From the IMG/VR virus record IMGVR_UViG_3300035698_006590, positions 1 to 46,591 of that record: a DNA stretch of 46,591 bases; one strand, given 5' to 3'. The notes under the pieces were generated by a model that was not told the DNA's origin, searched no databases, and worked only from the letters and a program-made list of their open reading frames with translations. This DNA is from a virus. A program made the position numbers and the translations under genes. Positions 1-46,591 of this stretch are shown here, piece after piece (position 1 is the first letter of the stretch; every line of letters starts with the position of its first letter).

Positions 1-104
1 CCCCCCTTTTTTTCCCTTCATTCGTCCTTTTCTTTCACCCGGGCTTCCCCCCCCCCCCCTCCTCGCCCCCCCCCCTTTCTTGGTTTTTGCCCCCCCCCCC
101 CCCC
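1..104. repeat. Degraded copy of the right end (terminal redundancy or read-quality artefact)
   Basis: This is C-rich low-complexity sequence that aligns colinearly with positions 46494-46591. A T-run is followed by an exact 11-base match, CTTCATTCGTC (16-26 here, 46509-46519 there). The same succession of C-runs, TTCTTG/TTCCTTG and TGC then follows, with many bases replaced by C or T. The simplest reading is that the molecule is circular or terminally repeated and that this copy is of poor sequence quality. No gene should be called here. Confidence 0.6.
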
Positions 105-132
105 CACTCCCCACCCCCCTGGGGTACGGTAC

Positions 133-208
133 GCCGCCGTGTGCGGCAGACTCAGCCACCACAAAAGCAAAACACCGCCTATTGTCACCCTATAATCGTA
201 GGCGGTGT
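133..208. other. Two inverted repeats upstream of the first promoter
   Basis: GCCGC (133-137) pairs with GCGGC (143-147). ACACCGCCTA (172-181) pairs perfectly with TAGGCGGTGT (199-208) around a 17-nt loop that contains TTGTCA and TATAAT. On the minus strand the large hairpin is followed by a T-rich stretch, so it could be a leftward terminator. It could equally be a protein-binding site near the genome junction. From 46182 through the junction to 325 no gene is visible. Confidence 0.4.
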
Positions 209-263
209 CTGCTTCCTACTCTCGCGAGCATGACTCCAGTACTATTATACCATAATCCTACCC

Positions 264-292
264 TTGACAACTGTTGTCATATATGGTATACT
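264..292 (+). promoter_or_regulatory. Early promoter with palindromic operator
   Basis: TTGACA (264-269), a 17-nt spacer and TATACT (287-292), with TGG directly before the -10. The -35 is embedded in the perfect inverted repeat TGACAAC-T-GTTGTCA. The same arrangement recurs at 2222, 7142-7170 and 9356-9384. It should drive the genes from 325 onward, with an RNA start near 299. Confidence 0.85.
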
Positions 293-324
293 GATGACAC
301 ACTTATCAAAAGGAGTGAGAATCA

Positions 325-489
325 ATGGGACTAGATAAAGCTAAACGCAGACAAAGAAAACACGACAAGGCTCGCCATGGTATGCAAGTAACCAACCGTG
401 GCATCTTTGTGTTGGAAAAGATGAAGAAAAAACGAGCTGACAAGATAAGGACGGAAGAAAGAAAGAAAAGAAGAGAAGGGAAGGAGTAA
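325..489 (+). CDS. Small highly basic protein (54 aa)
   Basis: I do not recognise a family. The protein is dominated by Lys and Arg (MGLDKAKRRQRKHDKAR at the start, an ERKKRREGKE end), which suggests a nucleic-acid-binding peptide. The start is fixed by a good ribosome site (AAAAGGAG, 8 nt upstream). It is the first gene after the operator-bearing promoter at 264 and is followed 3 bases later by the next gene, whose ribosome site lies in its last codons. It is probably expressed very early. Confidence 0.7.
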   Translation: MGLDKAKRRQRKHDKARHGMQVTNRGIFVLEKMKKKRADKIRTEERKKRREGKE

Positions 490-492
490 ACT

Positions 493-870
493 ATGACCAT
501 GAAAGCGTATGAAAAAGAATATAAAAATATGATTATAATAAGAGAATTCAGCGAAGAGGGCGTGGATGAGTTTATGATTCCCGTTATTGGCAGGAAATAC
601 AACCTGCTAATCAAGGACGGAGACATGGACGTCTACGTGGATGGTAACTTAGTTGACTCATGGACTATCACAGAGAACGCTCTGATATGCCCGCCAGTGC
701 TGAAAGCTAGAGGCTTATTTGGTAGGATGGTAGACAAAATGACTTGGAATATAATCGAGCGCTTTGAGATTGAGGACAATGACCTAGCTACGTGGTTTAT
801 GGATAGGTTGCTATTCGCAGTCCTGAAGGTCATGTTCTTGAAGTACAACAAGAAGGCGAAAGATGAATAA
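493..870 (+). CDS. Hypothetical early protein (125 aa)
   Basis: No family is recognised. The protein is soluble and mixed alpha/beta. Its middle reads like a beta-rich region (GRKYNLLIKDGDMDVYVDGNLV, about residues 37-58), followed by helices and a Lys-rich end. The ribosome site GGAAGGAG lies inside the end of the preceding gene and the 3' end overlaps the antirestriction gene by 8 bases, so it belongs to the same early operon. No membrane segment or metal-binding motif is seen. Confidence 0.65.
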   Translation: MTMKAYEKEYKNMIIIREFSEEGVDEFMIPVIGRKYNLLIKDGDMDVYVDGNLVDSWTITENALICPPVLKARGLFGRMVDKMTWNIIERFEIEDNDLATWFMDRLLFAVLKVMFLKYNKKAKDE

Positions 871-1891
871 GATAAAACGCAACCGTGCTAAATGCAAGGT
901 TTGCGGACATATCATTGAAAGTAAATCTCGGCATGATATGGTCTGGTGTCCCTGCGGTGCTATTGCCGTGGATGGTGGTAAAGCGTATCTAAAACATTCT
1001 GCCAAAGATTTACGGAATATTATTGACATGACGGAGTATGAAATGGAAGATAACAAATCAGCAGTAAGGGACATTATCGTCAAGAGTATAGTAACTGACC
1101 TCGAAGATGGTGAGCTAACATGGCACAAGTACTGGGACATGGCTGACTCGCCATACAACCACAGCACCTGCCACGCCTACACTGGGCTGAACCGCCTTAT
1201 CCTTGCAACAAGAGGCTATGAGGACAACCGATGGGTTACCGCAAGTAACGCTAACGAGCTTGGTGGTAGCATCGACATAGGAGAAGAGGGTACTCCAGTC
1301 GTCTGGTGGCATCCGATGAAGGTCGGAGAGCCTGGTAAGAAGAAGACAGTGCCATTCATGCGATACTACGTCCTATATAACGTGACTCAGGTGGAGGGTA
1401 TGGACATAAGACCGTTCAAGAAATCACCCCAACCTAGAAAGAGTACAGCTATCAAGAGAGCGCAGGAAATGGTAAACAACTACGTTCTACCTGCCCCCAC
1501 TGTATTAGAAGTGAGCAGGGAAACACCTACGTTCCACCTGCCTACGGACACAATCCACACGCCGTTGATGGAGCAGTTCGAGACCAAAGAGGGTTACTGG
1601 AGAGCACTGTTCCACGAACTCGCTCACTCCACTGGAATAGAGAGCAGGTTAAACAGACAACAGCTTGATACGGATACTAACGCTTACGTCTACGGCAGAG
1701 AAGAACTTATCGCCGAGATAACGACAGCATTCTTGTGCGCACACTGCGGTATCATGGGTGGGTTTGAGGAAGAGGAGTCTGACCGTATAAACGGTTGGCT
1801 CGAAGTTCTAAAGAAGAACCCATCGCTAGTAATATCAGCCGCAAGTCACGCAGAGAAGGCATACAAATTCATTATTGGTGAGAAGGAATAA
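863..1891 (+). CDS. ArdC-type antirestriction protein with zincin domain
   Basis: The 342 residues match the two-part ArdC layout. An N-terminal ssDNA-binding-like domain (about 65-190) carries the typical Y-x-G-x-N-R-L-I-L stretch (YTGLNRLILA, 106-115) and WVTASNANELGG. A zincin metallopeptidase-like domain follows, with HELAH at 251-255 and a downstream acidic helix YGREELIAEI (277-286) that should supply the third zinc ligand. In addition there is an N-terminal zinc ribbon (C11, C14, C29, C31). ArdC proteins of plasmids protect incoming ssDNA from restriction. Being second or third in the early operon fits a first-wave anti-defence role. The family call is firm; the target is inferred. Confidence 0.88.
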   Translation: MNKIKRNRAKCKVCGHIIESKSRHDMVWCPCGAIAVDGGKAYLKHSAKDLRNIIDMTEYEMEDNKSAVRDIIVKSIVTDLEDGELTWHKYWDMADSPYNHSTCHAYTGLNRLILATRGYEDNRWVTASNANELGGSIDIGEEGTPVVWWHPMKVGEPGKKKTVPFMRYYVLYNVTQVEGMDIRPFKKSPQPRKSTAIKRAQEMVNNYVLPAPTVLEVSRETPTFHLPTDTIHTPLMEQFETKEGYWRALFHELAHSTGIESRLNRQQLDTDTNAYVYGREELIAEITTAFLCAHCGIMGGFEEEESDRINGWLEVLKKNPSLVISAASHAEKAYKFIIGEKE

Positions 1892-1893
1892 CT

Positions 1894-2214
1894 ATGGAAA
1901 TGTGTGGCATGGTTAAGGACATAATAAACACGATGGACGTAATAAACATAGTAGAATCAAAGAAGTATAGAATGGAGAACTGGTCTACGACCATGATGTT
2001 TGGATACCAGTCACTACAAGGCAATGTGTATGGTCATGAAGAGTTTGAAGATGGGACGAATATCGTGGCGTGTATCATTACTTCGGTGTCTGAGGATGGC
2101 GTCGTGACCACCATACGCGGAGCAGAATTCGTGCTTGGTGAAGTAAACCCAGACTATGAAGCCGAGTGCCCTAATACAAAAGAAAGATTGATAAAAGCAT
2201 GGGAAGGGGTGTAA
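1894..2214 (+). CDS. Hypothetical early protein (106 aa)
   Basis: Unrecognised. It starts 2 bases after the ArdC stop with an AAGGA ribosome site. The middle (FEDGTNIVACIITSVSEDGVVTT, about 50-72) looks like a beta-sheet core. It is the last gene of the first operon, and the promoter for the next unit begins only 8 bases downstream of its stop. Confidence 0.6.
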   Translation: MEMCGMVKDIINTMDVINIVESKKYRMENWSTTMMFGYQSLQGNVYGHEEFEDGTNIVACIITSVSEDGVVTTIRGAEFVLGEVNPDYEAECPNTKERLIKAWEGV

Positions 2215-2221
2215 GTCACCC

Positions 2222-2250
2222 TTGACAACTTATGTCATATGTGGTACAAT
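2222..2250 (+). promoter_or_regulatory. Early promoter, operator family member
   Basis: TTGACA (2222-2227), a 17-nt spacer, and TACAAT (2245-2250) preceded by TGTGG. The operator is imperfect here: TGACA-ACTTA-TGTCA. The AT-rich leader to 2297 contains the ribosome site AAAAAGGAG. Same design as the promoter at 264. Confidence 0.85.
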
Positions 2251-2296
2251 ACTTAAGATTTTATAATTGGTAGAAAAATAAAAAAGGAGAAATATT

Positions 2297-2917
2297 ATGG
2301 AAATTAAACAAGTACATGAAAATAAAGAAACGGGTACATTCAACCCCGTAGTCGCCACGCTTCTAGCGCAGGCTCGTGAAAAAATATACGAAGCCATCGC
2401 TATCGAATCTGGAGACTCTGTTGAAGAAGTAAAGAAGTTCTTCGCTGAAGTAGAGAAAGCAAATAAAGAAGCGAAAAAAGGACAGAAGAGTGAGAAAAAA
2501 CCAGTACGACAACACACTCTCTTTTCAAACATCACGGGCAATGAAGACCTCGTTGGTATCTGCATCATTATTGGATACCAGAAGAAAGACGCGGATACTG
2601 AGAAAGCTATGCCCATACAATTTATGACTTCTCGTCTCCTCGAACCTCTCGGAGCTCAGATATTAGCAAAAGCGGCGATGGATGTCGAAGCTAAGAACAA
2701 AGGGCAAAAAGCTAAAGACGCGATAGAAGTTATAGGGGATGGAAAAGAAGATATAGCTAAACAAGTAACAGCGGCTGTCGACGCGATAGACGCTATAGCG
2801 AAACCTGAACTATTAGGGAAAGATATTCCTTCAGAAGTAGAGGGTAACGACGAAGAAGACATCACGGAAGAACAGGCTATGGCTAGAGACAACAAAAAAG
2901 AAAACATTCCTTTCTAA
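2297..2917 (+). CDS. Helical protein with SSB-like acidic C-terminal tail (206 aa)
   Basis: The first ~165 residues are mainly helical with a Lys/Glu-rich segment (about 50-75) and a central hydrophobic stretch (LVGICIIIGY, about 88-97). The last ~30 residues are strongly acidic and end in ENIPF. Bacterial and phage single-strand binding proteins end in an acidic tail closing with D-D-I/L-P-F, which docks replication partners. I see no clear OB-fold, so this could be a diverged SSB, a recombination or annealing protein, or a mimic of the tail. It has its own operator-controlled promoter (2222) and a strong terminator (2943), so it is a single-gene unit probably made in quantity. Confidence 0.6.
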   Translation: MEIKQVHENKETGTFNPVVATLLAQAREKIYEAIAIESGDSVEEVKKFFAEVEKANKEAKKGQKSEKKPVRQHTLFSNITGNEDLVGICIIIGYQKKDADTEKAMPIQFMTSRLLEPLGAQILAKAAMDVEAKNKGQKAKDAIEVIGDGKEDIAKQVTAAVDAIDAIAKPELLGKDIPSEVEGNDEEDITEEQAMARDNKKENIPF

Positions 2918-2942
2918 CGGAAGAGTGTTGTTTTACTTGAGT

Positions 2943-2975
2943 AGAGAGGGAGTTTGCGCTCCCTCTCTTGTTTTC
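2943..2975 (+). terminator. Rho-independent terminator
   Basis: A hairpin with AGAGAGGGAG and its complement CTCCCTCTCT around a short TTTGCG loop, followed by TTGTTTTC. It lies between 2297-2917 and the next gene, whose ribosome site follows at once. Confidence 0.85.
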
Positions 2976-2988
2976 AGAAAGGAGACTA

Positions 2989-3360
2989 ATGAACAAGAAG
3001 AAATTAAAGAAAACAATAGGAAAATATTTTAAGTGGTGGACTAAGTGGATGGGATTGGGCGATTGGACAATAGACGCGATGTTTACCAAGAAGTTAAAAG
3101 GGAATAAAGGCGAAAAAGTTTTTACTACAGCAATGAGAGTATACGTCTATTGGGAATACCAATACGCAAAGATAGAGATTTCATATAAAAGATTGATGAA
3201 TAAAACGAAAAAAGAAATTGAAAATTTGCTTGTTCACGAACTTACTCATTGTTTGGTAAATGAAATGAAAGAGGGTGGAATAAAACACGAAGAACGAGCA
3301 GTAACAAAACTAACAAATGCGTTTATATGGGTAAGAAACGAAACCAGAAGGGAGAAGTAA
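2989..3360 (+). CDS. Small HExxH metallopeptidase-like protein (123 aa)
   Basis: HELTH at residues 83-87 sits in an amphipathic helix (EIENLLVHELTHCLVNEM), the usual context of a zincin active site. The upstream part is basic and aromatic, with beta strands before the helix as in SprT/WLM-like minimal zincins. I cannot name the family. The start is the ATG at 2989, with GAAAGGAG 5 nt upstream; a longer frame exists but would run through the terminator. Together with ArdC this is the second zincin in the early rightward block. Its peptidase activity and substrate are unknown. Confidence 0.7.
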   Translation: MNKKKLKKTIGKYFKWWTKWMGLGDWTIDAMFTKKLKGNKGEKVFTTAMRVYVYWEYQYAKIEISYKRLMNKTKKEIENLLVHELTHCLVNEMKEGGIKHEERAVTKLTNAFIWVRNETRREK

Positions 3361-3361
3361 A

Positions 3362-3625
3362 ATGCTGAGAGTAGAGATACTGGTAAATGGAACAAGAACT
3401 GCAAGAATGATGGTGAAAAACACGTCTGACCTAGCGGACGTATCTAACTATGATTACTACATAGATGAAATCCCAAACGCAGATATGAACATACCTGTAT
3501 TAGGTAAATCTGGCAGTATAAAAGACCACAACCGTAATCAGAGTGCATGGAATCTAGTAATGGCAGTGCTGAAAGACCAATTTGAAGTTGAGAGCGTTTG
3601 GAAAGATATGAGCGATGATGAATAG
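3362..3625 (+). CDS. Hypothetical protein (87 aa)
   Basis: Unrecognised small alpha/beta protein. It follows the HELTH gene by one base with the ribosome site GGGAGAAG inside that gene's end, and overlaps the next gene by 11 bases. It begins with a beta strand (MLRVEILVNG) and ends acidic (MSDDE). Probably co-translated with its neighbours. Confidence 0.6.
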   Translation: MLRVEILVNGTRTARMMVKNTSDLADVSNYDYYIDEIPNADMNIPVLGKSGSIKDHNRNQSAWNLVMAVLKDQFEVESVWKDMSDDE

Positions 3626-3899
3626 AAACTATGTTGTGATACTACAGGCGGTCAGACTCGACACAGTAAAAGACAGGGTTGAGTTGGCTGAGTTTGACAG
3701 ACCAGGGAACGCTAAGATATTCCTCGCAGGGAAGGCAATGAACATGTGGAGTCTTAATTGCAGGTTCAAAAAAGCAAAAAGCCCCTCTATCGGAGATGTC
3801 GTCTACTTCGATACTGATGAGTATAGGATGGAGCTATTCATTCAGCCTAGGTTGGTGACGATTAAAGAGTTTGGTAAAGCGAACGCACCCCAAACCTAG
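3615..3899 (+). CDS. Hypothetical protein (94 aa), last gene of the rightward block
   Basis: Beta-rich small protein without a recognised family. A run such as SIGDVVYFDTDEYRMELFIQP (about 57-77) suggests a barrel-like fold. It overlaps the 3' end of the preceding gene. Its stop overlaps by 4 bases the stop of the convergent HNH gene on the other strand, and a terminator lies 25 bases further on. Confidence 0.6.
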   Translation: MMNRNYVVILQAVRLDTVKDRVELAEFDRPGNAKIFLAGKAMNMWSLNCRFKKAKSPSIGDVVYFDTDEYRMELFIQPRLVTIKEFGKANAPQT

Positions 3900-4282
3900 C
3901 GCACGGTTTTATTGAATACTAAGGAGACTGGAGACAGTCTCTTTTTTGTTTCCCTGCGGTATTCTTCATCGGTCATTATATAAAAGTTATCCCTGATTCT
4001 CTTTCTTATCAACTCATGCCACGACTCCATGTCATACCCAAGCCTCTGTTTGTAGTTGTACACAAGATTCCTGAAATGGAAGTTCTCTATATCCCCCTTG
4101 TTGTGAACGTTACAGTTCTCACACATTAAGACAAGATTCTCTGAGTAGTCCATCACCTTCTTGAACTTCTTCTCGTCAGTGTAGACAGCGTGATGTATCT
4201 GTAAACCAACAGAAGAACCGCACCTGAAGCAGGCGAGATTCTCCTTCTCTAGCTTTTGATACATGTCGTAGTAGTTTTTCAT
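3896..4282 (-). CDS. HNH endonuclease (128 aa)
   Basis: Compact HNH nuclease. CFRCG (residues 18-22) and CENC (about 54-57) form the zinc knuckles. The catalytic HH of LQIHHAVY (about 27-34), the N of ENLVLMC and the downstream N-x-H of NCNVHNKG complete the motif. It has no clear ribosome site; it starts about 30 bases after the small gene at 4313-4447. It could be a free-standing homing-type nuclease or a packaging or restriction-type nick enzyme. Its place at the far end of the leftward block, beside tRNAs, suits a selfish or accessory element. Confidence 0.85.
   Translation of the reverse strand: MKNYYDMYQKLEKENLACFRCGSSVGLQIHHAVYTDEKKFKKVMDYSENLVLMCENCNVHNKGDIENFHFRNLVYNYKQRLGYDMESWHELIRKRIRDNFYIMTDEEYRRETKKRLSPVSLVFNKTVR
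3924..3950 (+). terminator. Rightward terminator embedded in the convergent HNH gene
   Basis: GAGACT, a 6-nt loop (GGAGAC), then AGTCTC and TTTTTTGTTT: a textbook intrinsic terminator for the rightward block. On the minus strand the same bases encode the C-terminal region of the HNH protein (its ETKKRLSPVS stretch), so the terminator and a coding sequence share DNA. Confidence 0.85.
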
Positions 4283-4312
4283 CTAACTGTGGCGATAATC
4301 GCTACACCGCTG

Positions 4313-4447
4313 TTATTCTATTTCGAAGGTTATCAGCATAAACGGAGTCCACTTACCTTTCTTTGTATAGACTCTACTGCTACGCACGTATACGTTTCCT
4401 ATCCACCAAGTATGTGCAGAAAACTTTCCAAAATTTATTCCCAACAT
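4313..4447 (-). CDS. Small protein (44 aa)
   Basis: Short basic and aromatic protein (MLGINFGKFSAHTWWIGN at the start, ending MLITFEIE). The start is fixed by AAAAGGAG 5 nt upstream of the ATG at 4447; a longer open frame upstream only runs through the tRNA. No family is recognised. It lies immediately downstream of tRNA-Ser on the same strand, so it may be released when the tRNA transcript is processed. Confidence 0.55.
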   Translation of the reverse strand: MLGINFGKFSAHTWWIGNVYVRSSRVYTKKGKWTPFMLITFEIE

Positions 4448-4476
4448 CTTATCTCCTTTTGTTATTTGTAAAAAGG

Positions 4477-4563
4477 CGGAGCGGGCAGGATTTGAACCTG
4501 CGGTGCTGTTACACACGGTTGTTTTCAAGACAACTACCATAAGCCAGACTCGGACACCACTCC
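4477..4563 (-). tRNA. tRNA-Ser (anticodon TGA)
   Basis: The acceptor stem GGAGTGG/CCGCTCC has 7 bp with one G-U. The anticodon stem GTTGT/ACAAC closes the loop CTTGAAA, giving anticodon TGA. A long class II variable arm follows, and a T arm with GGTTCAAATCC. The 3' CCA is not encoded. It reads UCA and related serine codons. Confidence 0.93.
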
Positions 4564-4580
4564 GCAACGAGTAATGCATT

Positions 4581-4638
4581 AGGGGGCTAAGTGCCTAAGC
4601 GGCATAATTAGTTTTAATTGACCTTTGCACCGCCCCCC
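4581..4638 (-). ncRNA. 58-nt tRNA-sized structured element between the tRNAs
   Basis: Read on the minus strand, GGGGGGC pairs with GCCCCCT in a 7-bp acceptor-like stem. It encloses two hairpins, AATTA-AAAC-TAATT and TGCC-GCTTA-GGCA. There is no T-loop sequence and no standard anticodon loop. It lies exactly between two tRNA-Ser genes on the same strand. It may be a decayed or minimal tRNA, or a processing or regulatory element. Function unknown. Confidence 0.5.
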
Positions 4639-4641
4639 AAG

Positions 4642-4726
4642 CGGAGAATGTAGGAATCGAACCTACGCTACCTAACGGTAGGCTACAGCTTAGCAAGCTG
4701 ACGCATTACCTCTCTGCCAATTCTCC
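4642..4726 (-). tRNA. tRNA-Ser (anticodon GCT)
   Basis: Acceptor GGAGAAT/ATTCTCC, anticodon loop TTGCTAA (anticodon GCT), a long variable arm closed by CTACC/GGTAG, and the T arm GTAGGTTCGATTCCTAC. It reads AGC/AGU. With the TGA tRNA it covers most serine codons, a pairing that suggests compensation for host serine-codon bias. Confidence 0.93.
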
Positions 4727-4739
4727 GAATGTAAACGTT

Positions 4740-5432
4740 CTAGAATATAACTTCAGGTGTAAATCTCTCAAAATTCAAATCTATCACCTTGTCTAAAAGT
4801 ATCCCATGAATACGTTCTATTCCATCTAAACTAATCATCGGGGGATAGTTCAGAGGATAAACAGGTGGTACTACAGGCGGCACTACAGGTGGCACTACGG
4901 GTGGTAGTACTACAGGTGGTGCTTCAAAGTCAGGCAAAGAAGCCATGTATTCATCCCTAAAGCTCTCAGTAGCTTGCCTGAGCCGATGATTCAAGCCGTC
5001 GCCGTCTATCCATGTGTAAACTAATTGCTTAGTTGCACCAGGAACGTTATTGACGTTCACGAAGAAATCCAATCCGTTCGCTTTCCATTCTTTTATCGTC
5101 CTGATGGCGTCCACGTTTACTGGATTGAGTCCAGGCTCGTAAAGCATCAGAACAGACTTTGCGCCATACAACGTTCGGTTGGTTTGACCCATCGCAATCA
5201 GCTGCCCTTTCACTGCGCCAAAAGTACACACTATGCTTGTGTCCATGTCGTCCTCGTGAATCCTCTGTAGCTCTTCATTCTTGGCGTTAATAGCGATATC
5301 AACGTTACCCTCGTCACCCTCGACATCTTGCCGTCGAATTAAATTCAAGCGCCACCAATTCCCACTACCCCACTCATCATGAATCAATTCATTACCGTAC
5401 ATCCGCATTTTCCTAAGTTTTAATGTTGGCAT
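4740..5432 (-). CDS. Hypothetical protein with Pro-Val repeat (230 aa)
   Basis: Unrecognised. The N-terminal ~165 residues look like a soluble alpha/beta domain (IVCTFGAVKGQLIAMG about 67-82; a DGDGLNHRL stretch near 145). They are followed by a tandem V-V-P-P linker of about 20 residues (about 174-194) and a short C-terminal domain. The linker suggests two separate folded parts or a partner-binding arm. The start has AAAAAGGAG 8 nt upstream. It is located directly upstream of tRNA-Ser(GCT). Confidence 0.6.
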   Translation of the reverse strand: MPTLKLRKMRMYGNELIHDEWGSGNWWRLNLIRRQDVEGDEGNVDIAINAKNEELQRIHEDDMDTSIVCTFGAVKGQLIAMGQTNRTLYGAKSVLMLYEPGLNPVNVDAIRTIKEWKANGLDFFVNVNNVPGATKQLVYTWIDGDGLNHRLRQATESFRDEYMASLPDFEAPPVVLPPVVPPVVPPVVPPVYPLNYPPMISLDGIERIHGILLDKVIDLNFERFTPEVIF

Positions 5433-5454
5433 TATTTGTTACTCCTTTTTTCTA

Positions 5455-5655
5455 TTATTGTACCATATACTCAGCACAGGCTGGGCAGGCTCGTACCTCT
5501 TTGACAGTCTCAAATCCGATACCGCCTTCGTCAATCACGTTTTCCAACTCATCCTCGCGAACAGGGTATTTCTTCTGACGCGTCTCAACTGTAACCATCT
5601 TAGGCTTCTGTCCTCTACCCATAACTTCGCCGCCTATTTCACATTTATAACTCAT
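5455..5655 (-). CDS. Small protein with C-terminal CPAC motif (66 aa)
   Basis: The start at 5655 is fixed by AAAGGAG and a TAATG stop-start overlap with the upstream glycosyltransferase gene, so translation is probably coupled. The protein has a basic first half and ends with VRACPACAEYMVQ. The CxxC with an N-terminal YKC could bind one zinc. No family is recognised. Confidence 0.6.
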   Translation of the reverse strand: MSYKCEIGGEVMGRGQKPKMVTVETRQKKYPVREDELENVIDEGGIGFETVKEVRACPACAEYMVQ

Positions 5656-6242
5656 TACATTATCTCCTTTTTCATAGCTAACAACTTCTCGTCCACGCCC
5701 CTTATACTGTGAAAGCCTAGGACTACTTTCTCGTCCCCAAAATGTCTCCCAACTGTATAATTCCATTTTTCAGGAAGTTCAAACACAACCCCATGATTAC
5801 TCATCAAATTGAAAGCACCTTGCTCAAATTGCCAATCCCCTGCTATCGTATATATGCCTGCCCACTCATTAATAAAACTTCGGGCATCCTCGCCATCGCA
5901 AACATAAACAGCACCTACGTTATAGTGCTCCCCCCATGAATGTGGCGCTCGGAATTTCACAGCACCTACCGCGTTTACCTCACAAGCATCTCTCAGGTCT
6001 ACGCTTGTGTCTTTGATAAATGCATCGGCATCCAGCCATATCGCATACTTGTACTTTTCCAGCGCACTCTGTAGTAATGTCACCTTTTCCCACGCACCTA
6101 CGATACTTTTGTCGTGCTCTCGTAGCGCCCAGTAGTCAAAGTCATGGTTTTTACAATACTCGGTATGCCTTTCTTCTGTTAAATCCAACAAATGCTCATA
6201 CTCCCCTGGAAAAACTAATTGGATAAGAACGGCGTTATTCAT
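5655..6242 (-). CDS. Glycosyltransferase (GT34/GMA12-like, 195 aa)
   Basis: The fold pattern is that of a GT-A nucleotide-sugar transferase. It has an N-terminal strand, then KVTLLQSALEKYKYAIWLDADAFI (about 53-76) with the D-x-D metal and sugar-nucleotide motif at D71-x-D73. A GEHYNVGAVYV stretch follows, and a W-Q-F-E-Q-G-A-F-N segment typical of the galactosyl/mannosyl transferase family. It probably modifies a virion or host-surface glycan; the acceptor cannot be told from sequence. It is coupled to the small CPAC gene and separated by a hairpin (6261-6301) from the gene upstream. Confidence 0.8.
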   Translation of the reverse strand: MNNAVLIQLVFPGEYEHLLDLTEERHTEYCKNHDFDYWALREHDKSIVGAWEKVTLLQSALEKYKYAIWLDADAFIKDTSVDLRDACEVNAVGAVKFRAPHSWGEHYNVGAVYVCDGEDARSFINEWAGIYTIAGDWQFEQGAFNLMSNHGVVFELPEKWNYTVGRHFGDEKVVLGFHSIRGVDEKLLAMKKEIM

Positions 6243-6260
6243 GTTCTCCTTGTATATACG

Positions 6261-6301
6261 GGAGAGCCCCCCTGCATAGATACATAGGTGGAGGGCTCTC
6301 C
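6261..6301 (-). terminator. GC-rich intercistronic hairpin
   Basis: GGAGAGCCC pairs with GGGCTCTCC around a loop of about 20 nt. It lies between the genes ending at 6322 and starting at 6242. There is no good T-run, so partial termination or an RNA-processing or stability element is more likely than a full stop. Confidence 0.5.
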
Positions 6302-6321
6302 GTTATTCTCAGACTTCGGGA

Positions 6322-6837
6322 TTAAGTCTCCGAGAATCCGATAATCTTTTTCTTGTTCGGGTCAAAGATAGCGTAGGTCATACTTACTGGGATTTCTTCC
6401 CCAGTCAACTCTGTACCACGCTTCCATTCCACGAAATCAGACAAGACCTCTGGGACTTTTTCAACCCAACACGTCTGTCCAAACTTCTGCCAGTTACCGC
6501 CCCTTATCTTCAAGTTATGCTTACCACCACTTGTTTCGTCTTTCACTATGGCAGTGACTTCATACTTGACGTTCTCTTCGGGTAACTGAGACTGGTCATA
6601 GTCTTTGTCTTGCGCTTTCTTTGATGCGGAAGAATAAGACGTTGAAGCCTTTATATACATACTGAAGCCATAACTCTTATCAGCGTATTGTTCAAGCTCC
6701 ATGAGCTCATCAAAGGCTTTCTTACCATCAGCTCCACGCATGGTAATATTGACCTTAGCTAGCCCACCGTTTTCATCTTTGCCGTACACATACGTCCAAC
6801 AAACACAAGGCGCTTCGTTTAGTAAATTCTCAGCCAT
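6322..6837 (-). CDS. Hypothetical protein (171 aa)
   Basis: No family is recognised. Soluble, with alternating strands (CVCWTYVYG near the N-terminus; SVSMTYAIFD-like strand near the C-terminus) and a polar central stretch (STSYSSASKKAQDKDYDQSQ, about 68-87). The distribution could suit a beta-rich nucleic-acid-binding protein, but that is only inference. It follows the ribbon-helix-helix gene by 4 bases and shares its promoter at 7142-7170. Confidence 0.6.
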   Translation of the reverse strand: MAENLLNEAPCVCWTYVYGKDENGGLAKVNITMRGADGKKAFDELMELEQYADKSYGFSMYIKASTSYSSASKKAQDKDYDQSQLPEENVKYEVTAIVKDETSGGKHNLKIRGGNWQKFGQTCWVEKVPEVLSDFVEWKRGTELTGEEIPVSMTYAIFDPNKKKIIGFSET

Positions 6838-6841
6838 AAGC

Positions 6842-7048
6842 TTACTCCTTTTCTTCGGTATCTATTATAAGTTCGTCTGGTTTTACCTGCGGGTTGTGAA
6901 TCTTGTAATCCGCGATGGCTTTCTCTAAAAGCTCTCTTGAAAAGTGAGCCATCTTACCATCTCCGCCAGATTGTTCTCTAACAAAGTCTGCCATCTCCTG
7001 CGTACAAGGGATATTCAGACGACCTGGATATCTTTTCTCCATTGACAT
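6842..7048 (-). CDS. Probable ribbon-helix-helix DNA-binding regulator (68 aa)
   Basis: A strand-helix-helix layout (GRLNIPCTQEMADFVREQSG, then HFSRELLEKAIADYK) matches small Arc/MetJ-type dimers. The start at 7048 is set by AAAAAGGAG 8 nt upstream; the longer frame would run into the promoter. It is the first gene after one of the four operator-bearing promoters (7142-7170). It is therefore the best candidate for the protein that binds the TGACAAC/GTTGTCA operator and regulates itself; this is inference. Confidence 0.65.
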   Translation of the reverse strand: MSMEKRYPGRLNIPCTQEMADFVREQSGGDGKMAHFSRELLEKAIADYKIHNPQVKPDELIIDTEEKE

Positions 7049-7141
7049 AATATAGTCTCCTTTTTTATTTGATTGAGGTTCGGTTATTTTCACAGGGTAT
7101 GCGCACCGATATGTTATTTTAACCTGACACCTCGATGACTT

Positions 7142-7170
7142 ATCATACCACATATGCCAACAGTTGTCAA
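7142..7170 (-). promoter_or_regulatory. Leftward operator-bearing promoter
   Basis: On the minus strand: TTGACA, a 17-nt spacer, TATGAT, with TGTGG before the -10 and the operator TGACAAC-T-GTTGgCA (one mismatch). The leader to 7048 can fold through GAGGT/ACCTC and GGTT/AACC pairings. Same family as 264, 2222 and 9356. Confidence 0.85.
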
Positions 7171-7173
7171 GGG

Positions 7174-7524
7174 TTACTTCAATTCTCCCTCGATGTGGTT
7201 CTCTAATTTTCTCTTCATCTTGTCAATCATAGCTTTCACTGGGTCAATGCCACGCTGAATACAAAACACAATCAACATCATCAACACGTCTCCGACCTCG
7301 TCTTCAATGCTTCGAACCTTCTTATTGTCGTTCCTGCCCCAGTCGCCCATCTCATTAGCGAAAGCATCAGTCAACTCCCCTACCTCGGAGTGGAAAAATA
7401 ACAGAGCTTCAATGTCACTAGGAATAGATAAGTCTTCTCTCTCCCTGAAGTACGACTTCACCACCATGCGCAAGAAGCTGTCCGTTAACTCAGTCTGAAC
7501 TGCCACATTAAGTTTATCTAACAT
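7174..7524 (-). CDS. MazG-like NTP pyrophosphohydrolase (116 aa)
   Basis: All-alpha MazG/dUTPase-superfamily signature: E47-x-x-E50 in FFHSEVGELTDAF and E76-x-x-D79 in EDEVGDVLMML hold the magnesium ions. Length fits single-domain phage MazG. Such enzymes clean non-canonical dNTPs or lower (p)ppGpp-type alarm signals. The start at 7524 uses GAGG and a TAATG overlap with the nuclease gene upstream, so it is translationally coupled. It is the last gene before the promoter at 7142. Confidence 0.88.
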   Translation of the reverse strand: MLDKLNVAVQTELTDSFLRMVVKSYFREREDLSIPSDIEALLFFHSEVGELTDAFANEMGDWGRNDNKKVRSIEDEVGDVLMMLIVFCIQRGIDPVKAMIDKMKRKLENHIEGELK

Positions 7525-8201
7525 TACATCCTCAACTTCTTCTGTAGAGGTTTCAGTTTCAAAAGCAGAGAGAATACACGCCAACCGTCGGTCAGCATCT
7601 TCTTTGCAATCCGATGGTAATTGAATGAATCACTCTCTTTAGATAACTGGAGAATGTACGTCTCTTTTACTTTCTCCTCGCGCATCTCCTCGAACACTTG
7701 GATATACGCCGCTACCTGAATAATGTGTTCAGCGTAGACGCCGTTGCTAGTTTTGAAGTCAATGACGACTACGTTGCCGTCTTTATCTCTAGCAATCATG
7801 TCTATCGTTCCACCATACTCATGCTTCTGGCTAACTAGGCGCAACTCGGCAGACTCAAATTCCAAGTCTACTTCCTTCCACCATATCTCGAACGCATTGA
7901 GAGCGTTTGTAGCCATATCAATATCGTTCTTTGAATACTCGTCTATCTCTGGGTCTCTATCCAGCAAGTAACACTCAATCATATAGTGTGCAAGTGTCCC
8001 TATGCTTGCTGATTTGTCACGAATCTTGTCAGGGTCTTCGCCCTGCTCAGCCATTCGCTTCTGCCAAGCCATCAAGACGCGCTTGTTCCAGCCTAGTTGA
8101 CCACCAATGATAGTGGTAACTGACGAAACACGCTTCCCTTGAAACGTCTTATAGACGGTATGTGACTTAGTTTTCTCTGAAGTAATATCTGTACTAACCA
8201 T
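7524..8201 (-). CDS. RecB/Cas4-like PD-(D/E)XK nuclease (225 aa)
   Basis: The motifs are in order. A helix with GTLAHYMIE (His72) comes first, then GGTID (Asp134), then VVVIDFKTS (D148, K150) and IIQVAAYIQVF (Q162 and Y166, the Q-x-x-x-Y motif of RecB-type exonucleases). It is most likely a phage exonuclease acting in recombination or in host-DNA degradation. It shares an operon with the Toprim primase (stop and start meet at 8201) and MazG. Confidence 0.88.
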   Translation of the reverse strand: MVSTDITSEKTKSHTVYKTFQGKRVSSVTTIIGGQLGWNKRVLMAWQKRMAEQGEDPDKIRDKSASIGTLAHYMIECYLLDRDPEIDEYSKNDIDMATNALNAFEIWWKEVDLEFESAELRLVSQKHEYGGTIDMIARDKDGNVVVIDFKTSNGVYAEHIIQVAAYIQVFEEMREEKVKETYILQLSKESDSFNYHRIAKKMLTDGWRVFSLLLKLKPLQKKLRM

Positions 8202-9232
8202 TATTTTTCTCCTTTAGTTTCCTTGAATATCTTCTCTAGTTTTTCTTTGTCAAGCCTACCGTCGAGAATCATATCATCCACCTTGTCTGGCAGTCTTATG
8301 ACTTTCAGTTTTTTTATGTACTTGTTTGCCTTCAAGATGTTCATAATTCTCTGTGCCCTAGTAACCTCTCTTGCCCATGTATAAACCTTTTGCCCTTCTT
8401 TCAGAACAAAACTGTCTTCATCTAGTATCAGGTATACTACATCAGCCCTACGAATTCTCATCATGTCTTCGTGAGGTGAGTTACCTGGAATTCCTATGCA
8501 CTGGACGTCTAGTCTATCCAGTGTTATATAAGTAGTCATAGCTTTGAACTCGCCTTCGACAATAACAATCTCATCGTGAGAGTTACTATCTAGGTCGCAA
8601 TAGAATGGGCAGGGTAGGAGACCTTTATAATCATTCCTATATTTGCCCTCTATCTGCAAACCACCTTTGTCGAGTCGGAGCTTTATCTGTCTCACCCTTC
8701 TTGTTATCGGCTCTATAAGAGGAATCGACCAAGACGGGACGTCTACATACCCATTGTTCAACCAGACTGGGGTATCCTCCTTGTAGCCAAGCATCCAATA
8801 GAAAATCCAGAAGTCATTGAGACCGCGTTTATAGTAGTATTCCTTCAATTCGGGAGTCAGGTTGTTCGTATACTCAACCCATCGAATTTCTCTTTCTAGT
8901 TGGCTGACGATGTTTCGTCTCTGTTTTAGCATTTCGTTTTCTCTTACCTCAGCCGCAATACGCAATTCTTCCAACTCTTCCTCTGTTATCTCTTTGCCAG
9001 ACTCTTTCCCCTGCCACCAAGTAAAGCCACAATTTCTGCATAGCCCAAATACTTTGTGCAACCCTCGTGCATTCAGCATCATCCTAAACCTATCAGGGAA
9101 TCTACCGTCAGGGTGAACTGCTCCTCTGCATTTTGGGCAGGATGCGCTGTACTCTGTGCTAGTTACTTTGGTTACGTAGTCTACTTTACCTTGTAGCTCA
9201 GCAAACTCCGTTGGCAATGGACACTCTCGCAT
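8201..9232 (-). CDS. DNA primase with zinc ribbon and Toprim domain (343 aa)
   Basis: The N-terminal zinc finger (C32, C35, C65, C68) should recognise the primer site. A charged helical linker follows (about 85-125), then a small primase domain and a Toprim domain with EGE (226-228) and DED (271-273) for metal binding. The helicase is a separate gene (15536-16522), unlike the fused T7 gp4. The SD lies in a hairpin (see 9239-9289), so translation may be controlled. It is the first gene after the operator-bearing promoter 9356-9384. Confidence 0.88.
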   Translation of the reverse strand: MRECPLPTEFAELQGKVDYVTKVTSTEYSASCPKCRGAVHPDGRFPDRFRMMLNARGLHKVFGLCRNCGFTWWQGKESGKEITEEELEELRIAAEVRENEMLKQRRNIVSQLEREIRWVEYTNNLTPELKEYYYKRGLNDFWIFYWMLGYKEDTPVWLNNGYVDVPSWSIPLIEPITRRVRQIKLRLDKGGLQIEGKYRNDYKGLLPCPFYCDLDSNSHDEIVIVEGEFKAMTTYITLDRLDVQCIGIPGNSPHEDMMRIRRADVVYLILDEDSFVLKEGQKVYTWAREVTRAQRIMNILKANKYIKKLKVIRLPDKVDDMILDGRLDKEKLEKIFKETKGEK

Positions 9233-9238
9233 TTACTT

Positions 9239-9289
9239 GCTCCTTTCTAGGAGCGGGGGAGATTAGCGTCCTTAAACGCGCTCCCCCGC
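9239..9289 (-). promoter_or_regulatory. Structured leader that hides the primase ribosome site
   Basis: In the mRNA, GCTCCT-AGAA-AGGAGC forms a hairpin whose 3' arm is the Shine-Dalgarno sequence, 8 nt before the primase ATG. Immediately 5' a 9-bp helix, GCGGGGGAG/CTCCCCCGC, stacks on it and shares two bases with it, so the two helices compete. Further 5' CACCC and GGGTG also pair. It looks like a translation switch. Confidence 0.6.
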
Positions 9290-9355
9290 AGTCTTACACC
9301 CTTCAAGTTATCCCTTCGGGTGCTTCTTCAGGGAGCGCAGGGTTCGCCCACCTAT

Positions 9356-9384
9356 ATATTACCATGTATGACACAAGTTGTCAA
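9356..9384 (-). promoter_or_regulatory. Leftward operator-bearing promoter for primase operon
   Basis: TTGACA, a 17-nt spacer, TAATAT on the minus strand, with ATGG before the -10 and the operator TGACA-ACTTG-TGTCA. It should transcribe primase, nuclease and MazG. Confidence 0.83.
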
Positions 9385-9391
9385 GGGTAAA

Positions 9392-9428
9392 TAAAAGTAG
9401 CGCAGGCGAGACACCACTCCCGCCCACG
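9392..9428 (-). terminator. Probable terminator upstream of the primase promoter
   Basis: On the minus strand a GC-rich imperfect hairpin (GGCGGGAG with CTCGCC) is followed by TACTTTTATTT. It separates the operon ending at 9483 from the primase promoter. A smaller hairpin, ACAGGG/CCCTGT, lies just upstream (about 9445-9465). Confidence 0.5.
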
Positions 9429-9482
9429 CCAGAAAGGAGGAGAACAGGGAATGAAAGACCCTGTACCCACTCGATAAGTATA

Positions 9483-10124
9483 CTACAATTCCTCAGTTCT
9501 AAGGTCGTGCTGTACAGCTAACAATTCTCCCGCTATCAAGGCAAGTCTGTCAGCTATACTAACGTTGCCTTCGTTATAGAACTTCTCGGAAAGCTTCGAT
9601 AGCACACCAATGATTCTGCCTATGACATCTAATGTCGGGTCGATTATCATGGTGACTATCGGATTTTTCTCAATGATTGTTGCCTCTCTCGGCTCTTCCC
9701 CACTGTAGAGCTTATCTTCTGGTACGAAGAATTCTTGGTAGCAATCGTCCACAGTAGCTGGTCTTCCGTAATCGTCAACCCTACTGACTGCATACAGAAG
9801 CACCTTCTCTGGCTCTATGTACTGAGAAGCCAATCTGAAGTGGTCGTGGGATAAAACCTCATACTTCGCTCTAATATTAGACATAAATATGGCAGCCATA
9901 GAAGCATAGAATCTTACAGTCCTAGCGGACTTTCCAACAAACGCTCCAACAGCAGACCAGATATCTTTTGCTAAAACCCCAGTCTTAACCTCCTTATGGT
10001 AATCTTTCAGGACATTCGTAATATCACCGATAGCCCACGCATCCCTTGTCGCACGTTCCTTTATAGCAATCAGCTCGTTCTGCCACTTGTCTGGTATCAA
10101 TAAACTATAGCTAATGTTCTCCAT
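9483..10124 (-). CDS. Probable DNA-binding protein (214 aa)
   Basis: The first half reads as a helical HTH region (WAIGDITNVLKDYHK, then a VGKSARTVRFYASMA recognition-like helix, about 64-78) similar in layout to phage and plasmid ParB/KorB-like or DUF3102-type binders. The second half is helical. No catalytic motif is seen. I chose the ATG at 10124, with GAGG 7 nt upstream, over the first ATG. It overlaps the VRR-NUC gene end by 14 bases. It is the last gene of its operon. The family assignment is tentative. Confidence 0.55.
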   Translation of the reverse strand: MENISYSLLIPDKWQNELIAIKERATRDAWAIGDITNVLKDYHKEVKTGVLAKDIWSAVGAFVGKSARTVRFYASMAAIFMSNIRAKYEVLSHDHFRLASQYIEPEKVLLYAVSRVDDYGRPATVDDCYQEFFVPEDKLYSGEEPREATIIEKNPIVTMIIDPTLDVIGRIIGVLSKLSEKFYNEGNVSIADRLALIAGELLAVQHDLRTEEL

Positions 10125-10536
10125 AATCATCCTCATCTTCTACATAATTAGCACCATCCAGGTTCAGGTAAGCCATTAGTTCTGACTTAGCATGACCATT
10201 GCTGGTACACACAATAGCAAGATAGCCCTCACCAAGAACAAATTCTATGAACTCTTCTTGAGTTGGTCTGGGCTTCTTCTTTCCGTCTTTCATCTCTATG
10301 TAAAGACCGTGATATTTTCCCCTCGCACACGGTAGACACAAATCACAAACACCGCTCTTTAGTCCCTCAGCCTTCATGTACATCTTCTGCGGTGAGTAAG
10401 TAGCCCCTTTCTTGCTCCTGTAGAACGTGGTCTTAGTGCCATTCGGTATCGAGAATAACCACTTAAACTCTGGTATCCTTTCTTGCCGTTCTTTCGCCCA
10501 CTGTATCACCTTCACTTGCTCTTCGTGTTCAGTCAT
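10111..10536 (-). CDS. VRR-NUC domain nuclease (141 aa)
   Basis: Stand-alone VRR-NUC: E-x-x-V-x-x-W at the N-terminus, IPNGTKT (about 30-36), KAEGLKSGVCDL with Asp65, LYIEMK with E81 and K83, and PTQEEFIEFV with the Q of the fourth motif. Phage versions act like Holliday-junction or flap nucleases in DNA maturation. Its stop and start overlap with neighbours on both sides, so it is part of the 11.1-9.5 kb operon. Confidence 0.88.
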   Translation of the reverse strand: MTEHEEQVKVIQWAKERQERIPEFKWLFSIPNGTKTTFYRSKKGATYSPQKMYMKAEGLKSGVCDLCLPCARGKYHGLYIEMKDGKKKPRPTQEEFIEFVLGEGYLAIVCTSNGHAKSELMAYLNLDGANYVEDEDDYGEH

Positions 10537-11114
10537 TATCCATCTTTTCTAAACCATACCAAGTTGCCGATAGAATTGCGCCTGTGCCAACCACCGTAAA
10601 GCGTAACTAAGGCGCACACATCTACTACACACGGAAACTTCGCCTCGTCATTATCAAATAGAATATTGTGCGTTGTCCTGTCCTTTACATTGAGCCAGTC
10701 GATAGTAGGCATGAAATGACCGTGGTCTCCGTCAATTAGAACAGTCGAAAACACTCTAGACTGAAGAGAACTTGGAAAGGGATGTGATTTCTCAGGTATA
10801 ACAATAACCCTGTCTACTACATCGAACCGATGTACATTTTCAAGAACCGTGTCAATATGCACTGGCACGGACGTTAGTGGGTCTAGAGCTCCGTATCCAT
10901 AGTACCCATCAAGAGGGTCTATTCCAATAACTTTCCCCTCTACCCTAGCTTCCTTCTTAGCAAGCGCGGCGCATACGAGACTTCCGCCGTGCAAGACTCC
11001 AATCTCCAGGTAATCTCCAGGCTCGTTCACTGCCTCCATAAGCATAGCCAGAGGCGCATCGCCGAAAGCAATTCTTCCTACCATTTTCTCGCGTACTTCT
11101 TTTATAATACCCAT
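10536..11114 (-). CDS. SAM-dependent methyltransferase, Methyltransf_24-like (192 aa)
   Basis: Class I Rossmann methyltransferase signature: YLEIGVLHGGSL (about 34-45, SAM-binding glycine loop), VIGIDPLDGYYG (about 62-73, acidic end of strand 2) and VLIDGDHGHFMPTIDWLNV (about 130-148). This subfamily contains cephalosporin-hydroxylase-like and glycan O-methyltransferases. It sits next to three glycosyltransferase-like genes, so it probably finishes a sugar decoration. It has its own SD (TAGGAGAAAC) and possibly its own promoter (11131-11159). Confidence 0.8.
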   Translation of the reverse strand: MGIIKEVREKMVGRIAFGDAPLAMLMEAVNEPGDYLEIGVLHGGSLVCAALAKKEARVEGKVIGIDPLDGYYGYGALDPLTSVPVHIDTVLENVHRFDVVDRVIVIPEKSHPFPSSLQSRVFSTVLIDGDHGHFMPTIDWLNVKDRTTHNILFDNDEAKFPCVVDVCALVTLYGGWHRRNSIGNLVWFRKDG

Positions 11115-11130
11115 GTTTCTCCTATACTAT

Positions 11131-11159
11131 ATTATACCAGTTTAGAGGGTTTCAAGTAA
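11131..11159 (-). promoter_or_regulatory. Possible leftward promoter before the methyltransferase
   Basis: On the minus strand: TTACTT, a 17-nt spacer, TATAAT with TGG directly before it (extended -10, as in the operator-bearing promoters). No operator repeat is present. RNA start near 11123, giving a very short leader. It overlaps the end of the 68-aa gene. Confidence 0.55.
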
Positions 11160-11348
11160 AGCCTCAACCAGCCTATCGACTTCCTCTCTCGTAAACCTAA
11201 TCCTCACGAACTGTGAGGGGTGTTCATAATATGTCTTGTGCATGATAACAGACGCTACGCCGAAATCCACTGCGGCGATGCTTACCAACTGATGAAACAC
11301 GGTATCATTCTTTATAGACGGGTACATGTGTAGTGTTTCGCGTGTCAT
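11142..11348 (-). CDS. Hypothetical protein (68 aa)
   Basis: Small alpha/beta protein with no known family (VSIAAVDFGVASVIMHK in the middle; a helical TREEVDRLVEALLETL end). It is coupled to the glycosyltransferase upstream by a TAATG stop-start overlap. Because the gene lies inside the sugar-modification cluster a helper role is possible, but nothing in the sequence proves it. Confidence 0.6.
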   Translation of the reverse strand: MTRETLHMYPSIKNDTVFHQLVSIAAVDFGVASVIMHKTYYEHPSQFVRIRFTREEVDRLVEALLETL

Positions 11349-12094
11349 TAGTCCCAGCCTTCGTCTCGAAGTTTCGCCATGCTCTTCATCATCTGAAGGG
11401 GTTCGTGCTTGTCCATCAGTATGGATTCTTCTATTATGGCTATCTTGGAATACTTGTGGGCTATGCTCTCTTGCCTTTCGGTATACAATCCTACGGGCGC
11501 TCCATAGACCTTCATAAACCTCTTGCCATCCCTTGCTAACCTAAGCCAGAAATCATAGTCTCCGACAGCTATAAGCTCTGGGTCATACCAGTAGCCTTCG
11601 TCATGCAGGGATTTTCTCCACATAGGCATAGGAGATACGAAGCACCCATGCTTCAACTCCTCGTACCCACCCTCAACCCAGTTGAAAGTAGTAGCTATTT
11701 CTAAGCTTTTTTCAACACAAACTTCCACGTTACCATATACAACATCAACATCTAAGTTCCTGTCGAGAAGAGTTGACATTCGCTCTAGTCCATCGTGGTA
11801 AATGTAGTCGTCTAGGTTCGCATTTGTTATGTAATCACACGTACATATTGCACCTAAGTCATTCCAGGTCTTATATAGAGTTGGAATGTCATCAGTCCGT
11901 ATAACGTCTATCTCTACATACTTATCTATAAGGGGTATTAACTCCAACGCCTCCGTGCTTCCTTTCTGCACTGAAGTAGGTATCTGCTTTGGCGGAATAG
12001 AGGACTTCATTAAATCTTCTATCCTTCTAGTTAGCCACCCTTTTTCGCTTTTATAGGCGCTGACTATTGCGCATACTGTTCCATTGTTCTCCAT
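11348..12094 (-). CDS. GT2-like glycosyltransferase (248 aa)
   Basis: GT-A family 2 pattern: CAIVSAYKSEKGWLTRRI (8-25), ITNANLDDYI with the D-x-D-equivalent acidic motif (about 89-98), and a C-terminal MWRKSLHDEGYWYDPELIAVGDYDFWLRLA (about 158-187) that is the classic acceptor and catalytic-base region. It should transfer a sugar from a nucleotide donor to a virion or cell-surface target. AAAGGAG lies 6 nt upstream. It overlaps the preceding DUF115-like gene by 31 bases. Confidence 0.85.
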   Translation of the reverse strand: MENNGTVCAIVSAYKSEKGWLTRRIEDLMKSSIPPKQIPTSVQKGSTEALELIPLIDKYVEIDVIRTDDIPTLYKTWNDLGAICTCDYITNANLDDYIYHDGLERMSTLLDRNLDVDVVYGNVEVCVEKSLEIATTFNWVEGGYEELKHGCFVSPMPMWRKSLHDEGYWYDPELIAVGDYDFWLRLARDGKRFMKVYGAPVGLYTERQESIAHKYSKIAIIEESILMDKHEPLQMMKSMAKLRDEGWD

Positions 12095-12747
12095 AAACTT
12101 CTCCTTTCAATAATATCCTCGCTCAAAGCTGTCTTTGTGCTGAGGTTATAAATCTTTCTTCCGTCCTTCTCAAACACCTTCCTTGCCAACCTATACGCTT
12201 CCTCTGACGAAGCTAAGTCAGGGAGATTCCATCTCTGCCCCTTGAAATAACTAGGGTCAAAGTGATTAGGGTCATCCCCTTCCATTAGTTGCTCCTCATT
12301 CGGCTCGCCCTCATACTCATAATAATGGTCAAGACCTACTAGAAACACTGTCTTGAACCCAAGCCAATAAGCTAACTGCATTGAAGCATAAGTAACTGTT
12401 CCGCCCTCCCAGACACACTCTTCTGGTTTGAACGAAAATAAAGGTACTCCAATAGACCATAGTGGCGTTATAAGAGGACTTTCTTTTGCATACGGCACTC
12501 TGGCAGTAACGAATGACCTGACTGACTTTCTGGACTGCTCACATATCTCGTCTTCGTTCTGCTCTGCCACTAAAGGGTTCACGCAAACATAGTACGTAGG
12601 TGAATACTTTAGATAAACCCTGTTAGCGCCAAACGTAAGAAACAAATCCATAAACTCCATCGGCACATCGTTCAGACTTTTACCGTTTCCGATGATTAAG
12701 CAAGTATTCGAGTCCAAACTCTGAAACTGCGTCTTTGTATACGTCAA
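12064..12747 (-). CDS. DUF115/MAF-like glycosyltransferase-type protein (227 aa)
   Basis: TCLIIGNGKSLNDVP (about 15-29) is the G-N-G-x-S-L motif of the DUF115/MAF family (flagellin sialic/pseudaminic acid transferases and MptE-like proteins). The middle FKTVFLVGLDHYYEYEG carries the second conserved block, G-x-D. A TTG start at 12747 is chosen, because the motif is so near the N-terminus and AAGGTGG precedes it. The frame overlaps the upstream gene by 68 bases. In this setting it probably handles nonulosonic-acid-type or related sugars. Confidence 0.75.
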   Translation of the reverse strand: MTYTKTQFQSLDSNTCLIIGNGKSLNDVPMEFMDLFLTFGANRVYLKYSPTYYVCVNPLVAEQNEDEICEQSRKSVRSFVTARVPYAKESPLITPLWSIGVPLFSFKPEECVWEGGTVTYASMQLAYWLGFKTVFLVGLDHYYEYEGEPNEEQLMEGDDPNHFDPSYFKGQRWNLPDLASSEEAYRLARKVFEKDGRKIYNLSTKTALSEDIIERRSLWRTMEQYAQ

Positions 12748-13450
12748 CTGTTGCCACCTTTCCTCGCATATAATGACCTATCTTCATGTTGGGGTCTACC
12801 CAAACCTTCACGCCATTCTCTCTACAGATATTATTGAAGTATGTATCTTCTCTTATATATTCCCCAGCGCCTACTTGTGTGTAGTCATACTGAAACCACG
12901 GGAAAGGTAAGACTTGTAGGGCTTCTTTCTTTATCATCATAGCGCCTGTGCCACCAAAGCCTACTCGTATTAGACCCTTATCTTCTTCCCATTCCGTAGG
13001 AACAACAAGCTTCTCCCCATCGTTCGCTTGATAGTACCAGGCAGGGAAATGAGGGTATGTTCTAGTAGCCACGTTTCCAGACACGACCTCTACGTCTGGT
13101 CGCAAATAAGCTATCGCCGCGAACTTCTCTATAACATCCCTCCCGTTCTCTTGGTCAATGTCTAGCATAATGAGATAATCAAAGTTCTCTTTCAGCGTAG
13201 CTAGAGCAAACTCGTTCCTCTGAATGTCAACGAACTGACTGTTGTAAGTCATTATAGGAACTCCGTTGCGTGCGTAGTAGCACATCTGAGGAATTACTTG
13301 CTTCGCGTTTGTAATAGTATCGCCGTAAGGCATACCGAGAATAAACTTCTTTTCCCATTGTCTTACAGGTTTACGAAACTCCTCTTCAAGCTCAGCTATC
13401 CGCTCTGGTGTTGCGCCTAAATCCAAATACTCTTTTATGTATCCGTCCAT
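12680..13450 (-). CDS. Glycosyltransferase-like protein (256 aa)
   Basis: GT-A-like: FILGMPYGDTITNAKQV near the N-terminus (start of fold), FDYLIMLDIDQENG with a D-x-D (about 89-102), VRVGFGGTGAMMIKKEAL in the second half, then VDPNMKIGHYMRG, a late His typical of metal-dependent transferases. Start at 13450 (GGAG 8 nt upstream, sharing one base with the previous stop as TAATG). It forms a set with the DUF115-like and GT2-like genes downstream. Confidence 0.78.
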   Translation of the reverse strand: MDGYIKEYLDLGATPERIAELEEEFRKPVRQWEKKFILGMPYGDTITNAKQVIPQMCYYARNGVPIMTYNSQFVDIQRNEFALATLKENFDYLIMLDIDQENGRDVIEKFAAIAYLRPDVEVVSGNVATRTYPHFPAWYYQANDGEKLVVPTEWEEDKGLIRVGFGGTGAMMIKKEALQVLPFPWFQYDYTQVGAGEYIREDTYFNNICRENGVKVWVDPNMKIGHYMRGKVATVDVYKDAVSEFGLEYLLNHRKR

Positions 13451-14031
13451 TATGTTGTCTCCTTTATATCCCATGTTTTTATCCTCTTCGCCGCCAATAT
13501 CGCATCTCTTGCCCGCGACCTTCCGCCTAGCCTAGCGCCGCCAAAGAGTTTTAGTTTTTGCGCCTTCAGTTTTTGTGCGTTCTCTTTGCCTTCAGCCACA
13601 AATTCTTTATAAGAGACGTTTATTCTCTCCATTTGTTCATCATCGAGCCTCTTCATCATGTACGCCCACGCCTTTCGACCCATAGGCTCTATCTGGTCAT
13701 ACTCCATCGTAGTGGGAACACTACCACGCATCATATCAGGCTCTTCTTCTGATTCGTTATCTGCCCTGGGATACCCACAACCAGAACAATGCCCCCTGGA
13801 ATCATCTACTGACCACCCAAAACAGCATACACAATAGTGTTTAGGCTTCTCTTCCTCTTTACGGACTTGCTGTCGCTCTTGCCACAGTCGCTCATTCTCT
13901 TTCGTGTAATACCTGTATACACCAAGAGAGTCGATTTCGCTTGGTCGAATACCCTCAAGAAACTTCTCCCTTGCCTCTGCCTTGCTCATTAGTCCACCAT
14001 TCCTCGTGAAATCTGCTAATGTATACGCCAT
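13450..14031 (-). CDS. Zinc-ribbon protein (193 aa)
   Basis: HYCVCCFGW (about 65-73) and HCSGCGYPR (about 81-89) make a four-cysteine zinc ribbon in the middle of an otherwise charged helical protein. The C-terminus is basic (AQKLKLFGGARLGGRSRARDAILAAKRIK). It is probably a nucleic-acid-binding or adaptor protein. The start is preceded by AGGAGGAGG, and coupling to the upstream small gene is by TAATG. It starts with AYTLADF, similar to the capsid protein start, probably by chance. Confidence 0.65.
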   Translation of the reverse strand: MAYTLADFTRNGGLMSKAEAREKFLEGIRPSEIDSLGVYRYYTKENERLWQERQQVRKEEEKPKHYCVCCFGWSVDDSRGHCSGCGYPRADNESEEEPDMMRGSVPTTMEYDQIEPMGRKAWAYMMKRLDDEQMERINVSYKEFVAEGKENAQKLKAQKLKLFGGARLGGRSRARDAILAAKRIKTWDIKETT

Positions 14032-14231
14032 TACGCCTCCTCCTTATAATTCAGCCTTAGTATAGCCCTGCACATAACACAAAACATCTCCAGCGGTCTT
14101 ATCTCTTCCAAGTGGCTCAAGTGAAAACTCTGTTTTGTTTCACAAGAGGGACACTCAACACACACTGTATAAGAAGATGGTCTAATACTCGCCTTGACGG
14201 CATCATGAAACACTCTCTCTACTCTTTTCAT
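14031..14231 (-). CDS. Small zinc-ribbon protein (66 aa)
   Basis: Two CxxC pairs, CPSC (about 29-32) and CVMC (about 54-57), form one zinc ribbon covering most of the protein. It overlaps the upstream gene by ATGA and the downstream gene by TAATG, in a tightly packed operon. It resembles small phage zinc-finger proteins of unknown function. Confidence 0.65.
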   Translation of the reverse strand: MKRVERVFHDAVKASIRPSSYTVCVECPSCETKQSFHLSHLEEIRPLEMFCVMCRAILRLNYKEEA

Positions 14232-14671
14232 TGCATTACCTCCTTTGCATCTCTCATCATATACTTCATCGTTTCTTCTGTCAATTCTTTTAACGTCACT
14301 AAATCATCAAAGCCATGCTCACCACCTATGTACTGTCTACAGGCAAGGCGAGCTATGTTTCTAAATTCCATCGCAAAGTGAAGACTATTAGTCCACACAT
14401 CATCGACCTTTATTGGCTCAATCCACACATGCAGAGCCGCTAACTCCCCTGGCGTCAGGTCGTTAGACGACAGCATACCTATACCGTCTTTGCGTTCAAA
14501 CAGCCAAGCGAGAGTGACTTTGCGCTGGACTGAGTTCACGTACTTCTCCATCTCAGCAACAACGACGCCTCTGAATTTAGGGCTTACCTCCTTAGCTACT
14601 GTCGCTTGATAGCGCAGGTAATTCCTAATCAGTGTTGGTGATGCTGGTCTCTTGCTAAGTTTTACTTCCAT
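14228..14671 (-). CDS. Hypothetical helical protein (147 aa)
   Basis: Mostly helical and unrecognised. It begins basic (MEVKLSKRPASPTLIRNYLRYQ) and includes FAMEFRNIARLACRQYIGG and a Met-rich C-terminal helix. I chose the ATG at 14671, because AAAGGA is at a proper distance for it and too close for the ATG at 14680. It lies mid-operon between zinc-ribbon genes. Confidence 0.6.
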   Translation of the reverse strand: MEVKLSKRPASPTLIRNYLRYQATVAKEVSPKFRGVVVAEMEKYVNSVQRKVTLAWLFERKDGIGMLSSNDLTPGELAALHVWIEPIKVDDVWTNSLHFAMEFRNIARLACRQYIGGEHGFDDLVTLKELTEETMKYMMRDAKEVMQ

Positions 14672-14706
14672 CGTCTTCATTCCTTTCTTACGCCATCATC
14701 TTCAAG

Positions 14707-14883
14707 TTATTGCCCACAGTCTATAGCGTGTTCATATGGTCTATCTAATCCCTTGGACACGACTCTTCGCAAGTATGCTAACTCTAAAAATATAGAAACG
14801 TCCTCTATATTGGTAGTTGTTCTTATTTTCTTCTCCAGCCTCTTGTTTGAAACTTTGGGGTATTCAGTTATTTTGTTATTCAT
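14707..14883 (-). CDS. Small protein (58 aa)
   Basis: An open frame from ATG 14883 to TAA 14707, with AAGGTGA at good spacing; the same SD type precedes the upstream gene. The sequence starts MNNKITEYPKVSNKRLEKK and ends PYEHAIDCGQ. It is basic and helical, with no recognised family. It fills what would otherwise be a gap in the operon. Confidence 0.55.
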   Translation of the reverse strand: MNNKITEYPKVSNKRLEKKIRTTTNIEDVSIFLELAYLRRVVSKGLDRPYEHAIDCGQ

Positions 14884-14891
14884 TTTTCACC

Positions 14892-15146
14892 TTATCTCTC
14901 ATTAAGATACTTTTCATAATCAACCGCATTTAGTATTAGTAACCCACGCCCATCTTGTAACGCAATATGACCTTCCGTTTTCCTATGTCCGCAACACGAA
15001 GAACGCATATCAATACCTCCCACTTGCAGAGCATTGACAATACCTGATATACAACTGTCTATTTTGCACTCTTTCCATTTTTCCTTGCCAGAACAAGATA
15101 AATCCGCGGGTATTTTTACCCGTATCAATGTAGTAGAATTACACAT
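14892..15146 (-). CDS. Small Cys-rich protein with SSCCGH motif (84 aa)
   Basis: Contains KIDSC, then GGIDMRSSCCGHRKTEGHIAL (residues about 42-62). The C-C-G-H-x(5)-H arrangement is common in small phage proteins of unknown function and may bind a metal. SD AAGGTG. It overlaps the preceding gene by 8 bases. Confidence 0.62.
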   Translation of the reverse strand: MCNSTTLIRVKIPADLSCSGKEKWKECKIDSCISGIVNALQVGGIDMRSSCCGHRKTEGHIALQDGRGLLILNAVDYEKYLNER

Positions 15147-15435
15147 CTTTCACCTTTCCTACGGGATATATGTTTCCGTCCCTAGATTTCACGTATTCCT
15201 TTCCGCCTCTCGTAAAGAGACCCCTGAATGTCTTGCATGAGACTCTTTTATTAACTCGCCTTTTAGTCGCACAAGTAGGGCACAACCACACCCTTGCGTC
15301 AGCCCGTGACCAACCACGTTTTCGCAGTTCCCTCTCGGTCTCTAGCCACCCCTTGTCTAAAACGACTTCGCAATTATCACATTCACCACACACAACGATA
15401 GCTCTCTTCAGTATCGTTATTTTTCCCTTAGCCAT
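15139..15435 (-). CDS. Small zinc-finger protein (98 aa)
   Basis: CGECDNC (about 16-22) and CPTC (about 52-55) give a zinc-binding core. The C-terminal part is basic with FRGLFTRGGKEYVKSRDGNIYPVG, which looks like a small beta domain. The start at 15435 is fixed by GAGGAGG and a one-base overlap with the stop of the 32-aa gene upstream; a longer frame exists but overlaps that gene. Possibly a DNA- or RNA-binding accessory. Confidence 0.62.
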   Translation of the reverse strand: MAKGKITILKRAIVVCGECDNCEVVLDKGWLETERELRKRGWSRADARVWLCPTCATKRRVNKRVSCKTFRGLFTRGGKEYVKSRDGNIYPVGKVKDV

Positions 15436-15533
15436 TATCGCCTCCTCGTGATAATCCATCCCACTATCATGCCAGACGCATACGCCAGCATTACCAATAA
15501 CCATTGTACTAAATGCTCTGTAAACACTTCCAT
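15435..15533 (-). CDS. 32-aa single-pass membrane peptide
   Basis: ATG 15533 to TAA 15435, with GGAGG 7 nt upstream and TAATG coupling to the next gene. About 20 hydrophobic residues (WLLVMLAYASGMIVGWII) are followed by TRRRR-type charge, giving one membrane helix with a cytoplasmic basic end. It could be a membrane-acting early toxin or anti-defence peptide; no family. Confidence 0.6.
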   Translation of the reverse strand: MEVFTEHLVQWLLVMLAYASGMIVGWIITRRR

Positions 15534-15535
15534 AT

Positions 15536-16522
15536 CTATCCTCCAATCCCTACAACCAGTGCTCTGGTGTAGTCCTCTGATTTATTTATTCTATACGTAT
15601 CGAAATCTATTTTAGCCTTTACTATATTCTGAGCCTCACCCCACCTCTGTTTATCCATAGCTATGAACAAGACGTTAGGTTCACTCTTCGTTAGATAGTC
15701 AGCCTTCAACAGCGGAATATCTACGCCCTGAGGTATGGAATTCTTTGGCATCCACACGGTCAAAATCTTGTCAGCCGCGTGTTCTATCTCAGAAGTCCAC
15801 ATTCCATCACCGTATCTAGGCAGTTGAAACTCTCGTAAATCTACTTCTCTCTTAGCTTGGCACAACACAAGGATTGGGCACGCATATCTTAGAGCCATAT
15901 TCTTACATTCTTGCACCACATGGGCTACTCTCGCGCCTTTGTCTGAGAATCCCCTTGCTTGAACAAGCTGAAGATAATCAATGATAATAAGCTTTATCTC
16001 TTTACCTTGCTCCTCTATGTACCCCATAGCGCCTACTATAGATGCAATATCTAGGTTAGGTCTCTCTTTCCTGTGTGCTATGCTGTGACCAACAATCCAC
16101 ATAGGCTCTTTGGTTCTCAGAATAGCAGAGTCTTTCAAGATGTCCATGTCCTCGTCTGTTATGATGCCCCTGAGAATACTTGTCCTGTTCAACCCGTTTC
16201 CAGAGGTCAGGTCTATCAACCCAGACTCCTCTACTGCCGTCTCCCATGTAGCGTAGACAACTACGCTATCTTTTTCTTTCCTAAACTTTATGGCATCGCA
16301 CTGGGATTTAGCTATGCTCAGGGCAAGACCAGTCTTGAAATTCGATGGGCGACCTATCACCATTACCATATCTCCAGGTCTCATTGGCAGCATGTACTTA
16401 TCCAACTCCTGTATTCCTGCGCGAATGCCAGAGTTCGGACTCTTCTTCATCTCCTCGACAAGGGAGACGGTCATGTCGCCTACTTGTTTCGGAGAAAAGG
16501 TAATCAGTTCGTTGTTATCCAT
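15536..16522 (-). CDS. DnaB-type replicative helicase core (328 aa)
   Basis: RecA-like motor only, without the DnaB N-terminal domain: G-I-x-E-L-D near 36-41, Walker A GRPSNFKT (57-64), the catalytic E in ATWE (91-94), Walker B LIIIDYLQL (D182), then a sensor region (VLCQAKREVD) and an R-finger-like SEIEHAADKI segment. It should unwind the fork as a hexamer and pair with the separate Toprim primase. It overlaps the initiator gene by 8 bases. Confidence 0.88.
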   Translation of the reverse strand: MDNNELITFSPKQVGDMTVSLVEEMKKSPNSGIRAGIQELDKYMLPMRPGDMVMVIGRPSNFKTGLALSIAKSQCDAIKFRKEKDSVVVYATWETAVEESGLIDLTSGNGLNRTSILRGIITDEDMDILKDSAILRTKEPMWIVGHSIAHRKERPNLDIASIVGAMGYIEEQGKEIKLIIIDYLQLVQARGFSDKGARVAHVVQECKNMALRYACPILVLCQAKREVDLREFQLPRYGDGMWTSEIEHAADKILTVWMPKNSIPQGVDIPLLKADYLTKSEPNVLFIAMDKQRWGEAQNIVKAKIDFDTYRINKSEDYTRALVVGIGG

Positions 16523-17291
16523 CCCAACCTCCTGATGATTTAGAGTCCTTTGAACCCCAAGTCTTCCCTCTACCCTTCGCTAACACTGACGTCGCATAAT
16601 TAGCTAGTGAGCCAAGATTAGAGACTGTAAAGTTGGCATTCTCTGAAGTGTAACGCTTTTTCACCATACGCAAAACTTTCATCGGGTCTTTCCCCTCACA
16701 CGATTTCATGAAGTGATAGCCTCTCGCAATATGAGTGCGTTGTGCTGTTCCTTTAAATAAAGGAATGTTTATGTTGAACAAAGTGGCAAACTCAGCCAAC
16801 AATCTCGCTAAGTTATTCGGCTCTTTACACGGATAATATCTGCGTAACGCACCTTCCCACTCTGCTTTAGGCAGGGAAAGAAGGAAAAGCTCTTCTTCGG
16901 ATACTTTTTGTTTACCGTTTTCTTTATTAGATGGCGTATCGGTCTTCGATACAGCTGTGGCGGTTATCGCTACACCATCGTTATGGAGCAGTAGTCCGTA
17001 ACGATTCACACCCCTCCCCTTCTTCACGTATATCAGGCTTTTATCGAGCAGTTTCTTTACCGCTTTCTGTACAGTTGACGTAGATAAACCAGTTACCTTC
17101 GCCAATCTTCTTATGGATATTCTCGATTCTCTTTTGTGCCAGCCAACAGTAATTCTAGTTATTATCAGAAAAACCTTCAGCTCACTACCGTCCATGTCTG
17201 GAAGCAAACCTACCTCATCGTCTCCCCCGTATGGATTCCCCAATACAAAGTTGGGTACTTGTGTATAATTTGGGACTTCCAATTTTCTCAT
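16515..17291 (-). CDS. Replication initiator with winged-HTH domain (258 aa)
   Basis: An N-terminal winged helix like phage replisome organisers: LSGSELKVFLII-type helix 1 (here DGSELKVFLIITRITVGW, 34-51), ISIRRLAKVTGLSTSTVQKAVKKL (about 58-81) and a wing (YVKKGRGVNRYGL). A polar linker leads to a helical C-terminal domain (about 140-245) that probably loads the helicase encoded next. The ending GGWDG overlaps the helicase start. The gene has its own promoter (17382-17410). Confidence 0.8.
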   Translation of the reverse strand: MRKLEVPNYTQVPNFVLGNPYGGDDEVGLLPDMDGSELKVFLIITRITVGWHKRESRISIRRLAKVTGLSTSTVQKAVKKLLDKSLIYVKKGRGVNRYGLLLHNDGVAITATAVSKTDTPSNKENGKQKVSEEELFLLSLPKAEWEGALRRYYPCKEPNNLARLLAEFATLFNINIPLFKGTAQRTHIARGYHFMKSCEGKDPMKVLRMVKKRYTSENANFTVSNLGSLANYATSVLAKGRGKTWGSKDSKSSGGWDG

Positions 17292-17318
17292 ACTCTCTCC
17301 TTTCTGACATAATTTTGA

Positions 17319-17365
17319 CGCTTGCGTTCTGGGAACAAGCGAGGGAGCTAACGAAAAGCTCCCTC
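17319..17365 (-). promoter_or_regulatory. Two-hairpin 5' leader of the initiator mRNA
   Basis: Close to the predicted RNA start, GAGGGAGCT/AGCTCCCTC (17341-17365) and CGCTTG/CAAGCG (17319-17341) form two adjacent hairpins before the ribosome site. They may protect the 5' end. The first also has TTTTTG on the plus strand and so could stop rightward transcripts. Confidence 0.55.
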
Positions 17366-17381
17366 ATTTTTGTCTATCTGT

Positions 17382-17410
17382 AGTTTACCACAACCCCGTA
17401 CCAATGTCAA
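17382..17410 (-). promoter_or_regulatory. Leftward promoter for the replication operon
   Basis: On the minus strand: TTGACA, a 17-nt spacer, TAAACT, with TGTGG before the -10 as in the operator family. The operator repeat itself is absent, so this one may be free of that control. It starts the operon beginning with the initiator gene. Confidence 0.8.
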
Positions 17411-17432
17411 GGGTTAGAGTGCAAGAAGTTAT

Positions 17433-17765
17433 TTATTCTTTGGTTAATGCTTCTTTCATCCTTGGGTGTATCCAATTTGACGCCATCCATAAATACATGG
17501 CATTAAGCACCCTCAGCATATCCGCGTCCACGCTTTCGAATAACTCGAACTGCGAGAAGAAGTCCACATCTAAGCCGTACACTACGCCTACTGCTGGAAT
17601 CAAAGCTAACAACTTAGACCAATCGCCGCGAGGAAATTTGTCCTTAGTGATTTTGCGTATGATTCCTTTAAGTAGCTCGGTTACACGCTCCGATGCTCCA
17701 GACAACACGAAAATGAAAAACAGTGCTCCGACAAGCATTATAACTAATTCGAAAATATTATCCAT
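17433..17765 (-). CDS. Holin-like membrane protein (110 aa)
   Basis: Two hydrophobic segments: FELVIMLVGALFFIFVLSGA (about 5-24) and LLALIPAVGVVYGL (about 52-65), separated by a charged region. A Lys/Glu-rich end follows. Size and position directly after the GH25 lysozyme gene suggest a holin that lets the lysozyme reach the cell wall. AAGGAGG lies before the ATG, and an extended -10 at 17810 could give it separate expression. It could also be another small membrane protein. Confidence 0.62.
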   Translation of the reverse strand: MDNIFELVIMLVGALFFIFVLSGASERVTELLKGIIRKITKDKFPRGDWSKLLALIPAVGVVYGLDVDFFSQFELFESVDADMLRVLNAMYLWMASNWIHPRMKEALTKE

Positions 17766-17809
17766 AATATACCTCCTTTAGCTAATATATGCTACAGATT
17801 GACAAGTGC

Positions 17810-17818
17810 ATTATAACA
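17810..17818 (-). promoter_or_regulatory. Possible extended -10 promoter for the holin-like gene
   Basis: TGTTATAAT on the minus strand in an AT-rich context, with no clear -35. Downstream lies TTGTCAA. It would start RNA about 40 nt before the holin-like ATG. Confidence 0.4.
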
Positions 17819-17825
17819 TAAAACC

Positions 17826-18773
17826 CTATTTAATTTCTACCCACTTAGGACTAGATGTAATCCATAGCTCATCGTGGGGTATTCTCACTTTTACCCAGAT
17901 AATATCGCTGCTCTCCTCGTAGTATTCCTCGCCTGTTAATTCAAGTTCCGTTCCTCTAGGAGCTGCGTACGCTTTCTCTGAGTCATCCCAGTATGTAGGG
18001 CTTTTCCTCATCCATACATGCCCACCAGTGACGATTAGATTCCCGCTCAACGGTGCTGGGGGTTCAGGAGGTTGCGGAGGTACGGGTGTAACCACACCGC
18101 CCCGTAGATACTCACTGAACTGCTCTTTTGTACCATTGTAGTAGTTCATGTCCACGTTGCCTCTGATACCATAGGGTGTTCCTGTTCCTTTATCTGAATG
18201 TTGCCAGAAAGTCCAGGTGTCCCACGGCAGAGGAACTTCGATGTTGCTGTAGCTGTTGTACTGCGCTAACCAGAAGTCGTGCTTCTTCAGTTCTATCGCC
18301 TTGTCAAGATTAGTCAGACCTTTTAAGAATCCACCGCCGTAGATAATTATTTTCTCCAGACCAGTCAATCTCATCACTTCGTTAGAGAACCTGTTAATTC
18401 CCGAAAGACTTGGTGCACTGTATCTGTCTGGGTAGTACCTGCTCTGCCAGTATTCTACGTCGCATACGGGTGGTAGTTCCCCTATGTCCCCGTGCCTAGT
18501 CATCCTGTCTACAAACAGCTGAGCTTGTAGCTCTGGGCTCTGGTAAGATAAGAGGAAGTGATAACCACCCCTCGGTATCCCGAATTCCTTAGATACTAGC
18601 CAGTTCCTGTCAAACTGCTTATCGTAATCGCCACCGCTCCAAGAATATGCTGCACCAAACAAGGCTCTAATGAACATGAAACCAGGGTATGTCTCCATCT
18701 CGTGAAACTTAATCTCACCCTGCCAATACGAAACATCTATTCCAGTCTCCATGCCCGATAGTTTTAGTGGCAT
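17826..18773 (-). CDS. Endolysin: GH25 muramidase with SH3-like domain (315 aa)
   Basis: GH25 barrel: GIDVSYWQG with Asp13, PPVCDVEYW with D105 and E107 as the catalytic acidic pair, then FWLAQYNS and TFWQHSDKGT near the end of the barrel (about 170-205). A proline-rich linker (PVPPQPPEPPAP, about 231-242) leads to an SH3-like wall-binding domain (about 245-315). It should cut the peptidoglycan sugar backbone. SD AAGGTGG sits in the end of the preceding gene. Its place between fibre genes and holin marks it as the lysis enzyme, though a virion-associated role is possible. Confidence 0.92.
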   Translation of the reverse strand: MPLKLSGMETGIDVSYWQGEIKFHEMETYPGFMFIRALFGAAYSWSGGDYDKQFDRNWLVSKEFGIPRGGYHFLLSYQSPELQAQLFVDRMTRHGDIGELPPVCDVEYWQSRYYPDRYSAPSLSGINRFSNEVMRLTGLEKIIIYGGGFLKGLTNLDKAIELKKHDFWLAQYNSYSNIEVPLPWDTWTFWQHSDKGTGTPYGIRGNVDMNYYNGTKEQFSEYLRGGVVTPVPPQPPEPPAPLSGNLIVTGGHVWMRKSPTYWDDSEKAYAAPRGTELELTGEEYYEESSDIIWVKVRIPHDELWITSSPKWVEIK

Positions 18774-18774
18774 T

Positions 18775-19017
18775 TTACTTTACCACCTTTTCTACTACAT
18801 CAAACTTATCTTTAACTATCTTGACAATTCTTTCTTCCTCAGTTTCTACTGGTATTGGTGTAGGGTCATGCTTCTTAATAACCTTCTTTACATCGGCACG
18901 GTCTTGGATTTCGTTATTATCTTTATCTAAAACCTTCCCGCCAGAATCACAGCCGCATATTTCTATTCCAGCTTGTTCAATCTCTTTATGTAGTTTTCTT
19001 ACATTTATATTATCCAC
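18775..19017 (-). CDS. Small charged protein between fibre and endolysin (80 aa)
   Basis: The GTG start at 19017 has GGAG 6 nt upstream, inside the fibre gene's last codons (8-base overlap). Helical and highly charged; ICGCDSGGKVLDKDNNEI in the middle has a C-x-C and the end repeats KIVKDKFDVVEKVVK, a short coiled-coil-like helix. Similar small proteins after tail fibres serve as fibre chaperones or attachment pieces. Function not established. Confidence 0.6.
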   Translation of the reverse strand: MDNINVRKLHKEIEQAGIEICGCDSGGKVLDKDNNEIQDRADVKKVIKKHDPTPIPVETEEERIVKIVKDKFDVVEKVVK

Positions 19018-20269
19018 TTATCACTCCATGACATCTAAAATACCCTCCATCTTCATAAGTTACTGTTCCAGCGGCCACGTTTTCTATCGGCGCAAGATAG
19101 TGATAGCCAATACCGGGATACCCTAAATAGTTCGCTTCACAAGTAAGCTGTGAAGACCCCGCATTATTATAGAAACGCGCCACATCTGCGTCCGTGGCCG
19201 TGGCATTTACTGCGTCAAGGCCAACAGACAACAGTCCTGCTTCGTCAACACCACAATCTATACGGTTATGATAACGAGCGTAAACTCTATCTTCGCTAAC
19301 GCCAATAACAAAATCCGCTTGATTATCGGTATCTGCGTTTGCTTGCCTCCAAGCTGCAGTGCCGTATGTCCAGTTTGCGCTTGTCTCAATAGCAAACATC
19401 TGCTGTATTCTGTTGTAGTAATTCCAAACATTTAATTTGGCTGGGGTAGAATTTGCTTGCCCACCCTTGAATATCATATTGCACTTTTGGTCTGCGTCTA
19501 TGCGGATTGAGCCAAGATAGAGATAGTCTGTTGCACCAGATTTTACTAAGCGACCTTCGTGCCAAGCAAGTGCTGTTGCCCTAGTTGTGTCATCTGTCCA
19601 GACTAACCCAGTTAGAGTAAGAGTCCCGCTCTCATCGTTAATAAATATATCGAAATTTTTTGAGGCGGTAAATCCACTAACAACGATAGACCTCTCAGTA
19701 AACTCATGTACTTCCCACGCACTTTCTGCTGTATCGTATATAGCTACCTTATTACCATTATAAGGCGTGAAATAAAGAGTTGTGGCGTCAACAACATCAG
19801 CTGTCGTGACTGGAACACCTGTTGTTAGAGATAACCTGCCCTCGCACACATGCCTGTAGTAATATGTATCGGGATTCATAGTCCCTAATCCCGCTGACTT
19901 CCAGTTAGTGCCGTTAGAGACAAACCATCCAGCGCCATTTCTATAGACAGTTGCCAATGTAGACCCACCATCATTTTTTACTGTGAGCTCTTCTCCGTCA
20001 GCATCGGCAGTATTAAATATTAAATACCCATGATTATCAGTACTTTCTGCTGGCAAAGTAACAATTCTGTCCGAGCCACCAGGGTCTATGAGTTGGATAA
20101 CTGTGTCCGTATCCATCAAAGTTATAGCGTCCGTGGCAGTTGTTGTTGTTGACTCGGAAGCTTCTAACATCTGACGAAGCCCCACATCAAAGTCAGCCAT
20201 CTCCAAAACTGTTTCAGTATCATATATTTCTAGTGTTTCATAAAACGTATCTTCAATTGTGAGTTGCAT
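19010..20269 (-). CDS. Tail fibre / receptor-binding protein (419 aa)
   Basis: A short helical N-terminal part (to about 35) with Thr/Asp-rich linkers (ESTTTTATDAITLMDTDT), then beta-rich sections with many Gly, Thr and Asn, as in fibre shafts (IVTLPAESTDNHGYLIFN, VKNDGGSTLATVYRNGAGW). A C-terminal knob-like region contains GYHYLAPIENVAAGTVTYEDGGYFRCHG. No chaperone cleavage motif is visible. Located at the end of the tail module next to the BppU-like gene, it is the best receptor-binding candidate. Confidence 0.7.
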   Translation of the reverse strand: MQLTIEDTFYETLEIYDTETVLEMADFDVGLRQMLEASESTTTTATDAITLMDTDTVIQLIDPGGSDRIVTLPAESTDNHGYLIFNTADADGEELTVKNDGGSTLATVYRNGAGWFVSNGTNWKSAGLGTMNPDTYYYRHVCEGRLSLTTGVPVTTADVVDATTLYFTPYNGNKVAIYDTAESAWEVHEFTERSIVVSGFTASKNFDIFINDESGTLTLTGLVWTDDTTRATALAWHEGRLVKSGATDYLYLGSIRIDADQKCNMIFKGGQANSTPAKLNVWNYYNRIQQMFAIETSANWTYGTAAWRQANADTDNQADFVIGVSEDRVYARYHNRIDCGVDEAGLLSVGLDAVNATATDADVARFYNNAGSSQLTCEANYLGYPGIGYHYLAPIENVAAGTVTYEDGGYFRCHGVISG

Positions 20270-20628
20270 TATATAGTTACCCTCCGTGTCACTATGACTT
20301 TACCGCGCAGGATATACGTAACTGAGGAAGCTCCGCTAGTCAGTTTTACGTCAAACACCCCCTCTACGAAATCGAAGGCAGCGGTTTGTGCTGCTGTCAT
20401 GAGAAAATCCATCTGACCAGAAGCTCCAGTCAGGGTAATGCCGTTTCCATCTGAATCAAGTTCAAGGATTGATTCTCCGCTCGCATGTTTCTTAATAGTC
20501 ATCTCTACTGTATAGCCAGAGAGATTTTTAGCTACGTCGTTGTTGTCCTTCAGCTTCAGTGTAAATTGCCGAGTAGCTCCTTGATGTATATATATGTCTC
20601 TTACGTTTACTTTATTTATAGTAGCCAT
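20269..20628 (-). CDS. BppU-like N-terminal Ig-fold tail protein (119 aa)
   Basis: IYIHQGATRQFTLKLKDNNDVAKNLSGYTVEMTIKK and LTGASGQMDFLMTAAQTAAFDFVEGVFDVKLTS follow the beta-sandwich pattern seen at the N-terminus of baseplate upper proteins and many tail-fibre attachment pieces. It probably connects the fibre encoded next to the tail. Stop and start overlap the fibre start as TAATG. Confidence 0.7.
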   Translation of the reverse strand: MATINKVNVRDIYIHQGATRQFTLKLKDNNDVAKNLSGYTVEMTIKKHASGESILELDSDGNGITLTGASGQMDFLMTAAQTAAFDFVEGVFDVKLTSGASSVTYILRGKVIVTRRVTI

Positions 20629-21023
20629 TAGAATAGTACCTCTCTTATAACCATGTTTGCCTTCTCCTGCGTATCGACATCTTCAGCATCTATGTCTATT
20701 ACTTCAGCAGAACCTTTATATCGTCTTAGTAGTTTTTCTTTCATTATAGTATCTTCCAGTGAATTCTTGTCATGCCAATGTTCTCCGTTGATTCTAATTA
20801 TAATCATTTTTGGAGGCACGTAGCAGATGAAATCAAGTACCGCGCCACCCCTCCTGTAATAACCACCAAGGAAAGGAACTTGGTAACTGAAGTCTACCTT
20901 CAGCATCAGCAGAGCTTGTATCACAAACCACTCTTCTTTGAATCTTACGGTCTGTCCATCATAAACTCCCCAAACCTTAGATTCTGGTGTTTCGAGTTTA
21001 TCAAACTCGTACGCATCAGCCAT
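20628..21023 (-). CDS. PD-(D/E)XK (Vsr/DUF559-like) nuclease-like protein in the tail module (131 aa)
   Basis: The middle reads FSYQVPFLGGYYRRGGAVLDFICY (about 45-68), then MIIIRINGEHWHDKNSLEDTIMKEKLLRRYKGSAEVIDI (about 73-111). This matches the strand-Asp-strand-(E/Q)-H-W core and the D-x-x-K-x-x-x-L helix of very-short-patch-repair/DUF559 endonucleases. The predicted metal residues are the D of LDF and the E of NGEHWH. It lies between two tail genes and is tightly joined to both, which is unusual for a nuclease. Confidence 0.65.
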   Translation of the reverse strand: MADAYEFDKLETPESKVWGVYDGQTVRFKEEWFVIQALLMLKVDFSYQVPFLGGYYRRGGAVLDFICYVPPKMIIIRINGEHWHDKNSLEDTIMKEKLLRRYKGSAEVIDIDAEDVDTQEKANMVIREVLF

Positions 21024-23615
21024 CTAGACCTCTAATAATGTCAACGAATTTACATATTTTATCCTCTCGTGTGAGGTTGGTTGTATTGGTTGTGGGTCAA
21101 TGTAAACCCGCTTATTATCATAAGGCTCTTTCGTAGAGCGCATAACTAATGGGGTCAAACCCTCAGCCCAGCCATCAATAACAAAGATAATGTCAGCAGC
21201 ATCTCTGTAAAGAGGATTCTCAACTGCCTCTAAATCAATGTCGCCGTCCTCCGCCCTGTAGTTAGTCGTGTAGTTGTACTTCACGTCAACTCTCGCTATG
21301 GCTTCAATAACAGCTGCCTTCACGGCAGGGGTAATGTAAGAATCTTCCGTCATCAATCTCAATCTGTATCTAAGTCTCTTCGCGGAAACACTAAACATAT
21401 CGCCAAACAGCAATTCCTGAGAAGGTGATTCGTAGAATGTATTCTCATCCAGGGTAGTCCACGTTGTTTCGTCGTCTATTTTATAATCAAACTCTATTAC
21501 TTGCTCGTCCTCTACGAGGTTCTCGGCGAACAACTTCAAAGAGTTATAGATTTTGTAAACATCAAACAAGTTCGCGTACACATAACCGCTTTCAATAGCG
21601 CCCTCGTGCGTATACATGTGACTCGAATCTTTGGTCGGGTCTACTGTAGCCGATGGGAAGCATAGGGTTAGTATGTCTCCTCCCACATACGCCATCATCC
21701 TGTCTGGGGCAGAGCCAGGTACTGTTTGGAAGTGCATATCTAATATGCGCTCGCCCTCCGTGTATCCCCTAAACACCTCGTACCAAGACTCGCCGCCATC
21801 ACAAGCCATTATAGAGCTGTAATTAGAGCTCCCTCCATCAACCGAAGCATAGAATTCTCCAGGTCTACCCAACATTGAGGAAACTAAGCCCTGCCTGTTA
21901 GCTGGCAGACCCTCGTTTCTGTTCATACCAATATCATCAAGAGAGGATTCGTAGTATCTCTCAATACCACTGCCAAGAGTAAAGAATAAGAACACATTGT
22001 GGATTAGAGTAGCAGAGCCGTTATTATCATCCATCATAGTAGCCATCTCTTCAAGAGGAATTTTTATAGGAACATCGTCATCTAAGTAGAAAGCAATTCC
22101 CTCTCTCATAACCCATAGTGTGTTTTCTGTACCGTACTCCTCTAAATTTGTTATCTGCCCGTAATTATCTTTGAATTCGGTGTTTGTACCGAATACGAGG
22201 TCAGTTCCCCAAGCCTTCGAGTCTGACTCGTCAACATACGGAACGCTTCCATTCACACCTCTCCATACTGAGTATCCATCAGTCCCGTTGAAGACAGCAC
22301 ATAGATAGTCTGCTTTATTAGTTCCGTCATCAGCCCACGCGTATCCACCTGAGTCGTATTTCCCCCTCCTTATATTATCAGCATCGCCTACTGCGAAATA
22401 CATTATGTTGTTGTGGACGAGAACATTGTTAATTGGGTCTGTTATTCCATGTCCAGCTACTACCTCCCACGTGTCTGCGCCTAATATCACGTACTCTGTT
22501 GTCGTATCGTGTGTTATTGTCCAAGCTTCCGATAAAGTTAGCGCAGTACCTGTGTTTGAGTCTATTGTGCGCCACCTTTGGGGCTCGTTCATACCAAGAC
22601 CAGATATAATAGTGACGACTGCCCCTGCGAATTGGTCTGTTTCCCATGATTTTGTCCCATCCACTAATGTCGAGAGTGCGCCTGTGTTCGCGTCGGCAAA
22701 TCCCCTGTCACCGTTTATATAAATAGCAGGAGCTCCAGACGAACTTGATAGAATCACATAGTCAGCTCTTCTATACTTGAAGAATATCGGACTATATTGT
22801 GTTATAACCTCGGCTACATAATAATACATCTGGTCTGTCAGTACAGTCCACGAGCTTTCGCTTTCCGACCTATATGTCGTAGAGCCAGAATAACTATTAT
22901 CCATCCCAACCAGCCAACAATTATTACCATCACCGTCTGCCGCCCACACCTTCACCCAGTAATCTGTAGTGGCAGTAAGAGATGATGAGGTTATCGTTGC
23001 CCTTAACTTGATTGCTAGAATATCGTCAATGTCGTCCGTATCAAATGAGGTTGAGTCTATTTCCGTTCCAGGCACACCAGCGTTATCGTTGAACAGACCC
23101 ACGTATAGGTCACCCTCTGGAGTTCCTCTCCTTTTTATTTCGAGATAAATATTTACAGCGTCGTAGTTCTCAGCAGCCGTAAACTTCACTGCCGTATACG
23201 CGTTCCCTCCGTGAAGCCCGACCCAGGATAACCCAGTATCCTCATTCTGATGTATGTCCCCTTTTCTTATCCCAGAATGCATTCTCTCTAAAGCACCAAG
23301 AACAAACTTATCTCCAAGGTTTATCGTCCTAAAATTATCAAAGAAGCTTTCTCTATCTGTATCAAGGTCATCTTCGCCCCTGCCGTTAGCCCACGAGCTC
23401 TGAGCAATGGAGAACCAAGGCTCTTCAAGGTCAGAGTACGTCAAACTACCCTGTGAAGTTTTCAAAGCTGTTCTGTTCACGGGGTTTCGTTTTAGAGCAT
23501 TGGCATCTATGTTTCCGTCTCTCTTACACAGATTTAATCCTATCGTTGTCTCGCCATCAGACAGAGACATATGATGCGAAGGTCTTGCTAAACCAAACCC
23601 TACCTGTACATCCAT
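21024..23615 (-). CDS. Large beta-rich tail protein, nozzle-like (863 aa)
   Basis: The position after the connector-like gene and the size suit the tail tubular protein B/nozzle of podoviruses. An internal sandwich-type domain (about 115-265: ENYDAVNIYLEIKRRGTPEGDLYVGLFND) resembles carbohydrate-binding modules. Blade-like repeats with NNVLVHNNIMYFAVGDADNI and LWVMREGIAFYLDD follow (about 385-660), as in beta-propellers. Then a structural C-terminal part. SD AGGAG lies 7 nt upstream. The fold is inferred from composition only. Confidence 0.65.
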   Translation of the reverse strand: MDVQVGFGLARPSHHMSLSDGETTIGLNLCKRDGNIDANALKRNPVNRTALKTSQGSLTYSDLEEPWFSIAQSSWANGRGEDDLDTDRESFFDNFRTINLGDKFVLGALERMHSGIRKGDIHQNEDTGLSWVGLHGGNAYTAVKFTAAENYDAVNIYLEIKRRGTPEGDLYVGLFNDNAGVPGTEIDSTSFDTDDIDDILAIKLRATITSSSLTATTDYWVKVWAADGDGNNCWLVGMDNSYSGSTTYRSESESSWTVLTDQMYYYVAEVITQYSPIFFKYRRADYVILSSSSGAPAIYINGDRGFADANTGALSTLVDGTKSWETDQFAGAVVTIISGLGMNEPQRWRTIDSNTGTALTLSEAWTITHDTTTEYVILGADTWEVVAGHGITDPINNVLVHNNIMYFAVGDADNIRRGKYDSGGYAWADDGTNKADYLCAVFNGTDGYSVWRGVNGSVPYVDESDSKAWGTDLVFGTNTEFKDNYGQITNLEEYGTENTLWVMREGIAFYLDDDVPIKIPLEEMATMMDDNNGSATLIHNVFLFFTLGSGIERYYESSLDDIGMNRNEGLPANRQGLVSSMLGRPGEFYASVDGGSSNYSSIMACDGGESWYEVFRGYTEGERILDMHFQTVPGSAPDRMMAYVGGDILTLCFPSATVDPTKDSSHMYTHEGAIESGYVYANLFDVYKIYNSLKLFAENLVEDEQVIEFDYKIDDETTWTTLDENTFYESPSQELLFGDMFSVSAKRLRYRLRLMTEDSYITPAVKAAVIEAIARVDVKYNYTTNYRAEDGDIDLEAVENPLYRDAADIIFVIDGWAEGLTPLVMRSTKEPYDNKRVYIDPQPIQPTSHERIKYVNSLTLLEV

Positions 23616-23617
23616 CG

Positions 23618-24751
23618 TTAGCTCCTCAACATAGGCGTCCTAGCCATATCCCTTGTAACTCTACCTTGCACCCTTATTCGCTCCATAGCCTCGTTCTGTA
23701 CTGCCTCGTTCATAAGTTGAACCCTGTGCGGGTCAGCTTCACCGTACTGAGAATAATAGCTCCGATAAAGATTCACTGTGGCAGCCCACTTCAACCATCT
23801 GTCGTCAATCTCTGTATCAATCCCATCATCGTCATCAACTAATTCGGGGTGAGTTCCAATATACCAAAGCCTTATCTTCATATCGTCCGTAGCGGGCTCT
23901 TTGCCAGCCTTGAAATAAATGTAACCGCTGTGCTCGTCCCAATACCACTGCTCCTTATAATCATAAGGCGAATCATCGGACTGAGCAACTTCAAACCTCC
24001 TTACGTTGAAAACATCATCTGGCAGGGTATAAATCTGCGCGTCGGAATCCGTTTCCAGGGTTTCGTCGTGTTGTAGGTAATCCCCAAAATCGAGTAAAGC
24101 TGTGTTTATAGCAGAAACAATATCTTCTTTGCTAAATAAGTGGGGGACTGCTGCGTATCTGTCAGCTCCCGCAATAGTGTATGTTAGCGCGTCGAACGTG
24201 AATACTCCCTCTGCGTATGAAGTTATAGTTCTCATCTCCCCAACATTAGTACCAGAGAGCATAATAATGAACCCCCCATCCCATGTTTCCGCTGGCTCTA
24301 ATCTTCTCTTCGCGTCTGTAAGGGTTGTTGTACTGCCCGCAGTAGCCAGCCCCTCTCGTACTCCGCCAAGTATCTTTGCTACTTGCAAAACAAGACCAGA
24401 GAGACTTCTCGAACTACCAGGAGTAGCGTCAGCTGGAACAGACGCGGATTCGTTCTCTTGAAGAACGTATAAATCCTCAAATACTGGCAGTGCACCAGAC
24501 ACATGCACCGCGAGCCTTAGTAAACCAGGGGTATTTGTATCTGTTACATCCAAACTACAGGTGTAATACCCCAAAGAGTCGTTTACTGGGGCAGTTCCCT
24601 CATGTTTACTAGCTAAAGCGCCACCATTCTTCGATAGTTTGACATCCGTATACGCTATTGTTAAGCCATTCTCAGCCGTATAACCGTCAGTTTCATCGAG
24701 AAAAGCGCCTATTATAATGTCTATAGCTGTGTTCTGTTTTATTGTTATCAT
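23618..24751 (-). CDS. Head-tail connector/adaptor-like protein (377 aa)
   Basis: The N-terminal ~120 residues form an Ig-like or BppU-like sandwich (ITIKQNTAIDIIIGAFLDETDGY). A Pro/Ala linker leads to a C-terminal domain (about 205-377) with EDIVSAINTALLDFGDYLQ, IYTLPDDVFNVRRFEVAQ, IYFKAGKEP and RWLKWAATVNLYRSYYSQYGEADPHRVQLMNEAV. That order is typical of podoviral tail tubular protein A and head-completion adaptors. It joins the portal to the tail nozzle. Coupled by TAATG to the gene before it. Confidence 0.65.
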   Translation of the reverse strand: MITIKQNTAIDIIIGAFLDETDGYTAENGLTIAYTDVKLSKNGGALASKHEGTAPVNDSLGYYTCSLDVTDTNTPGLLRLAVHVSGALPVFEDLYVLQENESASVPADATPGSSRSLSGLVLQVAKILGGVREGLATAGSTTTLTDAKRRLEPAETWDGGFIIMLSGTNVGEMRTITSYAEGVFTFDALTYTIAGADRYAAVPHLFSKEDIVSAINTALLDFGDYLQHDETLETDSDAQIYTLPDDVFNVRRFEVAQSDDSPYDYKEQWYWDEHSGYIYFKAGKEPATDDMKIRLWYIGTHPELVDDDDGIDTEIDDRWLKWAATVNLYRSYYSQYGEADPHRVQLMNEAVQNEAMERIRVQGRVTRDMARTPMLRS

Positions 24752-25719
24752 TATTTCTTTGTCCTTTTCGCTCTGTATTTGTATACTTTGTTCGCGATAT
24801 AAGTCAGTATATGGTCGGTTACTACACTACCTGTGCTAGTAAGTGTGCCAGCAAGCGACTTGAACATCTTCTTAGATATACTGCCAGAGCTGGTAATAGT
24901 ACCAGCAAGCGACTTAAATATCTTTCTGCTCATAGCGCCAGCCGAAGTCAAAACCCCAGATAACGATACTGATGTCTTTTTTACAACTACGCCAGCAAAT
25001 GACAATATACCAGAAAGGTTTTTCTTTGCCTTCTTCGTGATTGCTCCAGCGCTAGTCAGTACACCTGCAAGTGAAAGCGTCGTTGACCAAGACCCTATCC
25101 TAGAGTCATCGTCTCTTCTAATAACAAAATCATCAACGTAATAAGTACCATAAGTCCCTGCGTCTAAATTATTACAATCTATCGCGTAATATGCGATAGC
25201 TTCTAGGTCAGAATCTACCGTGCTTTCATCTACTTCTAGTACATTATCTAACCAACATTTTATAATGCCATCATTTTGCCCGACTCCTGTTGAAGCCTTC
25301 CAATAAGTCTCAATACAATGGGGTTCATCAGTAATGATAAATGACTCCTCAAAATCCCATGCGCCATCTACAGCGTCTCTGACTACGAGATAATAATAAG
25401 GGTCTTCGCGGTGAATATATAAATAATGGACGCCATCCCACGCCTCGTTATAAGTGCTGAATATAACAAACTCGCCTCCATCAGCCATTGTTAGCGAATT
25501 AATATCTATATAAAAGCGAAAACTCACCTCGCTCTGGTCTGAATCAGAGAACCTACCAGTATACATTCTCGTTGTGTCATCAATTACAAAACTCAAACCG
25601 TATGTGCCGTGAAGTGCGGCGGCTTCGGTTACTGCTAAATCACCACCATCTATTACTTGTTCGTCCCAATCAACAGAAAAGCCACCGGTTTCAAAATCAT
25701 CAGACATTAACTCAGCCAC
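24751..25719 (-). CDS. Virion protein with lectin-like domain and 18-residue repeats (322 aa)
   Basis: Residues about 5-205 look like a concanavalin/laminin-G-type jelly roll (DDFETGGFSVDWDEQ; VSFRFYIDINSL; YYVDDFVIRRDD at the end). Residues 216-305 hold five 18-residue tandem repeats of the form S-L-(A/S)-G-x-(L/I)-(T/S)-x-x-G-x-x-x-K-K, and the end is strongly basic (YKYRAKRTKK). GTG start at 25719 with GAGG. It may be a side-fibre or decoration protein that binds glycans. Confidence 0.6.
   Translation of the reverse strand: MAELMSDDFETGGFSVDWDEQVIDGGDLAVTEAAALHGTYGLSFVIDDTTRMYTGRFSDSDQSEVSFRFYIDINSLTMADGGEFVIFSTYNEAWDGVHYLYIHREDPYYYLVVRDAVDGAWDFEESFIITDEPHCIETYWKASTGVGQNDGIIKCWLDNVLEVDESTVDSDLEAIAYYAIDCNNLDAGTYGTYYVDDFVIRRDDDSRIGSWSTTLSLAGVLTSAGAITKKAKKNLSGILSFAGVVVKKTSVSLSGVLTSAGAMSRKIFKSLAGTITSSGSISKKMFKSLAGTLTSTGSVVTDHILTYIANKVYKYRAKRTKK
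24805..25074 (-). repeat. Five 54-bp tandem coding repeats
   Basis: Each unit codes for 18 residues such as SLAGVLTSAGAITKKAKK. The DNA copies are diverged except at TSxG and SLxG, so the duplication is old or selected. Repeat number may vary between relatives. Confidence 0.85.
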
Positions 25720-25981
25720 GGATTACCTCTTTAGGTTCGGTTATGTCAGGTGGATAATTCCACCAATCCTTTTCTACTTTCGCCCCCTTCTTAACAACCA
25801 TAACCTTTACTCGTTTAGGATTCTTCATACTCAAATCAATATACTTATAGAGATAAACATCATGCCCACCTTTTTCAATAGACGAGTCTGATGTTATTTC
25901 TATATCAGTCAGCGCCTCTTTTGGGAGGTCAGTAAAACTAACCTCAACACCCGTTTCTGTTCGTTTAATACCCTTTATCAT
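25712..25981 (-). CDS. Small virion-module protein (89 aa)
   Basis: Basic protein with MIKGIKRTETGVEVSFTDLPKEAL at the start and VYLYKYIDLSMKNPKRVKVMVVKKG in the middle. It looks beta-rich and ends in a short Pro-rich tail. Overlaps the next gene by 8 bases and shares TAATG with the previous one. It could be a minor tail or head-completion protein; not identified. Confidence 0.55.
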   Translation of the reverse strand: MIKGIKRTETGVEVSFTDLPKEALTDIEITSDSSIEKGGHDVYLYKYIDLSMKNPKRVKVMVVKKGAKVEKDWWNYPPDITEPKEVIRG

Positions 25982-26598
25982 TATCCGCCAACTGACACTG
26001 TAAACTCGTAACTGAATTCGATTTGGTCTGTGTTTTCTACGTTTATAGCAGAGAATACATGCCTATCGAGTAGTGTTCCACCCGTTACAATACTGAACAA
26101 CCCGTGTTCAGTGATTGCTTTTACGCTTGTGTAGGTAATCGTGGCTACAGATTTGTAGATATTGGCGCTTGCGCCTTCTATCTGTGTACCAGTCGCCCTT
26201 GATTCACCATCAGTCGTTTCGATATCGGTATCTCCGACAACAGCGGCAGTCGTACCTACGCCAGAGTCGTGAAACTTGAAATCGCCAAATACAGAAGTTT
26301 CTGTCTGCATCTGGTCGACCAGAAAGTTTACGAACGCAGTGGTTACTACCCCATGAGATATTACCCCATAGTCAATCACTTGCCCACTATGCTTCAGTTT
26401 GGCGCTCAGTCTGCCAGTAGTTGAAAGAACGTTCGTCTTCCTTGAAAAGAACTGCATCACGTAGTATGAAATCACGTTACGCAGATAGCTGAGGCTGAGT
26501 ATATTTTTTATTTTCCATATGAAAGGAGCTTTCACGTAGCCTTTTATCAGCTTCGCTTTTAGTCTACCCTTCATTTTTAATCGGCTTTTGAGTTTCAT
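25981..26598 (-). CDS. Hypothetical structural protein (205 aa)
   Basis: A basic N-terminus (MKLKSRLKMKGRLKAKLIKGYVK) and an amphipathic section to about residue 60. Then a Gly/Thr/Ser-rich beta region (FGDFKFHDSGVGTTAAVVGDTDIETTDGESRATGTQ, about 105-140; TYTSVKAITEHGLFSIVTGGTLLDRHVF) that resembles phage tail-associated or tail-tip beta-sandwich proteins. SD GAGGAAAT. It follows the decoration-like gene after a strong hairpin (26620-26641). Confidence 0.6.
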   Translation of the reverse strand: MKLKSRLKMKGRLKAKLIKGYVKAPFIWKIKNILSLSYLRNVISYYVMQFFSRKTNVLSTTGRLSAKLKHSGQVIDYGVISHGVVTTAFVNFLVDQMQTETSVFGDFKFHDSGVGTTAAVVGDTDIETTDGESRATGTQIEGASANIYKSVATITYTSVKAITEHGLFSIVTGGTLLDRHVFSAINVENTDQIEFSYEFTVSVGG

Positions 26599-26619
26599 AT
26601 TTCCTCTGTTATAAAGATT

Positions 26620-26641
26620 GGGGGAGCTGTTACGCTCCCCC
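26620..26641 (-). terminator. Hairpin after the capsid/decoration genes (partial terminator)
   Basis: GGGGGAGC and GCTCCCCC with a 6-nt loop, then AATCTTTATAA. The stem is very stable but the T-run is weak. It would lower transcription into tail genes relative to capsid genes. Confidence 0.6.
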
Positions 26642-26660
26642 TAATCAGTCTAATACTTGT

Positions 26661-27011
26661 TTAGAACTTGTCGTATCTGCCTGCGGGCACTACGTCTATT
26701 GCCATCGTAAACGATGGGGTTGTTCCTGCAATAGTAGCGTAATATCTGCGGTAACGAGCATCGGATTTCCCTGTAACATATGAAATCCCAGTTCCCGTAA
26801 CCTGTGCAAAGTTGAGGAAGTCTCTCCAAGTTGAATTGTCATCAGATTCTTGGATTTTTACGTCCAAAAGTTCTGTACCACCAGTTGAGGCAGTCACCGT
26901 AAGGCGATACGTCAACGGTTGTAAGTCCCTGCCGCCAAAGTCTACTCCAGTGGCGTTAGTCACTGTAGAGTTCTTAGTAGAAGAGGCTAATAGTTTTAAA
27001 TTTGCATCCAT
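26661..27011 (-). CDS. Capsid decoration-like protein (116 aa)
   Basis: Start at 27011 with AAGGAGG. Beta-rich (LTYRLTVTASTGGTELLDVKIQESDDNSTWRDF; YRRYYATIAGTTPSFTMAIDVVPAG), like head-decoration or capsid-cement proteins often encoded right after the major capsid gene. No catalytic motif. The role is taken from position and fold pattern. Confidence 0.65.
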   Translation of the reverse strand: MDANLKLLASSTKNSTVTNATGVDFGGRDLQPLTYRLTVTASTGGTELLDVKIQESDDNSTWRDFLNFAQVTGTGISYVTGKSDARYRRYYATIAGTTPSFTMAIDVVPAGRYDKF

Positions 27012-27022
27012 TGTATGCCTCC

Positions 27023-28000
27023 TTATTCGGCAGCTTGAATATTGTATATGCGTGCCATAGAGCGAGGATTGTAGAAATAAATACCGCAACCCCAATCTAT
27101 GATACTTCGGTACGAAACGCCATTTTCTAGCAGCCCAATGTCCTCAGCGTTCACGCTGTCAAACTGCCAACCCTTTAAGAATGGGTCGCCGAGTTTCAAG
27201 GCGTAGATGCTGGTAAAGGTTGCGCCAGTGATGGCTGTACCGTTAGCTAATTCGGTGTTAGGCATAATAAGCGTGCTTTGGTCTTTCTTTACACCGATGT
27301 CTACGATTTTTGGTCCACCTTCGCCGAATGTCGGCAAGCTTCGTCCAAATGAATCTTTGGTCGTCGCCCAGTAACCCCTAGCCCTTAGAGCTGAGAGTAA
27401 TCGTAAGTAGGTCGTGGAATTCATAAGCAAAACGTCTGCTTTATGTCCGTCTACTGTATGTATTAATTCTTCAAGCAAGTCAACTATTTTTATCTGAGCT
27501 GCGAGTAAATCAGCAGGTGTTCCATGTGATAAGTCCGCTCCACCAGCGTCGATAGATTGAGCAGCGTCTAAATCGTTTATGAGGCGATAGTGTATGCCAG
27601 TCATTTCTTTCAGGTTGGTTTCAGGATTACCGTTAATGAACATGTCGTTGAACTTGTATGCCATTGAGGTAACAAACATCTCTGTCTGTAACGCTCGTTG
27701 GTTCACTACTTGGTTTTTGGCTTTGATGTATTCTTTGGGAACGTCGATGTAACCACCGAGGAAGGATACTCTCTCCTGTAGGTTCTCTGTGATTCCTTTT
27801 GATTCTGTGTAAGCTTCACCAATCTCGCGTGCCGTAATCGTAGGTAGTGATTTCGTGCGCAACATTTCGATATTCAGCGTTCCTGGGGTCTCAAAAGCGA
27901 GAGTGTCCAGCATGAACGATTCACGTCGGAAAATGTCGATAACCGCTTTCTTAAGCGGTTGAGTCGCTAAGCGACTGAAATCTGCGAGTGTGTAACTCAT
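27023..28000 (-). CDS. Major capsid protein (325 aa)
   Basis: HK97-like major head protein by pattern and setting. It follows the scaffold and precedes the decoration gene. It has an N-terminal helical stretch, then ITENLQERVSFLGGYIDVPKEYIKAKNQVVNQRALQTEMF (an elongated loop-like element, about 68-107), FINGNPETNLKEMTGI, and A-domain-like TTYLRLLSALRARGYW (about 197-212). It ends with SYRSIIDWGCGIYFYNPRSMARIYNI, typical of this group of uncultured-phage capsids. No protease cleavage site is evident. It has the strong scaffold promoter upstream (28810). Confidence 0.85.
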   Translation of the reverse strand: MSYTLADFSRLATQPLKKAVIDIFRRESFMLDTLAFETPGTLNIEMLRTKSLPTITAREIGEAYTESKGITENLQERVSFLGGYIDVPKEYIKAKNQVVNQRALQTEMFVTSMAYKFNDMFINGNPETNLKEMTGIHYRLINDLDAAQSIDAGGADLSHGTPADLLAAQIKIVDLLEELIHTVDGHKADVLLMNSTTYLRLLSALRARGYWATTKDSFGRSLPTFGEGGPKIVDIGVKKDQSTLIMPNTELANGTAITGATFTSIYALKLGDPFLKGWQFDSVNAEDIGLLENGVSYRSIIDWGCGIYFYNPRSMARIYNIQAAE

Positions 28001-28023
28001 AGTTTATCTCCGTTTATTATATT

Positions 28024-28785
28024 TTATTTGTCTTGCCCTGGTATTGGAAATGCTTTTCTGAGCAAATCCCCAGGTGTCATGTTTTTCATGGCGTCTGGTG
28101 AACTACCAATCTGTAAAAGAGGTAATCTACCTTTAGCGCCAGATACGGAGTCTTTATCGGATTGTCCTTTTCCAGCCTTAGCTTTCAGAGCAGATTCTAT
28201 TTCTTCCAAAACTTTCAAATGGTCGGGCTGACTGAAATTGACTGTTTTCAATTCTTCGTCGTCATCGTACAGCCGCGTTCTATACTCTAACTCTAGCTCT
28301 TGTACTCTGGCAGCAAATTCACGCTTGGCTTTATCTGAAGGGATAAACGTATCGCTCTTCTCAGCGTCTACATCTCCCTCCGGGCTGTTAAGAACCTCTT
28401 CTCGAACGCTACCTTCGAGCACAGTCTTTTCCTTGTCGGTCAAGTCGCGCCCTATGGTTAACTTCGTCCGAGCTTCACTGTCCTTTATCAGCTCTTTTAC
28501 CCTAGCTTCCGATTTGTCGCTCATGCTCTGGAATCGTTGCAAGCCTTTTGTTACTTCTCTTGAAACAATCTCCGAAACCTTCGCTTCTGTCAAAATTTCT
28601 TGTTTTTTGTCTTCTCCTGATACGTCTTCCTTAGATTCTTGACCTTTACCCTGCTCTTCAGTAGAAGTCTGCTTTTCAGCATCCTTGCCTGAAGGTGGCG
28701 TGTAAATGTCGTCAAGTTTCTTAGAAAGGTCTACGGTTTTCTCATCCGCTGCACCAGAATTAGCTTTTACATTATCTTCTGTCAT
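28024..28785 (-). CDS. Scaffold protein (253 aa)
   Basis: Start at 28785 with GGAGG. Highly charged and helical, Glu/Lys/Asp-rich, with low hydrophobicity until a coiled-coil-like middle (QFQSMSDKSEARVKELIKDSEARTKL region, about 90-130) and an LRKAFPIPGQDK end. It precedes the capsid gene and has no enzyme motif, the usual profile of an internal assembly scaffold. A leftward promoter (28810-28838) ends just before it. Confidence 0.78.
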   Translation of the reverse strand: MTEDNVKANSGAADEKTVDLSKKLDDIYTPPSGKDAEKQTSTEEQGKGQESKEDVSGEDKKQEILTEAKVSEIVSREVTKGLQRFQSMSDKSEARVKELIKDSEARTKLTIGRDLTDKEKTVLEGSVREEVLNSPEGDVDAEKSDTFIPSDKAKREFAARVQELELEYRTRLYDDDEELKTVNFSQPDHLKVLEEIESALKAKAGKGQSDKDSVSGAKGRLPLLQIGSSPDAMKNMTPGDLLRKAFPIPGQDK

Positions 28786-28809
28786 TACAAAACCTCCATA
28801 ATTAGGACA

Positions 28810-28838
28810 ATTATAGTACAAATTGTCTTATTTTACAA
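28810..28838 (-). promoter_or_regulatory. Leftward promoter for scaffold and capsid genes
   Basis: TTGTAA, a 17-nt spacer and TATAAT on the minus strand. GACAAT and ATTGTC flank the -10 as an inverted repeat (ACAATT-TGTACT type), a possible operator. It gives capsid genes extra transcripts over the giant gene upstream. Confidence 0.7.
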
Positions 28839-31800
28839 GTAGCGTGTAATTTGGAGCGATTTCGTAGTTTAACCATCTTTTGAAATCTTTTCCAGGTTTA
28901 CCCGCTGTTATCCACATATCCTCTAACAACATTAGAGCACCAGCCCCTAAAGGTTGGTCGAATGTGAAGTGAGCAATCAAGCTATTTGATAACAAGGCAG
29001 GGATAGATTCCGCTTCCTCTGCCGTCAAAAACCCTTTCAGCCCATCTTTAGTACCGTAGTTTATAGAACCAGACTCTACTACCGAAGAGATACCTGGTTT
29101 TTTCTTCAGGTAATCTTTTTTCCAGTCTCGATATTCTTGGAATTGGGGGAAGTCTCTTGTAAACTGATACCTCTCGTTTTCGGGTAGGTCATAGTATTTT
29201 GATTGTAGGACGTACCAAGTCGGGAAAAACTTTTCCCTCTCCTTGATGAAATCTCCGTAGTCCTTGGCATGTTGGTCGTCCCACATATCTAGTTCGTGTA
29301 CTGGTTCTTCCAAGAACGCTTCCTGTACTTCTGGGATAGATTCTGGGATTGAAGAGCCCAGCATCTGTGCCCATCTAGCAAGCGTATCTAGTTCTACTGA
29401 GAACTCGTCCTTCGTCGCGTCATCAAAGAAAGCTCTCTGGAACTCTTGTCCGAATGCTTCTATAGCTATCTTTTGGTTAGCTTTATCTAAGCCAGTATAT
29501 AAGTCCCATATATTAGTTATTAATAGACTCTTAGCCTGCAACTTCGGGTCATCAATGAAAATATTAGAGCGCAAACGATACTCTGGGTGCTCGTCATAGA
29601 ATTCATTCATAGCAGTCTTATCTCCAGTGGCATTATAAATCTCCCACGCTCTGTTGTTTTGCCTCTGGTGTCCTCTGTATTCGAGTTCGCCTTGGGTGAT
29701 GACGCCATGTGGGAACATAGATACGAAAGTTGTAGCCCCTATAACAGCCAAACTAGCTCCTCCTTTTGCAGCCATCATGCCTAGATACCCTGGTTGCTTC
29801 ATGTTCACCTCTTCTAAAGCTCTCGAATAAGCAATTTTGTACCACTCAGAGTCGTACTTCCCATTTTGCATATCCAGTAGTGTCTTTGAATAATTCTCTG
29901 GGCTTATCTCGCTCATAGTCATCATGCCAGCAAGCTGTCTCTTCACGTAATAATCGCCGAATGAGCCAAACTGTGCTTGCGCTGGTGTCATACCGTAAGC
30001 TTGGCGAACTTTGCCTTCTGCCCAAGCAGGAGCACCAAGTATCGTACCAGCAGCGGTATCTTCACCTACCATGCTCTTCATCTCCCTAGACAGATTCAAT
30101 ATAGGTGTTGGCGGTATCTCCTCTGGCGTACCTTTAAGAAGGTTAATACCAATATCTATATTCATAGCTGGCTGCATGAACTGAGAAGCGAGTGTATACG
30201 GGTCAGAAAAACCAGTGTTTGTGTTCGCCCATTCGAGAGCCATATCCCACTCATCGCCCTCTCCTGTTTCTCTAGCCTTCATAGCCTGTTCTTCCGTAAT
30301 CTCTCCGAGCTTAGCCATATCTGATAGGTGATAATAGGCAGTCCTATAGAGTTGGCTCTTATCGTCATTAAATACGTCAAGCATTGAGAATAGAGAGCTA
30401 GGCGGGAAGAATTGCGAGTACGGGTCAAAGTATGTTGACCCTCCAGCCCACTCTGGTAAAAATGCCCAAGGAAGGCGTAGTTTATTCTCCATCCTACTTG
30501 GAACTCCAATCTTGCCCATCTGTTTCTGGGCATCTCTGAGCCTGTAGAATGAGGAGAACATACTCGTGTTATCGAGAGTCCTCATTGCCCAGTTTCTAAA
30601 TGAGTGCGTATACCAGAATTGGTACGGGAAGAGTACCGAGTAAGCCTCGTCCCACCCAGTTCTATGGGTGTAATCAAGCATCGTGTAGTCCTTCATGGCT
30701 TCGCCGTACTTCACGGCTTGAAATTTATTTGACCTCATGTTCTGGTCAACCTGATTCAACCACGAGTTTATTTCGTTAGCTTGTCCTGTCGTTAGTTTAC
30801 TACCGTCGTAAAGGTCATCACTTCTTATATCGTTAGCAATCTCTGTACCTATACCGTCCAACATCGGCTTCAGGTGGTTCATGTATGCTTCCATCTTCGT
30901 AATGCTGCCGTTATTGATTTGGCTAGGAACTCTCCCTTTTGAGGATACTGCAAACATAGCGCCCTCAATCTCAGCGTTATGCAGCTCCATAATCAACTTA
31001 GTGTAGTCTTCGTTATAGAACTTACTGTTTCTAGCCAAACGGTCTCCATAACTCGTAGGCGGGTCGTCTATCATCTTCTTCCTGTGCGCTCTTACAGCTT
31101 CAATCATATCCTTTCTTGCGTTCTTGACGTGCTCTAACCACGTCTTTACAGCATCAATGTGCGATTCTGGCATAGTACTGCCATCTGTCCTAGTGTATGG
31201 TATCTCGACGCCCTCGACGTCTGCTATCCTCTGAGACTCCGAGGCTAAATCCTTTATCATTTCCCAGTCGTTTTCGCTTATCTCTACGTAGACCTCTTCC
31301 CCACCAGCAAACTTTGTCTTCGTTTTGATACCCATAGCTTCTAGTTTTTCCGTCAAAACCCCTGCTGTCCCTTTCTTCCATGCCTTTTCCGACGTAACGA
31401 GACCGTTATCGCCTACTTTCTTGAACCATCTGTTTGCTTGTTGAACAGTGTTAACTTCTTGGATAGTCATACCTCTAGGAAGACCGCTATCTACGGGCAT
31501 GTCTTCGAGCGGGTACTTATCAAGGAATTCTTTTGATGACGCTACATCATACTTTGCTCGCGATTCTTCGGGCGTCAAGAATTTTCCGCTAGACGTCTCG
31601 TAAAAACCAAGGTCACCGTCTTCAACAATACCGAATTCTTTGCCATCGCTGAGTCTACGAATTACACCCACATCAGGTTGGTCGTAACCTCCGCTTTGCT
31701 TAGCAGCGTTTATCGCATCAACGTGCAAAACACCAACAAAGACGTCTTCACCAATCCTATACGCTGGTTTTACAGGAACGCCCGCCCTAAAACGCTTAAG

Positions 31801-34800
31801 AGTCCCTGCGTCATACGTGTAAGGAGATTCTGGCGAACCGATTGGGATTTCTGGTTGAGCCTCACCGCCAACAGCTTTGATTCCAGTAGATTCTCCAACA
31901 GCATCTGGAGCAACAGGTGGTCTCGTACCGCCGCCAAACAGAGCATTAGCGGACCTATCATACATCCTCATCTCGAAGTCGTAGGCAGTATCAGCCAACC
32001 CGTCGACTTCCAGCCTTGCCGCATCAAAAGCCAAGTTCTTAGCTTCGACGTCTACGTACTCTGCGGTGAAGGTTTTGCGCCATATAGTGCCACGCTTCTT
32101 ATAAAACCTCCTCCACATTTCTTCTAGCATACTCATTGAAGTAAGGTGTGTATCGTACCTTGCTTTTGAGCCTGGGTCTAATTCTGCCACAGCGCCGAAG
32201 ATGTTCTCCTCTGAATTCCTGAGCCATTTATTAAGTACCTTGAATCGCTTATTTTCAGATAACTCTATCCCGTCCCATACCTTGCTCCTTTGTTTGTAGG
32301 TCATTCCTTCCATAGAGGATATGGCAGCATCAATAGCTCTGAAGTGAGCTATATGTTCCATTTGGTGATACATTTGCATATCAACGTACTCTTTCGCAGC
32401 AGTGTAAGCACCAGAGTCCTTCATGCGTGCCTGAATATCTGCTCCCCTTGTCTTGAAATCTTCGTCCATAGCCCTTCTTATGAAGTCCAGATTACCGCTT
32501 TGCACCCTTTCAATAGCGCGAGCGACGTCGCCTTCCGTTCGTGCTCCTGCTAACTCTGTCTTCAAAGCCCGCAGGACACTATCATCAATTATCTCTGAAA
32601 GAATTTCTGGCGTGAGGATGGTGTCCTTAGCCATATTCTCAGCAACTCTTCTTGTGTAGATATTAATATCTATCTCTTCAGGGTTGCCTTTGAATATACC
32701 AGTTCTCACTTCATCCATATTCAGAGAGCCTATCACTTTAGCCATAATGGATTTCTTCACATTAGACGGCAGGTTGATGTTATCCATCCCTGGGATAGCA
32801 CCAGCCCACGTATTGTCCCAATACTTCTTCAAGCCGTTCATGTAGGATTTTCTAGCATGCGCAGACTCTATGTTATTAGACAGTTTTTTGAAAATAGAAA
32901 CTGCGTTAGCTCCTCTGGCGAGTTTTTCCATCCACTCGTGCTCGAATTTATAGTTAATGTCGTCAATCTTTATCTTGGTCTTCTGAATATCCATGCCCTC
33001 GCCCTCGAATTTCCAGTCACCAAAGTCGATTGCGTCGTTCCAACTCGCAAATCCCATCCTTTTGTTATAGTTATCTATATCAGTCAACCTCATGTAACCA
33101 AAGTTGTCAGAGGCAACACGGGTCACAATGTTGTTTATAGCGTTATATATCGCGTATCTTGGATTCAGTCCAAGAACAAGAGCACCTTGAATCTGCCTTT
33201 GGATATTCGTATACCTGATTAATTTCGTTATAGCGCTCTTTTCGGTCAACATGTACCTATTCGTAGCGTATTCGCCAACGTGTTTAGAGAGCTTATTAAG
33301 CAGGTTAACGTGAAATAACTCATCATTCCACGGCATCTTCCTAGAATTCTCTGCGTCCCACGTAAATATCTTCAACAAAGTATCTATTGAAGATGTAGCG
33401 TCACCGTCCCCCATAGCGTAGAATCTATCAAACCCAGCTATAGGTTCTTCCGCCGTCGCGCCCTTGAATTTTTTCCAAAGAGTAGCTGTGTCCCCTTTCT
33501 CAACGTAATCGAGAACCTTATTAGGCTCTATCCCTAGAGCGTTAGCCATCTGGTTCAATTTAGCTCTGGAGTCAGTAGTTCCAATCCATTTCTGGAACTC
33601 GTTACCGATTAGACCCTTAGAGATAGCCTTCCTGATAGCATCCCGAAACACAAATGAAGCTTGTGAACCGTAGACAGCTGGGTCTATTTCTATTCTTTGC
33701 ATAGCTGTGCCGAACACTTCACCGAGGTCTGCGTCTAGTGGTATATACTCCCCCTTCAGTTTCCTCAAGCCGTTCAGCTTGGCTTCAATTTTTATAGCCC
33801 CATCTCCAACCTCTAGCATTCCCATCCTATAAAGGATACCAACTTGGTCTTCTGCTTTTAGACCAGTCATCATCCCAGATACATGCGTCATCATGTTTTG
33901 GGCAAACTTGATAGCCTTAGAGCTATTCGTTTGGCTTCCAAGGTAAATAGAAATCTTCTTTAGTAAACCGCTACCTTCAGGCAGAATCGTCGGGGTAGCC
34001 CAACTGGGCATACCGCTCTTATCTATACCGCCTAACCATCTCTCAATAGGAGACCACGTAGGCGGCGCGTAAAAGTTCTTCACCTTACCACCCTTTGTAA
34101 CAATCTGTCTCGCCGCGTCCTGTGCATACCCGTCTGTATAGATTTTCTTCAGGTTCTCAAATACAGCCGCTGCCCCACCGTAAGAGCCAGATTCCCCTTT
34201 TACTAACTTATATATACTCCCAGCAACCATGTTAACTGGGAACGGCATCGCGTCGATAAACGCATTACCTCTAGCGTTGTCAGCAGCTTTCACTATGTTA
34301 CCCGCCAGACGCATATCGTCCATCTTCCCATAGATTTTCAGAAAATCAGCGCCTTCTGGGGTAGCTTGTAGCTTCGCTATAAGCTCCGCAGAGTCTACCT
34401 TGCTGAAAGCATCTATGAATTTGTTTATATCGGAAGCATCGTCGGCATAATCCATAGCCTTCGCGAGTTTGGCAAAGTCACCCGCAGCATCCATAGCCTT
34501 TATAACCTTAGAAACCTTACCGTTAGCTATAGCACGTGGTATTCTGTTTGACATCATTGGCAGGACATTCAGCGGGTCTACTATGTTTTGCATAACCAAG
34601 TCGGACAAGACGCCCTGGAATCCAAACTCCTCTTCCCAGTGTGATATGACTTCATCGACTTCAGCACCAGCTAATAGTTCATCTTGTATAGCGTTCGTGG
34701 CTTCCTTTCCCCACTTCCAGCTTTTGTCCACTTTCACTGGGTTAGGAACACCTTGCTCGATTCTCCATATCTCATCTGGGTCAGTTCTTTGACCGCCAGC

Positions 34801-36009
34801 TATGTCGAGAATCGTGCTCTCTCTCATGACATCCCAGCGCATTTGACTAGCCTGCCATGCAGACTTCGCGTACTCACTCATTGAGTACTCACTAACCCCA
34901 TTCAGAACTTCCTTAAACTCTTCGTCCGTAGCAGCTAGTTCGAGAGTTCCATATATCTGCTCCGAACCTCTAGATAGAGCATTAAGCACGTTACCAGCAA
35001 ACGCATTTACTGACGCCAGACCTGGGGAATCTAGTTCCAGTTGTCTGTCAGCAAAGTTCGCCGCCGCCATAACAGCTATGAACGGAAGCATTAGAGTTCC
35101 TATTTTCACACCAGCAATAGTACCAACCGCAATAGCAGCCATTGGCGCTGTCGTCAGTGCGGCAAGAATACTGCCACCAACATCCCTCCCTAACATCTTA
35201 TTCTTCTGCTCTCTCGTCATCTCTTGTTTGGGTAGTTCCATCCAAGGCTGTGAGTAGAACGGAGACATGAGAAGTTTCTGCAATTTACTCAGGTTATCCA
35301 TCCCGCCTGCGTTATATTTTCTCCTATATTCCTCATCAGCTAAATCGTTCATATACTGGTGAGGGAATAACATACTAGCAGGCGGCGATTCTAAATTAGA
35401 CAAGAAATTATACACATCACTGGTCTTGTCGATTGACCAATCTTCAACGCTCTTCCCTTTGTTTGTATAAGCTAGGAATTTATAGGCTTCTTGGATACCT
35501 TCTTTAGGAAGCCATGGTGGAAGACTGTCTGGGTCTTCACTGTTCTCTATGATTGTGTTATAGGTGTCAAGGGTTAAGGGGTCAGCGTAGTAGTTTATTG
35601 GCTCTCCCTTCTTCCCAGTTATCATTCTTCCTGGCACGATAGATTCTGCGTATTGCCCGCCAATCATATCGAGGTACGTATCGTATGCTTTTGGATTGAT
35701 GCCAGATATATCAATATCGCTCATTCCAGCACGCGCCACGACTCTTTTATAAGAATCCTGTGGTAAGCCAGCTAAATGGCGTAGGTCGCCAACCATGCCA
35801 CGAGGCTCTCTACCAGCAGCTAACTCCATCCCATCCCTTAGCCGCTTCTGCTTAGTTCCGCCGCTACGTTTAGGTTGCTGTTGAGTTTTCCAGGCAGCCA
35901 TGAATCGGGGGGATTTAGTCCAGCTCCCTACCCTGGGCGCTGTGGGATTGCTCCCTCCGTATCTCCTAATCTTTCCGTCATCACTTAGATGTTTTCGCAC
36001 GTCGTTCAT
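28828..36009 (-). CDS. Giant virion protein, probable ejection/internal protein (2393 aa)
   Basis: About 15% of the genome in one uninterrupted frame. The N-terminus (1-70) is basic and Gly-rich. A hydrophobic stretch at about 278-320 (GGSILAALTTAPMAAIAVGTIAG...) and another near 2073-2105 (MMAAKGGASLAVIGATTFVSMF) could insert into membranes. Long helical regions lie between. A conserved-looking aromatic block with LFPYQFWYTHSFRNWAMR is near residue 1790. Large internal proteins of podoviruses (T7 gp16, N4 vRNAP) are ejected with the DNA; position between portal/Gly-rich and scaffold genes supports that. No polymerase, protease or transglycosylase motif can be seen by eye. SD GGAGAATCT. Confidence 0.75.
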   Translation of the reverse strand: MNDVRKHLSDDGKIRRYGGSNPTAPRVGSWTKSPRFMAAWKTQQQPKRSGGTKQKRLRDGMELAAGREPRGMVGDLRHLAGLPQDSYKRVVARAGMSDIDISGINPKAYDTYLDMIGGQYAESIVPGRMITGKKGEPINYYADPLTLDTYNTIIENSEDPDSLPPWLPKEGIQEAYKFLAYTNKGKSVEDWSIDKTSDVYNFLSNLESPPASMLFPHQYMNDLADEEYRRKYNAGGMDNLSKLQKLLMSPFYSQPWMELPKQEMTREQKNKMLGRDVGGSILAALTTAPMAAIAVGTIAGVKIGTLMLPFIAVMAAANFADRQLELDSPGLASVNAFAGNVLNALSRGSEQIYGTLELAATDEEFKEVLNGVSEYSMSEYAKSAWQASQMRWDVMRESTILDIAGGQRTDPDEIWRIEQGVPNPVKVDKSWKWGKEATNAIQDELLAGAEVDEVISHWEEEFGFQGVLSDLVMQNIVDPLNVLPMMSNRIPRAIANGKVSKVIKAMDAAGDFAKLAKAMDYADDASDINKFIDAFSKVDSAELIAKLQATPEGADFLKIYGKMDDMRLAGNIVKAADNARGNAFIDAMPFPVNMVAGSIYKLVKGESGSYGGAAAVFENLKKIYTDGYAQDAARQIVTKGGKVKNFYAPPTWSPIERWLGGIDKSGMPSWATPTILPEGSGLLKKISIYLGSQTNSSKAIKFAQNMMTHVSGMMTGLKAEDQVGILYRMGMLEVGDGAIKIEAKLNGLRKLKGEYIPLDADLGEVFGTAMQRIEIDPAVYGSQASFVFRDAIRKAISKGLIGNEFQKWIGTTDSRAKLNQMANALGIEPNKVLDYVEKGDTATLWKKFKGATAEEPIAGFDRFYAMGDGDATSSIDTLLKIFTWDAENSRKMPWNDELFHVNLLNKLSKHVGEYATNRYMLTEKSAITKLIRYTNIQRQIQGALVLGLNPRYAIYNAINNIVTRVASDNFGYMRLTDIDNYNKRMGFASWNDAIDFGDWKFEGEGMDIQKTKIKIDDINYKFEHEWMEKLARGANAVSIFKKLSNNIESAHARKSYMNGLKKYWDNTWAGAIPGMDNINLPSNVKKSIMAKVIGSLNMDEVRTGIFKGNPEEIDINIYTRRVAENMAKDTILTPEILSEIIDDSVLRALKTELAGARTEGDVARAIERVQSGNLDFIRRAMDEDFKTRGADIQARMKDSGAYTAAKEYVDMQMYHQMEHIAHFRAIDAAISSMEGMTYKQRSKVWDGIELSENKRFKVLNKWLRNSEENIFGAVAELDPGSKARYDTHLTSMSMLEEMWRRFYKKRGTIWRKTFTAEYVDVEAKNLAFDAARLEVDGLADTAYDFEMRMYDRSANALFGGGTRPPVAPDAVGESTGIKAVGGEAQPEIPIGSPESPYTYDAGTLKRFRAGVPVKPAYRIGEDVFVGVLHVDAINAAKQSGGYDQPDVGVIRRLSDGKEFGIVEDGDLGFYETSSGKFLTPEESRAKYDVASSKEFLDKYPLEDMPVDSGLPRGMTIQEVNTVQQANRWFKKVGDNGLVTSEKAWKKGTAGVLTEKLEAMGIKTKTKFAGGEEVYVEISENDWEMIKDLASESQRIADVEGVEIPYTRTDGSTMPESHIDAVKTWLEHVKNARKDMIEAVRAHRKKMIDDPPTSYGDRLARNSKFYNEDYTKLIMELHNAEIEGAMFAVSSKGRVPSQINNGSITKMEAYMNHLKPMLDGIGTEIANDIRSDDLYDGSKLTTGQANEINSWLNQVDQNMRSNKFQAVKYGEAMKDYTMLDYTHRTGWDEAYSVLFPYQFWYTHSFRNWAMRTLDNTSMFSSFYRLRDAQKQMGKIGVPSRMENKLRLPWAFLPEWAGGSTYFDPYSQFFPPSSLFSMLDVFNDDKSQLYRTAYYHLSDMAKLGEITEEQAMKARETGEGDEWDMALEWANTNTGFSDPYTLASQFMQPAMNIDIGINLLKGTPEEIPPTPILNLSREMKSMVGEDTAAGTILGAPAWAEGKVRQAYGMTPAQAQFGSFGDYYVKRQLAGMMTMSEISPENYSKTLLDMQNGKYDSEWYKIAYSRALEEVNMKQPGYLGMMAAKGGASLAVIGATTFVSMFPHGVITQGELEYRGHQRQNNRAWEIYNATGDKTAMNEFYDEHPEYRLRSNIFIDDPKLQAKSLLITNIWDLYTGLDKANQKIAIEAFGQEFQRAFFDDATKDEFSVELDTLARWAQMLGSSIPESIPEVQEAFLEEPVHELDMWDDQHAKDYGDFIKEREKFFPTWYVLQSKYYDLPENERYQFTRDFPQFQEYRDWKKDYLKKKPGISSVVESGSINYGTKDGLKGFLTAEEAESIPALLSNSLIAHFTFDQPLGAGALMLLEDMWITAGKPGKDFKRWLNYEIAPNYTLLVK

Positions 36010-36881
36010 TAGATTCTCCAGTTTATTAACTGTTTATACCAGCTAGAGTACGGGCTGGATGGGCTATACGAATCGTAGGGGCTATAACCACCGTACCCAC
36101 CACCGCCATACCCACCGCCATATCCACCACCGCCATATCCACCACCGCCACCAGTCTCTTCGTACGGATTCCAGTATGGGTTTGGGTCTCCCCTTGGCAA
36201 GAATTCGTTTTCAAAATAAAGAACGTGCTCTGGGTCTAGTATTCTGTTTTCGAGCTCACGCCACCTGCTGTTTTGATTGGGGTCGATACCAGTTCTCCAC
36301 TGATTTCTGAACACTGCGTCAGCCTGTTCTTGTAGGAAGTAGTCACTCTTTGCCCCCATACCACGCCCATACTCAAAGCCCCCAGAATTCTTGTTTAAGA
36401 ATGGGTTACTGAAGGGAGAGTTTCTACCAAAACCACCCTGCCTCGTAGGGTCGTACGTAGCGCCCTTCCAAGCATTCCAAAGACCACGGTTAACTGGGTT
36501 GTCCATAGCAAAGACCCCAGTACTCTTTGAAAACAAGTTCCAAGGAGAGTAACGGTCGGCGGGTTTTGTTTTAGCCTGCTGACCAGAAGCATCGAGCACC
36601 CTCTTCTTGTAGTACTCAGCCCAATAGCTACCACTACCAGAAGTCCCAGTCGCGTTAGACGGAACATTAGACTGGCTGTCGCTTGGTGGCGGCGCACTTG
36701 ACTCTGGGGAGTAACGTGGTTTTCCTGACGCAGGTGATTTACTCGCCACTGGGTCGTATACTTGCCTAGGCTTAGGTTTAGGTTTAGGTTTAGGTGCTCC
36801 ATAACTATAATAGTTAGAGGATGACTTAGATTTTGGTACTGAACCACCGCCACCTAATCCCCAGGTACTATAATAACTCAT
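36009..36881 (-). CDS. Gly/Tyr-rich low-complexity structural protein (290 aa)
   Basis: Pro/Lys repeats (APKPKPKPKPRQ, about 29-40) come first, then a polar middle with RYSPESSAPPPSDSQS. A central folded segment (about 110-235) with many N, R, F. Then a (G-G-G-G-Y) tract (about 242-265) and a Ser/Tyr end. Coupled to the giant gene by TAATG. It may be a virion-internal flexible protein that organises the giant protein or DNA. Confidence 0.6.
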   Translation of the reverse strand: MSYYSTWGLGGGGSVPKSKSSSNYYSYGAPKPKPKPKPRQVYDPVASKSPASGKPRYSPESSAPPPSDSQSNVPSNATGTSGSGSYWAEYYKKRVLDASGQQAKTKPADRYSPWNLFSKSTGVFAMDNPVNRGLWNAWKGATYDPTRQGGFGRNSPFSNPFLNKNSGGFEYGRGMGAKSDYFLQEQADAVFRNQWRTGIDPNQNSRWRELENRILDPEHVLYFENEFLPRGDPNPYWNPYEETGGGGGYGGGGYGGGYGGGGYGGYSPYDSYSPSSPYSSWYKQLINWRI

Positions 36882-37096
36882 TATTTGCCTCCATACTTTT
36901 CGTTCATACTTTTATATAGTTTAGGTTTCTGAGCCTTCAAGTTTTCTTTTATCTCGGCAGGCATTGAGTTCCAAATACCCATCTTAGTCGCCTCAATACG
37001 AGGCGCATACCAGGCTGCTTTGAATTTTTTGCCCCATCTGGCAAACCTTGCCTGCCCTTTCATAATAGAATCGTTTGCATTACCAATATCTAGCAT
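36881..37096 (-). CDS. Small basic protein after the portal (71 aa)
   Basis: Helical and basic: MLDIGNANDSIMKGQARFARWGKKFKAAWYAPRIEATK, then LKAQKPKLYKSMNEKYGGK. SD GGAGAGATAAG. Only one base from the portal gene's stop. It could be a minor head or internal protein; no family. Confidence 0.55.
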   Translation of the reverse strand: MLDIGNANDSIMKGQARFARWGKKFKAAWYAPRIEATKMGIWNSMPAEIKENLKAQKPKLYKSMNEKYGGK

Positions 37097-37097
37097 C

Positions 37098-38960
37098 TTA
37101 TCTCTCCATTATATTTCCCATAGGAGACTCGACTACACCAGAAGCTCCCTGCATTGGCATACCGCCGTCACCAGGCATCATCTGGGGAACTCCAGGGACT
37201 CCAGGTTGAGCCGTGACATTGCCAAGTTGATTGTTCATACCTTGCATCTCACCAGGCATCATCTGGTTTGGGTCTCCAGGCATAGGTGGCTGAGGAGTCA
37301 TTGGTTGTCCAGGCGTCATTGGAGGCGCACCTTGTTGTTGTTGCGCCATCATCTGCTGCTGAGCCTGCATCTCCATCTGTTGGTCTATCATCTGCTGTTG
37401 TTGTGCTAGTATCATTTGTTGTTGCGTGTAAGCCATCTGAGCTTCCTGATTCGAGAACCGTTCGCCCCAGATTTCTTCCTGCATTTCATCGGACTGCCCA
37501 ACCTTCATCCAGCGTTCCCTCGCATATTTCTTTGAAACAAGCGGGTCTTCTCCGAATGTAGCCTGTGTAGCCATGATAACTTGCTGTCGTTCGTCTTGCG
37601 GCATCGAAATATCTAAGTTAGCAAATATCTCAAATGTCTCTGGGATTTCCTTAGCAACAAGTGTTTCCATTCCTTCCTCACCAAGGATTTCTTTTGAGCC
37701 GCCTTCTTGTTTTATAAGCTCAAACGCCATTCTCATACCATCAGATATGGCGAAGTTTGTCAGCCTCTGATAAGGAACAAGAGGTAATCGTCCAGCCTGT
37801 GAAAGCAGGGACACCATTGAGAATGGAGCATTAGCTCCTAGTGGTTGTCCTAGTGTCTGCTTGAATATCGTCGCTTCTTCAGTAAGCCTGTCTGATATTT
37901 CCAGACCCTGTAGAATACTATCATCAATAACGTGCTTGGCAAGAGAACTAAAGTCTTCGTCTGATTCAATCTCGATGATTCCGCCTGGTCTAGTCCAGTC
38001 AACTTCAATGTGCTTCTCTGGATTCTTCCGCTTATATAAGAACAGCGGGTTTGTACCAATAGCATTCATCATGGAGTAAAGAACCGTAAGCGACAAATTC
38101 CTTCTCTTCCAAAGGTTAGATTTATATAGAGTGTACAAGAACGGTTGTATCTTGTCTTGGTCTTTTTCAACAAATAGGTTAGAGCCCTCGGTAATCTGGG
38201 CAACAATAGGAATGAACGCGAGACCGTGCTCTACAGCAACCACTGGTTCATCAGCGTACTCAGTGAACCATACTGCATGATTTGTATTGTTCCAATACTC
38301 ATTTAGCTCGACAACATCGTAATCTTTCCTGTCGTCCAACATCTTTGAAACGGCATCGCCATAACGCGTCTTCGCGTCATAGACCCCAATCTCTTGCTTC
38401 ATCGCATAAGCAGCTAATCCGAGTCTGTCGTAGCTCGCATAGCCTAGCTTAGGATTGATGACGTCAAATAGTATCGGAGTCATCTTCATGGCTCGTTCTG
38501 CCCTAGCTTTCTCGGCAGGTGTAGTAGCTGCGTCATACATATCCTTAGTGGACATTATAAACATGTGCTCTTCACCATATAGAAGCCCAGATAGAGCTAA
38601 ATCGTAGTGCAGCGGTTTCTTGCGAATCCGTGAACTTGCATACCATATAGCTTTCGCTGCTTTTTCTAGCGGTGAAGATAGCTTTCTGACTTCCGCTGAG
38701 TTGAATTCGTTTGGTACTGAGAATTCAGGGTCAGCCGCAGTCAATAACCTAACCGCACCCAAGAGCGTGACTCGTGGGTCTGGAGCTAGTGTCTCCTTTA
38801 TGTATGAGTCGTCTGGAAGACCTGAATCTTCTAGAAGAAACATGGATTCCATCTCTGTGTATAGTGCGTCTCGCCCAGAGTAAGTCTCCGCAATCTTATT
38901 TGCGTGAACTTTTATATCGTCGAAGTCCGAATCTGCTATTTTCTTTCCTGCTGTACCCAT
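37098..38960 (-). CDS. Portal protein (620 aa)
   Basis: Located after the terminase genes. The first ~480 residues are of portal type (a helical N-terminus, LTAADPEFSVPNEF region near 72-85, a wing-like KTRYGDAVSKMLDD, and the KQTLGQPLGANAPFSMVSLLSQAGRLPLVPYQRL barrel-associated region, about 363-395). The last ~110 residues are a Q/M/P-rich tail (Q-Q-Q-M and P-G-x-P repeats), probably flexible inside the capsid. It forms the dodecameric DNA gate. The overlap with the helical gene upstream is 25 bases. Confidence 0.85.
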   Translation of the reverse strand: MGTAGKKIADSDFDDIKVHANKIAETYSGRDALYTEMESMFLLEDSGLPDDSYIKETLAPDPRVTLLGAVRLLTAADPEFSVPNEFNSAEVRKLSSPLEKAAKAIWYASSRIRKKPLHYDLALSGLLYGEEHMFIMSTKDMYDAATTPAEKARAERAMKMTPILFDVINPKLGYASYDRLGLAAYAMKQEIGVYDAKTRYGDAVSKMLDDRKDYDVVELNEYWNNTNHAVWFTEYADEPVVAVEHGLAFIPIVAQITEGSNLFVEKDQDKIQPFLYTLYKSNLWKRRNLSLTVLYSMMNAIGTNPLFLYKRKNPEKHIEVDWTRPGGIIEIESDEDFSSLAKHVIDDSILQGLEISDRLTEEATIFKQTLGQPLGANAPFSMVSLLSQAGRLPLVPYQRLTNFAISDGMRMAFELIKQEGGSKEILGEEGMETLVAKEIPETFEIFANLDISMPQDERQQVIMATQATFGEDPLVSKKYARERWMKVGQSDEMQEEIWGERFSNQEAQMAYTQQQMILAQQQQMIDQQMEMQAQQQMMAQQQQGAPPMTPGQPMTPQPPMPGDPNQMMPGEMQGMNNQLGNVTAQPGVPGVPQMMPGDGGMPMQGASGVVESPMGNIMER

Positions 38961-39256
38961 TCTTCACCTCTTTTTTTAAATCCCTTCTTTATTGGCAGTG
39001 TTGGTATTACCTTTGCTCTTTTTAGTAATTTTTCTAGGTTTCTGGTTACTTTAGCATCGTTTTTACCAAATTTTTTTATAAAATCTATAATTTTCTCGAC
39101 TTTTTTTTCTAAAATTCTCGTCTTTAGGTCGTTCCTTTCTAGCTCCGCTAGTATAAAATCTAAAATCTGGGCGCTAGTAGCCCCTTCCTGCTTACTTCTT
39201 ATGAGAATCCACCGTGATTTTACATCATTTATTAAATCGTCGTAATTCTCTCCCAT
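38936..39256 (-). CDS. Helical protein between terminase and portal (106 aa)
   Basis: Almost wholly helical: ATSAQILDFILAELERNDLKTRILEKKVEKIIDFIKKFGK is an amphipathic coiled-coil stretch. The C-terminus is basic (KKGFKKRGEEWVQQERK). SD AAGGAGG. Overlaps both neighbours. It could be an accessory packaging factor or a small adaptor; not identified. Confidence 0.6.
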   Translation of the reverse strand: MGENYDDLINDVKSRWILIRSKQEGATSAQILDFILAELERNDLKTRILEKKVEKIIDFIKKFGKNDAKVTRNLEKLLKRAKVIPTLPIKKGFKKRGEEWVQQERK

Positions 39257-40578
39257 GGAGACCTCCTTAAAGCAACATTATCATCCTGAAACTTACCTCT
39301 TGCAGAACTCAGAGCATACCTAAGGGCGTCATAGAGGTGGTCATCTTGGTCTGTATCGACGTCTTCCACCTTCTTCTCGTCCAAAACAAGGTACTTTAGT
39401 TCTGCTATAAGCCCTTTACACGATTCATGAACCTGTAATCCTGGCTTAAAGTCTGGGAGATTCATCAGGAGTCTGTCAATCTTCCTCTTCCCGCTGATTC
39501 TGTTATTGTCTGCACGGGTTAGGTATACGCCCTCATCTCCGAAGTTATCGGCAGTTGACGTGAGACCTTTCTTTGCGTCGCTCTTAGTGTTCCACATAGA
39601 GGGGTCTCCATAGCGTACATGGATTTTTTCGAGAGCTGTAATCTCCTGAATATACCGAGCCTGCTGGCTATCGGATAATCTAGCTATCTTCACTTCCTTA
39701 TATACTATGTACCTGCCAACATCGGGGTCTCTTGCAAGCCATACAGCCCCGAACGGCTTGGTATAACCACTATCAATTCCGACAATCTTTATCCAATTTG
39801 GCGGAATTACCAAATTTCCCTTTATGATATGGTCATCACCAAATCCAGGGAATGCCTGCCCAGAGAATACTTCCCAGTCTCCTTCGAGCCAAGCCTTCCT
39901 CAGTTTTTCTGGTAACGTCTTCAAGTCTTCCCAATACTGCGGGTCAAGGCTCTCATTATCTTGCGGGAGAGCCTGAACAAACGCAAACTGGTCTTCCAGT
40001 GCTTTCAACTCATCTGGGAAATCTCTATCAATCCACAGTTTCTTCACCCACTGATGCCCTTTGCCTCCAGGGTTAGCTGTGCATAGGAACTTAGTGCTGG
40101 TGACTCCCGGGTAACGAAGGTTTCCGCGAAGAATATCGAACACTTCTTTGTTTACCTTTTCAATCTGGTCTATACCAATAGCTGCATATTCAGCACCAAG
40201 GTACTTGGAGGGGTCGTCTAAGTTTCGGAGCACCATGACTCCACCACCAAACTCATCCCTAAGTACAAAAGCAAGACCATCAGATTGTGTCTTCTTCACT
40301 TCGCCTAACCAGCGAGGCATCTCAATGTTTATCTTTGATATCTGCCTATCAGCAAGAACAGGATAAGACTCACAACCTAAGAACACGTGCGGTTTCTTTA
40401 TGCCCTTCTTAAAGAGTTCTAGCATAACCTGAACAAGCCACCACCTTAATAGGTATGACTTACCACCGCCACGAGCGCCTCCGTACATTACGAAGCGTTT
40501 ACTCCTTAGCGTCTTTAGACATTCCTTCTGTTTCGGATGGAAGCTTGTCATTTCCGTCCATCTTAGAATTTCCGTCAT
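39232..40578 (-). CDS. terL: Terminase large subunit (448 aa)
   Basis: ATPase: Walker A GGARGGGKS (33-41) with the adenine-binding Q of FHPKQ before it, Walker B AAIGIDQIEK (about 129-138; acidic D-Q in place of D-E) and FLCTANPGG (about 165-173, coupling motif). Nuclease domain: IVGIDSGYTKPFGAVWL (first acidic residue, about 263-279), IHVRYGDPSMW and DDHLYDALRYAL at the C-terminus (late acidic pair). It pumps DNA into the head. The ATG at 40578 has GGAGG at 6 nt and lies inside the small-subunit gene. Confidence 0.93.
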   Translation of the reverse strand: MTEILRWTEMTSFHPKQKECLKTLRSKRFVMYGGARGGGKSYLLRWWLVQVMLELFKKGIKKPHVFLGCESYPVLADRQISKINIEMPRWLGEVKKTQSDGLAFVLRDEFGGGVMVLRNLDDPSKYLGAEYAAIGIDQIEKVNKEVFDILRGNLRYPGVTSTKFLCTANPGGKGHQWVKKLWIDRDFPDELKALEDQFAFVQALPQDNESLDPQYWEDLKTLPEKLRKAWLEGDWEVFSGQAFPGFGDDHIIKGNLVIPPNWIKIVGIDSGYTKPFGAVWLARDPDVGRYIVYKEVKIARLSDSQQARYIQEITALEKIHVRYGDPSMWNTKSDAKKGLTSTADNFGDEGVYLTRADNNRISGKRKIDRLLMNLPDFKPGLQVHESCKGLIAELKYLVLDEKKVEDVDTDQDDHLYDALRYALSSARGKFQDDNVALRRSPWERITTI

Positions 40579-40948
40579 TCTCGTCCTCCATAGTATCTAA
40601 ACCATCAAAGAAGATTGATGACCTTATGGAAGCATCAACCGCCTGTACAGGTTTACCTTCAACTCTGTCAAATAACCACTTCACGCACTCATACCAGTCT
40701 CTAGGTGAGAACAACATCACAGGAGCTTTGTTCTCTATCTTAGAGGGTAATAGCTGAACCTCTCCAGTGAGAGCAACATCAACAATCATTTCCGCAATAA
40801 GCTCTTCAGCTGACTTAGACTGCCCCTTAGGGATTGTCTTCAGCTTATTAATCAGAGCGGTCATCAATGCTCTCTTCTGTAGAGCTCCGCCTTTCTTACC
40901 TTCTACGAGATTTTCTGTTGTAGCCTTGTCTTTTTTCTCCATCATCAT
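40499..40948 (-). CDS. terS: Terminase small subunit (149 aa)
   Basis: Start at 40948 (ATG-ATG-ATGG, with AGGGGA upstream). Helical, with basic N-terminal region MMMEKKDKATTENLVEGKKGG, then KRALMTALINKLKTIPKGQSKSAEELIAEMIVDVAL and DWYECVKWLFDRVEGKPVQAVD, a common ending of small terminase-like subunits. The end is acidic and Ser-rich. It recognises the packaging site. It overlaps the large-subunit gene by 80 bases and the preceding gene by 53 bases. Confidence 0.75.
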   Translation of the reverse strand: MMMEKKDKATTENLVEGKKGGALQKRALMTALINKLKTIPKGQSKSAEELIAEMIVDVALTGEVQLLPSKIENKAPVMLFSPRDWYECVKWLFDRVEGKPVQAVDASIRSSIFFDGLDTMEDENDGNSKMDGNDKLPSETEGMSKDAKE

Positions 40949-41315
40949 ATTCGCTTTCCCCTGGGAAACATGAGACCACAAGCAATCCGCTTCCGTGTTC
41001 ATGTATACCTGTCAGGGTTTCGTATAAGTCTTCAAATTTCTTAGTAGGATACTGAAGTACAACCAGCTGTCCTTTATCTCTAGTAGTGCCAACTTTATAA
41101 ATATTAGCAAAGAACTCAATCCTATCCTCATATCCCTCAGCACCCGCTATAATAACTTCCACTCTCCTTCTGTCATCTCTCCACTTCATGAGTTGACCAG
41201 CCTGCAATCCGTACCCCGAGTTTATAGTAAAATACACCCGTGCTTGGGGTGAATTTGGTACTGTTGCTATGTGGCTTATTATCGCTGGGAATGTGACGTC
41301 AGACACTATATTCAT
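40896..41315 (-). CDS. Hypothetical late protein (139 aa)
   Basis: Start at 41315, linked by TAATG to the coiled-coil gene. Beta-rich (ARVYFTINSGYGLQAGQLMKW; VEVIIAGAEGYEDRIEFFANIYKVG; QLVVLQYPT, about 80-100). The C-terminus is charged and basic (RQGYNRKSRRR). It is the second late gene. No family is recognised. It could be a packaging or host-takeover factor. Confidence 0.55.
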   Translation of the reverse strand: MNIVSDVTFPAIISHIATVPNSPQARVYFTINSGYGLQAGQLMKWRDDRRRVEVIIAGAEGYEDRIEFFANIYKVGTTRDKGQLVVLQYPTKKFEDLYETLTGIHEHGSGLLVVSCFPGESEYDDGEKRQGYNRKSRRR

Positions 41316-41650
41316 TATTTCTCTGGGGTAATCTTTTGTTCTTGGGCGCACTTTTTCGCGGCGATAGCTTCGATAGCTTCAAGCTTATCAATAATACCTT
41401 GCTTTGCTTTTACTTCATCTTCAAGCTTTAGGACTCTTCCCTCTAGTTCTATGATTCTCTTCAAGAGCCTGTCTACTCGTTTTTCGTAAGAGTCCACCAT
41501 TTTCTCGTATGCCTCCGATGTATTCGATAGTGACTCCGAATCTACTTTACGTTTATTCGCAGTTAGCATATAAATGGCAGTCAAAACACTAACGAGACCG
41601 CCTATCAATCCCATCATGTTAGTAATCCCACAAGTCGTTGATTCAAACAT
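41315..41650 (-). CDS. Membrane coiled-coil protein, first late gene (111 aa)
   Basis: One membrane helix (MMGLIGGLVSVLTAIYMLTA, about 12-31) followed by a long coiled-coil (SYEKRVDRLLKRIIELEGRVLKLEDEVKAKQGIIDKLEAIEAI, about 55-97) and a short charged end. The layout is like some phage holin- or spanin-type and superinfection proteins. SD AGAGGATTA. It follows the late promoter directly. Confidence 0.65.
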   Translation of the reverse strand: MFESTTCGITNMMGLIGGLVSVLTAIYMLTANKRKVDSESLSNTSEAYEKMVDSYEKRVDRLLKRIIELEGRVLKLEDEVKAKQGIIDKLEAIEAIAAKKCAQEQKITPEK

Positions 41651-41680
41651 TAATCCTCTATTTTACTGCCGTATTAGTAT

Positions 41681-41717
41681 TAGGATAAATTGTATCCTAT
41701 TTGTCTTCATTTAGCAA
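41681..41717 (-). promoter_or_regulatory. Late promoter with inverted-repeat operator
   Basis: TTGCTA (-35), a 17-nt spacer and TACAAT on the minus strand. TAGGATA and TATCCTA, separated by 5 nt (41681-41699), form a 7-bp-arm inverted repeat across the -10. It is different from the early operator. It should start the whole structural operon (41.65 kb down). Confidence 0.75.
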
Positions 41718-42026
41718 GGGTTCTTTTCGGTGTACCGATGACAAAGGATGTCACAGGTTATCTAGAAAACTGAGATTTCGTGTTGCGGTTTATACTGGTA
41801 TGTTGGTGGAGGGAGGGTGGGCATGAAGAGGGGGGTGAAGACCATGATGATGATATATATTATCTTTTATATATATAATTACAGAGAGCAAGGCGAGCAC
41901 AGTGAGCTGTATGTCGGCTCGTCCCTCACCGACCACCCCTACCCACGTGTACTGAACAACAGGCAGGAAGAACAAGCCGAGACCGCGTGTTGTCACCTAC
42001 AAGTGGCAGAGGTCAGCCTGAATCCA
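41718..42026. other. Non-coding divergent region before the large RNA
   Basis: About 300 nt with no convincing gene. It has an AT-rich tract (41845-41880, TATATAT-rich) after a G-rich stretch (GGTGGAGGGAGGGTGGGC). Frames on both strands lack SDs and protein-like composition. It separates the leftward late promoter from the RNA. Confidence 0.6.
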
Positions 42027-42055
42027 TTGACGGCAAAGGGAATTCAGCATACTTT
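42027..42055 (+). promoter_or_regulatory. Candidate rightward promoter for the large RNA
   Basis: TTGACG, a 17-nt spacer and TACTTT, RNA start near 42062. A TATAAT at 42084-42089 has no good -35. No better candidate lies just before 42361, so the transcript may begin about 300 nt earlier than the closed RNA structure. Confidence 0.4.
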
Positions 42056-42149
42056 AGCATGTAGACCTACCGCTGGTCACGCTTATAATGCCATCTGTTG
42101 TCCCCTAGACAGCCGTAAACCAAGCCTTCGTCCCCTTGTCTATGCTTAC

Positions 42150-42313
42150 CTCTTACTGGCAGTAAGAAAGAGTGAATGGCAAAGTCTGCCACTCTTACAC
42201 CATAAGAGCACGCAACAGAGTGAACAGACACACCGTTGATAAAACCAAGCACGCTAACCGCAACAGACGTGACGATGAAACTGTCACCACTGTTACGGGC
42301 TCACTCCGTGAGC
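42150..42313 (+). other. Hairpin-rich RNA leader 5' of the large RNA
   Basis: CTCTTAC occurs twice around GTAAGA-AAGAG, so two exclusive hairpins can form (about 42150-42200). A 13-bp interrupted hairpin lies at 42258-42298 (CCG, AACAG and GTGAC with their complements). GCTCAC-TCC-GTGAGC is at 42299-42313. Probably part of the same transcript. Confidence 0.5.
42269..42287 (+). repeat. Hairpin repeat GTGACGATGAAACTGTCAC
   Basis: First copy of the stem-loop also found at 46375-46393. Here it lies inside a longer hairpin (42258-42298) in the leader of the large RNA. The two copies bracket the 43-46 kb block. Confidence 0.55.
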
Positions 42314-42360
42314 ACAAACAGCACAATGAGATGACTAAGGTACGTTGGAATTGAAGTGCG

Positions 42361-43125
42361 AAGTAGCAAAAACGTCCGTTGCCTACTCTGCTCAAGTGTT
42401 CGAGACAGTCTGACTCAGACTTCCGCTCCGTGACCGTGTTCTAAGTGCCTTAATCCCCTTGCAAAACCCGTCTCAACCCCAGTGAGGGTTACTTTCAGAA
42501 CACTTCTCCTGGTCAGTTGTTTTACGCTCACCTTTTGGCAGGGACTGAACTTCTTATAAACCGTTCACAACACACACCCCACTGCACCTGTTCGCTTGTT
42601 ACTTGAGTGGAAAACCCTCTCTGTTCTTAGCACGTCAAGCGGGTGTCGCCCCGACGCTGTTGTCAGGTATAAGTTCAGAGAGCATCATAACACACCAGTC
42701 GACAAGTCGCCCTACGGGTTGAGACGACAAGAACAGTCGCCCTGTTAGGGTTATCAAGGACGACGTGAAACAAAAAAGTTGTCGACCTTGACAATCTCAA
42801 ACATGGTGTCTTATATACGATGCAGAACTTTGACAACAGAGTGGGTGCGCCTTTGCCCCGAATGACGAAGAACAGAGAGCCCCTCTAAGTAATCGCAAAC
42901 GGATAGTGGGGGTTCTGTGCGTTGCGAACACAGAAGTCCAAAACCAAAAGGCGACGTATCAACTGAGCAAGAGTAGCTGAAAGATAACCCCTACGGGGGT
43001 CTCAACAGTGCAAGGGGAGTAGGACAAGTCACGGACACTAGGAGCTTCAATCAGAATTAGACCCTAACACAAGCTGGAGTAGGCAACGGACTTGCTACTT
43101 CTATGTTTTTTGTTTGTTTTTTTTT
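42361..43125 (+). ncRNA. Large ornate structured RNA (about 740-765 nt)
   Basis: The outer helix is AAGTAGCAA (42361-42369) and GTCCGTTGCCTACTC (42374-42388) with GAGTAGGCAACGGAC (43077-43091) and TTGCTACTT (43092-43100): 24 perfect pairs, one 4-nt bulge, about 700 nt apart. The 3' end is followed by a T-rich tract (43106-43124), which suggests intrinsic termination and sets the plus strand. Nested inside are: TCAGTTG/CAACTGA (42513/42960), CCTTTTGG/CCAAAAGG (42531/42944), GGACT/AGTCC (42542/42935); a 17-bp helix 42617-42637 with 42863-42879; CTGTTGTCA/TGACAACAG (42657/42831); AAGTTC/GAACTT and GTCGACAA/TTGTCGAC (42698/42779). There are two cUACGg tetraloops (42712-42717 and 42991-42996). No gene fits the region. 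It resembles GOLLD/ROOL-type RNAs in size and complexity; membership is not established. Confidence 0.85.
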
Positions 43126-43164
43126 GCTAACTAATGGTTTTGAGATTTTGAAAGGAGTTTGATT

Positions 43165-43665
43165 ATGTTATTTAAACGTGAAGAGTTATTTAAGCTAGTC
43201 TCGCACCCACAACTTATAATTGTTTCCACCAATGGCTTCCTTGCTAAGAAAGGATTAGTCATGGGTAGAGGTTGTGCATATGAGCTAACTCAACGTATAC
43301 CCGGGATTGCGGTAAGGAGTGCCGTCCACATTCGTAGAGTGGGCAGTAAGCCGACCAACAATCTTAATATTTTTCTATACGGGTTTACAGTTCTCCAAAA
43401 CCCTACCGATAATAAGGTAGGCATTGGCTTATTCCAAGTCAAGTATAACTGGAGTAGTAAAGCTTCGGTTTTTCTCTTGAAATACTCAGCCCACATGTTA
43501 GCCCAATACGCAAAAAATAATCCTGCCACCCACATTCGTATGCCACTGGCAGGTGCTGGATTCGGACGATTAAATCCGCAAGAATGCAGAGAAACTCTAT
43601 CTGAATTCCTATCCAGTTTTGACAATTTAGTAGTTTGTTACAAATCAAAAAGGAGTTTGTCATGA
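43165..43665 (+). CDS. Macro-domain protein (166 aa)
   Basis: ADP-ribose-binding macro fold: LIIVSTNGFLAKKGLVMGRGCAYEL (about 17-41, the (V/I)-x-(S/A)-(T/A)-N-G...G-x-G-x-A stretch of ligand binding) and MPLAGAGFGRLNPQE (about 126-140, second phosphate loop). Macro domains bind or remove ADP-ribose or its derivatives. Start at 43165, with AAAGGAG 7 nt upstream. It overlaps the DUF4326-like gene (ATGA) and is thus co-translated with it. It is the first protein after the large RNA. Confidence 0.82.
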   Translation: MLFKREELFKLVSHPQLIIVSTNGFLAKKGLVMGRGCAYELTQRIPGIAVRSAVHIRRVGSKPTNNLNIFLYGFTVLQNPTDNKVGIGLFQVKYNWSSKASVFLLKYSAHMLAQYAKNNPATHIRMPLAGAGFGRLNPQECRETLSEFLSSFDNLVVCYKSKRSLS

Positions 43666-44021
43666 AACAGATTAAAGTGTACTTGCTGAAACATTTCGCC
43701 GATAAAAAAGCTATGAAGTCACTACCAGCTAACAAAGGTGGTGATTTTTTCTACATTGGCGGAAAGAACAAAGATTGGAAACTCGGTAATTCGCCTCTTG
43801 CGAATCCATTTGGGATTAGTAAAGACTGCTCGCAGAAACTTTCGACGGAGTCTTACAAGTCATGGTTATTCGACAAGATAAAGAAAGTCGACAAAAAAGT
43901 CGTGCCGACACTATTGAAAATCACCACATCGAAGAAACCAATCATTGTATGCAACAATAAGCGCAACGCCCAAGTTGTGCTTAGTGCATGTCGCTGGTTA
44001 GAGAAACTCTTCTCTGCGTAA
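43662..44021 (+). CDS. DUF4326-like protein (119 aa)
   Basis: The conserved core is FYIGGKNKDWKLGNSPLANPFGI (about 28-50; the Y-(I/V)-G-(R/G) ... L-x-N-P-F motif of DUF4326), then a Y-x-x-W-L helix and KKPIIVCNNKRNAQVVLSACRWL (about 91-113). DUF4326 often lies in phage operons with nucleotide or NAD-related proteins; its reaction is not known. The overlap with the macro gene is 4 bases. AAAAAGGAG lies before the ATG at 43662. Confidence 0.72.
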   Translation: MKQIKVYLLKHFADKKAMKSLPANKGGDFFYIGGKNKDWKLGNSPLANPFGISKDCSQKLSTESYKSWLFDKIKKVDKKVVPTLLKITTSKKPIIVCNNKRNAQVVLSACRWLEKLFSA

Positions 44022-44258
44022 ACACCCTCGGCTAATAAGAGCCAGCGTGCTACTCAGTAAATAGACACCCCCGCAGTAAGAATACTCGGCGTGTCGTTCT
44101 TGAGCACCGTTACAAACCGCAACAGCCCGTAAATCCATACGTGTGCTGATGAAAAAGCGAAACAAACCGTGTGCTTGAGTATATTGTATCCATTTGTCCA
44201 TGTTACTGTTCCGAGTAAATCGGCTTCAGTTAACTCACACTATGAAAGGAGTCTTGCC

Positions 44259-44294
44259 ATGAATAAGAATCAAACTATCGGCAAACCATTATGA
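44259..44294 (+). CDS. Possible 11-aa micro-ORF with strong ribosome site
   Basis: ATG 44259 to TGA 44294 (MNKNQTIGKPL) behind GAAAGGAG at proper spacing, the same SD used by all genes of this block. It could be a leader peptide, a remnant, or a ribosome landing site upstream of 44355. Too short to judge. Confidence 0.3.
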   Translation: MNKNQTIGKPL

Positions 44295-44354
44295 GTTTGC
44301 TAACCACCGTAAGTGTCATACCAAAGAACTATCCTAACTCGAAAGGAGTTTACC

Positions 44355-44462
44355 ATGATTAGTATGCTTCCAATAGCATCACAGATAACAATTGCAATGC
44401 TATCTGTAATCGGATTGGTATGGGTAATAACAATGTTATTTCTCTTACTAGCTTCCAAATGA
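44355..44462 (+). CDS. 35-aa single-pass membrane peptide
   Basis: MISMLPIASQITIAMLSVIG starts the protein, and hydrophobic residues run almost to the end (LLLASK). GAAAGGAG 7 nt upstream. One membrane helix with almost no soluble part. It may disturb or sense the membrane, like small phage exclusion or lysis-timing peptides; no family. Confidence 0.55.
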   Translation: MISMLPIASQITIAMLSVIGLVWVITMLFLLLASK

Positions 44463-44517
44463 AATCCAGCATATCTTATATCGTATCAAAGCATCATAAA
44501 CTTGAAAGGAGTTTATC

Positions 44518-44760
44518 ATGAAGAATGACGCAGTGTTCGTCACTGTCAGGAGAACCTTCAGATTCAATGTCAGACCAGAAATGGTCATTGATGAAGTGCG
44601 AGCCTTAATAGGCGGGACTCTTGAAGACTTAGACGAACAAAAGTTAATCAGCAATCCCCTTTTAGCTAAAAAAGACGGTGTAATAAGTGAAGTCACCTCT
44701 ATCAACATACCAAGCAGAGGTGTCGGTTGGGCAAAATCAACCATCCGTTACACCAGCTAA
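44518..44760 (+). CDS. Hypothetical protein (80 aa)
   Basis: Soluble small alpha/beta protein: a strand (AVFVTVRRTFRFNV), then a helix (MVIDEVRALIGGTLEDLDEQKLISNPLL) and a second strand (ISEVTSINIP), layout strand-helix-strand. GAAAGGAG 8 nt upstream. It is in the rightward block between two structured spacers. No family recognised. Confidence 0.6.
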   Translation: MKNDAVFVTVRRTFRFNVRPEMVIDEVRALIGGTLEDLDEQKLISNPLLAKKDGVISEVTSINIPSRGVGWAKSTIRYTS

Positions 44761-44787
44761 AAGGTTTATTCAGCAACGCATCTCAGT

Positions 44788-44863
44788 AAGCGCACATAAA
44801 AACAAAGCGTAGTGCGGAGTCCCGTCAATCGCTTGTGCGTGTTAATTGCCAGTCTATCTGGCA
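44788..44863 (+). other. Structured spacer before the gene at 44880
   Basis: GCGCACA can pair with TGTGCGT and AAGCG with CGCTT across about 50 nt. TGCCAG-TCTAT-CTGGCA is a perfect hairpin (44847-44863), 17 nt before the next start codon. It may control translation of that gene or be an independent RNA element. Confidence 0.45.
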
Positions 44864-44879
44864 GAAAGTGAGCATAACT

Positions 44880-45074
44880 ATGACATTCGTAAATAGTAAG
44901 CCAACGCCTGAACAACTCAAAGCTCAGGGTTGCATCGACTCAGTTCGTAAATATCAGTTACTCTTAAACTCCAGTGGTGTCTTACCCAAAGGAGTGAGAG
45001 AACAGTACCACCAAAGAATCAGAGTCGCACGCAGAATGATAAGCAGTTTTCGCAAAACTGCCACACAGCGCTAG
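44880..45074 (+). CDS. Small basic protein (64 aa)
   Basis: Start at 44880. The SD is weak (AAAGTGAG), and a hairpin precedes it. Protein: MTFVNSKPTPEQLKAQGCID then KYQLLLNSSGVLPKGVREQYHQRIRVARRMISSFRKTATQR, a basic helix-rich tail likely to bind nucleic acid. The upstream extension to 44835 has no SD. Unknown family. Confidence 0.5.
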   Translation: MTFVNSKPTPEQLKAQGCIDSVRKYQLLLNSSGVLPKGVREQYHQRIRVARRMISSFRKTATQR

Positions 45075-45382
45075 TTTCAACTAAGTGCGCCTGACAAGCG
45101 AGATTAGCACAACTTCATCGAAAACATCATCGACCAAAGCCTCTTCAGGCTGATAAAACACCGCAGACTATCGAATAAGGCAGGTATAGCAAACCTGCAA
45201 ATCGGGAAACGCCTCTTAAGGTTGACGACATCCCGTAAACCATGCCATACCCAATAAGATTATAGGCAATCGCAGGCTCTTGCATTTCCATTGCATCACG
45301 CCAATTTTGCTAAATTGCACGGTTATGACATAGGTTATTTTATCAAAGCTTCATCAATATCACGAAGATAATGGAGTCCAAA
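45075..45382 (+). other. Non-coding spacer with hairpins
   Basis: About 300 nt without a good frame. It holds AGCCT-CTTC-AGGCT (about 45138-45151) and GCAGGT-ATAGCAA-ACCTGC (about 45182-45200). It also has a CCGTAAAC word also found at 42113 and, as CCGTAAATC, at 44127. It may be a leader or small-RNA region. Confidence 0.45.
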
Positions 45383-45640
45383 ATGAGTTCAAAACGTGCA
45401 AATAACCAAGTACCGTTCATGCTTAACGCACCTATAAGAGTTAGGAAACCTAACCGCCACAATCGGGGTCAATCGCCCCACTCGATGAGCAGACGTGCAA
45501 TTAGGCAGGAAGAAGTTAAGCGAAGTCGCAGAGAAAATGCGCAACAGGCTCAAGGTGAGTCTGAACCTTATCAAAAAGATAAGTCTAGTAACACTCAAGT
45601 AAATCGCAACGTCTCGGATGAGACGAAAGGAGTACCAAAT

Positions 45641-46105
45641 ATGGATAACCAACATCAAAATAAACAAAAAAAAGCCGTTTGCACGGGTGATACCCAATCC
45701 CTTGCGAACGTGAACATCACGGTGTCGCTATTTGACATAGTCAGAGAATACCCTGAATCAGTGAAAGCCGTAGTATGTCAAATATTTGACTATTGCATAA
45801 AAGACAAGAATCCCCTTCTTGCTTTCTTCAACACTCTTGGCAGTGCCGTTGTAGGTAAGTACCTATTCAACACGGGCACAGAAAAAGTTGAGTTCACAAT
45901 AGACATGAGCAAAATGAAAGGCGTAAACCTCAAGAGCCTCATGTCATCGCAACAAGTCAAGTATACCCCAGCGCAGGCGTCAGCACGAGCCTTCATGAAA
46001 AAATGGCTCAAGCCAATGGGTATTGACCCGAAAGCAGAAAACGTTCTGGAAATAGATTTGGACGTTGCAGACAAAGTTGAAAAAAAGCATGAAAACCAGC
46101 AATAA
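45641..46105 (+). CDS. Hypothetical protein (154 aa; longer in-frame form from 45383)
   Basis: GAAAGGAG at proper spacing before the ATG at 45641 supports the short form. A second possible start at 45383 (GGAG 6 nt upstream) adds an 86-residue basic, disordered N-terminus (SRRAIRQEEVKRSRRENAQ). The core has NVNITVSLFDIVREYPESVKAVVCQIFDY and a KVEFTIDMSKMKGVNLKSLM stretch, then a helical end. Both forms may be made. No family recognised. Confidence 0.55.
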   Translation: MDNQHQNKQKKAVCTGDTQSLANVNITVSLFDIVREYPESVKAVVCQIFDYCIKDKNPLLAFFNTLGSAVVGKYLFNTGTEKVEFTIDMSKMKGVNLKSLMSSQQVKYTPAQASARAFMKKWLKPMGIDPKAENVLEIDLDVADKVEKKHENQQ

Positions 46106-46181
46106 AATCCCAGCTTTATTGTTATTCGCTTTCATCGTCCAGATGATTAAACTAATCAGAATCAAACTCAACATTGATTAG
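46089..46181 (+). CDS. 30-aa hydrophobic peptide
   Basis: ATG 46089 to TAG 46181, overlapping the preceding gene by 17 bases. Hydrophobic middle (IPALLLFAFIVQMI) and a basic end. The SD is poor, so real expression is doubtful, but the composition is that of a membrane peptide. Confidence 0.3.
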   Translation: MKTSNKIPALLLFAFIVQMIKLIRIKLNID

Positions 46182-46302
46182 CCATACATATCTTCGGTAA
46201 GGATTGATATTCTTGCAAAATCTCAGTCAAAAACAGGTATCTGCCAAAGCTAAGGCAGTATAAATCCTAGTATATTCAGTAGGAGCAGTTAGCACAAATT
46301 TA

Positions 46303-46334
46303 GGCGGGGTGAATGCCACACTCTGCCTTTTTTT
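46303..46334 (+). terminator. Rightward intrinsic terminator
   Basis: GGCGGGGTG pairs with CACTCTGCC (two G-U pairs) around a short loop, followed by TTTTTTT. It ends the 43.1-46.2 kb group; the next rightward promoter is at 264 across the junction. Confidence 0.8.
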
Positions 46335-46374
46335 ATGTGAGCTACGGGAATAAAAAAAAGAGCACTTCATGGAA

Positions 46375-46393
46375 GTGACGATGAAACCGTCAC
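46375..46393 (+). repeat. Hairpin repeat GTGACGATGAAACCGTCAC
   Basis: A 19-nt stem-loop with 18 of 19 bases identical to 42269-42287 (there GTGACGATGAAACTGTCAC). Both can extend outward into longer hairpins, and the loop GATGAAAC is constant. It may be a recognition site for a protein or RNA. Confidence 0.55.
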
Positions 46394-46493
46394 TCCTTCT
46401 AGAAAAACAAAACCAAACAAAACAAAGCAAGACATCATGCATATCAGGCATTTCAGGCATATTAGTATATTAGTATATATATTGCGCCGACAC

Positions 46494-46591
46494 CCCACTT
46501 TTTTTTCTCTTCATTCGTCATGTCATTACACTCGGCTTGCCCCCCACCCCCCTCTATGCGCCACGCCCTTCCTTGTATATGCACCACCCCC
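46494..46591. repeat. Right-end sequence matching the degraded start
   Basis: A T-run, then CTTCATTCGTC, then C-rich stretches in the same order as positions 1-104. This copy keeps more base diversity, so it is probably the correct version of the terminal or junction sequence. Confidence 0.6.

Follow-up and report, generated by a model that had tools for sequence, protein, structure and literature searches.

The window analysed here, by which we mean the whole stretch of 46,591 bases making up IMG/VR record IMGVR_UViG_3300035698_006590, carries genes for a terminase large subunit, a major capsid protein, an endolysin and a DnaB-like helicase together with two tRNA-Ser genes, and by this gene content its source is a tailed double-stranded DNA phage. 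Nearly all long open reading frames from position 41650 down to about 4480 are read leftward, including one of 2393 aa (28828-36009) that lies between the capsid and terminase regions, and those from 43165 onward, as well as those at the left end, are read rightward. The 1.5 kb of 41660-43160 form a non-coding divergent control region, the right half of which is filled by the rod-like structure described in this work. Both ends of the window (1-60 and 46530-46591) are C- and pyrimidine-rich and of low complexity, and since a contig identical to it (L004) stops at 46537 too, the end of the window may lie near a physical or an assembly end. The features discussed below, where L005 denotes a related contig, are the following:

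4475-4726: two tRNA-Ser genes, far from the rod
39232..40578, - strand: terminase large subunit, about 1.8 kb left of the rod, transcribed leftward
41660..42345: adjoining non-coding DNA with weak structure (z -1.5 on +, -2.9 on -); identity to L005 about 73%
41689..41717, - strand: sigma-70-like promoter, TTGCTA-17-TACAAT, serving the leftward (late) operon (in L005, TTGCAA-17-TACAAT)
41850..41879, + strand: possible rightward promoter, ATGATA-18-TATAAT (putative; not kept base by base in L005)
42360..42388, + strand: left strand of the outer helix, GAAGTAGCAA-aaac-GTCCGTTGCCTACTC
42360..42697, + strand: left (5') arm of the rod (minimum-energy fold and pairing walk)
42698..42803, + strand: apical end of the rod, three short hairpins in the minimum-energy fold, where the centroid differs
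42804..43101, + strand: right (3') arm of the rod (minimum-energy fold and pairing walk)
43077..43101, + strand: right strand of the outer helix, GAGTAGGCAACGGAC-TTGCTACTTC
43105..43125, + strand: T-rich tract, starting 4 nt beyond the closing helix
43165..43665, + strand: phosphatase family gene (phrog_335), first of the rightward operon, 40 nt past the T tract

According to the minimum-free-energy (MFE) structure and the pairing walk, the 742-base non-coding stretch 42360-43101 forms one irregular hairpin with virtually no branches and with 71% of its bases paired on the + strand and 76% on the - strand in the computed folds. The arms comprise 233 pairs, running from 42360/43101 inward to 42698/42803 and followed by a small apical part, and the MFE and centroid structures agree in the arms and disagree in the apical part. 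The complementarity, which a first-pass annotation of this DNA had judged too deeply nested to be expected by chance, is indeed far beyond chance, and the feature is real and extreme. The MFE of 42350-43130 on + is -315.3 kcal/mol, compared with a mean of -222.6 kcal/mol in 20 shuffles (z = -16), and 100 further shuffles gave a mean of -223.6 +/- 8 kcal/mol and a best value of -241.5. Nested depth reached 249 pairs in the rod as against 82 +/- 21 in 100 shuffles (maximum 152), and of 77 further stretches taken from the window none exceeded 120. Fetched phage and prophage loci totalling about 1.7 Mb, examined where they are most structured, gave depths of up to 132, the rod scoring 261 in the same test. 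With no pair allowed to span more than 300 nt, the fold reached only -223, which is the level of the shuffles, so that local hairpins, being no better than chance, are not what is special here and the excess stability is all long-range. Pair probabilities exceed 0.9 for 202 of the 264 pairs overall and for 192 of the 231 long-range ones, and in silico the rod persists to 70 C and also within longer transcripts of either strand. The first-pass annotation's view that no protein frame fits was borne out: under start-codon rules no open reading frame of at least 60 aa lies inside 42400-43150, and the tested frames of the rod had no match in Pfam.

In its details the structure departs from that first description. 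The outer helix, given there as 24 bp, exists but is not unbroken, since it consists of 25 bp in which GAAGTAGCAA/TTGCTACTTC (10 bp) and GTCCGTTGCCTACTC/GAGTAGGCAACGGAC (15 bp) are separated by an AAAC bulge of 4 nt; one-sided bulges of this length recur in the left arm and include AAAC, AAAC, AACA and AGCA. The nested helices are likewise real, but they make up one rod instead of an ornate branched fold, and no perfect helix of 17 bp appears, the longest perfect inverted repeats reported being of 15 and 12 bp. The hairpin motifs GTCG/CGAC and cUACGg do occur in the sequence, but the cUACGg loops are absent from the minimum-energy fold. The T-rich tract following the outer helix is present as described, and no other 24-nt stretch of the window is as rich in T. 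It may well be the intrinsic terminator of a + strand RNA, or alternatively the A-rich leader of a - strand RNA; a consensus scan for terminators did not list it. A promoter scan directly upstream of 42360 revealed no clear promoter, and transcription from the putative promoter at 41850..41879 would read through the rod.

Relatives of the rod were sought both by its sequence and through proteins encoded in the window. One other contig (L004/L084, IMGVR_UViG_3300005916_000016) contains a second, 100% identical copy, which is weak evidence against misassembly because both contigs may share one sample; no further homologue was found in the IMG/VR scans or in phage or plasmid records, where blastn of the rod gave no match. 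Exact scans for the outer helix and for conserved motifs located both helix arms only in the identical contig, other matches being single and unrelated. The protein queries (the terminase, a 620-aa protein of 37098-38960, the phosphatase, the anti-restriction protein and that of 45371-46105) returned only the identical contig L004, the relative L005 and a distant short contig, L105. In the genome contigs the capsid query found nothing, and the terminase query only relatives at 35% or less. L005 is 84% identical at the DNA level in coding parts and about 73% in the non-coding region, and it ends at about 42270 in window coordinates, before the rod.

Because a decaying inverted duplication should resemble drifting non-coding DNA in its balance of indels and mismatches, L005 provided a standard against which the two arms could be judged. 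When one arm was reverse-complemented and aligned with its partner, 25 indel events to 60 mismatches were counted, compared with 13-16 indel events to 110-114 mismatches between the non-coding DNA of the window and that of L005 under the same aligner settings. The indels are hence too many for an inverted duplication that is simply decaying, a result that we take as support and not as proof because the contrast shrinks and becomes weak at the most permissive gap penalties. It bears on the reading of the rod as a decayed inverted duplication, or a fold-back (MITE-like) insertion, that has no present function. Terminal inverted repeats of 25 bp, outer segments that are themselves quasi-palindromic and a lack of conservation support for selection on the rod, whose only other copy found is identical, are what such a relic would show. 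Apart from the indel ratio, this reading is opposed by the borders, at which no target-site duplication was seen, and by the failure to find a second copy elsewhere in the window or any blastn match, and we consider it improbable. The bulge-rich arms, together with the A-rich unpaired bases described next, are better explained by a + strand RNA that has evolved than by an inverted duplication in decay.

The evidence as to strand conflicts overall. In a fold computed without G.U pairs, the unpaired bases on + number 92 A, 51 T, 45 C and 28 G; because G.U pairs were left out the paired bases are necessarily strand-symmetric, and the unpaired ones are still asymmetric. Unpaired bases and loops rich in A are usual in structured RNA, and both this composition and the position of the T tract exactly at the + strand 3' end favour the + strand. 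Other observations point to the - strand and would agree with a leftward leader, in which a long - transcript would carry the rod and the adjoining region in its 5' part before entering the late operon (terminase, capsid), whose expression they would control, for example through antitermination or RNase processing. The rod is more stable on - (-357 versus -315 kcal/mol), but its z-score is no better there than on +. Apposed A.C mismatches on +, which amount to G.U pairs on -, exceed G.T mismatches by 14 to 4, with a raw p of 0.03 that weakens once the composition ratio of 0.73 is allowed for, and the consensus fold of about 41855-42225 with L005 has a z of -4.4 on - versus -2.1 on +. The late genes, moreover, begin just left of the region, and at about 41790-41850 the - strand has a stretch rich in C and poor in G, with a C-rich counterpart in L005, that may resemble a Rho site. 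A leftward leader is not needed, however, because the late genes have a conserved promoter immediately in front of them, beyond both the rod and the adjoining region; the unpaired bases on - are also U-rich, and the T/A tract occupies the place where the promoter of such a leader would have to be. As A- and C-rich loops would by themselves yield an excess of A.C, we favour the + strand, roughly two to one, and regard the leftward leader as unlikely.

That both strands fold follows from pairing that is mostly Watson-Crick with few G.U pairs, and G.U pairs are in fact scarcer than in shuffles on both strands, which keeps alive an explanation at the level of DNA. The rod would then do its work as DNA, its imperfect inverted repeat (about 740 bp) being a site for packaging, replication or recombination close to the terminase genes, and its folding as RNA would be incidental. 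Its place upstream of the terminase genes is one where pac and cos sites are often located. The strand asymmetry of the unpaired bases (A 92 versus T 51) is nevertheless unexpected for a strand-neutral DNA site, and the many asymmetric bulges would probably extrude poorly as a cruciform, so that a DNA site appears to us a poor candidate, with little probability of being the correct explanation.

The rod matched none of the RNA families with which it was compared. The first-pass annotation had likened it to GOLLD and ROOL, and the Rfam search of the rod gave no match at the gathering threshold or at E values up to 10, whether to these two, to OLE and HEARO or to the ribozyme families. OLE, HEARO and other giant bacterial RNAs fall in the same size class of large structured RNAs, with a topology and setting unlike those of the rod. 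The likeness to GOLLD and ROOL holds in that all are extremely folded candidates for large non-coding RNAs of phages, but it could not be sustained in architecture: GOLLD and ROOL branch, have kissing loops and assemble into cages (PMC12286853), whereas the rod is predicted to be single and unbranched. ROOL also often stands beside tRNA islands in phages and prophages, unlike the rod, in whose genome only the two tRNA-Ser genes at 4475-4726 are present. In setting, the closest known system is the CBASS-activating bacteriophage RNA (cabRNA), which is structured, derives from terminase genes and sets off CBASS (PMC10686824). The rod shares with it a phage origin, the terminase neighbourhood and double-stranded parts of the kind that a defence protein can sense; cabRNA, however, is described as arising from the terS-terL coding genes with several hairpins in about 400 nt, whereas the rod would be a single giant structure from non-coding DNA of its own, located upstream of the terminase genes.

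In shape, the closest known systems are the viroid-like rods. The Obelisks have 68-72% of their bases paired (PMC13096302), close to the 71-76% of the rod, and share its long unbranched form, which could suggest a DNA-borne relative of Obelisk-type elements. Obelisks nonetheless replicate as RNA, measure about 1 kb and have an Oblin open reading frame, while the rod is a shorter non-coding stretch (<1 kb) with no open reading frame of at least 60 aa beginning at a start codon, hence no Oblin, and no match to a ribozyme family. It resides, moreover, in the DNA of a double-stranded DNA phage, outside any RNA-replicon context: its record also carries terminase and capsid genes, and the second contig in which it occurs is identical. 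Kinship with Obelisks is for these reasons very improbable.

The most likely reading of the locus is a predicted rod-shaped phage non-coding RNA in a form matched to no known family, and to this extent the earlier proposal of a large structured phage RNA absent from Rfam is supported by the fold statistics and the null result in Rfam. In its fuller form, to which we give about an even chance of being right, our explanation is that 42360-43125 is the gene of an autonomous, terminated non-coding RNA of the + strand that acts in trans as a protein-binding rod. Transcription of the + strand would produce an RNA of about 745-765 nt, ending with the U-rich tract immediately past the closing helix, its roughly 230 base pairs making up a single long and irregular rod with small bulges or internal loops at short intervals and a three-hairpin head. 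This long, bulged, double-stranded platform may bind a protein in trans, its partner being either a host factor (for instance, an RNA-sensing defence protein or an RNase) or a phage protein, and the RNA would in that case be a decoy or a scaffold. The decoy or scaffold role is a guess from shape alone, and a rather doubtful one. We also propose, tentatively, that the rod may stand for a new architectural class, namely an autonomous terminated unbranched rod of about 750 nt with recurring A-rich bulges, viroid-like in shape but DNA-encoded, that during infection would serve as a long dsRNA-like platform, whether decoy or scaffold. The giant phage RNAs known so far branch and build cages, and a giant rod would add a second architecture; a long dsRNA-like phage RNA would also bear on how bacteria sense phage RNA, through CBASS and related systems, and on the countermeasures of phages. 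At present the rod is one strong candidate without relatives.

Among the other structured places encountered, a non-coding region upstream of the terminase in contig L050 was considered as a second rod and rejected, being repeat-rich and multi-branched with a nesting depth of 75. This 1.4-kb region (1-1430) contains many GCTTTAAAGC and ACGGTATA palindromes, and its branched folding is strong (z -8 on +). In L047, L125, L065 and others, the structured sites were not rods and had no Rfam match; that of L065 (1250-2125), which is non-coding and upstream of a terminase, folds with unusual stability for its GC content.

Two further elements lie in the adjoining non-coding DNA. The stretch 41790-41850 is G-rich on the + strand (GGAGGGAGGGTGGG...GGGGGG) and C-rich on the - strand, a character kept in L005, and could possibly form a G-quadruplex on + or a Rho site on -. 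About 60 nt directly upstream of the leftward promoter (41720-41790) are almost identical in L005, the surrounding non-coding DNA being about 73% identical, and hold inverted repeats (TGACA..TGTCA and CGGTGTACCG); this segment is likely an operator.
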